Positions 1 through 64,000 of a DNA stretch of 64,000 nucleotides are shown here, in pieces. The DNA is from Chloroflexus aggregans DSM 9485. GTDB taxonomy: Bacteria > Chloroflexota > Chloroflexia > Chloroflexales > Chloroflexaceae. Made by a program: the position numbers and the translations under genes. A model generated the notes under the pieces. The model was not told where the DNA came from and did not search any database. It saw only the letters and a program-made list of their open reading frames with translations. The stretch spans positions 4,291,353 to 4,355,352 of the forward strand of contig NC_011831.1 of the NCBI RefSeq assembly GCF_000021945.1, in the 5' to 3' direction. Numbering within the stretch: the first letter of the stretch is position 1; each line of letters starts with the position of its first letter.

Positions 1-1
1 T

Positions 2-529
2 GTCGGTGAGACGACGCATCGCATTGCACCATTCTTAGCGCCACAGGCCGAAGTTTTTGGGGTGGTCGGGATGGCAGCTCTGTTTACCGGCATTGTGCGT
101 GCTCCGCTCACCGGGATCGTCCTCATCGCGGAAATGACCGGTAACTACAATCAATTGCTCCCGTTGTTGTTGGCTTGTTTTTTTGCCTATGCTGTAGCTG
201 AAGTATTGCGCGATCGACCGATCTACGAAGCACTCTTGCGCCGTGATCTGCGCCATACGTCATCTGCCCACGTGTTGGAGGAGCCGGTCGTGGTTGAGCT
301 GACGGTAGCGCCAGAGGCGCCTTTCGTCGGGCGCACGATTCGCGAATTGGGCTTACCTCCCGGCTGCATTATTGTTCGTTGTCGAGATGGAAATCGTGAA
401 TGGATTGCGACCGCCTATACTCGAATCGAGCCACATATGCAGCTCACCGTGTTGGTTGCGCCCGCGGCAGCCCATGGTTTAGCGATGTTGCAAGCCGGTT
501 GTGCAGCTCCTGACCGAGCAACGCATTGA
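2..529 (+). CDS. ClC-family chloride channel/antiporter, C-terminal part
   Basis: This is the 3' end of a gene that begins before the window. The first residues read as the last ClC transmembrane helices, with the family-typical stretches VVGMAALFTGIVRAPLTG and IAEMTGNYNQLLPLL. A short soluble tail follows (from about VVVELTVAPEAPFVGRTI) that resembles the TrkA-C/RCK-C domain fused to many bacterial ClC proteins, where it probably senses a ligand. ClC proteins move chloride across the cytoplasmic membrane, either passively or in exchange for protons; which mode applies cannot be judged because the gating-glutamate region lies upstream. The stop is TGA at 527-529. The next gene begins 40 bases later on the same strand, so co-transcription is plausible. 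Confidence 0.85.
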   Translation, partial: VGETTHRIAPFLAPQAEVFGVVGMAALFTGIVRAPLTGIVLIAEMTGNYNQLLPLLLACFFAYAVAEVLRDRPIYEALLRRDLRHTSSAHVLEEPVVVELTVAPEAPFVGRTIRELGLPPGCIIVRCRDGNREWIATAYTRIEPHMQLTVLVAPAAAHGLAMLQAGCAAPDRATH

Positions 530-569
530 GCATACCGGTTATGATAATAGCATATCGAGAGGAGGCAAT

Positions 570-1268
570 ATGCTGCCATTAAAAGATACGATCCCCTCAC
601 GCTCCTTTCCGGCGGTCAACTGGGCTTTGTTGGCAGCGAACGTGGTGGTCTTCTTATTGATGGCGCGTAACGTGCGGTTGGCCGAGTCGTGGATTAATGG
701 CTTAGCCTTGGTACCGGTACGCTTTCTGAGCAACCCGCTCGATCCGACCGAGTGGCTTACCGTTTTTACCTCGATGTTCATGCATGGCGGCTGGTTTCAC
801 CTCTTTAGCAATATGCTGGCGCTCTACATCTTCGGCGATAATGTCGAAGATCGAATGGGCAGTCAGCGCTACCTGATCTTCTACCTGCTCTGTGGTGTGG
901 CGGCAGCATTGACCCATGTGTTCTTTAATCCAACGTCACCAATTCCGACGGTGGGGGCGAGTGGTGCGCTGAGTGGTGTGTTAGCAGCGTACCTGCTCTT
1001 CTTCCCCTCGGCTCGGATTATTACGCTTGTTCCAATCTTCTTCTTGCCTTGGTTTGTTGAAATCCCGGCAGTTGTGTATCTAGGATTTTGGTTTCTTTCG
1101 CAATTGGCGAATGGCGTCTTTTCGATTCTGATCGATGTGCAGGCGATGGGTGGTGTGGCATGGTGGGCACATATCGGCGGCTTTGCCGCCGGATTGGTGT
1201 TGGCCCCTATCTTTCGACAGCAGCGCTACATTCGGCGCTATTATCTTGATCAGTATTATCCATGGTGA
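570..1268 (+). CDS. Rhomboid-family intramembrane serine protease
   Basis: Predicted protein of 232 residues with several hydrophobic helices. It shows the rhomboid signature: HGGWFHLFSN (residues 72-81, oxyanion His and Asn), the nucleophile motif GASG (129-132, Ser131) and the catalytic His in HIGG (His201). Rhomboids cut transmembrane helices of other membrane proteins inside the bilayer; the substrate cannot be inferred. I chose the ATG at 570 because GAGGAGG lies just upstream; an upstream in-frame start would overlap the ClC gene and lacks a ribosome site. It is followed after 20 bases by a second protease gene of a different fold, suggesting a small membrane-proteostasis operon. Confidence 0.9.
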   Translation: MLPLKDTIPSRSFPAVNWALLAANVVVFLLMARNVRLAESWINGLALVPVRFLSNPLDPTEWLTVFTSMFMHGGWFHLFSNMLALYIFGDNVEDRMGSQRYLIFYLLCGVAAALTHVFFNPTSPIPTVGASGALSGVLAAYLLFFPSARIITLVPIFFLPWFVEIPAVVYLGFWFLSQLANGVFSILIDVQAMGGVAWWAHIGGFAAGLVLAPIFRQQRYIRRYYLDQYYPW

Positions 1269-1288
1269 TAGTTTGTCAGAGGTGAAGT

Positions 1289-2116
1289 ATGGATTTCTTC
1301 GCGCTGTTGTGGCTCTTTTTCATCATCTCGTCGTTGCAGCCGGTGATTAAGCAGCATATGCTCGATGCCGCGCGCCAGCGACTACTCGAACAGTTGGAAC
1401 GCAAGCGTAAAAGTCGGGTAATTGTGCTCATCCACCGCCAAGAGACGATGAGTCTTCTCGGTTTTCCGTTAGTGCGGTATATCAACATTGAAGACTCTGA
1501 AGCGGTGTTGCGCGCCATTAAGATGACCGATCGCGATATTCCGATTGACCTGATCCTACACACTCCCGGTGGCTTGGTGCTGGCTTCGGAACAGATTGCT
1601 CGCGCCCTCCGGCGCCATCCAGCTAAGGTGACGGTGTTTGTTCCCCATTATGCGATGTCGGGCGGTACGCTGATTGCGCTCGCCGCCGATGAGATTGTGA
1701 TGGACGAGAATGCCGTGCTAGGGCCGGTCGATCCGCAGTTGGGTCAGCATCCGGCGGCCTCGATTTTGCGCGTGCTTGAGCGGAAGCCGATCAGCGAAAT
1801 TGATGATGAGACACTGATGATGGCCGATATTGCCGAAAAGGCAATCCGACAGGTCAAGCATACGGTTTGTGAGTTGCTCAGTGATAAAATGTCGGTGGAA
1901 AAGGCGGAAGAGGTCGCGCATACACTCGCCAGTGGTGTTTGGACTCACGACTACCCGATTACGGTACGCGAAGCTCGTGAATTGGGTTTGCCGATTAGTA
2001 CCGATATGCCCGAAGAGATTTATCAGATGATGGCGCTGTACCCGCAAACTGCCCAGCGTCGTCCCTCGGTTGAGTACATCCCCGCACCGCGTTCGCGCCA
2101 GTACGATGTGTCGTAG
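1289..2116 (+). CDS. SDH-family Clp-fold serine proteinase (serine dehydrogenase proteinase family)
   Basis: 275 residues. An N-terminal hydrophobic segment (about 1-20) probably anchors it to the membrane. The body matches the SDH proteinase family (ClpP/crotonase fold, related to SppA): HTPGGLVLASEQIA at 91-104 forms the oxyanion strand, MSGGT at 123-127 holds the presumed nucleophile Ser124, and DENAVLGPVDPQLG follows. These proteins are membrane-associated peptidases thought to degrade signal peptides or membrane fragments. The start at 1289 has a GAGGTGAAG ribosome site. Its position right behind the rhomboid gene fits a role in membrane-protein turnover. A hairpin 8 bases after the stop closes the unit. 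Confidence 0.85.
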   Translation: MDFFALLWLFFIISSLQPVIKQHMLDAARQRLLEQLERKRKSRVIVLIHRQETMSLLGFPLVRYINIEDSEAVLRAIKMTDRDIPIDLILHTPGGLVLASEQIARALRRHPAKVTVFVPHYAMSGGTLIALAADEIVMDENAVLGPVDPQLGQHPAASILRVLERKPISEIDDETLMMADIAEKAIRQVKHTVCELLSDKMSVEKAEEVAHTLASGVWTHDYPITVREARELGLPISTDMPEEIYQMMALYPQTAQRRPSVEYIPAPRSRQYDVS

Positions 2117-2124
2117 CTCTTATG

Positions 2125-2151
2125 GAATGCGGCAGTGTGACTGCCGCATTC
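2125..2151 (+). terminator. Hairpin after the SDH proteinase gene, probable terminator
   Basis: A perfect 11-bp stem (GAATGCGGCAG / CTGCCGCATTC) around a 5-base loop sits just after the stop codon at 2116. There is no clean T-run, so termination is likely but not certain. Confidence 0.55.
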
Positions 2152-2275
2152 TATAAGGTTCGTTTGTATCGATTACGAGATAATTCCTCTCCCCGCTGTT
2201 GCCTGTTTTCCCCTTGAGCGTTTTCTTTAAACAGATATAATCATTACTTAACAAAATCTTGATACCGGTTTGTAC

Positions 2276-2296
2276 GGGCAGAGCGTCGCTCTGCCC
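2276..2296. repeat. Short GC-rich hairpin (GGGCAGAGC / GCTCTGCCC)
   Basis: A nearly loop-free inverted repeat about 40 bases before the next gene. A close relative of it (GGGCAG...CTGCCC) occurs at about 17155-17175. It looks like a dispersed intergenic hairpin rather than a gene-specific signal. Confidence 0.45.
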
Positions 2297-2336
2297 TTGT
2301 TAGCCTGCTCGGCCCGCGGCGGAAAAGGTGCTAGGC

Positions 2337-4235
2337 ATGACGCTCTCGCTTCGTCTCGTCGATATCAATGGTCCGTTTATCGATCCATCCGCCCCGGTGC
2401 GGAATTGGTCGTCGTTTCCCTTTAGCCAGATCGATCTACCAACGCCACCGTATGTCGATGAGGCACGCTTGCAACGCGGTGTGGCACGGGCGCGGGCCTA
2501 TCTGGCGGCGGTACAAGCGCAGGGTTATACCGGGATCGTGATTGATAATCTGGCCCATCTGGTGATGTTTGATCAAGCGCCCCAAGCGTATTATGCGCCC
2601 GATAGTCCCTTCCGTCTGCGCGCGCTGGCGTATCGTCGTGCTCTGCTGCCGTTGTTGCACGATGCCGCGGCGCGCGGGATGCAGGTCTATGTCACTTGCG
2701 ATATGCAGTGGATGACCGACGAGCTGCGCCGCGTTGTCGGGCCAATTGCGACTGATAACCCACAACTGGCGGCGTTGAACCGGGCGGCTCTGATCGATCT
2801 GTTCACAGCGCTGCCGATGGTCAGCGGTGTGATTGTACGAATTGGCGAGACGGGTGGCGCGCATGATGTCGCTAGCTATACCGGCCATTTGATCTACCAC
2901 GAGGTGGCCGCGATTCGCCATCTGATCGCGACCTTGCTGCCGGTGTGCGCGCAGTTTGACCGGCACTTGATCATACGCACGTGGACGCTCGGCATTGGTG
3001 AGGCAGGCGATTTACTCTGCTCACCGGAACGTTACGCCGCTGTTTTTGCCGATCAGCGCGATCCGCATCTGCTGGTCTCGATCAAGCATACGCCGGCCGA
3101 TTTCTTCCGGCTGTTGCCGCCCAATCCGACGTTGGGCCTGCCCGGTCCTCGCCAGATCGTCGAGCTGCAAAACCGGCGCGAGTACGAGTTGTTTGGTCTA
3201 GTGCCGTCCGGCTTGGTTGGCTTGCACAGCGCCGTTATCCGGCGCGCCGCTCGCGATCCGCAGTGCGTGGGAATGTGGGCTTGGAACAGCACTGGCGGTT
3301 GGGGTGGCGGTGGTGCGTCGATTGGGCCAAATGGCTGGAATCTATGGACGGAGGCCGGCAGTGCGTTGACGGCGGCCCTCGCGATCCATCCCGAACGTGA
3401 CGCCGAGCAGTTTGTGAGCGAATGGTTTGATCAACGATTAATCGGCTATGATTCTGCGTTTGTCCGGGCAGTGACAACTGCGTACCTGGAATCAGAACGG
3501 TTGATCGAACAGGGGTGGTATCTCGGTCACGCGCCGGGAATGCGGCGGATCGGTGGCATTGTCGTGCCTTCGCTGTTGTGGGTCTGGTGGATGCGCCCCA
3601 CCGCCGCCTTGCCGGTCTGGGTCTATCTGGCCGAGACATTAGGTGAGATCGAGCCGGTCATTGCGCGGACGGAGCAAGCCGTGCAGCAGGCGCAACATCT
3701 GTACGAGCAGGTGGCAATGTATGCGCCGCCGGACGATCCGCTTGCCCAACAACTCGTGACGAGTCTGGCGTATCTGGTTGACGCGCTGACGATCGCGTGG
3801 CACACCCGATCGTGCTTGTTACGGTTTGTGACGATTGTCCAGCGCGAGCAAGCTGATTCGGTGCGCTTACGCACGTTGTTCTACAGCAAGGGGGTACAGT
3901 TGCGTGCGGCTATCCGGCGTCATCGTGAGCAGTGGGGTGGAAGAAGTGACTTTCCACCGCTCGAACTCACCGAGCTGACCGCATTTTTGGATCGTTGGGA
4001 GCAAGCTCCGAATTGGCTCCGACAGCAGGTGCGGCTGGCGGCGTGGTTGGTTACACTGGCTCGCCGCCAACCGCCACGTTCAGCCCGTGCGCGGGCCTTG
4101 TTTAGTGTCCTCTTCCCTACTCGCTGGCGCCGGCGCTTGCTGCAAACTACGTTGCCATGGCTCAATCGGCGGTTCGATCTGCTACCGACGATCTTCTTTG
4201 AAACCGGCCCGTCGATCGGTGAATGGGCGCGGTAA
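2337..4235 (+). CDS. GH67-like (alpha-glucuronidase-like) TIM-barrel protein
   Basis: About 632 residues, with no evident signal peptide. The first 400 residues look like a glycoside-hydrolase TIM barrel. VRIGETGG resembles the segment carrying the catalytic acid in GH67 alpha-glucuronidases. The stretch VSIKHTPADFF...ELQNRREYE matches the GH67 pattern in which a lysine and a DF pair precede a strand ending in ELQ..EY. The C-terminal 200 residues are helical and basic. GH67 enzymes remove 4-O-methylglucuronic acid from xylan oligomers. No transporter or other xylan gene is nearby, so the substrate is open. I prefer the ATG at 2337 (GGAAAAGG upstream) to a GTG 9 bases earlier. The family call comes from motif memory only. 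Confidence 0.5.
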   Translation: MTLSLRLVDINGPFIDPSAPVRNWSSFPFSQIDLPTPPYVDEARLQRGVARARAYLAAVQAQGYTGIVIDNLAHLVMFDQAPQAYYAPDSPFRLRALAYRRALLPLLHDAAARGMQVYVTCDMQWMTDELRRVVGPIATDNPQLAALNRAALIDLFTALPMVSGVIVRIGETGGAHDVASYTGHLIYHEVAAIRHLIATLLPVCAQFDRHLIIRTWTLGIGEAGDLLCSPERYAAVFADQRDPHLLVSIKHTPADFFRLLPPNPTLGLPGPRQIVELQNRREYELFGLVPSGLVGLHSAVIRRAARDPQCVGMWAWNSTGGWGGGGASIGPNGWNLWTEAGSALTAALAIHPERDAEQFVSEWFDQRLIGYDSAFVRAVTTAYLESERLIEQGWYLGHAPGMRRIGGIVVPSLLWVWWMRPTAALPVWVYLAETLGEIEPVIARTEQAVQQAQHLYEQVAMYAPPDDPLAQQLVTSLAYLVDALTIAWHTRSCLLRFVTIVQREQADSVRLRTLFYSKGVQLRAAIRRHREQWGGRSDFPPLELTELTAFLDRWEQAPNWLRQQVRLAAWLVTLARRQPPRSARARALFSVLFPTRWRRRLLQTTLPWLNRRFDLLPTIFFETGPSIGEWAR

Positions 4236-4311
4236 AACATGTCGTTAACGCAAAGGACACTAACGCAAAGGCGCAAAGCACGCAAAGGCGCAAAGGTGTT
4301 GACGCACAGAA

Positions 4312-5400
4312 CGCCCCCCGTAGGGGCACGGCGGTACCGTGCCCACGTCCCCACGAAGGCTGCAAAGACGGTAACGCACAGGGCAACAAGCGCCCCCCGT
4401 AGGGGCACGGCGGTACCGTGCCCATGTCCCCACGAAGGGCACAAGGGCGCAGAGGGGTTAACGCAACAAGCGCCCCCCGTAGGGGCACGGCGGTGCCGTG
4501 CCCACGTCCCCACGAAGGCTGCAAAGACGGTAACGCACAGGGCAACAAGCGCCCCCCGTAGGGGCACGGCGGTACCGTGCCCACGTCCCCACGAAGGGCA
4601 CAAGGGCGCAGAGGGGTTAACGCAACAAGCGCCCCCCGTAGGGGCACGGCGGTGCCGTGCCCACGTCCCCACGAAGGGCACAAGGGCGCAGAGGGGTTAA
4701 CGCAACAAGCGCCCCCCGTAGGGGCACGGCGGTACCGTGCCCACGTCCCCACGAAGGGCACAAGGGCGCAGAGGGGTTAACGCAACAAGCGCCCCCCGTA
4801 GGGGCACGGCGGTACTGTGCCCACGTCCCCACGAAGGGCACAAGGGCGCAGAGGGGTTAACGCAACAAGCGCCCCCCGTAGGGGCACGACGGTACCGTGC
4901 CCACGTCCCCACGAAGGGCACAAGGGCGCAGAGGGGTTAACGCAACAAGCGCCCCCCGTAGGGGCACGGCGGTGCCGTGCCCACGTCCCCACGAAGGGCA
5001 CAAGGGCGCAGAGGGGTTAACGCAACAAGCGCCCCCCGTAGGGGCACGGCGGTACCGTGCCCACGTCCCCACGAAGGGCACAAGGGCGCAGAGGGGTTAA
5101 CGCAACAAGCGCCCCCCGTAGGGGCACGGCGGTACCGTGCCCACGTCCCCACGAAGGGCACAAGGGCGCAGAGGGGTTAACGCAACAAGCGCCCCCGTAG
5201 GGGCACGGCGGTGCCGTGCCCACGTCCCCACGAAGGGCACAAGGGCGCAGAGGGGTTAACGCAACAAGCGCCCCCCGTAGGGGCACGGCGGTGCCGTGCC
5301 CACGTCCCCACGAAGGGCACAAGGGCGCAGAGGGGTTAACGCAACAAGCGCCCCCCGTAGGGGCACGGCGGTACCGTGCCCACGTCCCCACGAAGGGCAC
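4312..5400. repeat. Tandem repeat array, 14 copies of an ~80-bp unit
   Basis: The core CGCCCCCCGTAGGGGCAC starts at 4312, 4391, 4471, 4550, 4630, 4710, 4790, 4870, 4950, 5030, 5110, 5190, 5269 and 5349. Each unit holds a palindromic hairpin GGGCACGGCGGTACCGTGCCC-like core followed by CACGTCCCCACGAAGG and a spacer. Two spacer types exist: GCTGCAAAGACGG after copies 1 and 3, and GCACAAGGGCGCAGAGG elsewhere. Copies differ by a few substitutions (for example GTACCG versus GTGCCG) and by one missing C at 5190. The unit length is not a multiple of 3, and short open frames on both strands are by-products. The 60 bases before copy 1 carry several degenerate CGCAAAGG direct repeats. Confidence 0.97.
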
Positions 5401-5418
5401 AAGGTCGCAGGAGTAACA

Positions 5419-6126
5419 TCACCTAACCGGCACAGGCCACAAGGAGTTCCAACGCCGTAACCGTTCACGCAGCGCGCCGATTACGCCACGCCACCCCCAT
5501 TGTTTCCCGACCACCTGGGTCTCACCGCGCTGCAATGCCCGGCGCAGATCGGCGGCGCTGGTACCGGCAAACATGGTACGACCGTAGCCGATCATCGCCA
5601 AATCGTGAGCGTCACTGCCACCGATAGGAGTTAATCCTAACGCTTGCGCTTTCTCCGCGGCGCGCCGGTTGTTGGCCGGATTCCACAGGCTCGCGTTGAA
5701 GATTTCGATACCGTCGAATATGCGCCAATCCAGATCAATACGCTCAGGGCCGAGCAGATGCCGCCGTCCTACCGATGCGACCAGTGTGCCAAAGGGATGT
5801 GCAGCAAATGCAAGCCCGCCTTGCTCGTGGATCAAGTTCACTGTGGTCGTGAGATCGAGACCGGCAGGAATCGGTTGTTCGATAAATAGGGCCAAGACGT
5901 GCCCAATTGCGGTTGAGATTTCACACCCAATGATCACATCTATTCCATAATGTGGTGCTAACCGACGTGCCACCAACGCTCCTTCAAGTGTGTCGTGGTC
6001 GGTAATAGCAATTACGCGCAAATCGGTCTCTTCCGCTACATACGACAACACCGCCTCGGGAGAGGCGGTGCCGTCGCTGGCAGTGGTATGGATGTGTAGG
6101 TCGGCAGCGTTGTACAGCAAGGTCAC
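5419..6126 (-). CDS. PHP-domain metal-dependent phosphoesterase
   Basis: 235 residues forming a single PHP domain. The metal-binding motifs are in the expected order: DLHIHTTASDG near residue 9, ITDHDTLEGA, GCEIS, HPFG and a C-terminal GGSDAHD. Stand-alone PHP proteins hydrolyse phosphoesters such as nucleoside or histidinol phosphates, or trim oligonucleotides; the substrate is not evident. The start is a GTG at 6126 preceded by GGAAGGAG, giving MTLLYNAADLHIHT, which puts the first motif close to the N-terminus as usual. The 3' end lies only 18 bases from the tandem repeat array. No co-directional partner gene is close. Confidence 0.85.
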   Translation of the reverse strand: MTLLYNAADLHIHTTASDGTASPEAVLSYVAEETDLRVIAITDHDTLEGALVARRLAPHYGIDVIIGCEISTAIGHVLALFIEQPIPAGLDLTTTVNLIHEQGGLAFAAHPFGTLVASVGRRHLLGPERIDLDWRIFDGIEIFNASLWNPANNRRAAEKAQALGLTPIGGSDAHDLAMIGYGRTMFAGTSAADLRRALQRGETQVVGKQWGWRGVIGALRERLRRWNSLWPVPVR

Positions 6127-6255
6127 GGGTTACACTCCTTCCCCATGGTACTAATCCCGTGGCGAGTGTAGCCCAACTTGATGAAGCCAACATCATGGCA
6201 AGGTCAAGCCAAGGTGAAGAGTAGGTAAAGCGAAACGTGTGATAGTAACACCACC

Positions 6256-7239
6256 TTATCTACCCGGTCGCAATACATACTCCGCTACGGCCCGTCGCTC
6301 ACTGCGGTTGCCATAAGCACTGATCGCGTATCGCCCCACCGGCTCTTGTTCGCTCAGATACAGTTCTGCGGTAAATGAACCGTCATCTGCTGCCGTCACG
6401 TCACCGAGCCATTCGGTCGAGTAGTCGGGTAAGGTGGCCCAAACCGTGATCACTTCACCGGGTAGAAAGCCGCTGCCACGCACACTCAATGCACTACGCT
6501 GGGTCGGATTAGCCGACTCTACTGTCAATTCGGCGGTTCCGCGTGGGCGCAGTGTGTCGCCGGGCAACACCTCAAAATCAACAATCCCATTCCCGTTACT
6601 CTGCAAGCCGCGCGCTGTCAGCGCGTAGCGCCCAACCGGGATGCCGTTGCTGGTGATGGCGAGGCCGATCCGACCTTGTCGATCAGCGGTCTGGGTGCCC
6701 AAATCGGCGACGGCGTTGTTTGGGTAGCGCAACCAGAGCGCGACCTGTTCACCCGGACGGTAGCCTCTACCGCTGACCGTAAAGAGCGCACCTTGTGCCT
6801 GTACCGCACGATCAACCATCAGTTGTACGGTAGATGAAGCACCGGGTGCAACAGCAATATCAACTTCGAGACTCGCATACGCCTCACGTCCACTTTGCCA
6901 GCCGCGTGCTGTGTAGGTGTAGCGTCCGGTTGGAGTAAACGTTGCGCCGAGAAAATCGGGAACGTAGGGATGGCTAAAGCGCCCCTGTTCATCGATGGTC
7001 ACTACTGCCACTCCATAGACCGTGTAGTCGGGGTAAGTAATCCAGATGCTGGCCGTCTCACCGGGCAAAAAGCCGCTGCCGCTGAGGGTGACAGTCGTAT
7101 TCTGTCGGGCGACGGTGGGTGATACTGTCAGACTTGCGGTCTGCGCACCGGCTGACCAACTCCAGATCGCGATGATTATAGCCAGTATACCGGTAAACCC
7201 TATGGCAAACGGGTATAGTACGCGATGTGTGATCGTCAT
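6256..7239 (-). CDS. Secreted protein with three TIG/Ig-like repeats
   Basis: 327 residues. The N-terminus has a strong hydrophobic segment (about 8-32, FAIGFTGILAIIIAIW) that serves as signal peptide or membrane anchor. The rest is three repeats of about 95 residues, each opening with a turn of the type GSGFLPGE or GRGYRPGEQ followed by a strand ending WITYPDY, WLRYPNN or WATLPDY. The pattern suggests IPT/TIG-like or Ig-like beta sandwiches on the cell surface. No catalytic motif is visible. The ATG at 7239 has GGAGG upstream. No specific function can be given. Confidence 0.7.
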   Translation of the reverse strand: MTITHRVLYPFAIGFTGILAIIIAIWSWSAGAQTASLTVSPTVARQNTTVTLSGSGFLPGETASIWITYPDYTVYGVAVVTIDEQGRFSHPYVPDFLGATFTPTGRYTYTARGWQSGREAYASLEVDIAVAPGASSTVQLMVDRAVQAQGALFTVSGRGYRPGEQVALWLRYPNNAVADLGTQTADRQGRIGLAITSNGIPVGRYALTARGLQSNGNGIVDFEVLPGDTLRPRGTAELTVESANPTQRSALSVRGSGFLPGEVITVWATLPDYSTEWLGDVTAADDGSFTAELYLSEQEPVGRYAISAYGNRSERRAVAEYVLRPGR

Positions 7240-7420
7240 AAGCGCCTCCGTGATGTCAATTGTCAGGTCTCACGCTTATGAACGATGGGCGGGGGTAGAT
7301 CGGCGACCATCAGATTACGAGATGCTGACGGAGAGCGGCTGTGGTATCGGCGACGGTACGGTTCCTTGACAGTAATTCTTAACAAGTTGTATGGTAAACG
7401 ATGCGTGATTCGCCGCGGAA

Positions 7421-8200
7421 TCATGCATGTCGTGCAAATACGTGAGACAGAACGACACGCACCGTTGCGGCTATGGCTATACCAGCAACGACCCACGCAA
7501 CCACAGCCAGCGGCGCAATCGCAGCTTGCTTTAGCGCAATCCCGCTGGCGGCCCATGCCACTACCAACGGCAATACGCCATCACGCCAGCGGCGGGCAAA
7601 CCACCAACTTAGCCCACCGGCTAGCACCAGCAAGACGATAGTGCTGACGATACCTCCAATCCCGGTATCTTGCCAGCCGAGTTCGTACAGCAACACACCG
7701 CCATTGACCAACGTGGCGACGCAGATCCAGCCGAGATAGAGACTAAACGCCGGTCGTACCAGCCAGCGTTCGCCCTTGGTCATCGTGTCTGAACTGCGCA
7801 GGTTGAGATAGATGCCGATCAGACCGATCAGGACGGTCGCCATAGCGGGGAAGGAGAAGACAGGGAGGTTGTAGTGCCAAAAGAGCAGCCATGCACTATT
7901 GCCGGCACAGCTCAGTCAGAACCATGGTGCCGCTGCGCGCAAACGTGGGTTGCCGGCTTGTCCGGGCAGGGCCTGATAGATGGCATAGCCGATGAGGCTG
8001 ATGTAAATAAGACCCCAAATCGCAAACCCATACCCTGGCGGTGTAATCAAGAGAGGGTAACGATCTGAGATGGCGGCGGTCGTTTGACCGTTGAGCGGTA
8101 AGCTGTTGGCCAGGATGTTGAGGATGACGGTAACGGCCAGTGCAAGGATGACGCCGATCTGTTGCATCTGAAATATTGGACGCGCAAGCGATGTAGTCAT
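7421..8200 (-). pseudogene. tspO: TspO/MBR-like tryptophan-rich sensory protein interrupted by an in-frame TGA
   Basis: Starting from ATG at 8200 (ribosome site GGAGATTTT) the frame encodes a TspO-like N-terminus, with [16 protein letters not shown], to APWF, then a TGA at 7916-7918. The same frame continues without further stops through LSCAGNSAWLLFWHYN, GIYLNLR and membrane helices to 7421, 260 codons in all. TspO proteins are tryptophan-rich membrane proteins that bind tetrapyrroles or other ligands. The lesion is a single nonsense codon, for example from TGG. A functional split is possible, since an ATG occurs at 7843, but the helices would be divided mid-domain. A sequencing error is equally possible. 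Confidence 0.75.
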
Positions 8201-8278
8201 AAAATCTCCATTATAATGGTGGTACCGGGGCGAAAGCTGTGCGTCCGCCTACTGTATTATAGAGGAGCGTTGTCTACT

Positions 8279-9646
8279 ATGCCAGACTGGAACAGCTACC
8301 TGACCGAACATCAAGATCGATTTCTCGCTGAATTGGTCGAGTTTCTGCGCATTCCGAGTATCTCGGCTATCTCGACACACGCGAATGATGTATTGCGCGC
8401 CGCCGAATGGGTGGCAAACCGATTGACTGCCGCCGGGATGGAGCACGTCGCTATTTTGCCGACCGGTGGGCATCCGGTGGTGTACGCCGATTGGCTGCAT
8501 GCTCCGGGTAAGCCAACCGTGTTGATCTACGGGCATTTTGATGTTCAACCGGTCGATCCGCTCGATCTGTGGACGCACCCACCTTTTGAGCCGCATATTG
8601 AGAACGACCGGATTTATGCTCGAGGGGCGAGTGATGATAAGGGGAATATGCTGATCCCGATCTTGGCGGTTGAGGCATTGTTGCGCAGTAACGGTGCGTT
8701 GCCGGTTAATGTGAAGTTTTTTCTCGAAGGGCAAGAGGAGATCGGCAGCCCCCAGATTCCGGCCTTTCTCCAACAGGAACGTGAACGCTTCGCCTGCGAT
8801 CTCGTGCTCAGCGCCGATGGCGGTCAGTGGAGCGAAGATCAGCCGCTGATTCTGGTCGGGTTGCGCGGTGGCTGTGGTCTCCAGATCGATGTCCGTGCGG
8901 CGAAGATGGATCTGCATTCAGGAATGTACGGTGGTGTGGTCCAAAACCCGATCCACGCGCTGGTGCAAATCCTCGACTCGATGCGCTCGGACGACGGTAT
9001 GATTACGATCCCCGGCTTCTACGATCAGGTGCGCCCATTGACGCCAGAAGACCGGGCGCGGATCGCTGCTATTCCCTTCGACGAGGAGAAGCTGAAGGAG
9101 ACGCTCGGCGTGCCGGCACTGTTTGGCGAGGCCGGTTTTACACCACGCGAACGCGAGTGGGTGCGCCCGACGCTAGAAGTGAACGGGATCTGGGGCGGTT
9201 TCCAGCAAGAAGGGATTAAGACGGTGTTGCCCGCCGAAGCGCACGCCAAGATTACCTGTCGTCTGGTGCCCGATCAGGATCCGCAGGTCATTCTCGACCT
9301 GCTGCAAGCGCACATCAAGCGCCATACCCCTCCCGGCGTGACGGTGACGGTCACGCCGCTCGCGTTCCAAGCCTATCCCTACCTCATTCCCGAAGACGAT
9401 CCGGGGAATGTGGCGGTGCGCGAGGTGCTGGTCGAGATGTACGGGCGCGAACCCTATTACGTGCGCAGCGGCGGTTCGATCCCGGTCTGTACGCTCTTTC
9501 AGCGCCAATTAGGTGCCTATACCAGCAATTTTGCCTTCGGCCTCGACGACGAGCGGGTGCATTCGCCTGACGAATTCTTCCGCCTCAGCAGTTTCCGCAA
9601 AGGGCAGATCGCCTACTGCAAACTGCTCGAACGGTTGGGGCAGTAA
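8279..9646 (+). CDS. M20-family dipeptidase / metallopeptidase
   Basis: 455 residues. M20 zinc-peptidase motifs are clear: YGHFDVQPVDP (His and catalytic Asp), ASDDKGN (bridging Asp), LEGQEEIGSP (catalytic and ligand Glu), LSADGGQ, and a C-terminal ligand His in DDERVHSPDE. The length and the internal lid domain match cytosolic dipeptidases of the ArgE/DapE/CPG2 family that hydrolyse dipeptides or N-acyl amino acids. The ATG at 8279 follows AGAGGAG; an earlier in-frame start at 8162 would run through the divergent promoter region. It is divergent from the interrupted tspO gene and probably monocistronic. Confidence 0.9.
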   Translation: MPDWNSYLTEHQDRFLAELVEFLRIPSISAISTHANDVLRAAEWVANRLTAAGMEHVAILPTGGHPVVYADWLHAPGKPTVLIYGHFDVQPVDPLDLWTHPPFEPHIENDRIYARGASDDKGNMLIPILAVEALLRSNGALPVNVKFFLEGQEEIGSPQIPAFLQQERERFACDLVLSADGGQWSEDQPLILVGLRGGCGLQIDVRAAKMDLHSGMYGGVVQNPIHALVQILDSMRSDDGMITIPGFYDQVRPLTPEDRARIAAIPFDEEKLKETLGVPALFGEAGFTPREREWVRPTLEVNGIWGGFQQEGIKTVLPAEAHAKITCRLVPDQDPQVILDLLQAHIKRHTPPGVTVTVTPLAFQAYPYLIPEDDPGNVAVREVLVEMYGREPYYVRSGGSIPVCTLFQRQLGAYTSNFAFGLDDERVHSPDEFFRLSSFRKGQIAYCKLLERLGQ

Positions 9647-10107
9647 GGCGGCACGCTTGGCTCTCTTCCAGCGGTGGAGGGTAGATGAGGGGGTTGAGTT
9701 TACCGCAGCGTTCACTGAGGGTACTGCGTTCCCAAAGGCACATGATAAATTGTTATGTCTTTTGTGTCTCTTTGCGGCTATTCCCCATCCCCCTCCACCG
9801 GCGGGTGAGGACAGGGGTGGGGGCGTCCGGCTTTACAAAGTCCGCTGCGTGGGCTGATGGCCCTCATTCCCGGCTCCTCTCCCCCGTGAGGTGGGAGAGG
9901 AGGTTGGGGAGTGAGGGTGAACCGGCGCCTCCCAAAGCCATCAACACACATTCGTGTTCATGGGTTTTGTCCGTCCGTGAAGGGAAAGAGTATCACCGCA
10001 GCGGTCGCAGAGGATACAATTAAAAACTCCCAAAGGCACAACATTGTTGTGTGTCTTTTGCGTCTTTTCGTGGCTATTCTAAACTCTCACCTGCGAAGGA
10101 GATACCG
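9647..10107. repeat. Intergenic stretch built of dispersed repeats
   Basis: No gene is seen. About 9731-9785 and 10029-10081 are imperfect copies of one sequence (CCCAAAGGCACA...TGTCTTTTG...TGGCTATTC). Between them, 9861-9917 forms a long imperfect inverted repeat with the arms CTCCTCTCCC and GGGAGAGGAG, flanked by CCCTCAT and AGTGAGGG. Confidence 0.6.
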
Positions 10108-10683
10108 ATGCTCGACTATGCCGCACTCTACCGGCGTGAACGCACGATGCAAGAGATCGTCAGCGATATGACGGTTGCCGACCTACATGCCGAAACTGAC
10201 GAGATGTACGACACGATTGAACGGCTCATTGCCGATTGTGTTGATGCTGACGTTACCTTCCAGCCGGTCGATCCCAACGCGAACGATCCGTTCGCCGGTG
10301 ATCCCAGTGCCGTAAACCAAGCATGGACGCTCGGTCACGTGATCGTCCATCTTACCGCCTCGTGTGAGGAATCGGCGTTTCTCGCCGCCGAGATGGCGCG
10401 TGGCGTTCCGTTCCACGGTCGTTCACGCTATGAAGTGCCGTGGGAGACGGTGACGACGATGGCGCAGGTGCGCCAGCGTTTGGCCGAGAGCCGACGCATG
10501 CTGCATGCTTCATTGCAGATGTGGCCTGATCAGCCCCATCTCGACTATCGGGTTGAGCCATGGCCCGGTGCGCCGCCGGTTGATGCGCGTGGTCGTTATG
10601 CGCTCGGTCTGGCCCACGCCTATGACCATCTTGGTCAAATTGAGGAGATTGTGCGGCAGGCGCGGGCTGCGCGTGTAGGGTAG
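10108..10683 (+). CDS. DinB-like four-helix-bundle protein
   Basis: 191 residues. The sequence fits the DinB/YfiT superfamily: mostly helical, with [16 protein letters not shown] near residue 70 and a late [14 protein letters not shown], each providing a histidine in the usual metal-site positions. Many members are metal-dependent thiol (mycothiol, bacillithiol or glutathione) transferases; others have no known activity. The ATG at 10108 is preceded by AAGGAGA; an upstream frame extension has no ribosome site. The gene converges on the molybdenum hydroxylase gene, with a shared hairpin between them. Confidence 0.75.
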
Positions 10684-10700
10684 CGTGCCGGTAACTGGCG

Positions 10701-10732
10701 GAGCAGGTGTACGGAACGGCGTACACCTGCTC
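10701..10732. terminator. Bidirectional hairpin between convergent genes
   Basis: A perfect 13-bp stem (GAGCAGGTGTACG / CGTACACCTGCTC) with a 6-base loop lies between the DinB-like gene (ends 10683) and the convergent molybdenum hydroxylase gene (ends 10781). No T-run is present. Confidence 0.6.
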
Positions 10733-10780
10733 TGGTTGTGTTACGTGGTCATTTGTTGGGTAGACGCCGATGGAACGTGC

Positions 10781-13051
10781 TCAAACGTTATTGATTGCCC
10801 GCCAAACCACCTCGTCGCGCATCGGCAACTCGTAAATACGAGCGCCGGTCGCGTCACGGATGGCGTTCGCGAGCGCAGCCGCTCCCGCGGTAATCGGTGG
10901 TTCGCCAACACCGCGCGCACCGAAGGGGCCGTTGGGCGCCGGGTTCTGCACCAGCACCGCCTCGAAGGTAGGGAGATCGGCGGCACGGGGCAAGGTGTAG
11001 TCCATAAAGCTGGCAGTCAGAAGTTCACCTCGCTCGTCGTAGCGCAGTGCTTCGTAAAGCCCCCATCCCACGCCTTGCGCCGCACCACCGTGAATTTGCC
11101 CTTCGACCATCAGTGGGTTGAGCGGGAAGCCGACATCTTGAATGGCGACATAGCGCAGCGGTTTTACCCGTCCCGTCTCGCGATCAACTTCAACCTGCAC
11201 GATATGAGCGACAAAGCCGGGCGCATTCTCTATCGGTGCAGTACGTCCCTCACCCACGATCGGCCCCGGACCGCCAGCGTGTTCTTCAGCCCGCCGTGCC
11301 ACCTCACCGATGGACAAAGTTCGACCCGGCACCCCACGAATATGCACCAGCCCATCGCGTAATTCAAGGTCGTCGATCCGTGCTTCCAACATATCGGCAG
11401 CCAATTCCAGAATCTGCCGACGTACCTCACGGGCAGCGGCGGCCACTGCTCCGGCTACGCTGTACGTGATCTGACTACCGCCACTTGGCCCGGCAAACGG
11501 CCCACTTCGGGTGTCCCCGGCTACAATCTCGACCTGCTCTGGCGGCACCCCGAGAATCTCGGCGGCCACCAGCACAAAACTGCTGTTGACGCCGGAAATA
11601 TCGACCGCGCCGACATGCACCCGCACCGTACCGTCGGTGTCTACTCGACAAACGGCGGCTGCCGGCGACATACCACACGGCCAACCACCAATCGCCAACC
11701 CAATCCCACTTCCCGGGGTGCGCTCGCGCCACAACGGATGATTGGCAGCCGCTGCGAGCACCTTTGTCAGCCCCATCGACGGCCAAGGGTCGTTGTTCCC
11801 CATCGGATCGCCGGTGGTGGCGGCATTGCGCATCCGCAGCTCCAGCGGGTCGAGATCGAGCTTACGGGCCAGTTCGTCCATTGCCGACTCGATAGCGAAC
11901 GTGATCTGTGGTGCGCCGGGGGCACGGTACGCACCGGCTTGTGGCTTGTGGGTCAGTACTTCGATCACATCGATCTGCACGTTCGGACAACGGTAATAGC
12001 CGCCGAGCAGCGTACTCATAATCCCACCCAGCGTAAATGGGTAGACACCGTTGTCGTTCACGATCTCGGCCACCAGTGAGGTTAGCGTACCGTCACGGGT
12101 TGCACCGAGCTGAAGCGTGATCGTGCTGGCCGGCGATGGGGTGGTGGTGAGAAAATCCTCGCTGCGGTCAAGCACAATCCGCACCGGACGACCGACAGCC
12201 AGTGCAGCGGCGGCGGCCAACGGGTCGAGAATCCCGTACTTGGCTCCAAATCCACCACCAACCGTCATTGGTACGACGGTGACTTGACCGGGCCGGAGAC
12301 CCAGTAACCGAGCGACTTCGTCTCGGACGCCGAATTGACCTTGGGTGCTGGTGTAGATGGTGAGTTGCTTACGCACCGGATCAACATCAGCTACAACCGC
12401 GTGTGGTTCAAGATAGCCCTGATGGACAATCGAGGTGCGGTAGGTTCCGGTTACGACAACCTCAGCCGCGGCCAAGGCATACATGGCGTCGCCACGGCTA
12501 AACTGCTTGCGCTCGTGAATGTTTGACGCCTTATGATCGGTGTGATCATCACCACGGGACACAGCGGCGTGGGCAGCCGTAAGATCGGTATCACCCTTGG
12601 GAGCGCCCTGCGGCCAGATCACCGGTGCTTTCGGATCGAGCGCTGCTTCGGGTGTTACCGGGCCGGGCAACGGCTCATAATCGATCTGCAATGCCGCAAC
12701 ACCATCTTCCGCAGCGGCCAGCCTGGTCGCCAAGACAAGCGCCACCGGCTCCCCGCGGTAGCGTACTACACCGTCGGCCAACGTCGTCGTCTGGCGCGAC
12801 GAAGGCTGGCGGCCACGGGTAGGTAGGTCGGTAGCGGTCAATACGGCTACCACACCGGGGATAGCACGGGCCGCTGCGGTATCGATCTGGGTAATCCGGG
12901 CGTGGGCATACGGACTGAGCGCCGGTTTGCCGTGCAACATGCCGGGTAAATTCACGTCGCCGGCATAACGTGCGCGTCCAGTCACTTTCTCGATCCCATC
13001 AACCGATTTACGCCCTTTGCCAAGGTAATGGTAGGGGGGGGAAGTGGTCAT
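10781..13051 (-). CDS. Xanthine dehydrogenase-family molybdopterin-binding (large) subunit
   Basis: 756 residues, the usual size for the stand-alone large subunit of molybdenum hydroxylases. It starts with the aldehyde oxidase/XDH a/b hammerhead domain (VDGIEKVTGRARYAGD), followed by MoCo-binding motifs: VGGGFGAKYG, GAYRAPGAPQ, and near the C-terminus GARGVGEPPIT, whose Glu is the catalytic base in this family. It should oxidise a purine, aldehyde or heteroaromatic substrate with water as oxygen donor. The partner FAD and 2Fe-2S subunit genes are not adjacent, which is unusual. A truncated relative of its first 50 codons lies at 24899-25054. Confidence 0.9.
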   Translation of the reverse strand: MTTSPPYHYLGKGRKSVDGIEKVTGRARYAGDVNLPGMLHGKPALSPYAHARITQIDTAAARAIPGVVAVLTATDLPTRGRQPSSRQTTTLADGVVRYRGEPVALVLATRLAAAEDGVAALQIDYEPLPGPVTPEAALDPKAPVIWPQGAPKGDTDLTAAHAAVSRGDDHTDHKASNIHERKQFSRGDAMYALAAAEVVVTGTYRTSIVHQGYLEPHAVVADVDPVRKQLTIYTSTQGQFGVRDEVARLLGLRPGQVTVVPMTVGGGFGAKYGILDPLAAAAALAVGRPVRIVLDRSEDFLTTTPSPASTITLQLGATRDGTLTSLVAEIVNDNGVYPFTLGGIMSTLLGGYYRCPNVQIDVIEVLTHKPQAGAYRAPGAPQITFAIESAMDELARKLDLDPLELRMRNAATTGDPMGNNDPWPSMGLTKVLAAAANHPLWRERTPGSGIGLAIGGWPCGMSPAAAVCRVDTDGTVRVHVGAVDISGVNSSFVLVAAEILGVPPEQVEIVAGDTRSGPFAGPSGGSQITYSVAGAVAAAAREVRRQILELAADMLEARIDDLELRDGLVHIRGVPGRTLSIGEVARRAEEHAGGPGPIVGEGRTAPIENAPGFVAHIVQVEVDRETGRVKPLRYVAIQDVGFPLNPLMVEGQIHGGAAQGVGWGLYEALRYDERGELLTASFMDYTLPRAADLPTFEAVLVQNPAPNGPFGARGVGEPPITAGAAALANAIRDATGARIYELPMRDEVVWRAINNV

Positions 13052-13325
13052 ACAAGTGCTCCCTTGTTTTGTGCATTGCTCCCATCATACCATAGTTGCC
13101 ACGTGCGCCATGTGGCGTTCGATGCCGGCTATTCGGTTAGTTTTTTGTTTTTAAGATTATTTCATTTTTTAGCAAAAGAGATGATATTCATCGTTATTTT
13201 GTTCATAATAAACAAGTTGTCATATTATAACAAGTTGCGGAAGAATTACCTGAGCTTACGAACTGACTGCTTTTGTTAATTGGATCTTGTGAATTATAAC
13301 CAAATCACTGCTAATAGGTTTTTAG
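13052..13325. other. AT-rich intergenic spacer
   Basis: From about 13138 to 13320 the sequence is strikingly AT-rich compared with everything around it (runs such as TTTTTTGTTTTTAAG and CATAATAAACAAG). No gene, tRNA or clear promoter pair was found. It separates the molybdenum hydroxylase start from a decayed surface-protein gene and may be remnant or imported DNA. Confidence 0.5.
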
Positions 13326-14403
13326 GTGGCGCTGGTTAGCACGACCGGGGCGGTGGAGGCAAGTGTCATTGTGGGGAACCGGAGCGCCGTCTTCGGGGGT
13401 GGGGTGTATGCGCAGGGCGGCCAAGCGCCGGTGTGGAACACGCTGGTGCGCAGGAACCAGTCCGGCTGGGTCGGGGCCGATCTATGGCGAGGGTGGTGCG
13501 CAGGTGGCGGTGGAGAGTGCGACAGTGGCGGGGAACGCCAATGGCGGGATTGGGACGTCCTATGCGATGGCGACAGTGGTGAACAGCAGCGTGTGGGGGA
13601 ACGGCGAGTGGACGCTGGGCGGGTAGGACGGTGCAGCACAGTGTGGTACAAAGAGGGGTGGAGCAACGGCAGCGCGGTGCTGGATGTGGATCCGTTGTTT
13701 GTGGCGCGGTGACGGCGACGGCGGCACCGACGGGGGCGGGGAACTACCGGCTGTGGTACGGGTCGCCGGCGATTGACTACGGGACGGCGAGCGTGGTGAC
13801 GCTGCCAGCAACAGATCTGGACGGACAGCCGCGGGTGACGAACGCGGCGGTGGACGCGGGGGCGTATGAGTTTCCGGCGTATACGTTGACCGTGAATCGC
13901 ATTGGTGAGGGATCGGTACAACGTGTGCTGGATCAAGACACCTCCACCTACCTGACCAAGTGCGCCTGATCGCGATACCGGCTGAAGGTTGGGGCTTTAC
14001 TGACTGGAGTGGTGATGTGGTCACAACAACCAATCCGTTAACGATGACCATCAGCAGCAACCCTGTTATGACGGCCACCTTTAGCCGGCTCAACCGTGCT
14101 CCGGCCTTTACCAGCACTCCGGTCACAACCGCGACGCAAGGCGCAGTCTACACCTACACTGTTCGCGCTAGCTATCCCGATACTGGCGATGTGTTGACGA
14201 TCACTGCGCCGACCAAGCCAGTATGGTTAACCCTCCCGATCACGGCAATGGCACAGCAACGCTAACCGGCGCTCCCACGACACCGGGCGATTATGAAGTG
14301 GTATTGCGGGTGACCGATAACAGCGGTTTGAGCGCCGAGCAACGCTTTACCATCACTGTGACCCGTGCGCGCTGGGCAGTCTTCGTGCCTATGATCACGA
14401 AAT
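13326..14403 (+). pseudogene. Decayed surface protein: beta-helix, InlB-B-like and Ig-like modules
   Basis: Coding similarity jumps between frames at least five times (near 13485, 13625, 13711, 13965 and 14225), so no intact product is possible. Read across frames, the order is: a right-handed beta-helix segment (VYAQGGQAPVWNTLVRRN, then AVESATVAGNANGG); a choice-of-anchor-Q-type ending (NYRLWYGSPAIDYG, VDAGAYEF); a divergent InlB B-repeat-like module (YTLTVNRIGEGSVQ, EGWGFTDWSGD); an Ig/cadherin-like domain (NGTATLTGAPTTPGDYEV); and a C-terminal tail WAVFVPMITK. The tail resembles the ends of other exported proteins in this window. The 5' end is missing. It lies tail to tail with the next broken gene. 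Confidence 0.8.
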
Positions 14404-14468
14404 TAGGAGCCTCAACCGGGAGTGGGGAATTGCTACTTCCCTACTCCCTCCTCCCCATTTACCCATCA

Positions 14469-16215
14469 CTACGGCTCAATACTCAACAACAACGTCCCCC
14501 GCACTGCGCCGCGATTGTCGATCCCCACGGTACCGCTGCTGGTAATAGCGCGGAATGGCGCTAGCCGCTGTTCGGTATCGGGATCAACCGGATCGCTGCC
14601 GAGCCGGTTGGCGAGATCGCGGGCGGCATTGAGGTTAACGTAAAATATACCGCTGTTGGGTGACGGCAACGCCTTCAGTGCATTGGTGTAGGTGGCAAAG
14701 CTGGCCAGCTTCTGTTCCGCGCCGAAGGCTGCTTCCATCGCTTGCCGGCCCACGGCGATTACCAGATCGTTGCCGTTGAAGCCGTAGCCAAAAAAGAGAT
14801 CACCCTCTTCAACCGCTTGCACCTGTGTGCGTCCGAGCGAAGTTGCTTGGAAGCGAATCCCGGCGAGGTCTTCGGCTAGTTCGCTCAACTGTTGCATGCC
14901 GCGCTCAGCGGCAGCTTGATCAGACACACGCAGCGCGAAATACCCTCCTACCGGTGCCTCGGCGCTCTCGTCCGGCAACACGGCGATTACCCCTTCGCCG
15001 TGGAACCAGCTAAATAGGTCACGGTCGAGATCGATACCAAGATTATCTTCGAGATTGCGGAGGGTATTGGCGGTTTCAGGTGCCGAATCGAGCTGGTCGC
15101 CAGCCGCTCGCCCCAATCAGCAGGAATGGCGAAGCTGAATATGCCGATCGCCACACTGCTGACCTCGCCGGCCCGTTCGGGCGAGACGGTTGGGCGAAAG
15201 CTGCTGAGCTGGTCGCGCAGTTCGCTGCTCAGCCGGGTTTGATCAAAAACAGTGACCGCATCGAAGCGCAACCCGCTATCGATCACCGCCATCGTGAAAC
15301 CAACGCCTTGCATAGCCTGCGTCGCCGAGCGGACATCGGCGATGGAAAAGTTGCTCTCATCAAGTGCGCCTGCCTCGAATAAGCTGTCAAAAAAGCGCGC
15401 CAGCGCTTCCCCCGCGATGTAGATCGTGCCAATCCGGTCATCCGGCAAGCTTTGGGTCACCGCTTGGAATTGGGCGTTGCGGGCTAGCGCGTTCTCGCTG
15501 CGCTGTTCGATTAGTTTCGTGATGCTGGCCGCGTTGCTAGCAAACACCACCATATTCCGCGCCGGCGCAAAAGCGGCAAATGGCGTTTGGTCACTCTCGC
15601 TGGCGTAGATTGTTACCTCATTGGCGGTGTTGCTGGTGAAACGCTCACCCTGTCCTTCCCGAAAAGCGCGTTGTTTGTCGAGGAAGGCTTGCGCGGCCGT
15701 TGATCGCGGGCGGCTACGATCAAGAGCACATTGGCGTTGCTGAGGTCAACATCTTCCAGCGGGTCGAGCGTGGCCAGCGGGTTGAGCGGGTTGGCCGATT
15801 CGCCCATAGCTCCCCCAAGCTGATCGATCGGCAAGCCATAGAACGTCACCGCCGCTTCGGCGCCGATCCACGGTGCGATATCTTCGGCAAAGGTTACGCC
15901 GAAACATTCTTGCAGAAAGTCCGCCGTTTCGTCGGTGTTCTGGTAGTCGAACGTTTCGGGAAAGGCCCGCCGCAGCCGGTCAATGTTAGGCAGATCGCTC
16001 AGATTGGGCGTGATCGCCGCGTAGATTTGGGTTTCTGCTGGCAACAGTTCGGGGATGGCGCTGGCCCGCTGGCTGAGCAGGTTGAACGCTAGCGCGCTGG
16101 TGCCGATCACAATCAAGAGCAACCCAACAATCACGCTGCCGATGATCAACGGCAATGAGCTGCGGCGTTTGACAGGCGGCGCTGGCGGGAACGAAAACGG
16201 GTCTGGTGCGGTCAT
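14469..16215 (-). pseudogene. DUF3352-type exported protein, disrupted by two frameshifts
   Basis: From ATG at 16215 (GGGAGGAGG upstream) the N-terminus is a proline-rich cytosolic tail, one membrane helix (SLPLIIGSVIVGLLLIVIG) and a domain opening IPELLPAETQIYAAI, typical of DUF3352 proteins of unknown function. The frame is lost near 15697, where one base seems missing after the codon run RDQ, and again near 15100. The remaining pieces continue in order (NMVVFASNAASITKL; DLFSWFHGEGVIAVLPD; GIFYVNLNAARDLA) to the stop at 14469. Both lesions fit single-base deletions. They could be sequencing errors, but the neighbouring surface-protein gene is also broken. Confidence 0.75.
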
Positions 16216-16284
16216 GAACCTCCTCCCTGCTGTCCGCAGCAATCGCGGCGATGGCGGAACAAGCCGCTTAGCATTGCTCTGTGG

Positions 16285-16318
16285 TACAATAGGGCTAGGT
16301 GTTATGGCTAACCTAAAC
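16285..16318 (+). promoter_or_regulatory. Promoter -10 and DtxR-type operator of the regulator gene
   Basis: TACAAT (16285-16290) is a good -10 element; no convincing -35 is seen. Just downstream, 16301-16318 on the reverse strand reads GTTTAGGTTAGCCATAAC, closely matching the site at the Mn/Zn transporter promoter (25189-25206) and half of the classic DtxR box TTAGGTTAGCCTAACCTAA. The position suggests autoregulation. Confidence 0.5.
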
Positions 16319-16333
16319 ATGGCGGAGCGAGCG

Positions 16334-17038
16334 ATGAGCGAAAGCGTCGAAATGTATTTGGTGATGACGGCCCTCTTGCGCAAAGCGCCCGATCAGCCGG
16401 TGCCGCTGTCGGTGCTGGCTAGCCGGCTTGGGGTGTCGCAAGTCTCGGCCAACGAAATGTGCCATCGCTTACAAGAACGCGGCTTCCTCTGCTACCAGCC
16501 CTACCACGGTGTCACTCTCACCCCCGATGGTGAAGAGTGGGCGCAGCGGATACTCTCGCGCCGGCGGATGTGGGTGATTTTTCTGGTCGAAAACCTCGGC
16601 ATCGATCCGGCGGAGGCCGATGCGCTGGCGTGCCAACTCGAACATATCACCTCAGAGCGGCTCGATGCAGCATTGAAAGCATTTCTAGAGCGCGACCCCG
16701 CGACGCGGATCGATGCCGAAGCAATGCCGCAATCGCTCGCTGCCTGCACCGCCGGCACGCACGGCGTGATCACAACGATTGACGCGGAACCGGCAGCCTC
16801 TGCCTTTCTCGCCCGGCAAGGGTTGGCTCCCGGCGCTACCGTCGAGGTATTGGCGGTCAGTGACGATCAATCGGTGTTGGTGCAAACCGGCGAACACCAA
16901 CTCGCCCTTGCGCCCTCGCTCGCGGCGCGGGTGATGATGGCGGTCCCCGCTGCCGATCGGCGGGCCGCTTGGCGGCGGTGTAGCGCATTTTGGGCTTGTG
17001 TGCGCGGTGAACCCCACGAGTGCCCGCCGGTTAGGTAG
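16334..17038 (+). CDS. DtxR/MntR-family metal-dependent transcriptional regulator
   Basis: About 234 residues. The N-terminal winged helix (VEMYLVMTALLR, SVLASRLGVSQVSANEMCHRLQERG, LTPDGEEWAQ) and the following helical dimerisation/metal domain (ADALACQLEHITSERL) follow the DtxR/MntR layout. The C-terminus (APGATVEVLAVSDDQSVLVQTGEH) is a FeoA/SH3-like domain. Such proteins repress metal-uptake genes when loaded with Fe2+ or Mn2+. ATGs at 16304 and 16319 are also in frame, but the first overlaps the operator-like site; I prefer 16334, which has GGAG six bases upstream. It precedes the feo operon on the same strand and shares a half-site with the Mn/Zn transporter operon. Confidence 0.85.
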   Translation: MSESVEMYLVMTALLRKAPDQPVPLSVLASRLGVSQVSANEMCHRLQERGFLCYQPYHGVTLTPDGEEWAQRILSRRRMWVIFLVENLGIDPAEADALACQLEHITSERLDAALKAFLERDPATRIDAEAMPQSLAACTAGTHGVITTIDAEPAASAFLARQGLAPGATVEVLAVSDDQSVLVQTGEHQLALAPSLAARVMMAVPAADRRAAWRRCSAFWACVRGEPHECPPVR

Positions 17039-17331
17039 GGGGTGGGGCAAGCCCGTGTAGCGTGACATCCCGTCTCCGCCGCAATCTCCTGCTGTGGCGG
17101 AACGGGGCCGCTTGCGTCCTGCTGGGGGATTGCTGCGCCGTGCTGGGGCAGCGGGGGCAGCGCATCGCTCTGCCCCTACACTACGCGCGGTGCGCAAGGA
17201 CAGGCGGAAAGCGGGGGATTGTTTCGCTGCGCTCACAATGACAGGTGGCAAGCGGGTTGCCGCACGCAGAGTTATACTTTCTTTCCCCACGGTTGCCGAT
17301 TTCTCACTTTTCTCCTCACCGGCGCGTCTGG
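17039..17331. other. Intergenic region without a gene
   Basis: No supported coding sequence. It contains a GGGCAG...CTGCCC hairpin (about 17155-17175) related to the one at 2276-2296, and a stretch (TTTCGCTGCGCTCACAATGA) of the kind often found as dispersed intergenic sequence. Confidence 0.45.
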
Positions 17332-17355
17332 TATAAGAGTTAAGGCGTACCATAA
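17332..17355 (+). promoter_or_regulatory. Possible feo promoter -10 and operator-like palindrome
   Basis: TATAAG at 17332-17337 could be a -10 element. Directly after it, TTAAGGCGTACCATAA (17340-17355) is an imperfect palindrome with TTA-GG/CC-TAA arms resembling a weak DtxR/IdeR box. It lies 37 bases before feoA. Confidence 0.3.
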
Positions 17356-17392
17356 ATTTTCCTCGACTTATGCTGAGGAGTGCCAAAACTTT

Positions 17393-17638
17393 ATGGCAAC
17401 CGCGACCACGATGACCCTCGACCAACTGGCGCGTGACCAACCGGCGGTGATTGTGCGGATCGAGGGTGACCGCGCGCTGCGCCGCCGTTTGCTCGATATG
17501 GGCCTGATTACCGGCGAGACGGTGATTGTGAGCGGCGTTGCGCCGCTCGGCGATCCGCTGGAGGTGACGGTGAAGGGCTATCGATTATCGTTGCGCAAGG
17601 CCGATGCGCGTTCGATTCAGGTGGAGCTGAAGCAATGA
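17393..17638 (+). CDS. feoA: FeoA domain protein (first copy)
   Basis: 81 residues, a single SH3-like FeoA domain: MTLDQLARDQPAVIVRIEG, then RRRLLDMGLITGETV and a closing GDPLEVTVKGYRLSLRKADA. FeoA is a small cytosolic partner of the FeoB ferrous-iron transporter, probably modulating its G domain. I chose the ATG at 17393, after TGAGGAG; upstream in-frame sequence is non-coding repeat-like DNA. The stop overlaps the next start as ATGA, so the two feoA genes are translationally coupled. Confidence 0.9.
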   Translation: MATATTMTLDQLARDQPAVIVRIEGDRALRRRLLDMGLITGETVIVSGVAPLGDPLEVTVKGYRLSLRKADARSIQVELKQ

Positions 17639-17889
17639 AACAGACGAGCCATCCGATTCCGTTGCGGTTTGTCAATCACGGGGTTCGTGCGAAGTTGGTT
17701 GGAATTCAAAGCAGCCAGCGCATCAGCCGGCGCTTGTCTGAGTTGGGGTTTGTGCCCGGTATTGAGCTGTCGGTGGTGGCGGATAGCGGTAGCGCTTTGA
17801 TGATCACTCTCGGCGATACCCGGATGGCGTTGGAGTACCCGCTGGCCCATGCGTTGTTGGTGACGGTGGTTGAACAGGGAGCTTGCTGA
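17635..17889 (+). CDS. feoA: FeoA domain protein (second copy)
   Basis: 84 residues, again a lone FeoA domain ([53 protein letters not shown]). Two different FeoA proteins in one operon are common; they may form a heteromeric cap on FeoB. It overlaps the first feoA by 4 bases and its TGA shares one base with the ATG of the next gene (TGATG). Confidence 0.88.
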
Positions 17890-18422
17890 TGGCGGCGGCA
17901 TTGGTGGCTTTGGCTGGGAATCCGAATGTGGGCAAGAGTACGATTTTCAATGCGCTGACCGGACTCAATCAGCACACCGGCAACTGGCCGGGCAAGACGG
18001 TCGAACGCAAAGAGGGGCGCTTGACGCTGAAGGGGATGGCAGTGACGGTGGTCGATCTGCCTGGTGCTTACAGTCTGGCCGCCCGTTCGCTCGAAGAGCA
18101 GATCGCGCGCGATTTTATTGTCCGCGAGCGGCCCGATCTGGTGGTGAACGTGGTTGATGCCGCGAATCTCGAACGCAACCTTTACATGACGGCCCAATTG
18201 CTTGAAACTGGCGTACCGTTGTTGGTGGCGTTGAATATGATCGACATCGCCAAAACGCGCGGTATCACCATTCATACCGCGGCGCTGGCCGATGGTTTGG
18301 GGGTGCCAGTGGTGGCGCTGGCGGCTGGTCGCGGTGAGGGTCTGTCGGCGCTGAAAGCGGCGCTGGCTGAGCGGTTGGCTGCTCTGCCCAAGAACAAGCT
18401 GGCGCGTGAGGTGGCAGTATGA
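17889..18422 (+). CDS. feoB: FeoB N-terminal G-protein domain as a separate gene
   Basis: 177 residues covering only the FeoB GTPase domain. G1 is GNPNVGKST (10-18), followed by GNWPGKTVE with the switch Thr, G3 DLPG (56-59) and G4 NMID; the C-terminus ends in the G5/linker region ([16 protein letters not shown]). In most bacteria this domain is fused to the membrane channel. Here the frame ends with TGA at 18420-18422, overlapping the ATG of the membrane part as ATGA. The domain regulates Fe2+ transport by nucleotide binding. A frameshift in an ancestral fused gene is the alternative explanation, but both parts are complete and the overlap type is identical to the other junctions of the operon. 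Confidence 0.88.
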
Positions 18423-20143
18423 CGACGGTGGCCGGGTTTGCGCCGCAGATTCCTTTTTCCTATCCTGCGCCGGTCGAGCGCGAGATCGCGCAGTTGGCGG
18501 TGCTCTTCGCCCAAACGCCAGCGTTGGCTGTCTATCCGGCGCGCTGGCTGGCGATTCAGGTACTGGAAGGCGATGAAACGCTGCTGGCCGAGATCGAGGC
18601 CCACGGCGGCAGCGCCGTGGTTGTGGCGCTGAACGACAGCCTTGAGCGGTTGCGCGCGATCTATGGCGATGAGCTCGATATCGTGATGGTTGACCAGCGC
18701 TACCGCTTCGTTCACGAGGTAGTCACTCGCGGCGTGACTCGCCCGGCGACCCCGCCTGCTACGCTCTCTGACCGGATCGACCGCATCGTGACGCATCGCT
18801 GGTTCGGCATTCCTATTTTTCTGGCCGTCATGTGGGTGGTCTTCAAACTAACCACCGATGTCGCGGCGCCGTTTGTTGATTGGCTCGATAGCGTGGTGAG
18901 CGGCCCGCTCAGCCGTTGGGTGAGCGCGTTGCTGGGTATGGTTGGCGCCGGCGGCGGCTGGTTTGAGGCGCTGCTGATCGATGGCGTGATTGCCGGGGTG
19001 GGTGGGGTGCTGGCCTTTGTGCCGGTGCTGTTGAGCCTCTACTTTGCGCTGGCGCTTTTGGAAGATTCGGGGTACATGGCCCGTGCTGCCTTTGTGATGG
19101 ATCGGGTTATGCGGCTGTTTGGCCTCCACGGCAAGAGCTTTTTGCCCATGATTGTCGGTTTTGGCTGCTCAGTGCCGGCGATCTACGCCACTCGCACGCT
19201 CGATAGCCGTCGCGATCGCATTCTCACCGGTCTGCTGGTGCCGTTTATGAGTTGCAGCGCGCGTCTGCCGGTCTATGTGCTGATTGCGATGATCTTCTTC
19301 CCCGCCTACGCCGGGCAGGTGATCTTCGGATTGTACCTCACCGGCATTGTAGTGGCGGTGGGGGTGGGGGCGCTAGCACGCCGTACTCTGTTCGCGCGCC
19401 AGCCGCCAACCCCGTTCGTGCTCGAACTGCCGCCGTACCGCGTGCCCACCCTGCGCAATATCTGGCGGCAGATGTGGGAACGCACCGCGGCGTTTGGGCG
19501 CAAGGCGGGTACGGTGATCGTGGCGACGAGCGTCGTGGTCTGGCTGTTGCTGGCGATCCCGGCGCGCGGCAATGGCCAATTTGCCGCGACGTCGGTTGAT
19601 CAAAGCGCCTTTGCTACGCTGGCCCACGCGGTGGCGCCGGTGTTTGCGCCGCTCGGTTTTGGCAATTGGGAAAGCAGCGGCGCGCTGGTGACCGGCCTGA
19701 TCGCGAAAGAGGTGGTGGTTGGCACGCTGACGCAGGTGTATGGGGGAGATGGTGCGGTCGCCGAGACGGCAGCGCCGCCGTCGTGGGGTGAAGATGCGGC
19801 GGCGATTGTCACCGGTTTTGGCGCGGCGATGGGCGATGCGCTGCGCGCGTTGCTGGGGATCATCGGGATCAACCTCGGCGCAGCGGATGCTGAGCCGGTG
19901 GCTGACGGGTTAGCGGCGGCGATCCAAGCCGGCCTAGCTGCGAGCAGCAACGGCCATGCGACAGCGGCGGCGCTCGCCTTGCTCGTCTTTGTCTTGCTCT
20001 ATACGCCGTGCGTGGCGACGCTAGCCGCTAGCCGACACGAGTTCGGCCTGCGCTGGATGCTGACCAGTTTGCTGGGCCAGTTTGCGATTGCGTGGCTGGC
20101 GGCGTTGATCGTGTTCCAAGGCGGGCGCTTGATCGGCATGTAA
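18419..20143 (+). CDS. feoB: FeoB membrane (ferrous iron permease) domain as a separate gene
   Basis: 574 residues. The first 120 residues form the helical GDI-like linker ([32 protein letters not shown]). The two Gate modules follow with conserved motifs: [27 protein letters not shown] with the conserved Cys, [40 protein letters not shown] and YTPCVATLA. About 8-10 transmembrane helices carry Fe2+ into the cytoplasm. It begins with ATG overlapping the G-domain stop, so the two halves are probably made in equal amounts and reassemble. Codon use is very GC-rich here. Confidence 0.92.
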
Positions 20144-20178
20144 ACCGCTCTTGCGCGAACGACTAGGGTGAGGCGTCA

Positions 20179-20430
20179 ATGCTCTATCAAGTCCTCGAAA
20201 TGCTCGAACAAGCCGAACAACCGTTGTCGCTGGCCGAACTCAGCCAGCGCTTGCAGATCGAACCGAGCGCGCTTGAGGGGATGATCGCGTTTTGGGTGCG
20301 CAAAGGCCGGTTGCGCGATACAGCGGTGCTAGGTTGCGGTGGGGGCGGAGCCGGCTGCACGTGCCATGCTCATCCGCAGGGGTGCCCGTTTCGCAGTGTC
20401 GGCCCACGTATGATCACGTTGAGCGACTAA
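20179..20430 (+). CDS. feoC: FeoC-like winged-helix protein with cysteine cluster
   Basis: 83 residues. The N-terminal half is a small winged helix (MLYQVLEMLEQAEQPLSLAE, LSQRLQIEPSALEGMIAFW, RKGRLR). The C-terminal half has four closely spaced cysteines (LGCGGGGAGCTCHAHPQGC) suited to bind a 4Fe-4S cluster, as in FeoC of gamma-proteobacteria. FeoC stabilises or regulates FeoB. ATG 20179 has a GGGTGAGG ribosome site and lies 35 bases after feoB. The last 17 bases overlap the end of the convergent yitT copy. Confidence 0.8.
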   Translation: MLYQVLEMLEQAEQPLSLAELSQRLQIEPSALEGMIAFWVRKGRLRDTAVLGCGGGGAGCTCHAHPQGCPFRSVGPRMITLSD

Positions 20431-21280
20431 ACCCTTCGCCGATCACCTCGTCGACCTCGCCGACAATCACGAAGGCGGCGGGGTCAACCGTACTAATGAT
20501 ATTCTTGAGCGCACCAATTTCGGTGCGGGCCACCACGCAGAGCAACACGGCCCGCGTCATACCAGTGTAGCCGCCAATGCCTTCGAGTTGGGTAAGGCCG
20601 CGACCGAGCCGGTGGAGCACGGCTTGCCGGATCGGTTCTGGGGTAGAGGTGATAATCAGCGCCTGCCGTGCGCCTTTGCCGGCAGCCAGCACCGTGTCAA
20701 TCGCCCGACTAGAGGTAAACGCCACCAGCAGCGCGTACAGAATCTTTTCGGGGCCGTAGCTAAACAGGGCCGCGGTAAAGACCATCGTGTCGAAGCCTAA
20801 CAAGCTGCGACCCGGTTGAATGCCAAAACGCCGCTCGATCAGACGGGCGAGAATATCGCTCCCGCCGGTGGTGCCGCGTGCGCGCAAGACCAACCCGATC
20901 CCCAAGCCGTCAATCAGGCCGCCGTAGAGGCTGTACAGCAGCGGATCGTTGGTGATCGGGCGGGCAAAAGGGGTGAGGACATCGATCGCCAGCGACATCA
21001 CCACCACCGTGTAAAACGTGCGCACGCCGAAGACCGCCCCGCCGAGGTAGCGCCAGCCGGTAATGAGCAACGGTACGTTGAGGATCAGCACCACCGCGCC
21101 GACCGGTGTACCGAGGAAGGTGTTCAGCAACTGGGCCACGCCAGTAATGCCGCCGCTCACCACCTGATTCGGCACTAGAAAGAAGCGCACGGCAGTGGCG
21201 CTGAGCAGCGCGCCAATCGTGAGCAAAACGTAGTCGTACATTGTGCTGGCAATCCGCCGCCAGCGCGATGAAGCGGTCAT
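20414..21280 (-). CDS. YitT-family membrane protein, copy 1
   Basis: 288 residues with five or six membrane helices in the first 200 residues (DUF161/YitT core) and a C-terminal soluble DUF2179-like domain (ALIITSTPEPIRQAVLHRL, GYTGMTRAVLLCVVARTEI). The function is unknown for the family. A paralogue of the same length lies at 39507-40373; I count about 36 differences (roughly 88% identity). In both places the gene follows metK on the same strand. ATG at 21280 is chosen because it aligns with the paralogue's start. Its 3' end overlaps feoC tail to tail. Confidence 0.85.
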   Translation of the reverse strand: MTASSRWRRIASTMYDYVLLTIGALLSATAVRFFLVPNQVVSGGITGVAQLLNTFLGTPVGAVVLILNVPLLITGWRYLGGAVFGVRTFYTVVVMSLAIDVLTPFARPITNDPLLYSLYGGLIDGLGIGLVLRARGTTGGSDILARLIERRFGIQPGRSLLGFDTMVFTAALFSYGPEKILYALLVAFTSSRAIDTVLAAGKGARQALIITSTPEPIRQAVLHRLGRGLTQLEGIGGYTGMTRAVLLCVVARTEIGALKNIISTVDPAAFVIVGEVDEVIGEGFSRST

Positions 21281-21296
21281 GTCACACCTTATATGC

Positions 21297-21370
21297 ACGC
21301 AAAGACGCAAAGGGATGGAAGCGGGTAAAAGCACGCTTTTACGCACTAACAACCCTTTGCATCTTTGCGT
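21297..21370. repeat. Inverted repeat of the CGCAAAGACGCAAAG family
   Basis: Arms ACGCAAAGACGCAAAGGG (21297-21314) and CCCTTTGCATCTTTGCGT (21353-21370), 17 of 18 matching, lie between metK copy 1 and yitT copy 1. Related arms occur at 39436-39481, around 4250-4300 and at 48419-48482. Confidence 0.7.
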
Positions 21371-21389
21371 TCATGTTCCCTGTCAAGCA

Positions 21390-22601
21390 CTATAATCCAG
21401 CCGCGCGGCGCAACTCCTCCACGCGGTTGGTGCGCTCCCACGGCAGATCGATGTCGGTGCGGCCAAAGTGCCCGCCGGCTGCGGTCTTGCGGTAGATCGG
21501 GCGGCGCAAGTCGAGGTCGCGGATGATCGCGCCGGGCCGCAGGTCAAACACCTCGTTGACCGCCTTCAGAATCACCTCATCGGCTACCGCGCCGGTGCCA
21601 AAGGTCTCGACGCTGAGCGAGAGCGGGCGGGCAACGCCGATGGCGTAGCTCACTTGCAGCTCGACGCGGCGGGCAAGGCCGGCGGCGACGATGTTCTTGG
21701 CTACCCAGCGGCAGGCGTAGGCGGCGCTGCGATCGACCTTCGAGGGGTCTTTGCCGCTGAAGGCGCCACCGCCGTGGCGGGCCACGCCGCCGTAGGTATC
21801 AACGATAATCTTGCGTCCGGTCAGGCCGCTGTCTCCCATTGGGCCGCCGATCACGAAGCGCCCGGTCGGGTTGATGAAGATCTTGGTCTGCGTGTCAAGC
21901 CACGCTTCCGGCACTTCGGTCTTGATCACGTGCTCGATCAGATCGTCCCGGATTTGCTCTTGGGTGACATCGGGCGCGTGCTGGCTGCTGATCAGCACCG
22001 TATCCACTCGCACCGGCTTACCGAAGCTGTACTCAACCGTCACTTGCGACTTGGCATCAGGGCGCAGGTAGGGCAAGGTGCCGTCTTTGCGCACCCGCTC
22101 GAGCCGGCGGATCAGCCGGTGAGCGAGTGCAATGCTGGCCGGCATCAGCTCAGGCGTCTCGTCACAGGCGAAGCCGAACATCATACCCTGATCGCCGGCA
22201 CCGACCGCCTCGACATCATCTTGCATCGCGCCAATCTTGGCTTCGAGCGCCTTGTCAACCCCCATGGCGATGTCGGGCGATTGGCCGTGAATGGCGACCA
22301 TCACGCCGCAGGTGTCGGCATCGAAGCCGCATTCGCCGCTGGTGTAGCCGATCTCTTTGACCGTGCGGCGGACGATCTCTTCGATCGGGATATAGCCGCG
22401 CTCGTAGGTCACTTCACCCAACACGACGATCAACCCGGTGGTGGTAGCGGTCTCGACCGCGACCCACGCTTTCGGATCGTGGCTGAGGAAGGCGTCGAGG
22501 ATAGCGTCGCTTATCTGGTCGCACATCTTGTCGGGGTGCCCCTCGCTCACACTTTCGCTGGTGAAGTAGAAGCGCGGGGAGTTCATGAAGGTGTTCGCCA
22601 T
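21390..22601 (-). CDS. metK: S-adenosylmethionine synthetase, copy 1
   Basis: 403 residues, full length. It forms SAM from methionine and ATP in the cytosol. Family motifs are present: [34 protein letters not shown] and the P-loop-like [19 protein letters not shown]. By direct comparison it differs from the second copy (38201-39412) at only 9 residues while many codons differ at third positions. It starts 2 bases after the stop of a PAS-domain gene and is followed by a yitT gene. No SAM riboswitch was found upstream, unlike the operon holding copy 2. Its codon use is more GC-rich than that of copy 2. Confidence 0.97.
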
Positions 22602-22603
22602 AG

Positions 22604-24124
22604 TCAACCTCTTGCTGTGTGTTGGTTCGACCTGTTCTCTATCAGACGGAAGGCAGTAACTGGTGACAAGCTGAGATCGACCCAAATCGGTTTGCCAGCG
22701 CGCGTGTAGTAGAGCAATGCAAAGCGAGCTGGCTGCTGTCGCTCCATCGTTTCCCACAGCCGGTTGAGTGTCACCGAATCGGTAGCTGGGCCGTGCAAGA
22801 TGCGCAAGCTACGGCCAATCAGCTCATTGGTGGCATAGCCGGTTAGTTGGCTACAGGCCGCGTTGGCATAGCGAATAAATGGGCCGGGTGCATGCAGCGG
22901 TTCAGCGTCGAGGATGATCACGGCGTCGTTGGTATGCACCACCACCGATTCGAGCAGGCGCAACCGTTCTTCAGCCTGTTTGCGCGCAGTGATATCGCGC
23001 ACCACGATCAGCGCGTCGCCGTTGGCTAACTCGTCGTGGTAGAGCGGATCGATACGAACCTCCACCATCATGGCCCGCCCGTCTGGCAGGCGATGGATTA
23101 ATTCACCGCGCCAACCTGTGCTGAAGCTCTGCACCGAAGGTTGCACCGGCTGGTACGGCAGCGGTTCAGCAGTAAACAGACGGCTCAGCGGCTGGCCGAT
23201 GATCGCTTCCGGTTGAACAGCGTAGAGGTACGCCGCCATCTCGTTGAGATAGATAATCGCGCCGCTGCGGTCAGTCACGATCACCGCCTCGTTAATTTGC
23301 GACAGCACCCGCGCCCGCAAGTTTAATTGCCGTTCCGCTTCCACCCGGTCGGTGACATCGTAACCGATCGTCAAGACCTGTATTTCGCCAGGGCCTTCGA
23401 TCAACGTGCCTTGCACCTCTATCACGCGCACAATCTGATCGCGGGCATAAATGTGGTACCGGGCCGGTTGGAGGAGTTGGCCGTTGCGCAGTGCCTGACG
23501 GCGCTTGCGCATCAGGTCGTGATCTTCGCCAGAGAGAAATTCGGTCAGCGGTTGGTTGACCGGCTCGGCTGGATCGTCCACGCCAAAGATGCGTGCGCCG
23601 GCTGGGTTGCAGTAGCGGATAATTCCCTCTGGAAGGTTGCTGATGATGATCAGCAGCGGGGCCAATTCGAGCAGTTGGCGGTAGCGAAATTCGTTGTTGC
23701 GCAGCGCATAATCGGCGGCAAGCAACGCCGTGACATCATAGCCGCTGAGAATGATCCCGCCGACTTCGGGTTGGTGCTGGCGGTTACAGCACCGCAGCTC
23801 GAAAATGTACCAGCCGCCCTCGGCGTGTTGTAGACGTACCCGGATTGGTTGGCGCCGGCATTGGCTATCGGCTAATTGAGCGAGATGGCGCTGCAACCGG
23901 TCGTGGTCGTCGACGTGAACGAAATCATAGAGGGATCGGTTGACCACAAGGGCTTGCGGATGGCCGAGCAGGTTGGTCAGGGCTGGGCTGGCAAAGCGGA
24001 TGGTCTGATCAGGTGCGAGAATGATGACTATTTCGACGATACATTCTAGCAGCGTGTTGAGAGGCGCAGCTACGACATCACTGTTCAGAAAAGGAGAGGG
24101 TACAGATGCGGTATCGTCAATCAT
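22604..24124 (-). CDS. Multi-PAS sensor protein lacking an output domain (probably truncated)
   Basis: About 506 residues containing four PAS domains in a row (starting near [57 protein letters not shown] and [14 protein letters not shown]), the middle ones followed by PAC-type [13 protein letters not shown] and [14 protein letters not shown] linkers. PAS domains bind small ligands, haem or flavin and pass a signal to a kinase or GGDEF domain. Here nothing follows: homology stops at VDLSLSPV inside PAS4 and 17 unrelated residues lead to the stop, 2 bases before metK. The start is uncertain: 24124 lacks a good ribosome site and an in-frame ATG at 24226 is possible. Confidence 0.75.
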
Positions 24125-24280
24125 AAGCGTTGTGTGCTCGGATGCCGTGTTGCCTATTCCGCTGCAGTCCGGTATACCGCGTTTACTACATTCCGTTGCA
24201 GCCGCGAAAGAAATACCTGCCGACATTCCTTTGTGGGAAAAGGCTGCCGGCAGGTGGCAATGTAGCCGGAGGGCATATGG

Positions 24281-24709
24281 TTACGTGAGTAATTGCCAAA
24301 TATCAAAGCCTAACGAGAGGAAGATAATGAACAGGATGACCAACGAGAGTGGCAACATATCGAACCGGCGCGGGTGCCGGGTTTGCCAGAAGTAGCGCAA
24401 ACTGCGCACCAACATCGTGATTGCTAAGAGATCGAGCAGAATGACCAACGGCAATGAGATGTCGGTGGTGAGGCCGATCAGGGGCAGCGCGATAGGCAAG
24501 AGCACGTATTGCAGGGTGCAGCGGGTGGCCGAGATGAAGAGCGAGATGCTGAAGGCGCGCTCGCCCGGCGTCGCTGGCGGTGCGTCGTCAAGCTCTTCTT
24601 CATAAGTTTCATCAACCGTTTCTGTGAGCGGCGCCGGTAGTGCCGGTTGTGGCGGCAACAACAGCAGCCGGTCAAACACGCGATCGAGCGTTTCGGTGAT
24701 AGCAGACAT
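24281..24709 (-). CDS. Small membrane protein of unknown function
   Basis: About 142 residues. An acidic N-terminal cytosolic part (VDETYEEELDDAPPATPGE) is followed by three or four hydrophobic helices (CTLQYVLLPIALPLIGL, LPLVILLDLLAITMLV, LPLSLVILFIIFLSL). I do not recognise a family. ATG 24709 is preferred over a start 18 bases upstream. A TATAAT on the same strand at 24777-24782 and a 19-bp palindrome at 24747-24765 lie upstream. Confidence 0.6.
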   Translation of the reverse strand: MSAITETLDRVFDRLLLLPPQPALPAPLTETVDETYEEELDDAPPATPGERAFSISLFISATRCTLQYVLLPIALPLIGLTTDISLPLVILLDLLAITMLVRSLRYFWQTRHPRRFDMLPLSLVILFIIFLSLGFDIWQLLT

Positions 24710-24746
24710 AGGCAGCACACATCTCATGGAAGAAAGTTAATTAAAG

Positions 24747-24765
24747 ACGTTGCATTGCAACGTCT
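24747..24765. promoter_or_regulatory. Perfect palindrome GACGTTGCATTGCAACGTC
   Basis: A 19-bp perfect palindrome (9-bp arms, one central base) lies between the presumed -10 box (TATAAT on the minus strand, 24777-24782) and the start of the small membrane protein gene. It could be an operator or a dispersed intergenic hairpin. Confidence 0.4.
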
Positions 24766-24898
24766 CTCTACCTATATTATAACAGCATCCGGTTCGGCTT
24801 TAAGCAACGCTGGGGTCAGCATGGGGAAAAGGTGGCACCTTGGTTGTGATATGCCAGACTTAGCTCGTATCCGCGCAATCTGCTACTTGCCCCTATAA

Positions 24899-25054
24899 GG
24901 CGTGGGCATACGGACTGAGCGCCGGTTTGCCGTGCAACATGCCGGGTAAATTCACGTCGCCGGCATAACGTGCGCGTCCGGTTACTTTCTCTATGCCGTC
25001 AACCGATTTGCGGGCTTTACCAAGGTAGCGATGCTGGTTCACCTGGGTCATCAT
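24899..25054 (-). pseudogene. 5' remnant of a second molybdenum hydroxylase large-subunit gene
   Basis: Reading from ATG 25054 gives MMTQVNQHRYLGKARKSVDG and continues as the first ~50 residues of the gene at 10781-13051, ending at YAHA. Bases 24899-24979 are identical to 12899-12979 (81 bases without mismatch), while the part nearer the start codon differs at roughly every fifth or sixth base. Beyond 24899 the similarity ends abruptly and a stop follows, so the gene is a truncated copy. It retains no catalytic motif. Confidence 0.85.
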
Positions 25055-25163
25055 CGAACTCCATATATTTTTCCCTTCTGCTCTATCGTACCATATGTGC
25101 AGATCGGTAACGGAATGGTTTATCTCTGCCCACGCATGCCGTTGTGCGTGGCGAGTTTGCTGC

Positions 25164-25206
25164 TTGACAGGGGAGGAGTTATCTGGTATTTTAGGTTAGG
25201 CTAAAA
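25164..25206 (+). promoter_or_regulatory. Promoter and DtxR-type operator of the Mn/Zn ABC transporter operon
   Basis: A near-consensus promoter: TTGACA (25164-25169), 17-bp spacer, TATTTT (25187-25192). Overlapping the -10 is TTTTAGGTTAGGCTAAAA (25189-25206), with TTTTAG/CTAAAA inverted ends and the TTAGGTTAG half of the DtxR box. The layout predicts repression by a metal-loaded DtxR/MntR protein, most simply the one encoded at 16334-17038. Confidence 0.7.
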
Positions 25207-25225
25207 TGATTTTTCGGAGTAAAAT

Positions 25226-26146
25226 ATGCCGGTACAGTATCTCTGCATTATCGTCTTGCTTCTCACCCTCACCGGTTGTAGTACACCGGTAACAGACGGT
25301 CGTCTGCGCGTCGTCGCAACTACCGGCCCGGTCGGTGATATTGTGCAAGTTATCGCCGGTGAACGGGTAGTCTTACGCACACTCATCGGCCCCGGCATCG
25401 ATCCGCATACTTACGTTGCCACTGAGAGTGATCTATTTGCCCTCCAAGAAGCCCAAATCGTGTTTTACAACGGTTTGCACCTTGAAGCTGGGTTAGACCG
25501 CATATTCAAGGCGATGAACCAAAGTGGACGCATTCCGGCAATTGCCGTGGCTGAAGCAATTCCTCCCCACCTCCTGCTGTATGCCGACGAGGGGAGAAAC
25601 GCTTACGATCCACACGTCTGGCACGATCCGCAACGTTGGAGCTACGCTGTTCGGGCGGTGCGTGATACCTTGATTGCCGTTGATCCGGGTGGTAGGGCCA
25701 TCTACCACCGGCGAACTGAGCGCTATTTGGCCGATTTACAGTCACTCGACGCTGAGTTACGGGCAATGGCAGCGCGGATTCCACCTGAGCGACGTATTCT
25801 GGTCACGGCGCACGATGCGTTTCAATATTTTGGGCAAGCTTACGGGTTCCGCGTTGAAGCCGTTCAAGGGATCAGCACGGCTAGTGAAGCAAGTGCCACA
25901 GCGATCAGGTCATTGACCGAGCTGGTTGTGACGAATCGTATTCCGGCGATATTTGTCGAGACGAGCGTTTCACCGCGCACAATTGAGGCAGTGCAGAGCG
26001 CAGCGCGTGCAGTTGGGTATGAAGTGCGTCTCGGCGGTGCGCTGTTCTCCGATTCACTCGGTGACCCTGATGGGCCGGCGGGGACGTATGTTGGAATGAT
26101 GCGCCAGAATATGCAAACGATCGTCTCGGCGCTGACCGATATGTAG
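25226..26146 (+). CDS. Metal (Mn/Zn) ABC transporter substrate-binding lipoprotein
   Basis: 306 residues with a lipoprotein signal peptide ending in the lipobox LTGC (Cys18). It belongs to the cluster A-I metal-binding proteins (TroA/PsaA/MntC/ZnuA). Candidate ligands are His61 (GIDPHTY), His130 (DPHVWHDP), Glu245 (FVETSVSP) and Asp276 (FSDSLG). The Glu at the third position and the EAVQGISTASEAS motif favour the PsaA/MntC type, hence manganese, but zinc is possible. There is no His-rich loop, as expected for that type. First gene of a four-gene operon with ATPase and two permeases, under a DtxR-type operator. Confidence 0.88.
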   Translation: MPVQYLCIIVLLLTLTGCSTPVTDGRLRVVATTGPVGDIVQVIAGERVVLRTLIGPGIDPHTYVATESDLFALQEAQIVFYNGLHLEAGLDRIFKAMNQSGRIPAIAVAEAIPPHLLLYADEGRNAYDPHVWHDPQRWSYAVRAVRDTLIAVDPGGRAIYHRRTERYLADLQSLDAELRAMAARIPPERRILVTAHDAFQYFGQAYGFRVEAVQGISTASEASATAIRSLTELVVTNRIPAIFVETSVSPRTIEAVQSAARAVGYEVRLGGALFSDSLGDPDGPAGTYVGMMRQNMQTIVSALTDM

Positions 26147-26179
26147 CAGATACACCGCATCGAAGTTCTGGGGGGAGTG

Positions 26180-26959
26180 ATGACGCCCTTAGCAGTTGAG
26201 ATAGAGGATTTAACCGTTGCCTACGGTGATAAGCCGGTGTTGTGGGATATCGATCTAGAGGTGCCGCGCGGTGTGTTAATGGCGATTGTCGGCCCAAACG
26301 GGGCCGGTAAGACAACGCTGCTCAAAGCGACTCTCGGGCTGATTACACCGGCCGCGGGCAGTGTCCGCATTTTTGGCCAACCGTACCAGCGCCAACGTCA
26401 TCTCGTTGCTTATGTTCCGCAGCGAAGCAGTGTCGATTGGGATTTTCCGACCACCGTACTTGATGTTGTGTTGATGGGGCGGTACGGTCAGCTTGGGTGG
26501 CTACGCCGACCTGGTCGCGCCGACCGCGAGGTGGCGATGGCCGCACTCGAGCAGGTTCAGCTGGCCGATCTTGCCGGTCGCCAGATCGGCCAGCTATCCG
26601 GCGGACAGCAGCAACGAGTGTTTGTAGCCCGCGCCTTGGCCCAAGATGCCGATATCTATTTTATGGATGAACCGTTTCAAGGGGTTGATGCCGTCACCGA
26701 ACGGTCGATCATCACCGTGTTACGCCATTTGCGTAACGCCGGGAAGACGGTGATCGTCGTTCATCATGATCTACAAACCGTTCCTGAATATTTTGACTAT
26801 GTAGCGCTGATCAATGTGCGTAACATCGCAACTGGGCCGGTACGTGAAGTCTTTACCGAAGCGAATCTTCGAGCGACGTATGGTGGGCGGGTTGCAGTTC
26901 TGGAGAAGGGTGCAGTGTCGGGTGGTGGACTTGCGCCAACTCCAGTACAGGGAGATTAA
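26180..26959 (+). CDS. Metal ABC transporter ATP-binding protein
   Basis: 259 residues, one ABC ATPase domain: Walker [11 protein letters not shown]-loop in [15 protein letters not shown] (the SVDWDFP variant is typical of Mn/Zn transporters), signature LSGGQQQR, Walker B IYFMDEPF and the switch His in VHHD. It energises import through the two permeases encoded next. GTG at 26177 is an alternative start; GGGGGGAG lies directly upstream of both. It starts 33 bases after the binding-protein gene. Confidence 0.93.
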
Positions 26960-26974
26960 GGGTTTGGTATAGCG

Positions 26975-27868
26975 ATGATCGAAATCTTGACCGACTATAC
27001 TCTCCGCAACGTTACACTGGGTGCGACCATCCTCGGCGCGATCAGCGGGTTTCTTGGCTGCTTTGCCGTGCTGCGCCGGCAGGCGTTGCTCGGTGATGCG
27101 ATGTCGCACGCGGCATTGCCCGGTATTGCGCTGGCATTTTTGTTGACGGGACAGCGAGATCCACTCATCTTGCTGATCGGAGCAGCCATTGCAGCAGCGG
27201 TGGCGGCGCTGTGGTTATTGGCGATTGTGCGAACGACACCAATCAAGGATGACGCAGCGTTAGCATTAGTGTTAGCAGTCTTTTTCGGCTTTGGCATGGT
27301 GTTGCTGTCATACTTACAGCGTCAGCCAACAACTGCGCAGGCCGGTCTCAAGAGTTTCTTATTCGGCCAAGCGGCTGCCCTCGTTGAACGTGATCTCTGG
27401 GCAATGCTGGTGCTAGGCGGGCCGGCATTGGCGTTCGTCATCATCTTTTGGCCGCACGTGAAGCTGATCAGCTTTGACCCAGATTTTGCCCGCAGCCTTG
27501 GGCTACCGGTGCGTCGGTTCGAGATACTGTTAACCATCGTAATGGTAGCTGCCATTGTTATTGGGTTACAGACGGTTGGGGTGGTGTTGATGAGCGCGAT
27601 GTTGGTCGCGCCGGCAGTCGCTGCCCGCCAATGGACGAATCGGTTGGCGACAATGGTTGGGTTAGCCGCCGGTTTTGGTGGTTTGGCCGCGTTTGTTGGG
27701 GCGTGGCTCAGTGGATTGAGTGATGGGCTGGCGACCGGGCCGGTGATTGTGTTGACAATGAGTGTGATCACTATCGGCTCGCTCCTGTTTGCGCCGGAAC
27801 ACGGAATCGTCTGGCGACGTTGGCGGATGGGGCAGCACCGGCAATTAGGCAGTTCGGCATGTGAATGA
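26975..27868 (+). CDS. Metal ABC transporter permease 1
   Basis: 297 residues, 8-9 predicted membrane helices, of the ABC-3 (ZnuB/MntB) family: RRQALLGDAMSHAALPGIAL at the start, a central KLISFDPDFARSLGLPV coupling loop and VGVVLMSAMLVAPAVAARQW. It forms half of the membrane channel. The gene starts 15 bases after the ATPase gene. A second, related permease follows, so the channel is probably a heterodimer. Confidence 0.92.
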   Translation: MIEILTDYTLRNVTLGATILGAISGFLGCFAVLRRQALLGDAMSHAALPGIALAFLLTGQRDPLILLIGAAIAAAVAALWLLAIVRTTPIKDDAALALVLAVFFGFGMVLLSYLQRQPTTAQAGLKSFLFGQAAALVERDLWAMLVLGGPALAFVIIFWPHVKLISFDPDFARSLGLPVRRFEILLTIVMVAAIVIGLQTVGVVLMSAMLVAPAVAARQWTNRLATMVGLAAGFGGLAAFVGAWLSGLSDGLATGPVIVLTMSVITIGSLLFAPEHGIVWRRWRMGQHRQLGSSACE

Positions 27869-27889
27869 TAGCAATTGTGAAAGGTGATG

Positions 27890-28990
27890 ATGACTCCACA
27901 ACTTGAAGTGCAATTGATTGCCGTGGTGATTGCGGTAGCCTGTGCCTTACCCGGCGTGTTTCTGGTTTTGCGCCGCATGGCAATGCTGAGTGATGCGATA
28001 AGTCATACCGTATTGCTCGGGATTGTTCTGGGTTATTTGATCAGTAACAACCTCGCCTCACCGTTGCTCTTCGCAGGTGCCGTTGTCATGGGCGTGATCA
28101 CGGTCTGGCTGGTCGAACTGGTCAGTGGCAGTCAGTTGGTACGAGAAGACGCAGCCATTGGGTTGGTCTTTCCAATGCTCTTTAGCCTGGCGGTACTCCT
28201 CATTTCACGTTACGCCGGTACGATCCACCTCGATACCGACAGTGTGTTACTGGGTGAACTGGCATTTGCGCCGTTCGACCGGATCGATCTGTTGGGAATC
28301 GATCTGCCACGTGCCCTCGTGACCGGAAGTGGTACGTTGTTGTTGAATGTAGTGCTGCTTATCCTCTTTTATAAAGAGTTGAAATTGGCAACCTTCGATC
28401 CGGCGTTTGCGGCAACCCTCGGTTTTGCGCCTCACATTATTCACTATGGTTTGATGACGAGTGTCTCACTGACGGCAATGGCGGCGTTTGACGCGGTTGG
28501 GTCGATTCTGGTGATTGCGTTGATGGTGGCACCGCCGGCGACTGCCTATCTCCTGACCAATCGATTACCGCGGATGCTCGGGTTGAGTGTGATACTCGGC
28601 GTTGTGGCCGCGATAAGTGGTTACTGGCTGGCACGTTGGCTCGATGTTTCGATTGCCGGGGCGATGGCAACGATGACCGGAATCATCTTTGGCCTCGCAT
28701 GGTTGTTTGCCCCGCAACGGGGGCTGGTGGCGCAGGTCTGGCAACAACGCCGACGCCGTGAGCAATTCGCTTTGCAACTATTGACCCTCCACCTGTTCAA
28801 CCACGAGGGGTCGGGTAAGGAACGGATCGAATGCCATCCCGATCACCTGATCACCGAGCTACGCTGGTCACCGACCTTTGTGCGCACAGTTGTTCGTCGG
28901 GCCGAGCAGATTGGATTGATCCGGCGTCAAGGGAGTGTGCTGTCCCTTACCGAACAAGGTCGGCGGTTTGCGCAGAGTGTTGAGGTTTGA
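27890..28990 (+). CDS. Metal ABC transporter permease 2 with C-terminal winged-helix domain
   Basis: 366 residues. Residues 1 to about 285 are an ABC-3 permease (RRMAMLSDAISHTVLLGIVL, KLATFDPAFAATLGFAP, VGSILVIALMVAPPATAYLL). The remaining ~75 residues are soluble and look like a winged helix of the DtxR/MarR kind (HLITELRWSPTFVRTVVRRA, GLIRRQGSVLSLTEQGRRFA). Comparable tails occur on MntD-type permeases and may let the cytosolic side sense metal or bind the ATPase. Several ATG/GTG codons cluster at the start; 27890 sits best behind GAAAGG. Confidence 0.88.
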   Translation: MTPQLEVQLIAVVIAVACALPGVFLVLRRMAMLSDAISHTVLLGIVLGYLISNNLASPLLFAGAVVMGVITVWLVELVSGSQLVREDAAIGLVFPMLFSLAVLLISRYAGTIHLDTDSVLLGELAFAPFDRIDLLGIDLPRALVTGSGTLLLNVVLLILFYKELKLATFDPAFAATLGFAPHIIHYGLMTSVSLTAMAAFDAVGSILVIALMVAPPATAYLLTNRLPRMLGLSVILGVVAAISGYWLARWLDVSIAGAMATMTGIIFGLAWLFAPQRGLVAQVWQQRRRREQFALQLLTLHLFNHEGSGKERIECHPDHLITELRWSPTFVRTVVRRAEQIGLIRRQGSVLSLTEQGRRFAQSVEV

Positions 28991-29173
28991 TGGTTCTGCT
29001 ATCGCAGAGCGAGCGGAAGCGGTCTGCGTCTGGCAACAATCTACACAAGCGAACCATCGCAGAAGACCCTCAATATTCCCCGGCTGCCAGGGCTATCTAT
29101 CACTTTACCGCTCCGTTGCAACTGCGCTACAATAAGGCAAAGCAGATACTACGCTCACCAAGGAGGGAGTCGC

Positions 29174-29845
29174 ATGGCGCGCAAGCCAAGTCGGCTCGAA
29201 TTTGCGGTAATCGGTCTTGGTCGGTTTGGTCGCAGCGTTGCAACCAACTTGATCGACCGCGGCCATACTGTTTTAGGCATTGATCGCGATCCGAACATCG
29301 TTCAACAACTCGCCGACCACCTGACGCAGGTCGTGGCGCTTGATTCGACAAACGAAGACGCACTGCGAGCAATCGAAATCACCGCGTTTGATACGGTGGT
29401 CGTGGCGATTGGGTCACAATTTGAAGCTAATCTCCTAACGACCGTTGCGCTTAAGACATTAGGTGTCAAGCGGATTGTTTGCAAGGCGCTGAATGAGCGA
29501 CAACAGTATATTCTTACGCGCGTCGGCGCCGACATGGTAGTACTGCCAGAACATGAAGCCGGTGCCCGCTTAGCCTGGCAACTATCGGAACCGCATGTAC
29601 TTGAGCATCTCAACCTTGGTTCTGGGTTTAGCGTCGCCGAGGTGCGCGTACCACCTCCACTGGTCGGCCAAACCTTAATGCAGAGTGGTTTGCGTCGACG
29701 GTACGGTATCAACGTGTTGGCCGTTAAGCACAACGGTAAGATGATTGTCACCCCGCCCCCCGAATACACCTTCAGTCGGGATGATCGCATCTTGATTATC
29801 GGAGCCGACTCCAGTATCAGCACATTCTGCGATTTATCATCATGA
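29174..29845 (+). CDS. trkA: TrkA/KtrA-type potassium uptake regulatory subunit
   Basis: 223 residues. The N-terminal RCK domain binds NAD(H) or adenine nucleotides (GLGRFG at 14-19 and an acidic residue after strand 2 in GIDRD). The C-terminal RCK-C domain follows (EVRVPPPLVGQTLMQSGLR ... DRILIIGADSS). It gates the partner TrkH pore from the cytosolic face. AAGGAGGGAG lies upstream of the ATG. Its stop overlaps the trkH start (ATGA). It is also consistent with KtrA. Confidence 0.93.
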   Translation: MARKPSRLEFAVIGLGRFGRSVATNLIDRGHTVLGIDRDPNIVQQLADHLTQVVALDSTNEDALRAIEITAFDTVVVAIGSQFEANLLTTVALKTLGVKRIVCKALNERQQYILTRVGADMVVLPEHEAGARLAWQLSEPHVLEHLNLGSGFSVAEVRVPPPLVGQTLMQSGLRRRYGINVLAVKHNGKMIVTPPPEYTFSRDDRILIIGADSSISTFCDLSS

Positions 29846-31218
29846 TAGCTCCGCTCGAACGTCGCAGCCTGAAACGGTTGCGGCATAAACCGGTCCCACC
29901 GCCTTTGCGCCTGGTCGGTGGGTTAGCATTCTTGATCGCCATTGGAACCGGATTGCTGCTGCTCCCCATCAGTGGTACACGTCAGCTCACCTTGATGGAG
30001 GCACTGTTCACGGCGACATCGGCGTTGAGCGTTACCGGCTTATCGGTTATTACGTCAGTACGCGATCTATCGCTTTGGGGGCAGATCCTGCTCATGCTGT
30101 TGATCCAGATCGGTGGCGTTGGTTTTATGGTCGTTGCCGTGATCGTTTTCCGGCTTTTGGGTCGGCGGATCAGTTTTACCGATCGGATCGCGTTAAGCGA
30201 CTCGTTAGGCTTACTCTCGCCGGCGGCAATCGTTACTCTGACGCGGCGTGTCCTTATCACGGTCATCACGATTGAGCTAATCGGCGCCTTCTTGCTCTAC
30301 ATACACTGGCGTACCGATCCCCGCCTCTCCGAGGGTCAAGCATTCTTTTTTGCTCTCTTTCATGCGGTATCGGCATTTTGCAATGCCGGATTTGACCTGT
30401 TCACCGGCACTCCCGGTTTTAACGATGGTATACCGCGGGATAGTGTGACGCTGTTTGTGCTAGGGGGCTTAATTTTTCTCGGCGGCTTAGGTATTCCGGT
30501 CGTTGCCGATCTGATCGCGTACCCGAATGAGCGGCGGTTGTCGTTGCACACGCGGATCACGTTGCTCGTCGTGAGCATACTGGTGGTCGGTGGTGCTGTT
30601 GGCTTATGGCTCGGTGAAGCGTTCGATAAAGATGGAGCGTTGGTTGGTCAGCCGTTGGATCGTCAGATCATAGTGGCCGTCTTTCAATCGGTTTCGGCTC
30701 GTACCGCCGGATTTACCGGCATTGCCAACTTCGAGCAGTTGACACCGGCCAGCCAACTGCTGCTCATTGCGTTGATGTTTATCGGCTGTGCGCCGGCCTC
30801 GATGGGCGGTGGGATTACCACCGGCACGTTTGCTGTTCTTTCGATTTCGCTGTGGAGTTATGCGCGCGGCCTGCCAACCGCTCAGTTCGGTGGACGCACT
30901 CTGGCGACCGGGATGGTACGGCGGGCGGCAGCCGTGCTCACGATTTCGCTCTTTGTGGTCTTGGTAGCTTCGTGGTTACTGGTGATGACGCACGACACAA
31001 CCCTTGACCGTGCCGTGTTTGAGGTTGTATCGGCATTTGCCACATGCGGGCTGACGCTCGGTTTTACCGATGAATTGAACACGTTTGGGCAGTTGGTGAT
31101 CATCGCTGTTATGTTTTGGGGACGGTTAGGTGCTCTCACCATTATCATTGCGTTAGCGCGACAAAGTGCTGCACCGCAAGTCGTGACGTACCCTGAAGAG
31201 CAGATTTTGATCGGGTAG
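29842..31218 (+). CDS. trkH: TrkH/KtrB-type potassium transporter membrane subunit
   Basis: 458 residues, a four-fold MPM (membrane-pore-membrane) repeat protein. Pore-like segments include TATSALSVTGLSVITS, HAVSAFCNAGFDLFTG, SVSARTAGFTGI and VSAFATCGLTLGFT, and the GGGITTG loop is typical of TrkH/KtrB. It imports K+, probably coupled to Na+ or H+. The C-terminus ends GRLGALTIIIALAR, as in KtrB. It forms an operon with trkA by a 4-base overlap. Confidence 0.93.
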   Translation: MIAPLERRSLKRLRHKPVPPPLRLVGGLAFLIAIGTGLLLLPISGTRQLTLMEALFTATSALSVTGLSVITSVRDLSLWGQILLMLLIQIGGVGFMVVAVIVFRLLGRRISFTDRIALSDSLGLLSPAAIVTLTRRVLITVITIELIGAFLLYIHWRTDPRLSEGQAFFFALFHAVSAFCNAGFDLFTGTPGFNDGIPRDSVTLFVLGGLIFLGGLGIPVVADLIAYPNERRLSLHTRITLLVVSILVVGGAVGLWLGEAFDKDGALVGQPLDRQIIVAVFQSVSARTAGFTGIANFEQLTPASQLLLIALMFIGCAPASMGGGITTGTFAVLSISLWSYARGLPTAQFGGRTLATGMVRRAAAVLTISLFVVLVASWLLVMTHDTTLDRAVFEVVSAFATCGLTLGFTDELNTFGQLVIIAVMFWGRLGALTIIIALARQSAAPQVVTYPEEQILIG

Positions 31219-31238
31219 GACGTGATCTGGGAGTTGCT

Positions 31239-32420
31239 ATGCGCCACTTGTATATCCATATCCCCTTTTGCCATCGGCGCTGTTCGTATTGCGATTTCAA
31301 CACCTACGCCAACATGGAGCATCACATTGCGGCGTATGTTGATGCACTCTGTACCGAGTTAGCCATGTTGCGCGAGTCGCTCCCACCGTTACCGAAATCA
31401 CCGGCAGCAGCGGCATTGCGGCCAAGTATCTTCTTTGGCGGTGGGACGCCGAGTATGCTGACGCCGGCACAGATCGAACGCATTCTGATCGCGGCTGCGG
31501 CGCTCGTTCCTCTCGAAACGGCCGAGATCTCGCTTGAGGCAAATCCCGGGACGGTGCTCGGTCGCGATTATCTGCGTGACATCCGCTCGCTTGGGGTGAA
31601 CCGGTTAAGTATGGGGGTGCAAAGCTTGCACGATCCAACCTTACGGATACTGGGGCGCATTCATACTGCTGCCGAAGCCAGGGCGAGCTATCTTGATGCC
31701 CGCGCGGTCGGTTTTGAGTCGATCAACCTTGATTTTATCTTTGGCTTGCCCGGCCAAGACCTTGCCGATTGGCAAGCCACGCTCACCGAAGTCATCGCGT
31801 GGGACGTGGATCATCTGGCCCTGTACTCACTCATTCTCGAAGAGAATACACCACTCTATGCGCAGGTCACGGCGGGGCGTGTACAGATACCCGATGACGA
31901 TCTCACCGCTGCGATGTACGAATTGGCGATGGACCTCCTGGACAAAGCCGGTTATCGGCACTACGAAATCTCGAACTGGGTACGCCCACAGCCGGATGAT
32001 CGGCCTGATGCGCCACCGCGATTGGCGTGTCACCACAACCTGGCCTACTGGTTCAATAGCGACTATTTAGCCGCCGGCGCCGGTGCCCATGGTCATCTCT
32101 TCCCGCAGCGCTACGCCAATATTCGGTCCATTGATGGGTACATTGCTGCCGTTCAAGCCGGTCATCGCCCGATTGCCGAGACCATCCCACTGACCCCTGC
32201 CGATCTGGCTGCTGAAACGATGATGATGGGTTTGCGGCTCGATATTGGGGTGAGTTTTGAGCACTTTGCCGCCCGCGTCGGCGATGATCTCATCGAGCAC
32301 TACGGAACCACCTTGCACGAGCTGATGCAGCACGGGCTGATCGCGATGGACGACCGGCGGGTGTGGTTGACGGAGCGGGGACGGATGGTGGGTAATCACG
32401 TTTTTGCACACTTTTTGTAA
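31239..32420 (+). CDS. hemW: HemW-like radical SAM protein (haem chaperone)
   Basis: 393 residues. The radical SAM cluster motif is CHRRCSYC (Cys11, 15 and 18) within IHIPFCHRRCSYCDFNTY, followed by FGGGTPSML and MGVQSLHDPTLRILGRIH; the HemN-type C-terminal domain ends the protein. These features fit HemW, formerly mis-annotated as oxygen-independent coproporphyrinogen oxidase, which inserts haem into respiratory enzymes. True HemN enzymes carry an extra N-terminal part that is missing here. It starts 21 bases after trkH. Confidence 0.88.
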   Translation: MRHLYIHIPFCHRRCSYCDFNTYANMEHHIAAYVDALCTELAMLRESLPPLPKSPAAAALRPSIFFGGGTPSMLTPAQIERILIAAAALVPLETAEISLEANPGTVLGRDYLRDIRSLGVNRLSMGVQSLHDPTLRILGRIHTAAEARASYLDARAVGFESINLDFIFGLPGQDLADWQATLTEVIAWDVDHLALYSLILEENTPLYAQVTAGRVQIPDDDLTAAMYELAMDLLDKAGYRHYEISNWVRPQPDDRPDAPPRLACHHNLAYWFNSDYLAAGAGAHGHLFPQRYANIRSIDGYIAAVQAGHRPIAETIPLTPADLAAETMMMGLRLDIGVSFEHFAARVGDDLIEHYGTTLHELMQHGLIAMDDRRVWLTERGRMVGNHVFAHFL

Positions 32421-32423
32421 CGG

Positions 32424-32452
32424 TTGCCTCTTGTTGTCAGTCGTGTTATAAT
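32424..32452 (+). promoter_or_regulatory. Promoter of the SAM-cycle operon
   Basis: TTGCCT (32424-32429), 17-bp spacer, TATAAT (32447-32452), placed about 50 bases before the SAM riboswitch and directly after hemW. Confidence 0.65.
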
Positions 32453-32503
32453 CGCTCACAACGTTCGCGTGCGGCGCTATGGTGCGTCGGCGAACTTCAG
32501 ATG

Positions 32504-32606
32504 CTCATCGAGATGGGCTGAGGGACTGGCCCGATGACGCCCGGCAACCCCCAACAGGGAAGGTGCCAAATCCAGCGGCAATGAAGAACATTGGCCGAAA
32601 GATGAG
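32504..32606 (+). ncRNA. SAM-I (S-box) riboswitch
   Basis: The conserved S-box core is easy to read: GAGGGACTGGCCCGATGA, CCCGGCAACC, then GGTGCCAAATCC and a closing GATGAG that pairs with the opening CTCATC (32504-32509 with 32601-32606) to form P1. SAM-I riboswitches switch off methionine and SAM genes when SAM is plentiful, which fits the operon downstream. A hairpin covering the mtnA start follows. Confidence 0.93.
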
Positions 32607-32624
32607 AGGAACGAAGTGATGATC

Positions 32625-32651
32625 GGAGCCTCTCGCGATGCGAGTGGCTCC
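32625..32651 (+). promoter_or_regulatory. Hairpin enclosing the mtnA ribosome site and start codon
   Basis: GGAGCC-T-CTCGC pairs with GCGAG-T-GGCTCC. The 5' arm contains the candidate ribosome site GGAG (32625-32628) and the ATG at 32638 lies at the loop. No T-run follows. This could be a translational expression platform for the SAM riboswitch, or a terminator-like stem. Confidence 0.5.
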
Positions 32652-33711
32652 ATTTATTGCGACGCCTATGGAATTCCGCACAGTTTGGTGGGAAGATGAG
32701 ACGGTTCGCCTGATCGATCAGCGCAAGCTGCCGCACACCGTCGAGGTAGTGAATTGCACCGATCTGAGTTCGGTCGCCTATGCTATTCGTAGTATGCAGG
32801 TACGGGGCGCACCGGCGATCGGTTGTACGGCTGCGTATGGCATGGCGTTGGTTGCCCGGCAGAGTGCTGCCCATTCGGTTGAGGATCTACTTGAAGAGCT
32901 ACGCCAGGCCAAAGCAATCCTCGATGCGCAGCGTCCAACAGCGGTTAATCTGGCCTGGGCGACAAGCCGCATGCTACGACGGGCCGAAACGGCTGCTTCC
33001 GAAGGCACCACGGCGATCAAAACCGTATTACTGGCTGAGGCCGAGGCGATTTTCGCCGAAGATCTCGCTATGTGCCATGCGATAGGAGAACACGGCGCAC
33101 CTCTCATTCCCCCACGTGGCCACGTGCTGACCCACTGCAACGCCGGTGGTTTGGCAACTGCCGGGTACGGAACGGCACTAGCCCCCATTCGTACCGCCTT
33201 TGCCCAAGGTCGGCCCATTCATGTGTTTGTTGACGAAACGCGCCCTTTCTTGCAAGGCGCACGGTTGACGGCGTGGGAATTGTTACAGGCCGGTATTCCC
33301 CAGACCTTAATCACCGATAATATGGCCGCTTTTATGATGCAACGCGGTCATATCGATTGTATTATCGTTGGTGCCGATCGGATTGCTGCTAACGGTGATG
33401 TGGCTAACAAGATCGGTACCTATGGCCTAGCAGTACTCGCCCGGTATCATCAGATACCTTTCTACGTCGCTGCTCCTTATTCCACCATCGATCTTGCTAC
33501 GGCGAGTGGCGCCGATATTCCTATCGAAGAGCGCGATCCGGCAGAGGTGACTCATATCGCCGGAATTGCCATTGCCCCGCATGGTGTGCCGGCTGCTCAT
33601 CCGGCGTTTGATGTTACGCCAAACGAATTGGTAACGGCGATCATCACCGAGCGAGGTGTGCTGCATCCTCCGTTCACGGTAGCCTTGCGTCAATTGGCGA
33701 GTCAACCATGA
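32638..33711 (+). CDS. mtnA: Methylthioribose-1-phosphate isomerase
   Basis: 357 residues. MtnA converts 5-methylthioribose-1-phosphate to the ribulose form in methionine salvage. The eIF2B-like fold signatures are present: MQVRGAPAIGCTAAYGMAL, LTHCNAGGLATAGYGTAL (catalytic Cys), VDETRPFLQGARLTAWEL, and VGADRIAANGDVANKIGTY (catalytic Asp). A start at ATG 32668 is also possible and gives the common MEFRTVWWEDE beginning; 32638 has a GGAG ribosome site, although within a hairpin. It heads the riboswitch-controlled operon and overlaps the next gene by 4 bases. mtnP/mtnN and later salvage genes are not in this window. Confidence 0.95.
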   Translation: MRVAPFIATPMEFRTVWWEDETVRLIDQRKLPHTVEVVNCTDLSSVAYAIRSMQVRGAPAIGCTAAYGMALVARQSAAHSVEDLLEELRQAKAILDAQRPTAVNLAWATSRMLRRAETAASEGTTAIKTVLLAEAEAIFAEDLAMCHAIGEHGAPLIPPRGHVLTHCNAGGLATAGYGTALAPIRTAFAQGRPIHVFVDETRPFLQGARLTAWELLQAGIPQTLITDNMAAFMMQRGHIDCIIVGADRIAANGDVANKIGTYGLAVLARYHQIPFYVAAPYSTIDLATASGADIPIEERDPAEVTHIAGIAIAPHGVPAAHPAFDVTPNELVTAIITERGVLHPPFTVALRQLASQP

Positions 33712-34769
33712 ATGTGCTGGGGTCGTTTCAGCCGGCCTGCCGGCCGCTTCTGCGCGGTGGGTTGCCTCATACGAATCCGATGATCGTGGCGCAGTTAATC
33801 TGCCGGTACTTTCCGCAGACACCAGCCTGGCCATTACCCTCGCCACGTACCCTCGCCGATACACCGTTTGCCCTGGCAGCACAAGGTTTGCCCGGTGTGC
33901 AGATCGATCTCGAACGCGACCGATTGGCCGTTGACCACGACACGCTCGAACGTGAAGCGGTTCGGGTTGGCTTGGCGTATCTGCGTGGTGATGCGCAATT
34001 TGCCGCGTTGTCGGGTCCGGCGGTTGTTGTCCTCGAAGAGCTACTCCGTCAGCTCAATGCCGAGGACCGCCATCCATTTTTGCTCAAATACGAGACGATT
34101 GGTCCGGTGAGCCTCAGTTTGGCGTTGACCGACAATCATGACCGACCTTTAGCTTATGCGCCAGAGTGGCGTGAACTCTTGCTCAATTTGTGTAGCTTGC
34201 GGGTAGCATGGCAACACGAGCAGATACAAGGGTACGCCGCGTATCGGCTGGTCATGATCGACGAGCCGTTTCTCGATGCCCTCTCGCACCCGTTGTGCCC
34301 GTTGCAGTGGGACGATGGGATCGATGTGCTCAACCGGCTGTTTGTCGATCTGCCGGCACGACGCGGTCTGTTTCTCAGTAGTGCCGTGCTCTGGGAAGCA
34401 ATTTTGCCACTTCCGCTCGATGTTATTGGCTTTCATCTGGCCGATCATTTGCAATCCTTGTTGCGGGTTGCCACGCCACTGACGCAGTTTTTGGCGGACG
34501 GTGGTTGTTTGGCGTGGGGTGTCACACCGGTTGAAGCGCGCTTGTTGACCAATGTTCATGCGAACGATTTGTGTGATCGGGTGGTGAGTGCGATGCGCGA
34601 CGTGGCGATGGCAACCGGGTTGGATGTAGCGGTTGTGCAGCGACAATCGTTTCTCTCGTTTACCGGGAGTTTGGCGTATGTGAGTCCGGCACAAGCTGAA
34701 CAAGCGTTACAGCTTTGCGCCGAAACGTCTCAGTTGGTACGACAGACGTTGGATATGGGCGAAGAATAG
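33708..34769 (+). CDS. MetE/UroD-superfamily protein of the short 'core' type
   Basis: 353 residues. The N-terminal GGLPHTNPMIVAQLICRYFP and later LKYETIGPVSLSLAL, VMIDEPFLDAL and FLADGGCLAWGVTPVEA mark it as a member of the cobalamin-independent methionine synthase (MetE C-domain)/UroD-like TIM-barrel superfamily. I do not see the full MetE zinc set (HxC...E...C); where the HxC motif is expected the sequence reads FHLADHLQ. The placement between mtnA and a PfkB kinase in a SAM operon suggests a role in methyl transfer or homocysteine handling, but methionine synthase activity is not shown. ATG overlaps the mtnA stop. Confidence 0.7.
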   Translation: MNVLGSFQPACRPLLRGGLPHTNPMIVAQLICRYFPQTPAWPLPSPRTLADTPFALAAQGLPGVQIDLERDRLAVDHDTLEREAVRVGLAYLRGDAQFAALSGPAVVVLEELLRQLNAEDRHPFLLKYETIGPVSLSLALTDNHDRPLAYAPEWRELLLNLCSLRVAWQHEQIQGYAAYRLVMIDEPFLDALSHPLCPLQWDDGIDVLNRLFVDLPARRGLFLSSAVLWEAILPLPLDVIGFHLADHLQSLLRVATPLTQFLADGGCLAWGVTPVEARLLTNVHANDLCDRVVSAMRDVAMATGLDVAVVQRQSFLSFTGSLAYVSPAQAEQALQLCAETSQLVRQTLDMGEE

Positions 34770-34834
34770 TAGCTGGTTGCAAGGTTTAGTATGCTTTTCC
34801 CGCATCTGGTGGGTTAGTCAGAGGAGTGCGCACT

Positions 34835-35809
34835 GTGAAGATCGTGGTCACCGGTTCGCTAGCATTCGATTATATTATGGATTTTCCCGGCTATTTCAAA
34901 GATTTTATGCTTAGCGACAAAGCGCATATTCTTTCGGTGAGTTTTTTGGTTGACTCAATGCGTAAAATGCGTGGCGGGGTAGCCGGGAATATCGCGTATA
35001 ATTTGAGTTTGCTCGGTGAACGTCCCCTCATTGTCGGGTCAGCCGGCCACGATTTCGATGCTTACCGCGATTGGCTAGAGGAGCAAGGGGTTGATACGAG
35101 TGGGATTACAATTATCGAACACGAGTTTACCTCCTCTTGCTTTATCAATACCGACAAGGCGAATAATCAAATTGTCGCGTTTTATGCCGGTGCGATGAGT
35201 CACGATCATCACAATTCACTCCTTAACCTTGGCCTGACCGCAGATGATCTTGTGCTGATTTCGCCTACCAACCCCGACGCGATGCGTCGCTTTGCGCTTG
35301 AGTGCCGGCAGATGGGAGTGCCGTATATCTTCGATCCGGGAAAGCAGACGCCGCGGCTTGATGCCGATCTCCTGGAAGTGGGCTTGCGCGGAGCGCAGGT
35401 GTTGATCGGCAATGACTATGAATTTGGGATGATGGCTAAATGCTTGGAGTTGAGCGAAGATGAGCTGATCGGCCGCGCACCAATTACGGTCGTTACACGA
35501 GGGGTCAATGGTTCGCACATCTTTGTTGATGGTCAATTGGCGGCAGACATCCCCGTCGCGCCGGTGGAAGAAGTGCGTGATCCAACCGGGGCCGGCGATG
35601 CGTATCTGGCCGGGATCGCCTTTGGTCTGGTGCATCGGTTATCGTGGGAGATGACCGGGCGCATTGCCGCGCTATGTGCTGCATACGCGATTGAAGAGCG
35701 TGGGTGCCAAGAGCATCGCTTTACCTTGCCCCAATTTGCCGCGCGGTACCGGGCTGCGTTTGGTCGCGATTTGCCGCTCGACATCTTTTCGTTGCGGGAG
35801 GCGGTATGA
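34835..35809 (+). CDS. PfkB-family kinase, probable adenosine kinase
   Basis: 324 residues. Ribokinase/PfkB features: an N-terminal KIVVTGSLAFDYIMDFPG, the Gly pair MRGGVAGNIAYNLSLLG and the C-terminal DPTGAGDAYLAG with the catalytic Asp and anion hole. The DYIMDFPG start and the VFAYAGAM-type middle (IVAFYAGAM) are typical of the adenosine-kinase-like branch. Next to ahcY, phosphorylation of adenosine to AMP would pull SAH hydrolysis forward; this is inferred from context. Start GTG at 34835 lies 8 bases after GAGGAG; another GTG is 9 bases upstream. The stop overlaps the next ATG. Confidence 0.82.
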   Translation: MKIVVTGSLAFDYIMDFPGYFKDFMLSDKAHILSVSFLVDSMRKMRGGVAGNIAYNLSLLGERPLIVGSAGHDFDAYRDWLEEQGVDTSGITIIEHEFTSSCFINTDKANNQIVAFYAGAMSHDHHNSLLNLGLTADDLVLISPTNPDAMRRFALECRQMGVPYIFDPGKQTPRLDADLLEVGLRGAQVLIGNDYEFGMMAKCLELSEDELIGRAPITVVTRGVNGSHIFVDGQLAADIPVAPVEEVRDPTGAGDAYLAGIAFGLVHRLSWEMTGRIAALCAAYAIEERGCQEHRFTLPQFAARYRAAFGRDLPLDIFSLREAV

Positions 35810-36840
35810 AGTGGGGCATTCTGAGCGCCGGACGCATTGCGCGCCGGTTTGCGAGTGCCGTAGCCGGTTCGGCGACCGAGCAGGTTGTGGCGATTGCCGC
35901 CCGTGATGCCGATCGCGCGGCTGCATTTGCCGCCGAATTCGGGATTCCACGTGCGTATGGTGATTACGTCGCACTGCTCAACGATCCGGAAGTTGAGGCG
36001 GTTTACAATGCACTGCCCAATAGCCTCCACGCTCAATGGTCGATTGCGGCTTTGCAGGCCGGTAAACACGTGTTGTGTGAAAAGCCACTGGCGACAACGC
36101 TGGCCGATGGTTTGGTCATGGTTGCCGCCGCGCAAGCGCATCGCCGATTGTTGATGGAGGCGTTTATGTACCGCTTCCATCCGCAAACGCTCACCGTGCA
36201 GCGTTTGCTCGCCGAGGGGGTGATCGGTGAGGTCCGACACGTTCGTGGTCACTTTGCCTTTCTCCTCGATGATGCTACCAATATTCGCCTTGATCCGGCG
36301 CTCGGCGGTGGGGCGCTCTACGATATTGGCTGCTATCCGCTCAGTTATGCGCGTATGGTCTTCGGCACCCGTCCGCACATTGCGACTGCTCTGATGGACG
36401 GTGTCGCGATTGATAGTAGCCTTTGCGGGATGTTGCGGTTTGGAGCTGAGCGTTGTGCGATAGTGTCCTGTAGTTTTCGTACAGCATGGAACCAGCGAGT
36501 GGAGATTATCGGTAGTGAGGGTTGGATCCATCTCGAGCGACCGTTTAACCCCACACCTGATTTGGCAACGACGATCATGGTTGCACGCGGTGGCCGTCAC
36601 GTGACGGTTGAGACCATCACGATTCCGCCCGCCGATCATTTTCGGCTCGAGGCGGAAGGTTTTGCCGCTTTGGCTACGGCGGGCGCGCCGGTGCCCTCTG
36701 TCGGTGCCATGCCGCTGACCGAGTCGCTCGATAATTTGGCTGCGATGGAGGCTCTCTTTACCAGTGCGGCAACAGCCACCCATACCGAGCTTCGTATGCC
36801 AGCGTTTGCACCGGAATGGCCGGTGGTCGCGCTGTCTTGA
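35806..36840 (+). CDS. Gfo/Idh/MocA-family NAD(P)-dependent oxidoreductase
   Basis: 344 residues. The Rossmann start (KWGILSAGRIARRFASAV) and the EKP motif (HVLCEKPLATT) are clear, as is the C-terminal GFO_IDH_MocA domain with GGGALYDIGCYPLSYARM, close to the D-xylose/glucose-fructose oxidoreductase branch. It would oxidise or reduce a sugar-like substrate with NAD(P). Its role in a SAM-recycling operon is not obvious; a ribosyl or deoxyribosyl by-product is a guess. ATG overlaps the kinase stop as ATGA, so it is tightly coupled to the kinase. ahcY starts 25 bases later. Confidence 0.9.
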   Translation: MKWGILSAGRIARRFASAVAGSATEQVVAIAARDADRAAAFAAEFGIPRAYGDYVALLNDPEVEAVYNALPNSLHAQWSIAALQAGKHVLCEKPLATTLADGLVMVAAAQAHRRLLMEAFMYRFHPQTLTVQRLLAEGVIGEVRHVRGHFAFLLDDATNIRLDPALGGGALYDIGCYPLSYARMVFGTRPHIATALMDGVAIDSSLCGMLRFGAERCAIVSCSFRTAWNQRVEIIGSEGWIHLERPFNPTPDLATTIMVARGGRHVTVETITIPPADHFRLEAEGFAALATAGAPVPSVGAMPLTESLDNLAAMEALFTSAATATHTELRMPAFAPEWPVVALS

Positions 36841-36859
36841 CCTGAGCAAAGGAGCATAA

Positions 36860-38128
<1,269 letters not shown>

Positions 38129-38200
38129 GCAAGCGGAGCGTTGGGGAGACGGAGAAGTGCGCTCCGTTCCCCTATCTCAGATGAAGAGCAGGGGTTACGT

Positions 38201-39412
38201 ATGGCAAACACCTTCATGAATTCGCCGCGTTTCTATTTCACCAGTGAAAGTGTAAGTGAGGGGCATCCCGACAAGATGTGCGATCAGATCAGCGACGCTA
38301 TCCTCGATGCCTTCCTCAGCCACGATCCCAAAGCACGGGTCGCCGTCGAAACGGCTACCACTACCGGTTTGATCGTTGTTTTGGGTGAAGTGACCTACGA
38401 GCGAGGGTATATCCCGATTGAGGAAATTGTGCGCCGCACGGTCAAAGAGATCGGCTATACCAATGCCGAGTACGGCTTTGATGCCGATACGTGCGGTGTT
38501 ATGGTCGCCATTCACGGTCAGTCGCCGGATATTGCGATGGGTGTCGATAAGGCGCTTGAGGCAAAGATCGGTGCGATGCAGGATGATGTCGAAGCGGTTG
38601 GGGCCGGTGATCAAGGGATGATGTTCGGCTTTGCATGTGATGAGACGCCAGAACTGATGCCGGCGAGTATTGCACTGGCGCACCGCCTCATCCGTCGCCT
38701 CGAGCGGGTGCGCAAAGATGGCACATTGCCCTATCTGCGCCCCGATGCTAAATCACAGGTCACGGTTGAGTATAGCTTTGGCAAGCCGGTGCGCGTTGAT
38801 ACGGTATTGATCAGTAGTCAGCATGCACCTGATGTCACCCAAGAGCAGATCCGGGCCGATCTGATCGAGCATGTGATTAAGACCGAGATTCCAGAGGCGT
38901 GGCTCGATACGCAGACCAAAATCTTCATCAACCCGACCGGACGTTTTGTAATCGGTGGTCCGATGGGCGATAGCGGGTTGACCGGACGCAAGATTATTGT
39001 GGATACCTACGGTGGGGTAGCTCGTCACGGTGGGGGGGCATTTAGCGGCAAAGACCCCTCGAAGGTGGATCGCAGCGCTGCTTATGCGTGCCGCTGGGTA
39101 GCCAAGAATATCGTGGCTGCCGGTCTTGCGCGTCGTGTTGAGCTGCAAGTGAGCTATGCGATTGGCGTCGCTCGGCCACTTTCGCTCAGCGTCGAGACAT
39201 TCGGAACCGGTACGGTGCCCGATGAAGTTATCCTCAAGGCGATTAACGAGGTGTTCGATCTGCGACCGGGTGCAATCATCCGTGATCTCGATCTGCGTCG
39301 CCCGATCTACCGTAAAACTGCGGCGGGTGGGCATTTTGGTCGGACCGACATTGATTTGCCGTGGGAGCGCACGAATCGCGTGGAAGAGCTGCGCCGCGCC
39401 GCCGGGTTGTAA
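38201..39412 (+). CDS. metK: S-adenosylmethionine synthetase, copy 2
   Basis: 403 residues, complete, with the same motifs as copy 1 ([45 protein letters not shown]). It makes SAM from ATP and methionine. This is the copy embedded in the riboswitch-led SAM operon, 72 bases after ahcY, and is probably the ancestral locus. The chosen ATG (38201) gives an N-terminus identical to copy 1 ([16 protein letters not shown]) and follows AGGGG. The upstream sequence is unlike that of copy 1. Confidence 0.97.
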
Positions 39413-39435
39413 TGTCTATCGGTAGGAGTTTGGGC

Positions 39436-39481
39436 GCGAAGACGCAACGGTGTTACGAACAAGACACCATTGCGCCTTCGC
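39436..39481 (+). terminator. Inverted repeat with T-run between metK and yitT copy 2
   Basis: Arms GCGAAGACGCAACGGTGTT and GACACCATTGCGCCTTCGC (about 39463-39481), followed by ACTTTTTTG. It belongs to the same family as the repeats at 21297-21370 and could attenuate transcription into yitT. Confidence 0.5.
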
Positions 39482-39506
39482 ACTTTTTTGTTGATCTGGG
39501 TTTTCT

Positions 39507-40373
39507 ATGCAAACACAGTCGCGCTGGCAACGATTTGCTCGGACCATCTACGACTATGTGTTGCTGACCGTTGGTGCGTTGCTGAGTGCAACTGCTGTGC
39601 GCTTCTTTTTGGTACCGAATCAGGTTGTCACCGGTGGTATCACCGGGATAGCGCAATTGCTCAATACCTTTCTCGGCACACCGGTCGGTGCTGTGGTGTT
39701 ACTCCTCAACGTACCCCTCTTGATCGCGGGCTGGCGGTATCTCGGAGGGGCTGTGTTCGGTATCCGTACCTTGTATACCGTTGTCGTGATGTCGTTGGCG
39801 ATTGATGGTCTGGTGCCTTTTGCTCGCCCTATCACCAACGATCCACTCCTGTACAGCCTCTACGGAGGGCTGATCGATGGTCTAGGGATTGGGTTGGTGT
39901 TGCGCGCACGTGGTACGACCGGTGGTAGTGATATTTTGGCTCGTCTCATCGAGCGCCGGTTCGGGATTCAGCCGGGCCGTAGCTTGCTCAGTTTCGACGC
40001 ACTGGTCTTTACCGCGGCCCTCTTTAGCTACGGGCCGGAGAAGATCCTCTATGCATTGTTGGTAGCGTTTACTGCCAGTCGTGCTATCGATACCGTACTC
40101 GCCGCCGGAAAAGGCGCACGCCAGGCATTGATCATCACCGCCAATCCTGACCCGATCCGGCAGGCGGTACTCCATCGCCTCGGTCGAGGGATTACCGAGC
40201 TTGAAGGGATCGGTGGTTACTCCGGTGCGAAGCGTGCTGTCCTTCTGTGTGTTGTGGCCCGCACTGAAATCGGTTTTCTCAAGAATGTTGTGACCACCGT
40301 CGATCCTGCGGCGTTTGTCATTATCGGCGATGTTGACGAAGTCATCGGTGAAGGATTCCAACGACCGACGTAG
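39507..40373 (+). CDS. YitT-family membrane protein, copy 2
   Basis: 288 residues, same architecture as copy 1: membrane core of five or six helices (DYVLLTVGALLSATAVRFFL, GAVVLLLNVPLLIAGWRYLG, GLIDGLGIGLVLRARGTTGG) and a soluble DUF2179-like C-terminus (ALIITANPDPIRQAVLHRL). Unknown function. It lies 94 bases after metK with a hairpin between, and has a weak ribosome site. Repeated linkage to metK at two loci is the best functional hint. Confidence 0.85.
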   Translation: MQTQSRWQRFARTIYDYVLLTVGALLSATAVRFFLVPNQVVTGGITGIAQLLNTFLGTPVGAVVLLLNVPLLIAGWRYLGGAVFGIRTLYTVVVMSLAIDGLVPFARPITNDPLLYSLYGGLIDGLGIGLVLRARGTTGGSDILARLIERRFGIQPGRSLLSFDALVFTAALFSYGPEKILYALLVAFTASRAIDTVLAAGKGARQALIITANPDPIRQAVLHRLGRGITELEGIGGYSGAKRAVLLCVVARTEIGFLKNVVTTVDPAAFVIIGDVDEVIGEGFQRPT

Positions 40374-41009
40374 CGAATAAGCTCAATCACACCTCTATCG
40401 GTATTTCCATCTGCGAAGCCGGCAGCGCCACTGTTTCCCTATGCCGGTCATCGTTCGGTCGCGATACATGGGCCGGTTCGGCAACTGTAGATACGCTCAC
40501 CTGCGGCGTCGGCAGCTCGACGACTTCACCGGGCTGGCCGTCGCTCGGCAGGTGTGCGTGGGCCGGTTCCGTAGCTAATGGACTCGTGATTTGTTTCTTC
40601 AATGGCAATGATCGTGAATTGTACAACGAACAGGGTCGCGCCGCTCGTGTGATAAACGATGGTGAACCTAATCCACGTAAAGACAGAGATTGCATCGTCC
40701 GGCCCATAGCTGTCTCCCATAATAAAAAGTCATGCTGTGATGTTGCGGCAGAAATACCCTACCTGTCCGTACCATATCTGCCACTGTACGGTCTGTATCG
40801 CACATCAGGGAGCGTCATTGCTAATTGTCGTCGCCGGACATTGGAGCGCAGCGTTGCGCCGATCAGAGGAAACTTTGGATAATGGCCTTGGCCTACAGAA
40901 GCTACCAGAAGACACCGCACTATGGGCGGCGTCGTTGGTCTTTATCTACGGGTATCTGAATTGACGCTATTATACCAGAGACAGTTATCACAGTGTTAGG
41001 TCGGCAATG
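40374..41009. other. Long intergenic region, possible gene debris
   Basis: No convincing gene. On the minus strand, 40387-40570 encodes two imperfect repeats (ATEPAHAHLPSDGQPGEVV and TVAEPAHVSRPNDDRHRETV, each followed by a LPxxQ motif), which looks like the end of a repeat protein, but the sequence upstream of it does not read as a plausible protein start. The rest (40600-40970) shows nothing recognisable. Confidence 0.35.
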
Positions 41010-42236
41010 TTAGTCTCGATGTGCTCGCTCTACCATTGCTGCCAGTGCGGCCGATAGCGCTGCCGGTTGACCACCACCACCTTGAGCGAGATGCATCTGA
41101 CCGCCACCGCGTCCGCCGAGTACGGACATACCGGCAGCGAGAATCTCACGGGCGTCGGCGCCGGTATCGGCGGCACAAGCGACGACGATCTGTACACGTT
41201 CTGTACCGCCGGCCACAATGGCAATTCCACCCGGTAATTCGGCGATGAAGCCGGCAATGCTGCGCAAGCGCTCAATACTGGCGGTAGGAAGGGTCACGGT
41301 GACGATCCGTCGCCCATCGACCGGTGGCGTCTGGGTGTACCATTGTGTTGCCCGCAGTGCATCGAGTTCGCGTTGTGTTTGGGTGAGTTCACGCTGCAAA
41401 GCCTGTTGCGTCTCTTGTAAGCGAGCAATAGCTTGCGGTAGTTCGGTCCATCCCACGCTCAATACTGCCGCTGCCCCGCGTGCTGCCCGGTCGCGTTCGT
41501 GAAGAGCAGCGATCACCCGCCCACCGCAAACGAACTCAACCCGTATCATCCCGCGCTGGCGCGACCATCCCAAGATTGCAATCGCTCCTACCTCACCGCT
41601 GCGTGCCGGATGGGTGCCGCCGCAGGCAGAATGGTCGATGTCACCAATGCTGACGACACGCACCTGTTCGTTCACCGTCGGTGGTTTACGAAGCGGGATG
41701 TGGGCGAGTTCGGTCGGTGTTACAAAGCGGGCCTGGATTGGAAGATTTTGCCAGATCGCGGTATTAGCCCATGCTTTTGCCGCTTGAGCCTGTTCGTCGT
41801 TGAGGGTGGAGATCGCCAGATCAATCGTGACACTGCGCTCACTCAGGTGAAACGAGACGGTCGGTGCGTTGCACGTAGCGATGAACGCAGCAGTTAAGAT
41901 ATGCTGACCGCAGTGCTGTTGCATGTGATCAAACCGACGTGTCCAGTCGATCTGGCCGATAACGCTATTCCCTGCCGTCGGTAGTGGCTCATCGTCGCTC
42001 ATAATGTGCCACACGACGCCATTATCACTCTGCACATCTTGCACCGCCCAGCGCTGGCGAGAGTCGGCATCGGTCAGCCAGCCGTGGTCGGCAGGTTGCC
42101 CACCACCTTCGGGATAGAACGCACTGCGATCGAGCGCTAATGCAGGTCGGCCACGATACTCGCCGACGGCGACAACACGGGCCGTAAATTGGGTGAGATA
42201 AGAATCATCGTAGTAAAGACGATTGGTAGGTTCCAT
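41010..42236 (-). CDS. alaX: AlaX-like (long form) trans-editing alanyl-tRNA hydrolase
   Basis: 408 residues. It matches the editing half of alanyl-tRNA synthetase: tRNA_SAD domain with zinc ligands HCGQH (108-112) and CGGTH (Cys204 and His208), YPEGGGQPAD near residue 41, a coiled-coil linker (LQETQQALQRELTQTQREL), and a C-terminal DHHA1 domain ending GGRGGGQMHLAQGGG. It lacks the aminoacylation core. AlaX-L proteins hydrolyse Ser- or Gly-tRNA(Ala) in trans. It lies 28 bases downstream of truB on the same strand. Confidence 0.9.
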   Translation of the reverse strand: MEPTNRLYYDDSYLTQFTARVVAVGEYRGRPALALDRSAFYPEGGGQPADHGWLTDADSRQRWAVQDVQSDNGVVWHIMSDDEPLPTAGNSVIGQIDWTRRFDHMQQHCGQHILTAAFIATCNAPTVSFHLSERSVTIDLAISTLNDEQAQAAKAWANTAIWQNLPIQARFVTPTELAHIPLRKPPTVNEQVRVVSIGDIDHSACGGTHPARSGEVGAIAILGWSRQRGMIRVEFVCGGRVIAALHERDRAARGAAAVLSVGWTELPQAIARLQETQQALQRELTQTQRELDALRATQWYTQTPPVDGRRIVTVTLPTASIERLRSIAGFIAELPGGIAIVAGGTERVQIVVACAADTGADAREILAAGMSVLGGRGGGQMHLAQGGGGQPAALSAALAAMVERAHRD

Positions 42237-42264
42237 AGACGTGTTCTACCTGCACACGATTACA

Positions 42265-43146
42265 TTAACGATGACGAAAAACTTTCACGGGTTGCCAACG
42301 CTCGCCGTTACGCCGCAGCAGGGCAATGAGCTTCCCATCAGGATCGTGAGCGCGCGCACGAGTAGCCGTTGATTCGCCGGCAGGAATTGACATACCGTGC
42401 AGGATACGGTATGCATTGGTTGCATCGAGTTGCACAAGCGGCCAATCGAGCAGGGCCGTCTCCGGTGGTAGCAGATGCCGCATCACCGCTCCCCGATCGG
42501 TCAACGCTGCTAGTGGTATTGCGTGTTCAAGCCGAAACGGGCCGGTGAAGATGCGTTGGAGCGAGGCGAGATGGCCACCACAGCCAAGCGCCGCGCCAAT
42601 ATCACGTGCTAAGGCACGGATATAGGTGCCCTTACTACACTCGACAGCAATGGTCAGATCGGGCAACGCTACGGCGAGGAGATCAAGCCGTTCGATCCGT
42701 ACCGGTTTGGGCGCCAACGTTACTTCGTTGCCGGCGCGAGCTAACGCATACGCGCGTTGACCATCAATGTGAAGTGCCGAGAAAGCCGGTGGTTGTTGCA
42801 GAATATCACCGCGAAAGCGGGTTAATACCGTCTCGATAGTCTCCGGCGTGAGTTCGGGAACCGCCTGCGTCACCAGCGGTTCACCATCGGCATCGTCAGT
42901 CGTCGTCTGGATACCTAACCGCACCACGCCGAGATAACCTTTTCGGGTATCAACCAACTGGTCGAGCAGCCGAGTCGCGCTCCCCAAAGCTACCGGCAAC
43001 ACCCCCGTCGCCATTGGGTCGAGCGTACCGGCGTGGCCTACCTTCACTACCCGTCCGACCAATCGTCGCACGTGGGCCACAACGTCGTGTGAAGTGAGTC
43101 CGGCCGGCTTATCGATAATCACAAACCCCGCTAAATCGGTCATCAT
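42265..43146 (-). CDS. truB: tRNA pseudouridine-55 synthase
   Basis: About 293 residues. TruB makes pseudouridine 55 in the T-loop of tRNAs. Motifs: GFVIIDKPAGLTSHDVV, VGHAGTLDPMATGVLPVALG with the catalytic Asp, and YIRALARDIGAALGCGGHL. The C-terminus carries a short PUA-like segment (PDGKLIALLRRNGERWQPVK). Two adjacent ATGs (43146 and 43143) are possible starts, immediately after the nrnA stop. nrnA-truB order is a conserved translation/RNA cluster. Confidence 0.95.
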   Translation of the reverse strand: MMTDLAGFVIIDKPAGLTSHDVVAHVRRLVGRVVKVGHAGTLDPMATGVLPVALGSATRLLDQLVDTRKGYLGVVRLGIQTTTDDADGEPLVTQAVPELTPETIETVLTRFRGDILQQPPAFSALHIDGQRAYALARAGNEVTLAPKPVRIERLDLLAVALPDLTIAVECSKGTYIRALARDIGAALGCGGHLASLQRIFTGPFRLEHAIPLAALTDRGAVMRHLLPPETALLDWPLVQLDATNAYRILHGMSIPAGESTATRARAHDPDGKLIALLRRNGERWQPVKVFRHR

Positions 43147-43147
43147 C

Positions 43148-44140
43148 TTACCGCAATACCGCCTTTCGCAACGCCGGCAGCACAGCGTCAACCGCTTCGG
43201 CTAAGCTCATCTTGAGTGTTGCCCCGGCTGCTTGTCGATGCCCACCGCCACCCCACTGCTGGGCTACTGCTGCTACATCAATGCCCGGTATCGAACGCAA
43301 ACTGATCTTCACCGTACCGTCGGGCCGTTCACGAAACAACACACAAGCGCGCATCCCGGCCACCCGCTGGAGACGACTTACCGTATCATCGGTCGCGGCT
43401 TCGTCAGCATGGGTTACCCGGAGCATCTCTTGCGTAACGACTGTCCAGAAAATGCCATCTTCTTGCTGCAAATTGGCCATCGCCATACCGGTCAGCCGCA
43501 GCGTTGCCGGAGGAATAGAGAAGAAGACGGCATTCACCACGAGTTCTTTATCGGCACCGGCCTCCAATAACGCAGCGGCACGTCGTAACGTCTCCGGTGT
43601 CACCGTTGGCGTCTGAAAGCTCTGCGTATCGGTCATCATCCCAAGAAACAGACAGGTGGCAGCATCGGGCGACAGCGGCCATTTTAGCACCGTAAAGAGA
43701 TCGAACAACACCTCTGCGCATGAAGGGGCGTTGGCTTGAATCAGACTGACCGTGCCACCACCATCGTTTGTCGCATGATGATCGACGATCACCAACGGGC
43801 GTGATTGCAACGTTGCGGCGTGTTCATCGTAGATCGCACCGGCGCGCGACAAATGCGCCACATCGACCATCCAGATGAGGTCGCAGTCGGGCAACGGATC
43901 ACCGGAGCGATAGACGTGTACCTCTGTAAAGCCGGGCAAGGCCGCACAATAATCAATCGGCGCCGAAGAAGCGAGTGCTACCGTCTCTTTGCCCAATGCG
44001 CGTAACACATGCATCGTGCCGAGCAACGAACCGATTGCATCACCATCAGGGTTAACGTGGCTCAGCAGTAAAATCCGCTGCGCATTTGCCAATATTGCCC
44101 GGATGGGTTCGGCAGCCTGGTGGGGGTTTGTGAAAATCAT
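43148..44140 (-). CDS. nrnA: DHH-family phosphoesterase (NrnA-like nanoRNase/pAp phosphatase)
   Basis: 330 residues. DHH domain motifs: LLSHVNPDGDAIGSLLG, WMVDVAHLSR and VDHHATNDG. The DHHA1 C-terminus has KISLRSIPG and GGGGHRQAAGATL. NrnA degrades short RNA oligonucleotides and removes the 3' phosphate from pAp, linking RNA turnover and sulfur metabolism. ATG 44140 has AAGGAGG upstream. It is followed directly by truB. Confidence 0.93.
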   Translation of the reverse strand: MIFTNPHQAAEPIRAILANAQRILLLSHVNPDGDAIGSLLGTMHVLRALGKETVALASSAPIDYCAALPGFTEVHVYRSGDPLPDCDLIWMVDVAHLSRAGAIYDEHAATLQSRPLVIVDHHATNDGGGTVSLIQANAPSCAEVLFDLFTVLKWPLSPDAATCLFLGMMTDTQSFQTPTVTPETLRRAAALLEAGADKELVVNAVFFSIPPATLRLTGMAMANLQQEDGIFWTVVTQEMLRVTHADEAATDDTVSRLQRVAGMRACVLFRERPDGTVKISLRSIPGIDVAAVAQQWGGGGHRQAAGATLKMSLAEAVDAVLPALRKAVLR

Positions 44141-44232
44141 AAACCTCCTTCATTTCGATTGTGGTCGGTGCGTTCTATGCACATAATACACTACTGTTGG
44201 TAGACGATGAGCGATGGTTACGCTCTCCTGAT

Positions 44233-44261
44233 TTGCGCCGACACCGAGGATGCAGTATAAT
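44233..44261 (+). promoter_or_regulatory. Promoter of the Uma2-family gene
   Basis: TTGCGC (44233-44238), 17-bp spacer, TATAAT (44256-44261), 29 bases before the start of the next gene. Confidence 0.55.
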
Positions 44262-44290
44262 CAAACAAATGTTCGCTAAAAGGGAGGTGG

Positions 44291-44962
44291 ATGATGACGA
44301 GCCAGGTCGCTGCTTCCGTGCCGATCGTCTACCCAGAAAGTGACGGCATGCCGATGGCGGACAACACTAAGCAGTTTCACGCAATCGTCACCATTCAGGG
44401 GAATCTCGATGCGATCTTTCGTGAACGGGCTGATGTCTTCGTTGCCGGCGATCTGCTATGGTATCCGGTCGAAGGTCGCCCTGATATTCGCCGCGCACCT
44501 GATGTGATGGTCGTTTTCGGGCGACCAAAGGGTGACCGTGGCTCATACCGTCAGTGGGAAGAGGATAACATTGCGCCGCAGGTGGTGTTTGAGGTGTTGT
44601 CACCGAACAACACATTGACCGAAATGGCGGCGAAGTTGGAATTTTACGATATGTACGGTGTCGAAGAGTATTATCTGTACGACCCAGATACCGGCGATAT
44701 GAGCGGCTGGCAGCGACGTGAGGGTCGCTTGAGGGTTATTCCTGAACTTGATGGCTGGAATAGCCCGCGTTTAGGTATTACGTTTCGTCGCACTCCTGAT
44801 GGTTTTCGCATGTACTGGCCGGATGGTCGCCCGTTTCTGAGTTTTGTTGAGCTACAGGCGCAGGCCGAGCAAGAGCGGCAACGAGCCGAGCAAGAGCGGC
44901 AACGGGCTGAGCGCTTGGCTGCCCGTTTACGTGAGCTGGGCATAAACCCCGACGAGGTTTGA
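44291..44962 (+). CDS. Uma2-family (DUF820) putative endonuclease
   Basis: 223 residues. The PD-(D/E)xK-like core of the Uma2 family is visible: DLLWYPVEGRPDIRRAPDVM (Asp), then VVFEVLSPNNTLTEMAAKLE (E and K), YGVEEYYLYDP. A charged C-terminal coiled coil (QAEQERQRAEQERQRAERLA) contains a short internal duplication, common in this family. Such proteins are numerous in Chloroflexota and cyanobacteria and their biological role is not settled. AGGGAGG precedes two adjacent ATGs (44291 and 44294). Confidence 0.85.
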   Translation: MMTSQVAASVPIVYPESDGMPMADNTKQFHAIVTIQGNLDAIFRERADVFVAGDLLWYPVEGRPDIRRAPDVMVVFGRPKGDRGSYRQWEEDNIAPQVVFEVLSPNNTLTEMAAKLEFYDMYGVEEYYLYDPDTGDMSGWQRREGRLRVIPELDGWNSPRLGITFRRTPDGFRMYWPDGRPFLSFVELQAQAEQERQRAEQERQRAERLAARLRELGINPDEV

Positions 44963-45108
44963 AGCAACACCATTGCCGTATTATTGGCGTGGGCCGGAGC
45001 AGCGAGCTACGAGAGATACCAAGACCAGGGATACGTATCGTAACCGTCGCGCAGTGTAACCGAAAAACGGGTAGAATAAGGGTAAGCTAACATTGCGCGA
45101 GGAACGTT

Positions 45109-46563
45109 ATGCCGGAATACATTGCAACAATTGGTCTTGAAATCCATGCTCACATTCTAACCGCTTCCAAAATGTTTGACGGTTGTAGTACCGATTACGC
45201 CGGTGCGCCGCCGAATACACGGGTCTCGGTGGTAAGTCTTGGTCTACCCGGTGCGCTGCCGGTGCTCAATGCCCGTGCCGTCGAGCTGGCAGCACTCTGC
45301 GGTCTGGCGCTGGGTTGTCGGGTAAACGAACACTCGGTCTTCGCCCGCAAGTCATACCCGTATCCCGATTTACCCAAAGGTTTTCAGATAACACAGTACG
45401 ATGAGCCATTGTGTAGCGATGGCGCGATCGAGATTCGCACTGCTGCCGGCGAAATACGTCGCATCGGGATCGAACGTCTGCATATCGAAGAGGATACCGG
45501 TCGCTTGATCCACAGTCCTGACGGCTCATCGTTGATCGACTACAACCGGAGCGGGATGCCGCTGATGGAGATCGTGACGCGGCCCGATATTCGCACACCG
45601 GAAGAAGCTCGGCTGACCTTCGAGAAGATTCGCCAGATTTTGGTCTGGATTGGCGCGAACAGCGGTAATCTCGAAGAAGGTGCGTTGCGTTGCGATGCGA
45701 ATGTGAGTGTACGCCGCGCCGATTCGGATCGGTTTGGCGCTAAAGTAGAGATCAAAAACATCAACTCATTCCGTTTTGTCGAGCGAGCCTTGGCGTATGA
45801 GATCGAGCGTCAGATCCGTATCTTGGAAGCCGGTGGCGTTGTCGAGCAGGAAACGCGCGGCTGGCGTGAGGATCTGGGCCGTACCGAGGGTCAGCGCTCG
45901 AAAGAGTATGCGCACGATTATCGCTACTTTCCCGAACCCGATATTCCGCCGCTGGTGTTGTCGCCGGAGTGGATTGCTGCCCGTCAAGCTGAATTGCCGG
46001 AATTGCCCGATGCACGCCGCGCGCGGCTGATGGAATCGTATGGTTTATCCTGGCAAGATGCCGACCTGCTGACCCAGGAACGTGCCATTGCCGATTATTA
46101 TGAAACGGCTGTCGCCGCTGTGAATCGACCCGATGGGGCAAAAGAAGTCGCAAATTGGGTCCTGAATGAGGGTTTTCGCTTGCTGAACGATCGCGGCGAA
46201 CCGGCAACGACATTGATCGAGCGTATGCCGGTTCATCGATTAGCAACTCTGATTGAGTTGGTGCAGCAAAGTACAATTACCCGCGCTGTCGCCAAGCAGC
46301 TCTTTGAAGAGGTTTTCACGACCGGCGCCGATCCGGCGGTTTTGGTAGCCGAGCGTGGACTGACGCAGATCAGCGATGATGAGGCACTGCTAGAAGCGGT
46401 ACGTGCAGCGTTGGTCGATGAGAAGGCGGAAAAGGCAATTGCCGAATATCGAAAAGGAAAAAAGACGGCTATCCAGTTTTTGGTCGGTTTGGTGATGCGG
46501 GCAACAAAAGGGAAAGCGAACGCCCAACGGGTACGTGAGCTGTTAGAGGCAGAACTCGGATGA
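45109..46563 (+). CDS. gatB: Asp-tRNA(Asn)/Glu-tRNA(Gln) amidotransferase subunit B
   Basis: 484 residues. GatB activates mis-charged Glu-tRNA(Gln) or Asp-tRNA(Asn) in the GatCAB complex. Motifs: TIGLEIHAHILTASKMF, FARKSYPYPDLPKGFQITQY, RLHIEEDTGRLIH, DYNRSGMPLMEIVT, the Zn/kinase-like region RCDANVSVRR, VEIKNINSFRFVERAL and the C-terminal YqeY-like tail. The first Cys of the usual zinc site may be altered (ASKMFDGC). A GAGGAACG ribosome site precedes the ATG. It overlaps the next gene by 4 bases. Confidence 0.96.
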   Translation: MPEYIATIGLEIHAHILTASKMFDGCSTDYAGAPPNTRVSVVSLGLPGALPVLNARAVELAALCGLALGCRVNEHSVFARKSYPYPDLPKGFQITQYDEPLCSDGAIEIRTAAGEIRRIGIERLHIEEDTGRLIHSPDGSSLIDYNRSGMPLMEIVTRPDIRTPEEARLTFEKIRQILVWIGANSGNLEEGALRCDANVSVRRADSDRFGAKVEIKNINSFRFVERALAYEIERQIRILEAGGVVEQETRGWREDLGRTEGQRSKEYAHDYRYFPEPDIPPLVLSPEWIAARQAELPELPDARRARLMESYGLSWQDADLLTQERAIADYYETAVAAVNRPDGAKEVANWVLNEGFRLLNDRGEPATTLIERMPVHRLATLIELVQQSTITRAVAKQLFEEVFTTGADPAVLVAERGLTQISDDEALLEAVRAALVDEKAEKAIAEYRKGKKTAIQFLVGLVMRATKGKANAQRVRELLEAELG

Positions 46564-47606
46564 CACTGACGGGTGATGAGTCCACGACAATCAACCCGCT
46601 GACGCTGATGGAGTCGGCGCGCGAGAAGTATACGCTGGCACGTGCGCGCCGTGAGGTACCCGAGTTGGCATTGCTCAGCATTCACGGCGCGATTGAGGAT
46701 ACGCTACGTGCCCATCTGCTTCGGATCAATTCACCGGCAGCACTAGGCGCCTTCTCCGGTGTGCTGGCTGCGATGCAAGCCCTTGACCGCCGGCCACTGA
46801 GCGCCGAAGAGGTCGATGCGGTGCAGCGATTACACCGATTACGCGGCCGAATCGCGCGTGGTGAGCATTTGGCTGTGACCGGCGAGACATTGGCCGCTTA
46901 TCAGCGTTTGGCGACGATGATCTTGCCGCGTTATGGCGTCCAAGCCTTACCCGTGGCCGAACCGGATCGGCCACGGTCACGGCCTACCCAGCCCATACGG
47001 TCGCAAACGGCGCTTCCCGATGATGAACCGGTCCGTGCACGGTTGCGTGATCGCCACACTGCGTATGACGAAGCGCGCCGTGTGCGCGCGCTCGGTGATC
47101 AAGCATTTGATGCTGAGGTACGTAAGCCTCTGGTACCGGGTTGGGTTGCACCAACGTTGATCATTGTCAGTATTTTTATCATCGGTTTTGCAATGGCGCT
47201 CAGCCTACAAAACCCAACCGCACCGGTTCCACCGCCGTCTGTGCCGATTGTGAATCCTTCATTGGCGCCGACTGCGTCGCTAAGTGATATGCCGACGGTA
47301 GCAGCAACGGCTGGGCCAGCGGCAACGGTGGTTGGTGAGCTAACTGCAACGGTTGAGCCGTCGCCGGCGGCTGATACATTGGCAGTCGGGCGGATAGCAG
47401 TGGTCAGTGATGGCATTCCGGCGCTTAATTTGCGTGCCCAGCCCGGCCTCGGCCCCGATATTCCGGTATTGCTGGTGTTAGAACCCGGCACACAGGTTGA
47501 GATCTTGAGTGGGCCGGTCGAACGCGATGGGTGGGTGTGGTGGCAAGTGCGTAGTGCCGGGATCGAGGGTTGGTGTGCAGGTGCTTATCTACAGGTACGA
47601 CCGTAG
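46560..47606 (+). CDS. Membrane-anchored protein with C-terminal bacterial SH3 domain
   Basis: 348 residues. The first ~120 are a helical cytosolic domain (MESAREKYTLARARREVPEL, NSPAALGAFSGVLAAMQALD) I do not recognise. One membrane helix lies near 195-215 (VAPTLIIVSIFIIGFAMAL), then a Pro/Thr-rich linker, and an SH3b domain at the end (ALNLRAQPGLGPDIPVLLVL, WVWWQVRSAGIEGWCAGAYL). SH3b domains usually bind peptidoglycan or other cell-wall components. The ATG overlaps the gatB stop, but a functional link to GatB is unlikely to follow from that alone. Confidence 0.75.
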   Translation: MTLTGDESTTINPLTLMESAREKYTLARARREVPELALLSIHGAIEDTLRAHLLRINSPAALGAFSGVLAAMQALDRRPLSAEEVDAVQRLHRLRGRIARGEHLAVTGETLAAYQRLATMILPRYGVQALPVAEPDRPRSRPTQPIRSQTALPDDEPVRARLRDRHTAYDEARRVRALGDQAFDAEVRKPLVPGWVAPTLIIVSIFIIGFAMALSLQNPTAPVPPPSVPIVNPSLAPTASLSDMPTVAATAGPAATVVGELTATVEPSPAADTLAVGRIAVVSDGIPALNLRAQPGLGPDIPVLLVLEPGTQVEILSGPVERDGWVWWQVRSAGIEGWCAGAYLQVRP

Positions 47607-47657
47607 CGTGATCTTGTACGCGGTGTGCAAAGAATTTGCTATAATAGAGGCGTGATC

Positions 47658-47743
47658 GCCGGAGTGGCGAAAAGGCAAACGCTGCGGTCTTAAAAACCGC
47701 TGGGGGAAACCCCTTACGGGTTCGAGTCCCGTCTCCGGCACCA
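47658..47743 (+). tRNA. tRNA-Leu (anticodon UAA), CCA encoded
   Basis: Acceptor stem GCCGGAG/CTCCGGC, anticodon arm GCGGT-CT-TAA-AA-ACCGC with TAA at 47691-47693, a long class-II variable arm (TGGGGGAAACCCCTT) and T-arm CGGGTTCGAGTCCCG. Discriminator A and a genomic CCA close it. A TATAAT lies at 47640-47645. Confidence 0.97.
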
Positions 47744-47758
47744 GCATCAGAAAGCCAC

Positions 47759-47803
47759 AAAACACCTTTGGGTCGATCCGAACGATCGGCCCGAAGGTGT
47801 TTT
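47759..47803 (+). terminator. Terminator after tRNA-Leu
   Basis: AAAACACCTT and AAGGTGTTTT flank an inner GGGTCGATC/GATCGGCCC stem. The 3' arm ends in TTTT, a good Rho-independent terminator 16 bases after the tRNA. Confidence 0.8.
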
Positions 47804-48176
47804 ATGGAGCCGCTATCGAACGCGCTGCGTCGAGGTCTGGTGCAGTTTAGTGGCTCCTGAGCGTCGTGATGACTGTGGCACGGAGTACCAGCTCGTTGAG
47901 TGCACCAAAACCTGCGCAATCCTTGGAAAACAATGCCGCACTCACCAGCGACACGCACCGTCTCTTCTTGGCTGACCACCGGTGGCAGTGAGCGGCTCGA
48001 TGTCATCTAGCACGTCTGGATCGATCGCGCTTTCCTCCCTGCCTTCTCGACGCCGGCGTTCCCCGCTGGTGACGCAGGAACTGCTACGCTTTGCGTAGGG
48101 GCGCTCCCACTGACTCTGACGAGTTCTCTCCGGATTCCTACGCTTCTTCAAGCCAATTGATGAAAGTCTCACTCGA
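47804..48176. other. Unassigned region after tRNA-Leu
   Basis: No gene is recognised on either strand; open frames here are short and biased by the antisense of the tRNA. The position directly behind a tRNA and the gene fragment that follows suggest debris of an old insertion. Confidence 0.4.
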
Positions 48177-48365
48177 TGCATCATCGATGTGACCAACCTA
48201 GTCCACCCCACCGAAGCCGGTTTCTACGATACACCGGGTGATGCCGTTAGCGTGGTGGTTGCGCAGGGCTATGCTTACGTCGCTGCTGGGAAGTACGGCC
48301 TACGCATCATCAGCGCCAACTCGGCTAACTCTATCGAGGTCGCTTCTTTAGATCCAGCCTATGGA
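48177..48365 (+). pseudogene. Fragment of an LVIVD-repeat (beta-propeller) surface protein
   Basis: The frame reads CIIDVTNLVHPTEAGFYDT, then VVAQGYAYVAAGKYGLRIIS, one and a half LVIVD repeats (consensus IIDVSNP...YDTPG...YAYVADG..GLRII). There is no start codon with a ribosome site, and the sequence turns into unrelated DNA after about 48340. Confidence 0.7.
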
Positions 48366-48418
48366 TACGCTTATGAAGCAGAGGAGGGAAAGGACGAGGG
48401 GACAGTTTACCGCGAAGG

Positions 48419-48482
48419 GACGCTGAGGCGCAGAGGATGAACCCATTCCAAACCCTTTGTGACCCTCTGCGTCCTCAGCGTC
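48419..48482. repeat. Inverted repeat (GACGCTGAGGCGCAGAGG family)
   Basis: Arms at 48419-48436 and 48464-48482 are complementary apart from one extra base. It is another member of the dispersed GCAAAG/GCAGAG inverted repeats found at the ends of genes in this window. Confidence 0.6.
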
Positions 48483-48596
48483 TTTGCGTTCCATCCTCTG
48501 CGCCCCTTTGCTGGCTGTGCGCCTGCGCGGAGACAGCAACGACGCGCCGAGTGCGCTTTTGCCGGCGGCCCGCGCTCCGCAGGATGGATCCCGGCG

Positions 48597-50216
48597 TTAC
48601 CGCCCCTGTCGCTTCTGATCGATCCGCTGTTCGGCGGCTAACCGTTCGAGGTCGTAGTCGCTGTGGTCAACAAACCGAATCCCGGCAGCAAGGGGAGGAT
48701 GCACCGCACTAATAGCCTGAAACATCAGTTGCGCAATCCGGCGGTACGAGGGATGACCTTGGCGCGCACTGCGCAGTTCGATCAGATGGTAGGCTTCACG
48801 GAGATTCAGCTTGATGCGCCAGCGCACCCGGAAGGCAAACGGAACGGCGTATTGCGCCTCATGCGGAAACTCGCGCTCGAGGTCGGAGACCAGTTCAGCA
48901 GCTTGGTCCAGCGCCGCACGGTAGCGGTCGGCAACCCCGATCACTTCTAACTCCGGTGGGGTCACATAGCCATGAGCCACGGTGAACCGTTGTCGTTCTT
49001 GGGTCAGGATCCGATGACGTTGGAGATCACGGTACGCACCGATGTCGGCGAGGATATCGAACGTGTAGTACGGCTCCTCGAAGGCGCGACCCGGTCGGTG
49101 AAACCGGCTGGTCCGGTTGCCGAGCGCGGCCATGATCAGGACGTGCCGTTCGTCTGCCGAGAGTTCCGCCACTCGTTCGCGAATGGTGTCCAGCGGAAGA
49201 TCAAGGTGCGGATAGAGGATAGACGCGACAAGTTTCGTTTCAGCGTGTGGGTCATACTCGACCAAGCGCACCGTCATCTCGTCACCTTCCGTTGGTGCAA
49301 GATTGAGCTGCGCAGCCAACGTTGCCACCTGATCGCGTGTCGCCGCCAGATATGCGGCATACGCTTTCCCGCGCTCACTCCTGGCCCGTTTCACAAATGC
49401 CGGAATGACATAATCTAGCTCGGTCTGGATCGCCTCGCTCAAGGCGCGCGCTTCGGCAAAGGGGGCGGCGGCGAGCTTGATAATCAGATATTCAAAGGCG
49501 CGCCCATTGCCAAACAACCCAACGTTGGTTTGAGTCGCCATCGGCAACAACCCGCGCAACAGATCGAGCGCCTTCGCCTGAATCGCATTACGGTAGGCGC
49601 GCGGCGTCGTCGCCTCGTCACGGGGGAAGGTGGCTTGCAGCCACGCTTGCACCGGGTCGAGCAACGCACTATATGTCGCGAAGAGGTTGTCCATCGTCAT
49701 CGTATAGCGTTCCGCGAACGGTGATGCCATCAGCACCGGCTCACGCAGATAGGGGTAGCCCGTCGGTCCCGGTAGATCAAACCGGACATAGCGCGTCGAC
49801 TTTTCCAAGGGCGAGATGCCGATCCGACTATCTTCGAGCAGCTTGGCCGCGATATTGCTGATTCCTTCGCAGGCGAGATGCGCACCACCCAGCTCGGCCA
49901 CCGAATCATCACCGTACCCGATCAGGACTCGCTCGTAAAAGGCTTCGGCTTGGCGCGCGGCGACCAATTGCGCCGCCGGGCTATCACCAACTGCCGATAC
50001 AATCGCGGCGAACCCTGACTCTGGTTCAGTGATGAACTCGTCGAGGAGTAAGCGACGAAGGCTCTTCGTGCTGCGGCTATAGCGCGCAAAGAGCGCACCC
50101 TTGACCACTTCCGGCAAATTGCGCAAACAGAAGACAGGCCGGTCGACATTGGTGACGAACGGCTGGAGGAGGGCAATCTCTTGCGGTGTGAAGTGTTCGT
50201 TGCTGTGAGTGAACAT
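48597..50216 (-). CDS. Tandem ThyX-like protein (two flavin-dependent thymidylate synthase-like domains)
   Basis: 539 residues, more than twice a normal ThyX (about 220-270). Both halves read as ThyX-like domains. The first contains YERVLIGYGDDSVAELGGAH and ISPLEKSTRYVRFD. The second contains ALGNRTSRFHRPGRAFEEPY, DIGAYRDLQRHRILTQERQR, and a C-terminal SARQGHPSYRRIAQLM, matching the ThyX end. The diagnostic ThyX motif RHRxxSxNExSxRY is degenerate: the second half has RHRILTQERQRFT and the first lacks RHR. Flavin-dependent dUMP methylation is therefore doubtful. The ATG at 50216 has no clear ribosome site but a promoter-like pair lies upstream. Confidence 0.8.
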   Translation of the reverse strand: MFTHSNEHFTPQEIALLQPFVTNVDRPVFCLRNLPEVVKGALFARYSRSTKSLRRLLLDEFITEPESGFAAIVSAVGDSPAAQLVAARQAEAFYERVLIGYGDDSVAELGGAHLACEGISNIAAKLLEDSRIGISPLEKSTRYVRFDLPGPTGYPYLREPVLMASPFAERYTMTMDNLFATYSALLDPVQAWLQATFPRDEATTPRAYRNAIQAKALDLLRGLLPMATQTNVGLFGNGRAFEYLIIKLAAAPFAEARALSEAIQTELDYVIPAFVKRARSERGKAYAAYLAATRDQVATLAAQLNLAPTEGDEMTVRLVEYDPHAETKLVASILYPHLDLPLDTIRERVAELSADERHVLIMAALGNRTSRFHRPGRAFEEPYYTFDILADIGAYRDLQRHRILTQERQRFTVAHGYVTPPELEVIGVADRYRAALDQAAELVSDLEREFPHEAQYAVPFAFRVRWRIKLNLREAYHLIELRSARQGHPSYRRIAQLMFQAISAVHPPLAAGIRFVDHSDYDLERLAAEQRIDQKRQGR

Positions 50217-50248
50217 AATATTCGTTCATGCTTTATAAAAGGTCTTTT

Positions 50249-50278
50249 ATTTTACATTACACCTTTAGGTTTTGTAAA
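50249..50278 (-). promoter_or_regulatory. Promoter of the ThyX-like gene
   Basis: On the minus strand TTTACA (50273-50278), 18-bp spacer, TAAAAT (50249-50254), 33 bases before the start codon, within an AT-rich stretch. Confidence 0.5.
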
Positions 50279-50459
50279 CAACAGTGTGATGGCCCACCGC
50301 TTATACGCCTAATGTCGTGTGAGTACGGTTCGTACATAACTATGCAGTTTAGTTTCTAGCTTACAGCCAACACGCAATGGGATTGGCACAGACAGCAGAC
50401 AAATGGAGATGGATAAGTCATGCTAGAGAATACGCAGACGAGTGCAGGTTATGCCCTAA

Positions 50460-50864
50460 CTAAGGTCCTGATTGCTCAACTACAAGATAATCACCCTCAA
50501 TCAGTATGAACTTGAACGGCAGATAATGCTCTATTGCAGGTATAAACTCTTGGAGTGGGAAGAGAGTAGCGATGTTGTGTAGTTCGCTGAAAGGCATCTC
50601 AACCAGACTAAAGAAATGTAGTGCTTCAGAGACGGTACACGGTTGTGCGAGTTTTGGGTCACGCAAGATAGTAATCATTGCCCGTAGCAAGGTCCAGTTA
50701 CGTGGAAATTGTCGTCCGGATCGTCCCCAGTTGGTCAAGTCATCATCGCTGATGGGATAGCCATAGTCTGCCAAACGATGAAGAAAATCACTTCGTCGCA
50801 GACCGGCTCTCTGAATCAACTTGGTCAGAAAAATGTACGCTTCTCGGTTTGCTCGATAGCTCAT
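50460..50864 (-). CDS. Hypothetical protein with HTH-like N-terminus
   Basis: 134 residues. The first 60 (IFLTKLIQRAGLRRSDFLHR, LADYGYPISDDDLTNWGRSG) resemble a helix-turn-helix of the XRE kind, where a residue run like DDDLTNW precedes the recognition helix. The rest shows no known domain. It lies divergently upstream of the giant RHS gene with about 150 bases between, so a regulatory link is conceivable. GGTGAAGAC precedes the ATG. Confidence 0.5.
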   Translation of the reverse strand: MSYRANREAYIFLTKLIQRAGLRRSDFLHRLADYGYPISDDDLTNWGRSGRQFPRNWTLLRAMITILRDPKLAQPCTVSEALHFFSLVEMPFSELHNIATLFPLQEFIPAIEHYLPFKFILIEGDYLVVEQSGP

Positions 50865-51011
50865 GTCTTCACCGGTTGAGAAGTGGTGTCAAGTTTGACG
50901 TGAGATGTCGGAACGATGTTTTTATACTACAGCTTGTAAAAACCCTGGTGAAATTTTGGATGAGATTGCATAACAATCCTGTCAAACTTCAGCGGAGCGG
51001 GAGGTTTGTCT

Positions 51012-54000
51012 ATGCATAGAGTATGGCGTTGGATCAACCTACTCACCGTTTTTGTCGTGCTGTCGGGATTATTGCCAACGCAAATGCCGGTTGTTGCTAA
51101 CGAGTCGCTTTCCGCTGCTTCCTTTCGTCGTGTATCTCCTCCTCAGCAAGCACCGTCCAATCCACCACAACCAGCAGTGTCTTCATACCGAATTTTTGTG
51201 CCACTTTTGCAGTCACCGGGCTTGCTCTTGGATACTGCTGAACAGGTACTGAATACCGATCAACCAACCACTTTAACATTGCTTAATAATCAGATACAAG
51301 TCAATTTTGCACCTACTACCGATGAGCGAACGATTCAAGCTACTTTGACCGCATACAAAGGAACACCGGTTACAACTCCAGGAAGAGGACAGGCTGGGCC
51401 AGCGCTACGTCTGGTATTAGCTGATCGATTGCATCCCGGCAACGAGGTACGGCTGCCACCGACGATCACACCGCTGCCACGTCAACCGTTTTATCCCGCG
51501 GATACGCAAGTTACGCCTGGTATTGTGTTGGAATGGGTGTACAGTGACGCTGATATTTGGGGTGTAGATGAGCGTTCATTAGGTCTCTACAGGCGTCAGG
51601 CGGCTACCGATTCGTGGCAGCGCGTGCCAAGTGCAGTAATTCCCGACCAAAATCGTTTGATTGCACATCTTGAGACTGGCGGTGAGTATGCGCTGTTGGG
51701 TGAATTGCAAGTAGTGCAGTTGAACCAGCGCACCATGCGTGTAGCACTCGATCCTGATGACAATGATGGTTTTGCATTGTGGCCACAGATCGGTCGTGTC
51801 GAAGAGATGACCTACAACTGGCGCCTGGTAACAGCCGTTGAGCAGCGGTTTCGGTCGTCTGGTTGTCCGGTCAATATTCTCATTACTCGCGATGCGACAC
51901 CGTTCGTCAACGAATCGCTGCGAGCAGCGGCGATCAACGGATTCGGTGCCGATATTGCAGTGACATTGGCGTTCAATAGTTTTATAGGCACGCCATGGGG
52001 TGGTCTGGGTGATGGTGGCCCTATCGCCTTTGCGCGAATCAATGCACCGGCCGATCGGTCGCTTGCACAGCGGTTGCTTGATAGCATGCGTGATTACACC
52101 GGTCGTCGCTCGACCCGTCCGGTGTTAAGTCCGCTGCCTCATCCAGAGTTTAACAGTCTCACTATGCCGTATGCGCATCTTGAAGTGCTGTTCCTCGATC
52201 ATATCTTCGACTGGCCGGTTATCAACACTGCATTCGATCAGATAGTCAATGCCGTCTATGCCGCACTGGTATCGGAACTTACCCAGTATGGTTTGCTTTG
52301 CACGCCGCCTGGTGGATCTAACCCGACCCCACCATCGCTGTCAGCACGTCCCTCGGCTGAGCTGTTACTCCGATTGCGCAATCTGGGGTATCAAAACTTT
52401 CAGCGGTACGGCATGGATCCGGTTAGTTTCTCAACCGGGAATCACATCTTAGTCCAACCGCTGGTGCGTATTCCCGGTCGTGGTGGTCTTGATATTGACT
52501 TGACCCTCGTGTACAACTCGCAAGATCCCCGCTGCGATATTTTGGGGTGTGGTTGGAGTTTTCCCTATAACATACGGTTGCAGCGCTACAGCGACGAGTC
52601 GGTCGCGGTGGTTTACCCCGACGGTCGCACGATGCTCTATGAATGGACCGGGAGTGAGTATCGTCCTCCAGCGGGCGGATACGACCGGCTTGAGCGGCGT
52701 GAAGATTTTTGGTTCCTTACCAGCCGAGATGGTGAGCAAACATGGCAGTTTCAAGAGACGGTCACCGGCCTTGGGATTCTGGTCGCCTGGCGTGACCGGC
52801 GCGGCAATGCGTTGACCTTCACGCACGATCTGAGCGGCCAAGATGCTTGGCGGCGTGGTGAAGCTGTGCCACGTCCACCACTGACGGCAATTACCGACGC
52901 AACTGGGCGGGTGATTCGGGTGGAAAATGATGCTGCCGGGCGAATTAGGGCTTTTGTCTTGCCCGACGGCCGCCGGTTCGATCTCGAGTTCGACGATCGT
53001 GGTGATCTTGTTGCGATTACCGATGCCAATACCCCGACTCGTGGCACTTATCGGTTTGAGTACGATGAGCGCCACCGAATCGTCAAGCAGTGGGATCCTG
53101 AGGGCATCCTCTATTTGGTGAACGAGTACGATGACCGTGATCGAGTGGTGCGACAAGTTGATGCTAGTGGCTCGGTCAGCCTGGCGAGCTACGACCCGAT
53201 TGCGCGCACGACGGTATTCACCGACAATCTTGGTTTTCGGTACGTGTATGCCTACGATGAATTGTATCGGGTTATTGCTGAAACTGACCCACTCAATCGC
53301 ACGTCGCGAACAGTGTATGACGATCAATACAATGTCGTTGCCTATACCGATGCTAATGGCCGGACGGTGCGAGCCAGCTATGACCATCGTGGGCGATTGA
53401 CCGCTCTGCATGAGCCGGTGTCTGAGGGTAGTCTTGCTTGTCGTGAGCATTCCTACTCGGTTGATACAAAGGTTTGGGAATACAACGGTAGTGGGGCAAA
53501 TGCCGATCTTCCGACGGCATTCATCGATGAGCTTGGCCGACGGTGGGAGTACCGTTACGATGATGAAGGCAATCTGGTGCAGATCATCGCACCGATTGGG
53601 GCGATGTCGTTCCGCTTTGATGAATGGGGGCAGCGGGTTGCCTCGATTGATGCAGCAGGTCGTGTGACTCAATATTTCTATGACGCCCACGGCAATCTTG
53701 CCCGCATCATCGATCCGAAAAACGGTACTACGTCGTTTACCCATGACATTACCGGGCGTCTGTTGAGCATCACCGATGCTAACAATCGTACCGTTAGCTT
53801 TGCATACTATGGCAATGACCTCATAGCAAAGGTTACCGACGCCAAAGGCAACGAGCTGTCCTTCGGCTACAATCCGAACGGTCTCCTGACAAGCCTCACC
53901 GACCGCAACGGTGTAACTCGTCGCTTTAGCTATGACGTGAATCTTAATCTGATCGGTGAGTTGGATCATCCGAATGGGGCATGGTTGACGTATGCCTACG

Positions 54001-57000
54001 ACCGGTTGCAGCGCTTGATCCGCACCACCGATCGTAATGGTCATAGTACTGAATATCGCTACGATCCGGCCGGTCAGCTACGTGAGGTAATCGATCCGTT
54101 GGGGGCCATCTCTCGTTTCGACTATGACGCGGTTGGCAATCTCACATCAATTACCGATTCGCTCGGTGGAGTTCAGACGATTACTTACGATGCGGCGGAC
54201 CGACCGGTAACGGTCACAAATCCAGACGGCAGTAGTGTGACCTATTGCTACGATGCTGCCGATCGGCTTGTGCGCGTCGTTGGGCCGCGATCCGGTGAGT
54301 TCTATACGCTTACGTATGATGCCATGGATCGCTTGGTGGCGGTAACCAACGCGCTCGGTGCGACGGAGCATTTTGAGTATGATGCTGTTGGCAATCCGAT
54401 TGCCCAGATCGATCCGTTGGGTAATCGTACCGAATGGCGTTACGATGAACTCGACCGATTGGTAGCGATAATCGCGCCACCTCTCGCCGATGGCACGCGC
54501 CCTACTACCCAGTTTAGCTATGACGCGGTCGGTAATCTAACCAGTGCCACAACGCCACGTGGCTTCACGATCCAATACTTCTACGATGAAAACGGTAATC
54601 TAACCAAGGTCATTGACCCGTTGGATGCTGTCACACGCTATCTCTACGATCCTGAAGATCGGCTAATCGCGGCCACCGATCCTAACGGTCATTCCATTCG
54701 CTATACCTACGATCCGGTTGGTAATGTGGTAGCGATGACCAACGGTGCAGGTGAGAGTCTGCAATTCGTCTATGATGCAGCGTACAACGTGGTTGAACAG
54801 ATTGATCCGCTAGGGCGGGTTGTTCGATATGACTACAACGAACGCAACGAACTTGTGCGGGTGACCGATCCGCTGGGTAATCAAACTTCCTACTTGCGTG
54901 ATGCGTTAGGTCGGGTGAGTGCCGTCGTGGACGCCCTTGGCCGTCGTACCGATTATGTGTACGATCCGCTCGGTCGCTTGTTGGCAGTCATTGATCCACT
55001 GCGTAACCGTACCGGCTATGAATACAACGAGGCCGGTGATCTTGTCGCCATACGTGACGCCAACGGTAATGTGAGCCGTTTCAACTTTGATGTCATTGGC
55101 CGACTCACCGGTGAAATTGACCCCCTTGGTCGGCAGTGGCGCTATGTCTACGATGCAGCAAACCGACCAACCCAACGAATTGATGCGCTCGGACGGTCTA
55201 CCTTCTACGATTACGACAGTAATGGGCGATTAACCGGTATTCGCTACAGCGTACCGCCGACGGTTCAGTCACCGGTTACCATTACCTATGACCTTGACGG
55301 TAACGAGACAGCACGTTGCACTGATCTCGGCTGTGTGAGCCATGCGTATAATCCGCTCGGTATGCCGGTTGAGACGGTGGATTGGGCTGGACGAGTCGTA
55401 AAACGCAGTTTCGATGCTGCCGGCAATTTGGTGGAACTGATCTATCCTGATGGTCGCCCGGTACGGTATGACTACGACGCGGCGAATCGCTTAATCGGCA
55501 TTACACTGCCTGATCAGCAGAAGAGTATTATCGAACGCAATAGAGCCGGTGAGGTTGCGCAGATTATCCATCCAAACGGGATTCGCAGTAGCTTTAGCTA
55601 CGACGTTGCCGGACGCCTGACGAAGATCAACCATCGTCGTGCAGATGCTGCCGAACCGCAGACGGAGTTTGCCTACGCCCTTGATCGTGTCGGTAATCGT
55701 GTGGCGGTCAGCGAAACGCGCGCTGCGTTTGATGGTAGTAATCGGCGGGTTAACCTTACCCGAAGCTATACCTACGACAATAATAACCGGCTCATTCAGA
55801 CGATTAGTAATCTCGGTAGTGATACCCGCTATACCTTTGATGCGGTCGGCAATCGGATCGGTACAGACGGTTCGCGCCTTACGTCTGACGCTCGTCTACC
55901 CCAGTTACCGGTCAAACCTGAGGCAATTGATCAGCGCTACCGTTACGATGCGGCCAATCAACTGATCGCTGATGGAGATACAACCATACAATACAACGCC
56001 AACGGCGAGCGACAACGCGAAGAGCGCCGTCTCCCCGATGGTCGGGTCACAACTACTGATTACCAATTCGATCTTGAAGGGCGATTGATCGGGGTAACGG
56101 TGCAAACCGCCGGTGTCGTTCAGATGGAAGCCAGCTATACCTACGATGGCTATGGTCGGCGCGCGACGAAGACGGTGCGCTATCCCCAAACCGGCTTACC
56201 GCCCGAAGTGACCGAATATACTTACGATGGCCTTGACATCATTGGTAGCGAGGTACGTCAAGGGTCGTTGGTCGCATCAAGTTCGTACTTCCTGATGGAG
56301 TCACCGCTCGTGGCTTTGCGCCGCCCCTTTGCAATGGAGCGGCTTGACACCGGTTCTACGTACTGGTTCCAGACCGATGGCCTAGATTCAATCGTTGGTA
56401 TCACGGATGAAGGCGGGAATCTTGTTGGTCAGATGCTCTATGACGAGTACGGTCAGCGTCTTGCCGGCGATCCAACCCTGCAACGATTCGCCTTCACAGC
56501 CCAAGCCTACGATGCTGAGACCGGTTTTGTCCATTTCCATGCCCGTCTCTACGACCCAGCCCGCGGTGTTTGGCTCAGCCCTGACCCCTACCGTGGCAAT
56601 ATTGCTCTGCCCAATTCGCTGCATCGGTACGGCTATGTGGCCAATAATCCAACCGGTTGGATTGATGCGTGGGGCTATGACCGGCAAACCTCCGGCGGAA
56701 GTGGGGTCAGGTTAGCGGTTGGCTCGAATTCTCGTGTGTCAGTTGACGTGTCTTATAGTGGTGGGAATCGGTCGCCGGTGAACCCGGGAACCGGTAGTGC
56801 GGCAAAGAAACTGAGTAAGGGCAAGGCTATGGTTTTTTTTAAAAAGAATTCTGCTCCTATTCGTTTGAAAGATATAACTGGTCGTCTTTATCCTGCCATA
56901 CGGAGCATGTTTAGTGGAACGTTTTTTGGAGGTCTATCACCTTTTTATGCTGGACTATCATATGGAGCACGTTTAATAGAAGATTCTTTTGGAGATTCAT

Positions 57001-57461
57001 TACTTTTTTATGCTGGACATGTTGCTTGGGCTTTTCAAAAAGACGAGAATTGCTATGTTTATGGTAGTACAGATGGTCTTAGAAAGGAAGATAGGGGGAA
57101 ATATTTTTGGGTAAAAGGTCTTGATGATTGTATAAAAGAAGATGAAGTTATCAATGATATGAAAGCACGTAACCCATCTAGAAAAGTAGAAGAATATGAC
57201 GCATACAAAATAATAGAAGTAGACGATCCAAACACTAATATTGAGTGGAAAATATCCGAGGTGGAAAAACGGCAATACGGCAATTTTTTTGGTAACTGTA
57301 TGGATGATACATACGATATATTAACAGCGTATGGTGCCAAACTTCCACTGCCAATAACAAAACCTCTTCCAACATGGTTCTTCGAAAGCATAGCTGGTGA
57401 AGCTCAGGAGCTGAACCCGAACCCGAAAATGAACACCACAGACCCAAAGGGGAAAAAATAG
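51012..57461 (+). CDS. RHS/YD-repeat protein with degenerate amidase-like domain and AT-rich C-terminal tip
   Basis: 2149 residues, exported (signal peptide about 1-30). Residues ~240-430 look like an N-acetylmuramoyl-L-alanine amidase (amidase_3) fold: VALDPDDNDGF, a spaced ILITRDATPFVN, RAAAINGFGADIAVTLAFN and AHLEVLFLDHIFD. Two zinc His positions read Asp and Ala, so it is probably inactive. From ~505 to ~1830 some 60 YD repeats form a shell, ending in the RHS core (VHFHARLYDPARGVWLSPDP). The last ~250 residues are different, encoded by AT-rich DNA (56820-57400), with GHVAWAF (~2002) and GNCMDDTYDIL (Cys ~2096), which could be a papain-like/permuted NlpC His-Cys pair. Such tips are usually toxins. 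No immunity gene is evident. ATG 51012 has GCGGGAGG upstream. Confidence 0.88.
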   Translation: MHRVWRWINLLTVFVVLSGLLPTQMPVVANESLSAASFRRVSPPQQAPSNPPQPAVSSYRIFVPLLQSPGLLLDTAEQVLNTDQPTTLTLLNNQIQVNFAPTTDERTIQATLTAYKGTPVTTPGRGQAGPALRLVLADRLHPGNEVRLPPTITPLPRQPFYPADTQVTPGIVLEWVYSDADIWGVDERSLGLYRRQAATDSWQRVPSAVIPDQNRLIAHLETGGEYALLGELQVVQLNQRTMRVALDPDDNDGFALWPQIGRVEEMTYNWRLVTAVEQRFRSSGCPVNILITRDATPFVNESLRAAAINGFGADIAVTLAFNSFIGTPWGGLGDGGPIAFARINAPADRSLAQRLLDSMRDYTGRRSTRPVLSPLPHPEFNSLTMPYAHLEVLFLDHIFDWPVINTAFDQIVNAVYAALVSELTQYGLLCTPPGGSNPTPPSLSARPSAELLLRLRNLGYQNFQRYGMDPVSFSTGNHILVQPLVRIPGRGGLDIDLTLVYNSQDPRCDILGCGWSFPYNIRLQRYSDESVAVVYPDGRTMLYEWTGSEYRPPAGGYDRLERREDFWFLTSRDGEQTWQFQETVTGLGILVAWRDRRGNALTFTHDLSGQDAWRRGEAVPRPPLTAITDATGRVIRVENDAAGRIRAFVLPDGRRFDLEFDDRGDLVAITDANTPTRGTYRFEYDERHRIVKQWDPEGILYLVNEYDDRDRVVRQVDASGSVSLASYDPIARTTVFTDNLGFRYVYAYDELYRVIAETDPLNRTSRTVYDDQYNVVAYTDANGRTVRASYDHRGRLTALHEPVSEGSLACREHSYSVDTKVWEYNGSGANADLPTAFIDELGRRWEYRYDDEGNLVQIIAPIGAMSFRFDEWGQRVASIDAAGRVTQYFYDAHGNLARIIDPKNGTTSFTHDITGRLLSITDANNRTVSFAYYGNDLIAKVTDAKGNELSFGYNPNGLLTSLTDRNGVTRRFSYDVNLNLIGELDHPNGAWLTYAYDRLQRLIRTTDRNGHSTEYRYDPAGQLREVIDPLGAISRFDYDAVGNLTSITDSLGGVQTITYDAADRPVTVTNPDGSSVTYCYDAADRLVRVVGPRSGEFYTLTYDAMDRLVAVTNALGATEHFEYDAVGNPIAQIDPLGNRTEWRYDELDRLVAIIAPPLADGTRPTTQFSYDAVGNLTSATTPRGFTIQYFYDENGNLTKVIDPLDAVTRYLYDPEDRLIAATDPNGHSIRYTYDPVGNVVAMTNGAGESLQFVYDAAYNVVEQIDPLGRVVRYDYNERNELVRVTDPLGNQTSYLRDALGRVSAVVDALGRRTDYVYDPLGRLLAVIDPLRNRTGYEYNEAGDLVAIRDANGNVSRFNFDVIGRLTGEIDPLGRQWRYVYDAANRPTQRIDALGRSTFYDYDSNGRLTGIRYSVPPTVQSPVTITYDLDGNETARCTDLGCVSHAYNPLGMPVETVDWAGRVVKRSFDAAGNLVELIYPDGRPVRYDYDAANRLIGITLPDQQKSIIERNRAGEVAQIIHPNGIRSSFSYDVAGRLTKINHRRADAAEPQTEFAYALDRVGNRVAVSETRAAFDGSNRRVNLTRSYTYDNNNRLIQTISNLGSDTRYTFDAVGNRIGTDGSRLTSDARLPQLPVKPEAIDQRYRYDAANQLIADGDTTIQYNANGERQREERRLPDGRVTTTDYQFDLEGRLIGVTVQTAGVVQMEASYTYDGYGRRATKTVRYPQTGLPPEVTEYTYDGLDIIGSEVRQGSLVASSSYFLMESPLVALRRPFAMERLDTGSTYWFQTDGLDSIVGITDEGGNLVGQMLYDEYGQRLAGDPTLQRFAFTAQAYDAETGFVHFHARLYDPARGVWLSPDPYRGNIALPNSLHRYGYVANNPTGWIDAWGYDRQTSGGSGVRLAVGSNSRVSVDVSYSGGNRSPVNPGTGSAAKKLSKGKAMVFFKKNSAPIRLKDITGRLYPAIRSMFSGTFFGGLSPFYAGLSYGARLIEDSFGDSLLFYAGHVAWAFQKDENCYVYGSTDGLRKEDRGKYFWVKGLDDCIKEDEVINDMKARNPSRKVEEYDAYKIIEVDDPNTNIEWKISEVEKRQYGNFFGNCMDDTYDILTAYGAKLPLPITKPLPTWFFESIAGEAQELNPNPKMNTTDPKGKK

Positions 57462-57521
57462 CTGGTGAAGCTCAGGAGCTGAACCCGAACCCGAAAATGA
57501 ACACCACAAACCCAAAGGAGC
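57390..57521 (+). repeat. Tandem duplication (68-bp period) at the end of the RHS gene
   Basis: ATAGCTGGTGAAGCTCAGG... to ...CCCAAAGG occurs at 57390-57450 and again at 57458-57518 with one or two changes. The first copy encodes the RHS C-terminus; the second begins at its stop codon and ends in the ribosome site AAAGGAG of the next gene. The period is not a multiple of 3. Confidence 0.9.
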
Positions 57522-57525
57522 ACTT

Positions 57526-60500
57526 ATGTCGAACCGAACACGTTCTTTGTTCGTGCTCACGGCCATGGTAGCGGTGATACTGACCACAATGCCGGTTAAG
57601 GCTACCTTTGGCTGCCAAGGCGAGCTTGATGAGAAGTCGCGGTTGGGGTTGATGCCACCGGCATGCGGCCCGGCTCTCAACGAACCGGTAACGACCACGA
57701 CGGCTGAGGCGACAATGTTTGCCTCCCCGCTTGAGGTGTCGGTGTCCAGTTGGCCGCAAGTGGTGGCAGCGGTAAACCTTGATACCGACTCGGCTGCCGA
57801 GTTGCCGTTGTTGACCGATCAGTATTTTGCACCAGAGACCGATCGGTCGTTGTTTGTCTACGATCTACAAGATAGCACATTGCGCGCGGTGCAGCAGGTG
57901 GCAGCCGGTTCTACACCGTCGGCTATGGCAGTCACCGCCGGTCAGTCTGGCCCTCTCGTGGCCGCAGCGTTAGCCGGAAGCAATGCGTTGGCGGTGTATA
58001 CCGGCACAGTGCCTTTGCGTGGTCCGCATATGCTGCGCCAGACCGGTTCGCCTGATGCTGTGGCCTTTGCCGATGTAAATGGCGATTTGTGGCCCGACCT
58101 TGCAGCGGTTAGTCCAGAAATTGATACGATCACGATCCGTAATCCGCATCAAGCCGGTATGCCGATCCTGTTGCAGGTACCCTTCGCCACCGATGGGTTT
58201 AGTGCGTTACGGGTTGGTGATCTCGATAATAATGGGTTTGATGATCTGGTCGTGTTGCGTGGCGCCGGTTATACGCGCGATTCGGTGGTGATTTTGTTGC
58301 AAGGGAGTAGTGGTTTTCCCCATCAATTAACGCTGAGTCCGGAAACAGGTGGTTTTTTACCGCATAGTCTGGCAGTTGGCGATCTGAATGGCGATGGCCG
58401 TGATGATATTGCCGTGGTAGCCGGTGGCAATAGTCCAAACGCTTTTCTTAGTGTGTTTCTGCAAACAACGAGTGGTTTCACCGCTTTGCCACCGTTGCCG
58501 ACATTCCACATCCCCGGTGCCGTGTCAATTGCCGACGTTACCCACGACGGGCGGAATGATATAGTGGTGTTTCACCATGCATGGCGTACATTGAGTGTCT
58601 ATGCTCAACAGTCTGATGGTCGTTTTGCCGAGCCGATGACGAAAACGGTACCGTATAGTGGATCGCGTCGGCCTGACTCGTTAAGTGTGGCCGATGTGAA
58701 TGGTGATGGTGGTTTAGATGTGGCCCTGGTGGGTCGCCAACCCGGTCTGACAGTGCTGCTCAATACGGCCGGTGCGCCGGTAGCGACGATCACGTCACCG
58801 GACGCAACGACACGCTTGCCGGCCGGTCCACTGCTTGTTCGGGGCACGATGAGTAGCGGTACTGTGCAGGTTGAGGTGCGGATTAAGGGGGTCACTGATT
58901 GGCAACCGGCAACGTTGAGTGCAAGCGAGTGGCAGGCTACGCTAACCTTGCCTGATGCAGTACGGCCATATACGATTGAAGCACGAGCAATTGATAGTAG
59001 TGGCCGAGTGCAAGCACCGCCGGCACAGCTACGGATACAGGTCGCGCCATTACTGATCGGTTATGCAGTGGCCGATAACGGCGAATCGCCTGTCCCCGGT
59101 GATCGCCTGATGCGGTTTGATCCGGAGACCGGTGCAGCGACGCTGATCGGCTCGACCGGTACCGATCATATTCACGCCATCACGTTTTTGCCCGGTACTA
59201 ATACGTTGTTGGCGGCCAACCTTGATCGTCTCGGTACGATCGATCTCACCACCGGCCGCTTTACCCCATTCCCGCGCCCGTTTGGTGTCGGACGCAACGG
59301 GAGCCGGACGCGCGTCTTCACTAATGCCCATGGGTTGACCCCCGATCCGCGCGATGGTACGCTCTTTGCCGCAATGCGGTTGGGAAATGGGCAGCCTGAT
59401 CTGTTGTTCAAACTCAATCCGGTTACCGGTACGTATATACCTGATGCGTTTGGGCCGGGTAAGGATTTTGTGGAGGTAACCGGTGTTGGTGTTGGTGATG
59501 ATATTGACGATCTGGCCTTTGACCCCGCTACCAACACGCTATACGCCATTGCAAACGTTGATGGTCGCCGAGATCAACTTGTGACGCTCGATCCCGTTAC
59601 CGGTGTTGCAACAGTGATCGGTAGTCTTGGGGTTGAGAATATGGAAGGGTTAGCTCTCGCGCCAAATGGTGTACTGTACGGTAGTACCGGTAGCTCACGG
59701 CCGGCAACGCGCGATCGACTATGGACGATCAATCGTACTAACGGAACGGCCAGTTTGGTCGGGCCGTTTGGGATCGAAACTGACTACGAGGCAATTGCTT
59801 TCGTACCGCCGCGAGTGACCGTTCCTACCCTTGCCACAGTGCCGCGGTTGAGTAGTCTCATGGTACATAATGCTCAATTGACGACTTCTGACTTATCGGT
59901 CACCATTCAAGGTGGGATAGCTCACGGTGATTCGTCGAATCTCGTACTCATCACCGAATATGCGTTTGATCCGGTACAGAGCGATTGGCAACCGCATACC
60001 GGTAGTGTGCAACTGGCAACGACCTATATTCCGGCAGATACGCTGGCTAACGGTGTGTCGTGGCAATTAGTACGCACTGTTGGAGCGCATTATATTCTCG
60101 CAGGAGTCGTCAATGATAACGGTCAATCACTATCTCTACCTGAGCGTGCTCTCATCAACTATCTGCCGCCACAATTCGATTTGGCCGCCGGTGAAGTGGC
60201 TGTCTTCCGTTATATCCTGAATACCGGGGATCAGCTCGATGTACAGCTTGAAACACTAAATGGTGATGCTGATATCGTGATCTGGTCAGGCGATGATCCA
60301 GAAACAGCATGGGTGAGCAATCTCGCTGTCGGTAACGATCATATCTACCTTACCGCACCCCTTGATGGCTTGTATCAGATCGAAATCCGTGCTCAGATGA
60401 GGAGCACTGTACGTTTGCACATCTCGTCGATTGCACGTGAACAAGCTTCACCACGTGCTGATGGGAGTGCCGGACGCGATCCCGGTAAGGAGCTGCCGAG

Positions 60501-60594
60501 TGAGCCGGTTGTTAGTCTGGCAGCGATCCCGACAAGCCTGATCACCGATCCGGGTACGTCTCATACTATCTACCTTCCCATTATCGGGCGCTGA
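57526..60594 (+). CDS. Secreted FG-GAP/beta-propeller protein with PPC-like C-terminus
   Basis: 1022 residues with a signal peptide (about 1-27). Residues ~170-420 hold at least five FG-GAP/VCBS calcium-binding repeats (FADVNGDLWPDLAAV, GDLDNNGFDDLVVL, GDLNGDGRDDIAVV, ADVTHDGRNDIVVF, ADVNGDGGLDVALV). An Ig-like module follows (PVATITSPDATTRLPAGPLL), then a second propeller (GDRLMRFDPETGAATLIGST; LVTLDPVTGVATVIGSLG). Near the end is a pre-peptidase-like domain (FDLAAGEVAVFRYILNTG, LYQIEIRAQ) and the tail HTIYLPIIGR. No enzyme motif. Likely a cell-surface binding or adhesion protein. It starts 65 bases after the RHS gene, behind AAAGGAG, and may be co-transcribed with it. Confidence 0.85.
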   Translation: MSNRTRSLFVLTAMVAVILTTMPVKATFGCQGELDEKSRLGLMPPACGPALNEPVTTTTAEATMFASPLEVSVSSWPQVVAAVNLDTDSAAELPLLTDQYFAPETDRSLFVYDLQDSTLRAVQQVAAGSTPSAMAVTAGQSGPLVAAALAGSNALAVYTGTVPLRGPHMLRQTGSPDAVAFADVNGDLWPDLAAVSPEIDTITIRNPHQAGMPILLQVPFATDGFSALRVGDLDNNGFDDLVVLRGAGYTRDSVVILLQGSSGFPHQLTLSPETGGFLPHSLAVGDLNGDGRDDIAVVAGGNSPNAFLSVFLQTTSGFTALPPLPTFHIPGAVSIADVTHDGRNDIVVFHHAWRTLSVYAQQSDGRFAEPMTKTVPYSGSRRPDSLSVADVNGDGGLDVALVGRQPGLTVLLNTAGAPVATITSPDATTRLPAGPLLVRGTMSSGTVQVEVRIKGVTDWQPATLSASEWQATLTLPDAVRPYTIEARAIDSSGRVQAPPAQLRIQVAPLLIGYAVADNGESPVPGDRLMRFDPETGAATLIGSTGTDHIHAITFLPGTNTLLAANLDRLGTIDLTTGRFTPFPRPFGVGRNGSRTRVFTNAHGLTPDPRDGTLFAAMRLGNGQPDLLFKLNPVTGTYIPDAFGPGKDFVEVTGVGVGDDIDDLAFDPATNTLYAIANVDGRRDQLVTLDPVTGVATVIGSLGVENMEGLALAPNGVLYGSTGSSRPATRDRLWTINRTNGTASLVGPFGIETDYEAIAFVPPRVTVPTLATVPRLSSLMVHNAQLTTSDLSVTIQGGIAHGDSSNLVLITEYAFDPVQSDWQPHTGSVQLATTYIPADTLANGVSWQLVRTVGAHYILAGVVNDNGQSLSLPERALINYLPPQFDLAAGEVAVFRYILNTGDQLDVQLETLNGDADIVIWSGDDPETAWVSNLAVGNDHIYLTAPLDGLYQIEIRAQMRSTVRLHISSIAREQASPRADGSAGRDPGKELPSEPVVSLAAIPTSLITDPGTSHTIYLPIIGR

Positions 60595-60615
60595 ACCTTT
60601 GCTATTGATACTGTC

Positions 60616-60658
60616 AACGCGAGGTGGCTATCTTTGGTCATCTCGCGTTTTCCTTTTA
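60616..60658 (+). terminator. Terminator after the FG-GAP gene
   Basis: AACGCGAGGTG (60616-60626) pairs with CATCTCGCGTT (60639-60649) with one G-T pair; the 3' arm is followed by TTCCTTTT. Confidence 0.75.
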
Positions 60659-60740
60659 CCATCCTCCCCGCTTAACATGCCGGTCATAACTCTGTGTTAC
60701 CATAGAACCAAAGATTAATCGCTACTTTGCGGAGAATGAC

Positions 60741-61418
60741 ATGACGACCGTCTATTTGATCCGCCACGGTGAAACTGATTGGAATATGCAAGGGCGGTGG
60801 CAGGGGCATGTCGATGTGCCACTGAACGAAATTGGATACCGGCAAGCACGGTTGCTGGCCAACCGACTGGCCCGCGATGGGGTAAGGTTTGAGGCTATTT
60901 ATAGCAGTGATCTTGCACGCGCCTACCAAACTGCGTGGGAGATCGGCACCGTTTTGAAAGTACCCGTTCAACTCTTGCCGGCACTCCGCGAGATCGATAC
61001 CGGACGTTGGAGTGGGCTAACCACCGATGAGGTGCGCACGCAGTTTCCCGATGAATGGGAACAGATTATGCAAGGCCATGATCTGCCGCGCGGCGGTGGT
61101 GAGACGATAGCTGCTTTGCAACGGCGGGTGGTAATGGCAGTCGAGGCGATGGTCGCACAGCATCGTGGTCACACACTGGCTTTCGTGACGCACGGTGGTT
61201 GTATTCGGGCCTTGTTGGCGCACGCCGAGAATCTGACAGGGTCGGTGTTCGGCAATTATCCCCATATCGGCAATACTTCGGTTTCGATCCTCGAAATCGG
61301 CTATAAGCACTGGCGGGTGAAGCTGTTGAATGACATGCGCCATCTCGAAGTAGAGCACGAGCCGAGTCTCGTCTCCACGCCACCTGATGACGCTGAATTG
61401 CCTACCGCAGAGCAATGA
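60741..61418 (+). CDS. Histidine phosphatase family protein
   Basis: 225 residues. The phosphoglycerate-mutase-like fold signature is complete: LIRHGETDWN with the catalytic His9, SSDLARAYQTA with a second Arg, LREIDTGRWSGLTTDEV (Glu donor) and FVTHGGCIRALL with the second His. It could be a phosphoglycerate phosphatase/mutase or alpha-ribazole phosphatase (CobC); the substrate cannot be told from motifs. GCGGAGAATGAC precedes the ATG. It overlaps the next gene as ATGA. Confidence 0.9.
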   Translation: MTTVYLIRHGETDWNMQGRWQGHVDVPLNEIGYRQARLLANRLARDGVRFEAIYSSDLARAYQTAWEIGTVLKVPVQLLPALREIDTGRWSGLTTDEVRTQFPDEWEQIMQGHDLPRGGGETIAALQRRVVMAVEAMVAQHRGHTLAFVTHGGCIRALLAHAENLTGSVFGNYPHIGNTSVSILEIGYKHWRVKLLNDMRHLEVEHEPSLVSTPPDDAELPTAEQ

Positions 61419-62212
61419 GCGTGACCACCAACCGGTTTGAATTGTATCGCGTTGAGACGCCAGAGGGCATTACGATTACCTACACGCCCGCCGGGTTGGC
61501 CAGTCGCAGTTTGGCGGCGATGTTTGATTATACGGTGATGCTGGTGTTATTCGTAACCGGCCTGGTAACGATCATAGTCTCCGGCAGCGTCGCTGATGAA
61601 GATGTTGTCGGTGCGTTGTTGGCGTTGTTGGCGTTTGCCATCAATTGGGGTTACTACGTTATCTTCGAGCTGGTTTGGAATGGTCAGACGCCGGGGAAAC
61701 GGCTGTTACGACTCCGGGTGATCCGCGAGGGGGGACGTCCGGTTGATGGCGCTGCCGTGGTGGTGCGGAATCTTATGCGTGCCATCGATTTCTTACCGTT
61801 CGGGTACGGTGTTGGTATGCTGACGATCTTTGTGGATCGTTACCATCGGCGACTCGGTGATCTGACGGCGGGAACGGTGGTGGTGCGCGAAGGTCAGCTT
61901 ATCACGCTGTCTCAGATGCTCCAGCCGATGCACGCCCATGTATCGCCACGCGCCCCTGATGCGCCGCCAACCCCTCTGCTGCCCAATGTTGAGCGGTTAA
62001 CGCCCGCCGATGTCGCGCTGATCGTTGAGTTCTTGCAGTGCCGCGATGCGCTGTTTGGCGATGCACGTGTGTCACTGGCCCACCAATTCGCGGCTGTGAT
62101 TCGCCGGCGTCTCTCGTTGCCCCCCTCAGAAGGTCATCCTGAACAGTTTCTTGAGCACGTGGTACGTGAATACGAGGTCGCTCAGGCTATGATGGCACGC
62201 CAATCGGGGTGA
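61415..62212 (+). CDS. RDD-family membrane protein
   Basis: 265 residues. RDD domain: GLASRSLAAMFDYTVMLVLF, a second helix (LLALLAFAINWGYYVIFELV), NGQTPGKRLLRLRVI and NLMRAIDFLPFGYGVGMLTI with DRYHRRLGDLTAGTVVV, i.e. three membrane helices with conserved R and D residues. Function is unknown for most; some are Na+/H+ antiporters. The C-terminal ~90 residues are soluble. Its 3' end overlaps the convergent miaA by 31 bases. Confidence 0.87.
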   Translation: MSVTTNRFELYRVETPEGITITYTPAGLASRSLAAMFDYTVMLVLFVTGLVTIIVSGSVADEDVVGALLALLAFAINWGYYVIFELVWNGQTPGKRLLRLRVIREGGRPVDGAAVVVRNLMRAIDFLPFGYGVGMLTIFVDRYHRRLGDLTAGTVVVREGQLITLSQMLQPMHAHVSPRAPDAPPTPLLPNVERLTPADVALIVEFLQCRDALFGDARVSLAHQFAAVIRRRLSLPPSEGHPEQFLEHVVREYEVAQAMMARQSG

Positions 62213-63072
62213 TCGGGCGTCCAGATTTCCAGATTGGGTAAGCGCCGGAACCACATCTCTTGCCGGCGGATGAAGGCATGGGTGTCGAAGCGTAGCCGTT
62301 CGATGCAGGTTGTCAGGTCGGCAGTCCCTTCAAAATAGGGCCGGAACTGAATATAACCAAGGCTCGACATTGCCGGCAACGACCAATCGTACCCGCCGGC
62401 AAGCAACTCGGCAACTTCGTCAACGAGTCCGGCGGCGATCATGCGCTCAATCCGGGCGTCGGCACGGGCATAGAGTTCGGTGCGTGGCCGGTGCAGCCAG
62501 ATCGTGCGCGGGCGAAACGGTGGTGGTTGTCGCTCTTGCAAGCGTGAGATCGGTTCACCGCTCACCAAATAGACTTCGAGTGCTCGGATGACCCGTCGCA
62601 CGTTGGTCGGTGGAATCCGCGCCGCGGCCACCGGGTCAACGGCGGCGAGGCGTGCGTGGAGGGTGGCCGGCCCTTCGTGCAGTGCCACCTGTTCAAGCTC
62701 GGCGCGTAGCTCAGGTTGGGGCGGAACACGCGGTATCTGCCATCCCTCCAACACGGCCGCTAGATATTGACCGGTACCGCCGACGAGCAACGGTACGTGT
62801 CCGCGCGCCTGAATATCGGCAATGGCTGCGAGCGCTAAATCTTGAAACTCGGCCAGCGAAAAGGACTGTTCGGGATCACGAATGTCGATTAAATGGTGCG
62901 GTGCGAGCGCTTGTTCGGTGGCGCTTGGTTTGGCAGTGCCGATGTTCATCTTGCGGTAAATTTGGCGCGAATCGGCAGAGACAATCTCGCCATTGATGCG
63001 CTGGGCCCACGCAACCGCTAGTTCGGTTTTGCCGACGGCGGTTGGCCCGACAATGGCAATGAGTTCATTCAC
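62182..63072 (-). CDS. miaA: tRNA dimethylallyltransferase
   Basis: 296 residues. MiaA transfers dimethylallyl from DMAPP to A37 of tRNAs reading UNN codons. Motifs: P-loop GPTAVGKTELAVAWA at 8-22, SADSRQIYRKMNIGTAKP, HHLIDIRDPEQSFSLAEFQ, VGGTGQYLAAVLEGWQIP, and DTHAFIRRQEMWFRRL near the end. Its substrate set includes the tRNA-Leu(UAA) encoded at 47658. Start ATG at 63072. Convergent overlap of 31 bases with the RDD gene. Confidence 0.95.
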   Translation of the reverse strand: MNELIAIVGPTAVGKTELAVAWAQRINGEIVSADSRQIYRKMNIGTAKPSATEQALAPHHLIDIRDPEQSFSLAEFQDLALAAIADIQARGHVPLLVGGTGQYLAAVLEGWQIPRVPPQPELRAELEQVALHEGPATLHARLAAVDPVAAARIPPTNVRRVIRALEVYLVSGEPISRLQERQPPPFRPRTIWLHRPRTELYARADARIERMIAAGLVDEVAELLAGGYDWSLPAMSSLGYIQFRPYFEGTADLTTCIERLRFDTHAFIRRQEMWFRRLPNLEIWTPDHPDWRAIIA

Positions 63073-63253
63073 CTCGTATCCTCACTCTTGCTCGATGATG
63101 TTATCATTTCTCTATAACGCATTGCGTTATACAGGATCGACCGGTGTATCATTCTCATGCTACAATACTTCTAGAGCCGTAGCAGTAAGACTACGGCCAC
63201 ATATCGGCTCAGGTGTCGATTGAAGACGTATCTGAGCGAGGCGGGAGGTTTGA

Positions 63254-63847
63254 ATGAACGATCAACGTGGCCACCAATTGAGACCCTCTACCATTACGAC
63301 CCGTGATGGCCGCACGTTACGTGTGCGCAGCCTCACCGCTACCGATGCCGATATACTTGAGCGGATGTTTTACCGCTTATCGCCTGAATCGATCTATCGC
63401 CGCTTTTTTATCGCTGCTGAGCATGCCTCACCGGAGCTGGTGCGTAAATCGGCGCAGCGCCTTGCTGCGATCAAACCTCATCGTGAAGCGGCGTTGGTTG
63501 CATTGGCCGATGAGAACGGGCGTGAGGAGGCCATCGCCGTTGCGCGGTTTGCGCGCTTACCCCATAACCCTAAGGTAGCGGAAGCATCAATATTGGTGCG
63601 TGACGATTATCATGGTCGCGGTGTGGGTCGGGCATTGCTCGAATTGTTGCTGGAGGAAGCGCGCGCAGCTAATCTCGAACGCTTGATCTTTTTGACCCAT
63701 GCCGATAATACTGCTATGATCCGCTTAGCGACCGGGCTTGGGCTGCCGTTCCATGGTCGTCACGCCGATGGTTTGTACGAGATTCATCTGTTATTGCAGC
63801 CGCAGGCTGTGCCAGAATATGCGTTTATCGGCACTGCACGAGGATAA
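63254..63847 (+). CDS. GNAT-family N-acetyltransferase
   Basis: 197 residues. Acetyl-CoA-binding GNAT motif A is seen as ASILVRDDYHGRGVGRALLELLLEEARA, followed by LERLIFLTHADNTAMIRLATGLG. The N-terminus (VRSLTATDADILERMFYRLSPESIYRRF) matches the acetyltransferase family also found fused to acyl-CoA synthetases (Pat-like), so lysine acetylation is one option. A GCGGGAGG ribosome site precedes the ATG; TACAAT at 63161-63166 could be its -10. Confidence 0.85.
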   Translation: MNDQRGHQLRPSTITTRDGRTLRVRSLTATDADILERMFYRLSPESIYRRFFIAAEHASPELVRKSAQRLAAIKPHREAALVALADENGREEAIAVARFARLPHNPKVAEASILVRDDYHGRGVGRALLELLLEEARAANLERLIFLTHADNTAMIRLATGLGLPFHGRHADGLYEIHLLLQPQAVPEYAFIGTARG

Positions 63848-63851
63848 TCGT

Positions 63852-64000
63852 ATGACGATCAGAGTAGGTCGCAGTATTGTCCCGATGGCGCTTACCGGCG
63901 CCATCGGTCTGTTAGGTGGGATGGTTGGTCTCGCTTACGCGGTGAGTTGGCGCGTAAGCCCCCCTCCGCGTCGGAGTTATCTCGATAGCTACACGTTTAC
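63852..64000 (+). CDS. Partial gene, N-terminus of a probable membrane-anchored hydrolase
   Basis: Only the first ~49 codons are in the window: a basic start, one hydrophobic segment (IVPMALTGAIGLLGGMVGLA) and then SPPPRRSYLDSYTF. This kind of beginning is common for membrane-anchored alpha/beta hydrolases, but the body is outside the window, so the family is a guess. It starts 4 bases after the acetyltransferase stop. Confidence 0.4.
   Translation, partial: MTIRVGRSIVPMALTGAIGLLGGMVGLAYAVSWRVSPPPRRSYLDSYTF

Follow-up and report, generated by a model that had tools for sequence, protein, structure and literature searches.

An AT-rich, exchanged RHS tip in Chloroflexus aggregans is probably a circularly permuted papain-like enzyme

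Introduction

Among the structures compared, the described protein that best matches the model of the domain reported here is TseH, a type VI secretion system (T6SS) effector of Vibrio cholerae (PDB 6v98), which has a permuted NlpC/P60 core and belongs to Pfam DUF6695 (PMC12994826). According to that article, TseH was originally put forward as an endopeptidase, showed phospholipase activity in one of two lipid assays and was inactive in the other; Tox-Act1, another permuted NlpC/P60 toxin, acts as a phospholipase and depends on both His and Cys for its toxicity. Tox-Act1, from Salmonella, is described as a toxin domain with a permuted papain-like core, a catalytic His ahead of the Cys (H43, C151) and a membrane-associated immunity protein. 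Two further families share features of this kind: the PPPDE/DeSI proteins (PF05903; PDB 3ebq, 2wp7), which have a permuted papain-like fold and whose PPPDE members appear as deubiquitinases or desumoylases in PMC10318531, and Peptidase_C92 (YiiX/YaeF-like, PF05708; 3kw0), for which a hydrophobic, lipid-type pocket is reported, such a pocket being argued for permuted members in PMC3142127. Finally, Tox-PL1, Tox-PL2 and Tox-PL3 are described as papain-like enzymes of RHS and other polymorphic toxins. PMC3482391 gives the papain-like domains of polymorphic toxins two roles, that of toxin and that of releasing peptidase, and lists several toxin families with “-” in the immunity column, which we read as meaning that adjacent immunity is frequent, not universal.

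Here we compare with these systems the C-terminal tip of an RHS protein from Chloroflexus aggregans, encoded within a stretch of 64,000 nucleotides (the window). The tip resembles TseH most closely among the structures compared, yet the two share ~10% identity, the tip family has no DUF6695 match, and TseH uses a T6SS whereas the tip is carried by an RHS shell with no T6SS as far as seen. It has the His-then-Cys order of Tox-Act1, a likeness by description only, but no immunity protein was recognised for it; with Peptidase_C92 it likewise has the residue order in common. Tox-PL1 shares the Asn-Cys of the tip, but the published Tox-PL signatures run from Cys to His (NC-H-DxQ in Tox-PL1) and the tip from His to Cys.

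Results

An RHS protein with an exchanged tip

The coordinates of the locus are collected in Table 1. From its first ATG at 51012, the RHS gene encodes 29 RHS_repeat stretches (Pfam, E 6.9e-166) and an RHS-associated core (Rhs_assc_core, E 1.4e-16), both ahead of the tip as in RHS polymorphic toxins. Judging from its N-terminal stretch, the protein is probably secreted (Sec-exported). The Amidase_3-like domain is perhaps inactive, as it has presumably lost its motif, judged by eye.

Table 1. Features of the RHS locus, in window positions
Feature	Position	Strand	Remark
RHS/YD-repeat protein with C-terminal enzyme tip (predicted), 2151 aa	51006..57461	+	single open frame
Hydrophobic N-terminus, probably a Sec signal peptide	51012..51098	+	by eye from translation
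Amidase_3-like domain, residues 264–421	51795..52268	+	Pfam E 7.7e-09, above cut-off
RHS-associated core end, residues 1812–1890	56439..56675	+	TIGR03696
Segment dissimilar to the syntenic locus of G005, from the linker through tip and gap into the next gene's first codons	56679..57618	+	
Predicted permuted papain-like domain, ~residues 1937–2133, AT-rich	56814..57404	+	family alignment and model; end by eye
Helical insert, ~50 residues, ahead of predicted catalytic His	56856..57011	+	alignment and model
32-nt repeat in helical insert, copy 1	56924..56955	+	27/32 identical to 56987–57018
32-nt repeat, copy 2, 63 bp on	56987..57018	+	ends at predicted catalytic Gly-His
His2005 codon (GHVAWAF), predicted catalytic base	57018..57020	+	20/20 kept
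Asp2023 codon, predicted third residue	57072..57074	+	Asp/Glu at His+18/19 in 20/20
Tyr2091 codon, candidate oxyanion-hole residue	57276..57278	+	
Cys2098 codon (NCMDD), predicted nucleophile	57297..57299	+	20/20 kept
67-nt tandem repeat, copy 1	57384..57450	+	near end of tip frame
67-nt tandem repeat, copy 2 (96%)	57452..57518	+	last RHS codons into gap
FG-GAP gene downstream of RHS gene	57526..60594	+	Pfam FG-GAP_3 E 1.4e-23

An earlier note on this DNA had described a shift to AT-rich sequence past the RHS core, with long A/T runs, and had called this typical of horizontally exchanged polymorphic-toxin tips. The shift is pronounced: nowhere in the window is the DNA richer in A+T than at positions 56814–57383, whose GC content is 36.0% against 54.4% in the RHS core (52500–56678) and 57.1% in the window, and whose GC3 is 0.226 against 0.555 in the core. 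Only 2 of 6344 sliding 570-bp segments are as low in GC as the tip, both within that stretch, and the lowest starting outside 56000–57600 has a GC of 0.439. The A/T runs of six or more are clustered as well, 5/17 of the window's total falling in 56833–57458.

The exchange itself is directly visible at the syntenic locus of a same-genus genome (G005), where the orthologous RHS shell (84% protein identity at the RHS end) and the ortholog of the downstream FG-GAP gene (74.4% DNA identity) enclose a tip that is dissimilar from the same residue onward. The alignment stops at 56678, just past DAWGY; in blastn the flanks align at 77.1% and 74.4% with chance-level short matches only between them, and blastp gives no match between the two tips. 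The tip has been replaced behind a conserved core and ahead of a conserved gene. Similarity ends ~135–140 bp ahead of the AT-rich part, which means that a linker with less unusual GC was exchanged along with it. Both tips are AT-rich relative to their own shells, at 36.0% versus 54.4% here and 43.6% versus 62.4% in G005. The variable tip behind a conserved shell, characteristic of RHS polymorphic toxins, is found again in G006, where neither Pfam nor NCBIfam names a domain and where we take the tip, by eye, to resemble an AHH-type nuclease.

Two repeats lie within or beside the tip. The 67-nt tandem repeat at its extreme 3′ end (68-bp spacing) falls after the conserved core in the family alignment. 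The 32-nt repeat has 27 identities, a number that was reached by 0/300 dinucleotide shuffles.

Predicted fold and active site

Modelled from an alignment (pLDDT 78.4, pTM 0.75), the tip is predicted to adopt a permuted papain-like fold; a model made without alignment was poor (pLDDT 37.1) and was kept out of the fold searches. In VIA-align 2, which re-ranked Foldseek's own list only and in which one chain reached Z 8, the best match is TseH (Z 12.3, 149 residues, rmsd 3.4), followed by PPPDE1 (Z 7.3), DeSI-1 (6.7) and the Bacillus cereus enzyme 3kw0 (6.4), values under 8 that by the tool's own warning may mean merely a common arrangement; most rows matched the helical insert only, and the tool describes the other parts as barely tested. 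Foldseek alone gave nothing at E <= 0.001 against the PDB (best 0.42), and the viral fold search with the same model likewise gave nothing at E <= 0.001. The helical insert (model helices 18–34 and 42–62, of lower confidence) is found in the tip only among 16 aligned members.

The two motifs on which the earlier note had based its papain-like reading, GHVAWAF and then GNCMDDTYDIL ~95 residues later, are both present, with His2005 and Cys2098 actually 93 residues apart; in the model, His69 opens strand 69–77 and Cys162 opens helix 162–172. Free variation of these residues among homologues was not seen. Instead, His, an acidic residue 18–19 positions later and Asn-Cys are each kept in 20/20 members of the tip family, a count with some bias: eight members came from a scan with patterns derived from the two motifs, which favours His and Cys, Asn-Cys was required by the finder that gave four rows, and the proteins linked to rpoC are nearly identical to one another; seven members were found by the tip sequence alone and four by profile. 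A Tyr stands six residues before the Asn in 19/20 members and ten before it in L017. Left out of the residue count were two Pseudomonadota matches with internal stops (L050, L051; E 0.004, 0.008), the 3′ repeat copy (L002), and, as the same places again, L018–L020, L023, L024, L028 and L031–L046. Conserved residues and the likeness of the model to permuted papain-like structures together support the fold class that the earlier note had put forward.

Relatives and database searches

Stand-alone proteins without obvious signal make up 11/19 relatives of the tip, and the domain is an RHS tip in 1/20 family members, namely the window's own. In Eremiobacterota, an rpoC-like gene directly precedes the family gene at 6/8 loci examined. 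Three relatives are fused to DUF308 segments, and L016, another probably exported member of the family, likewise carries the domain at its C-terminus. Within the family tree the tip has a long branch, and its composition is unusual.

The tip has no Pfam match, and neither it nor any of the 16 members compared matched Pfam Peptidase_C92, LRAT or PPPDE; with DUF6695, these members gave no match at E <= 5. A search for DUF6695 across 201 Chloroflexota genomes was empty too, which says little because the controls also gave no match. Against only three C92 proteins, hhalign gave E 0.25–0.45, none of it significant. The tip sequence alone had no match in PHROGs, plasmids, phages, PADLOC or a first genome-contig scan; nor had the family alignments in viral contigs, two stand-alone relatives in plasmids, or one of these two in phages. 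Several hits were judged to be chance: a dynamin-binding protein (PDB sequence match to the tip, E 0.36), an acylphosphatase (E 0.17) and a lectin (weak PDB matches of the profile), Glyoxalase in 2/16 members (Pfam, best E 0.074), DUF6566 in 1/16 (Pfam, E 0.031), and an NCBIfam match of L017 (E 0.18). In the literature on Chloroflexus RHS toxins and permuted NlpC/P60 effectors, supplements aside, we did not find the tip named, and we found nothing on a Chloroflexus aggregans polymorphic toxin; PMC13377157 concerns a DNase and is unrelated.

Immunity

That no small downstream gene fits an immunity protein, as the initial reading held, agrees with the map: the RHS stop is followed by a 64-bp gap, too short for any immunity gene, and then by the FG-GAP gene, and the adjacent immunity gene frequent in RHS polymorphic toxins was not recognised at the window locus. 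The divergent upstream gene (134 aa) has no Pfam or PADLOC match. We judged the antisense ORFs 57000–57275, 57059–57391, 57235–57447 and 57321–57698 not to be immunity genes, given their overlap with the coding strand. The gaps of G000 and G005 held no recognisable immunity gene, and frames read in the direction of the RHS gene reach at most 38 codons in the 133-bp gap of G005 and 64 in the 421-bp gap of G006.

Discussion

We believe, with a probability of roughly 0.6, that the probably Sec-exported RHS shell ends in a cysteine enzyme of circularly permuted papain-like (NlpC/P60) type, acquired by horizontal exchange. By analogy with the described systems, this tip is probably a lipid-directed thiol acyl-hydrolase or acyltransferase, and may be a lipid-attacking weapon. 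In such an enzyme, His2005 would activate Cys2098, Asp2023 would complete the active site as its third residue, and Tyr2091 would lie close to the oxyanion hole; Cys2098 would then form a thioacyl intermediate, and the substrate would be the acyl bond of a membrane lipid or lipoprotein, not a peptide. The RHS shell would hold the tip until a competing cell or surface is reached. No recognisable neighbouring gene would protect kin; protection would instead be unlinked, or unnecessary because the tip would act away from the compartment in which the producer itself is sensitive.

The substrate is where a less favoured reading departs from this, in which the tip would be a peptidase or an isopeptidase and would serve as a toxin, cutting proteins of the target or peptides of its peptidoglycan, or else process the shell as a protease. 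PPPDE1 and DeSI-1 being the second and third structural matches (Z below 8), the listing of PPPDE proteins as deubiquitinases or desumoylases (PMC10318531), the original proposal of TseH as an endopeptidase (PMC12994826) and the double role of papain-like domains in polymorphic toxins (PMC3482391) all point this way; the domain is, however, C-terminal, with nothing behind it to release, and two papers link permuted members to lipids (PMC12994826, PMC3142127).

Doubtful to a similar degree is that the tip is no weapon, being instead a housekeeping-type enzyme captured by the RHS gene and acting on the producer's surface, where it might, for instance, acylate or anchor the RHS protein; such a role would also account for the missing immunity gene. 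That so many relatives stand alone, several directly behind rpoC, suggests that most of the family is not toxic, and the DUF308 fusions and the gaps of G000 and G005, with an immunity gene recognised in neither, are consistent with such a role; but weapon tips usually show what is seen here, a tip that differs between close species although the shell before it is conserved, and L016 shows that the RHS protein is not alone among probably exported members in having a C-terminal domain. Decay after exchange, with function lost, is improbable: the tandem repeat at the 3′ end of the frame, the repeat-derived part of the insert ahead of the His and the long branch would fit it, but the frame is open throughout, every predicted active-site residue is kept, and the tandem repeat lies past the conserved core.

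Returning to the permuted cysteine enzyme, a broader and distinctly speculative extension would be that one permuted papain-like family without a Pfam model serves both as an RHS weapon tip and as a stand-alone rpoC-cluster protein in Eremiobacterota, the weapon having been recruited from an intracellular acyl-transfer enzyme and carried on an immunity-free shell; the shell would need no cognate immunity gene because the tip would harm only membranes unlike the producer's.

The probable permuted papain-like enzymes gain, in Chloroflexota, a family that no Pfam or NCBIfam model matches, and the rpoC-linked gene of Eremiobacterota suggests that this enzyme had an ancestor, or has a role, outside conflict. 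The locus also offers a clean natural tip exchange between congeners in which an immunity gene is recognisable beside neither form, so that tolerance of such tips becomes a testable question.

RHS shell and its AT-rich tip

The window covers positions 4291353-4355352 of a genome that is a single contig of 4,684,931 bases. Its RHS protein begins, judged by eye, with a probable signal peptide; Pfam finds DUF6531 in it, together with 29 stretches of RHS repeats. Its Amidase_3-like domain reads DPDDNDG in place of the DPGHGG motif, so that the zinc-binding histidine is apparently gone; the same site reads DPDDDDG in the protein of G006, another genome of the genus. Because the motif histidine is apparently missing from both proteins, the domain may, on sequence grounds, be a conserved, non-catalytic part of the shell.

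Features of the RHS gene and its product
Feature	Position	Strand	Basis
RHS frame	51006-57461	+	2151 aa, open reading frame
Amidase_3-like domain	residues 264-421, window 51795-52268	+	Pfam E 7.7e-9
RHS-associated core	residues 1812-1890	+	NCBIfam model

The C-terminal tip is AT-rich, as the earlier note had described it: 56814-57383 has 36.0% GC, compared with 54.4% in the core and 57.1% in the window, only two of 6344 sliding windows reach as low a value, both within the tip stretch, and GC3 falls from 55.5% in the core to 22.6% in the tip. No second full copy of the tip was found in its own genome; only the 3' end is repeated. There, a 67-nt sequence stands in two tandem copies, 96% identical (window 57384-57518), and their period of 68 bp is not divisible by three. 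Within the tip, a 32-nt sequence is repeated at a distance of 63 bp, and this second copy ends at the predicted catalytic Gly-His; the copies agree at 27 of 32 positions, an identity reached by none of 300 dinucleotide shuffles.

Tip exchange within the genus

The RHS end is present in four of the eight genomes of the genus (E ≤ 1e-10, the window's genome counted). That of G005 is 84% identical to the window's at the protein level, and in a DNA comparison covering window 55000-60600 the stretches 55015-56678 and 57619-60595 align at 77.1% and 74.4% identity, with only short, chance-level matches between these flanks. Since the flanks align and the tip region does not, G005 has the orthologous shell and downstream FG-GAP gene with another tip, which starts after the same residues as in the window's protein. 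The two tips gave no match by blastp, and the G005 tip is likewise AT-rich (43.6% GC versus 62.4% in its shell).

The RHS protein of G006 (2165 aa, 52% identity at the core end) is encoded, as far as seen, in a different gene neighbourhood, and blastp of its end against the window's tip returned nothing meaningful (one 16-residue match, E 2.6). An AHHILPKK segment in this end resembles, by eye, an AHH/HNH-type nuclease; Pfam and NCBIfam name nothing there. Right after the core, the RHS proteins of G005 (L059:5988-9749) and G006 (L060:5650-12147) have a 61-residue stretch in common (48% identity, E 6.6e-14), past which no significant match between them was found; G005 and G006 thus have a common pre-tip module, which is absent from the window's protein. 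In the fourth genome, G004, the match extends to the contig end.

Predicted fold of the tip

Against Pfam and NCBIfam the tip alone had zero matches at E ≤ 5. A model built from an alignment of 16 family members (pLDDT 78.4, pTM 0.75, with an insert at lower confidence) has a strand (69-77) beginning at the histidine and a helix (162-172) beginning at the cysteine; both residues, His2005 of GHVAWAF and Cys2098 of NCMDD, lie where the earlier note had put them, 93 residues apart. The best VIA-align 2 match is TseH (6v98; Z 12.3 across 149 residues), followed by PPPDE1 (7.3), DeSI-1 (6.7), the B. cereus enzyme 3kw0 (6.4) and a next row at 4.7, where a Z below 8 possibly reflects just a common arrangement, according to the tool's own caution. 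All four named proteins are described as permuted papain-like in PMC12994826 and PMC10318531. Some results weigh against this reading of the fold: VIA-align re-examines Foldseek's own list, most VIA-align rows match the helical insert only, and Foldseek alone gave no match to the model at E ≤ 0.001. A profile comparison with three C92 proteins also fell short of significance (E 0.25-0.45), although in its two short alignments the histidine falls on the C92 histidine and the cysteine on that of the YCSQ motif, which is presumably catalytic.

A family of tip-domain relatives

A search with the tip gave matches in 7 of 400 Chloroflexota genomes at E ≤ 0.01 (the window's counted), and a 16-sequence profile recovered these 7 again among the 400; the class of G098 had matches in 5 of 47 genomes, none of them new. 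The profile also matched 3 of 58 genomes in the phylum sample around G426 (Eremiobacterota) and 3 of 398 around G423 (Gallionella), namely G423 itself and two others, which are probable chance matches and were not counted as family. An alignment-based scan of genome contigs gave 14 loci, six apparently at places already known and eight new, one from Gallionella and seven from Eremiobacterota.

Conservation was counted over 20 distinct sequences: the tip, seven from the tip query, eight from the genome-contig scan and four from profile searches. The histidine, Asp/Glu at +18 or +19 (Asp2023 in the tip) and Asn-Cys occur in 20/20, so neither the histidine nor the cysteine varies freely; the count is partly biased because the genome-contig scan sought Gly-His and Asn-Cys motifs, the finder script for four rows required Asn-Cys, and the rpoC-linked rows are closely similar, hence non-independent; for the seven rows found by tip sequence alone, conservation is not circular. 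A tyrosine six before the asparagine (Tyr2091, the oxyanion-hole candidate) is present in 19 of 20; in the Gallionella protein it stands ten before. In the tree, the tip sits on a long branch without a supported neighbour, and its composition was flagged.

Among the 20, only the window's protein has the domain as an RHS tip. The weakest match to the tip query (L016:3967-6642, E 0.0061) is an 891-aa, by eye probably secreted protein that combines ricin-B lectin repeats with the domain at its C-terminus, and the Chloroflexota relatives L013 (6370-7662), L014 (8990-10336) and L015 (6612-7952) have a DUF308 segment N-terminal to it. L010 lies within a 423-aa frame with no Pfam match; L047, L048 and L049 lie within frames of 283-328 aa that extend further at the C-terminus; and the remaining eleven proteins, each about 199-225 aa long, show no obvious signal by eye. 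Among eight Eremiobacterota loci examined (L047-L049 left out), an rpoC-like gene stands almost directly before six (L022, L025, L026, L027, L029 and L052), L021 lies about 2.9 kb past one, and none was seen at L030. The gene preceding L025 is RNA polymerase beta-prime by Pfam, and the other rpoC-like genes share its motif and end.

Immunity and possible function

No immunity gene was recognised beside the tip, in line with the earlier note: in the window's genome only 64 bp separate the RHS gene from the next start, too little for one, and the genes that follow are the FG-GAP gene, one for a histidine phosphatase and one for an RDD protein. In G005 the corresponding gap measures 133 bp, and its longest frame in the RHS direction has 38 codons; in G006 the values are 421 bp and 64 codons. 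Upstream, a divergent 134-aa gene had neither a Pfam nor a PADLOC match. Since an immunity family for such a tip is not known, an unlinked immunity gene may exist in the genome.

The most likely working model for the tip is a Cys-His-Asp thiol enzyme, which would form a thioacyl intermediate. According to PMC12994826, Tox-Act1, a permuted NlpC/P60 toxin, cleaves phosphatidylglycerol and phosphatidylethanolamine and requires its His and Cys for toxicity, and TseH behaved as a phospholipase in a liposome assay, at pH 8.9 only, but showed no such activity in a mass-spectrometry assay. From these phospholipase reports, our best guess at the substrate would be a lipid or lipoprotein acyl bond. Given the stand-alone relatives, this is probably not a toxin family overall, and the tip could be a recruited enzyme.
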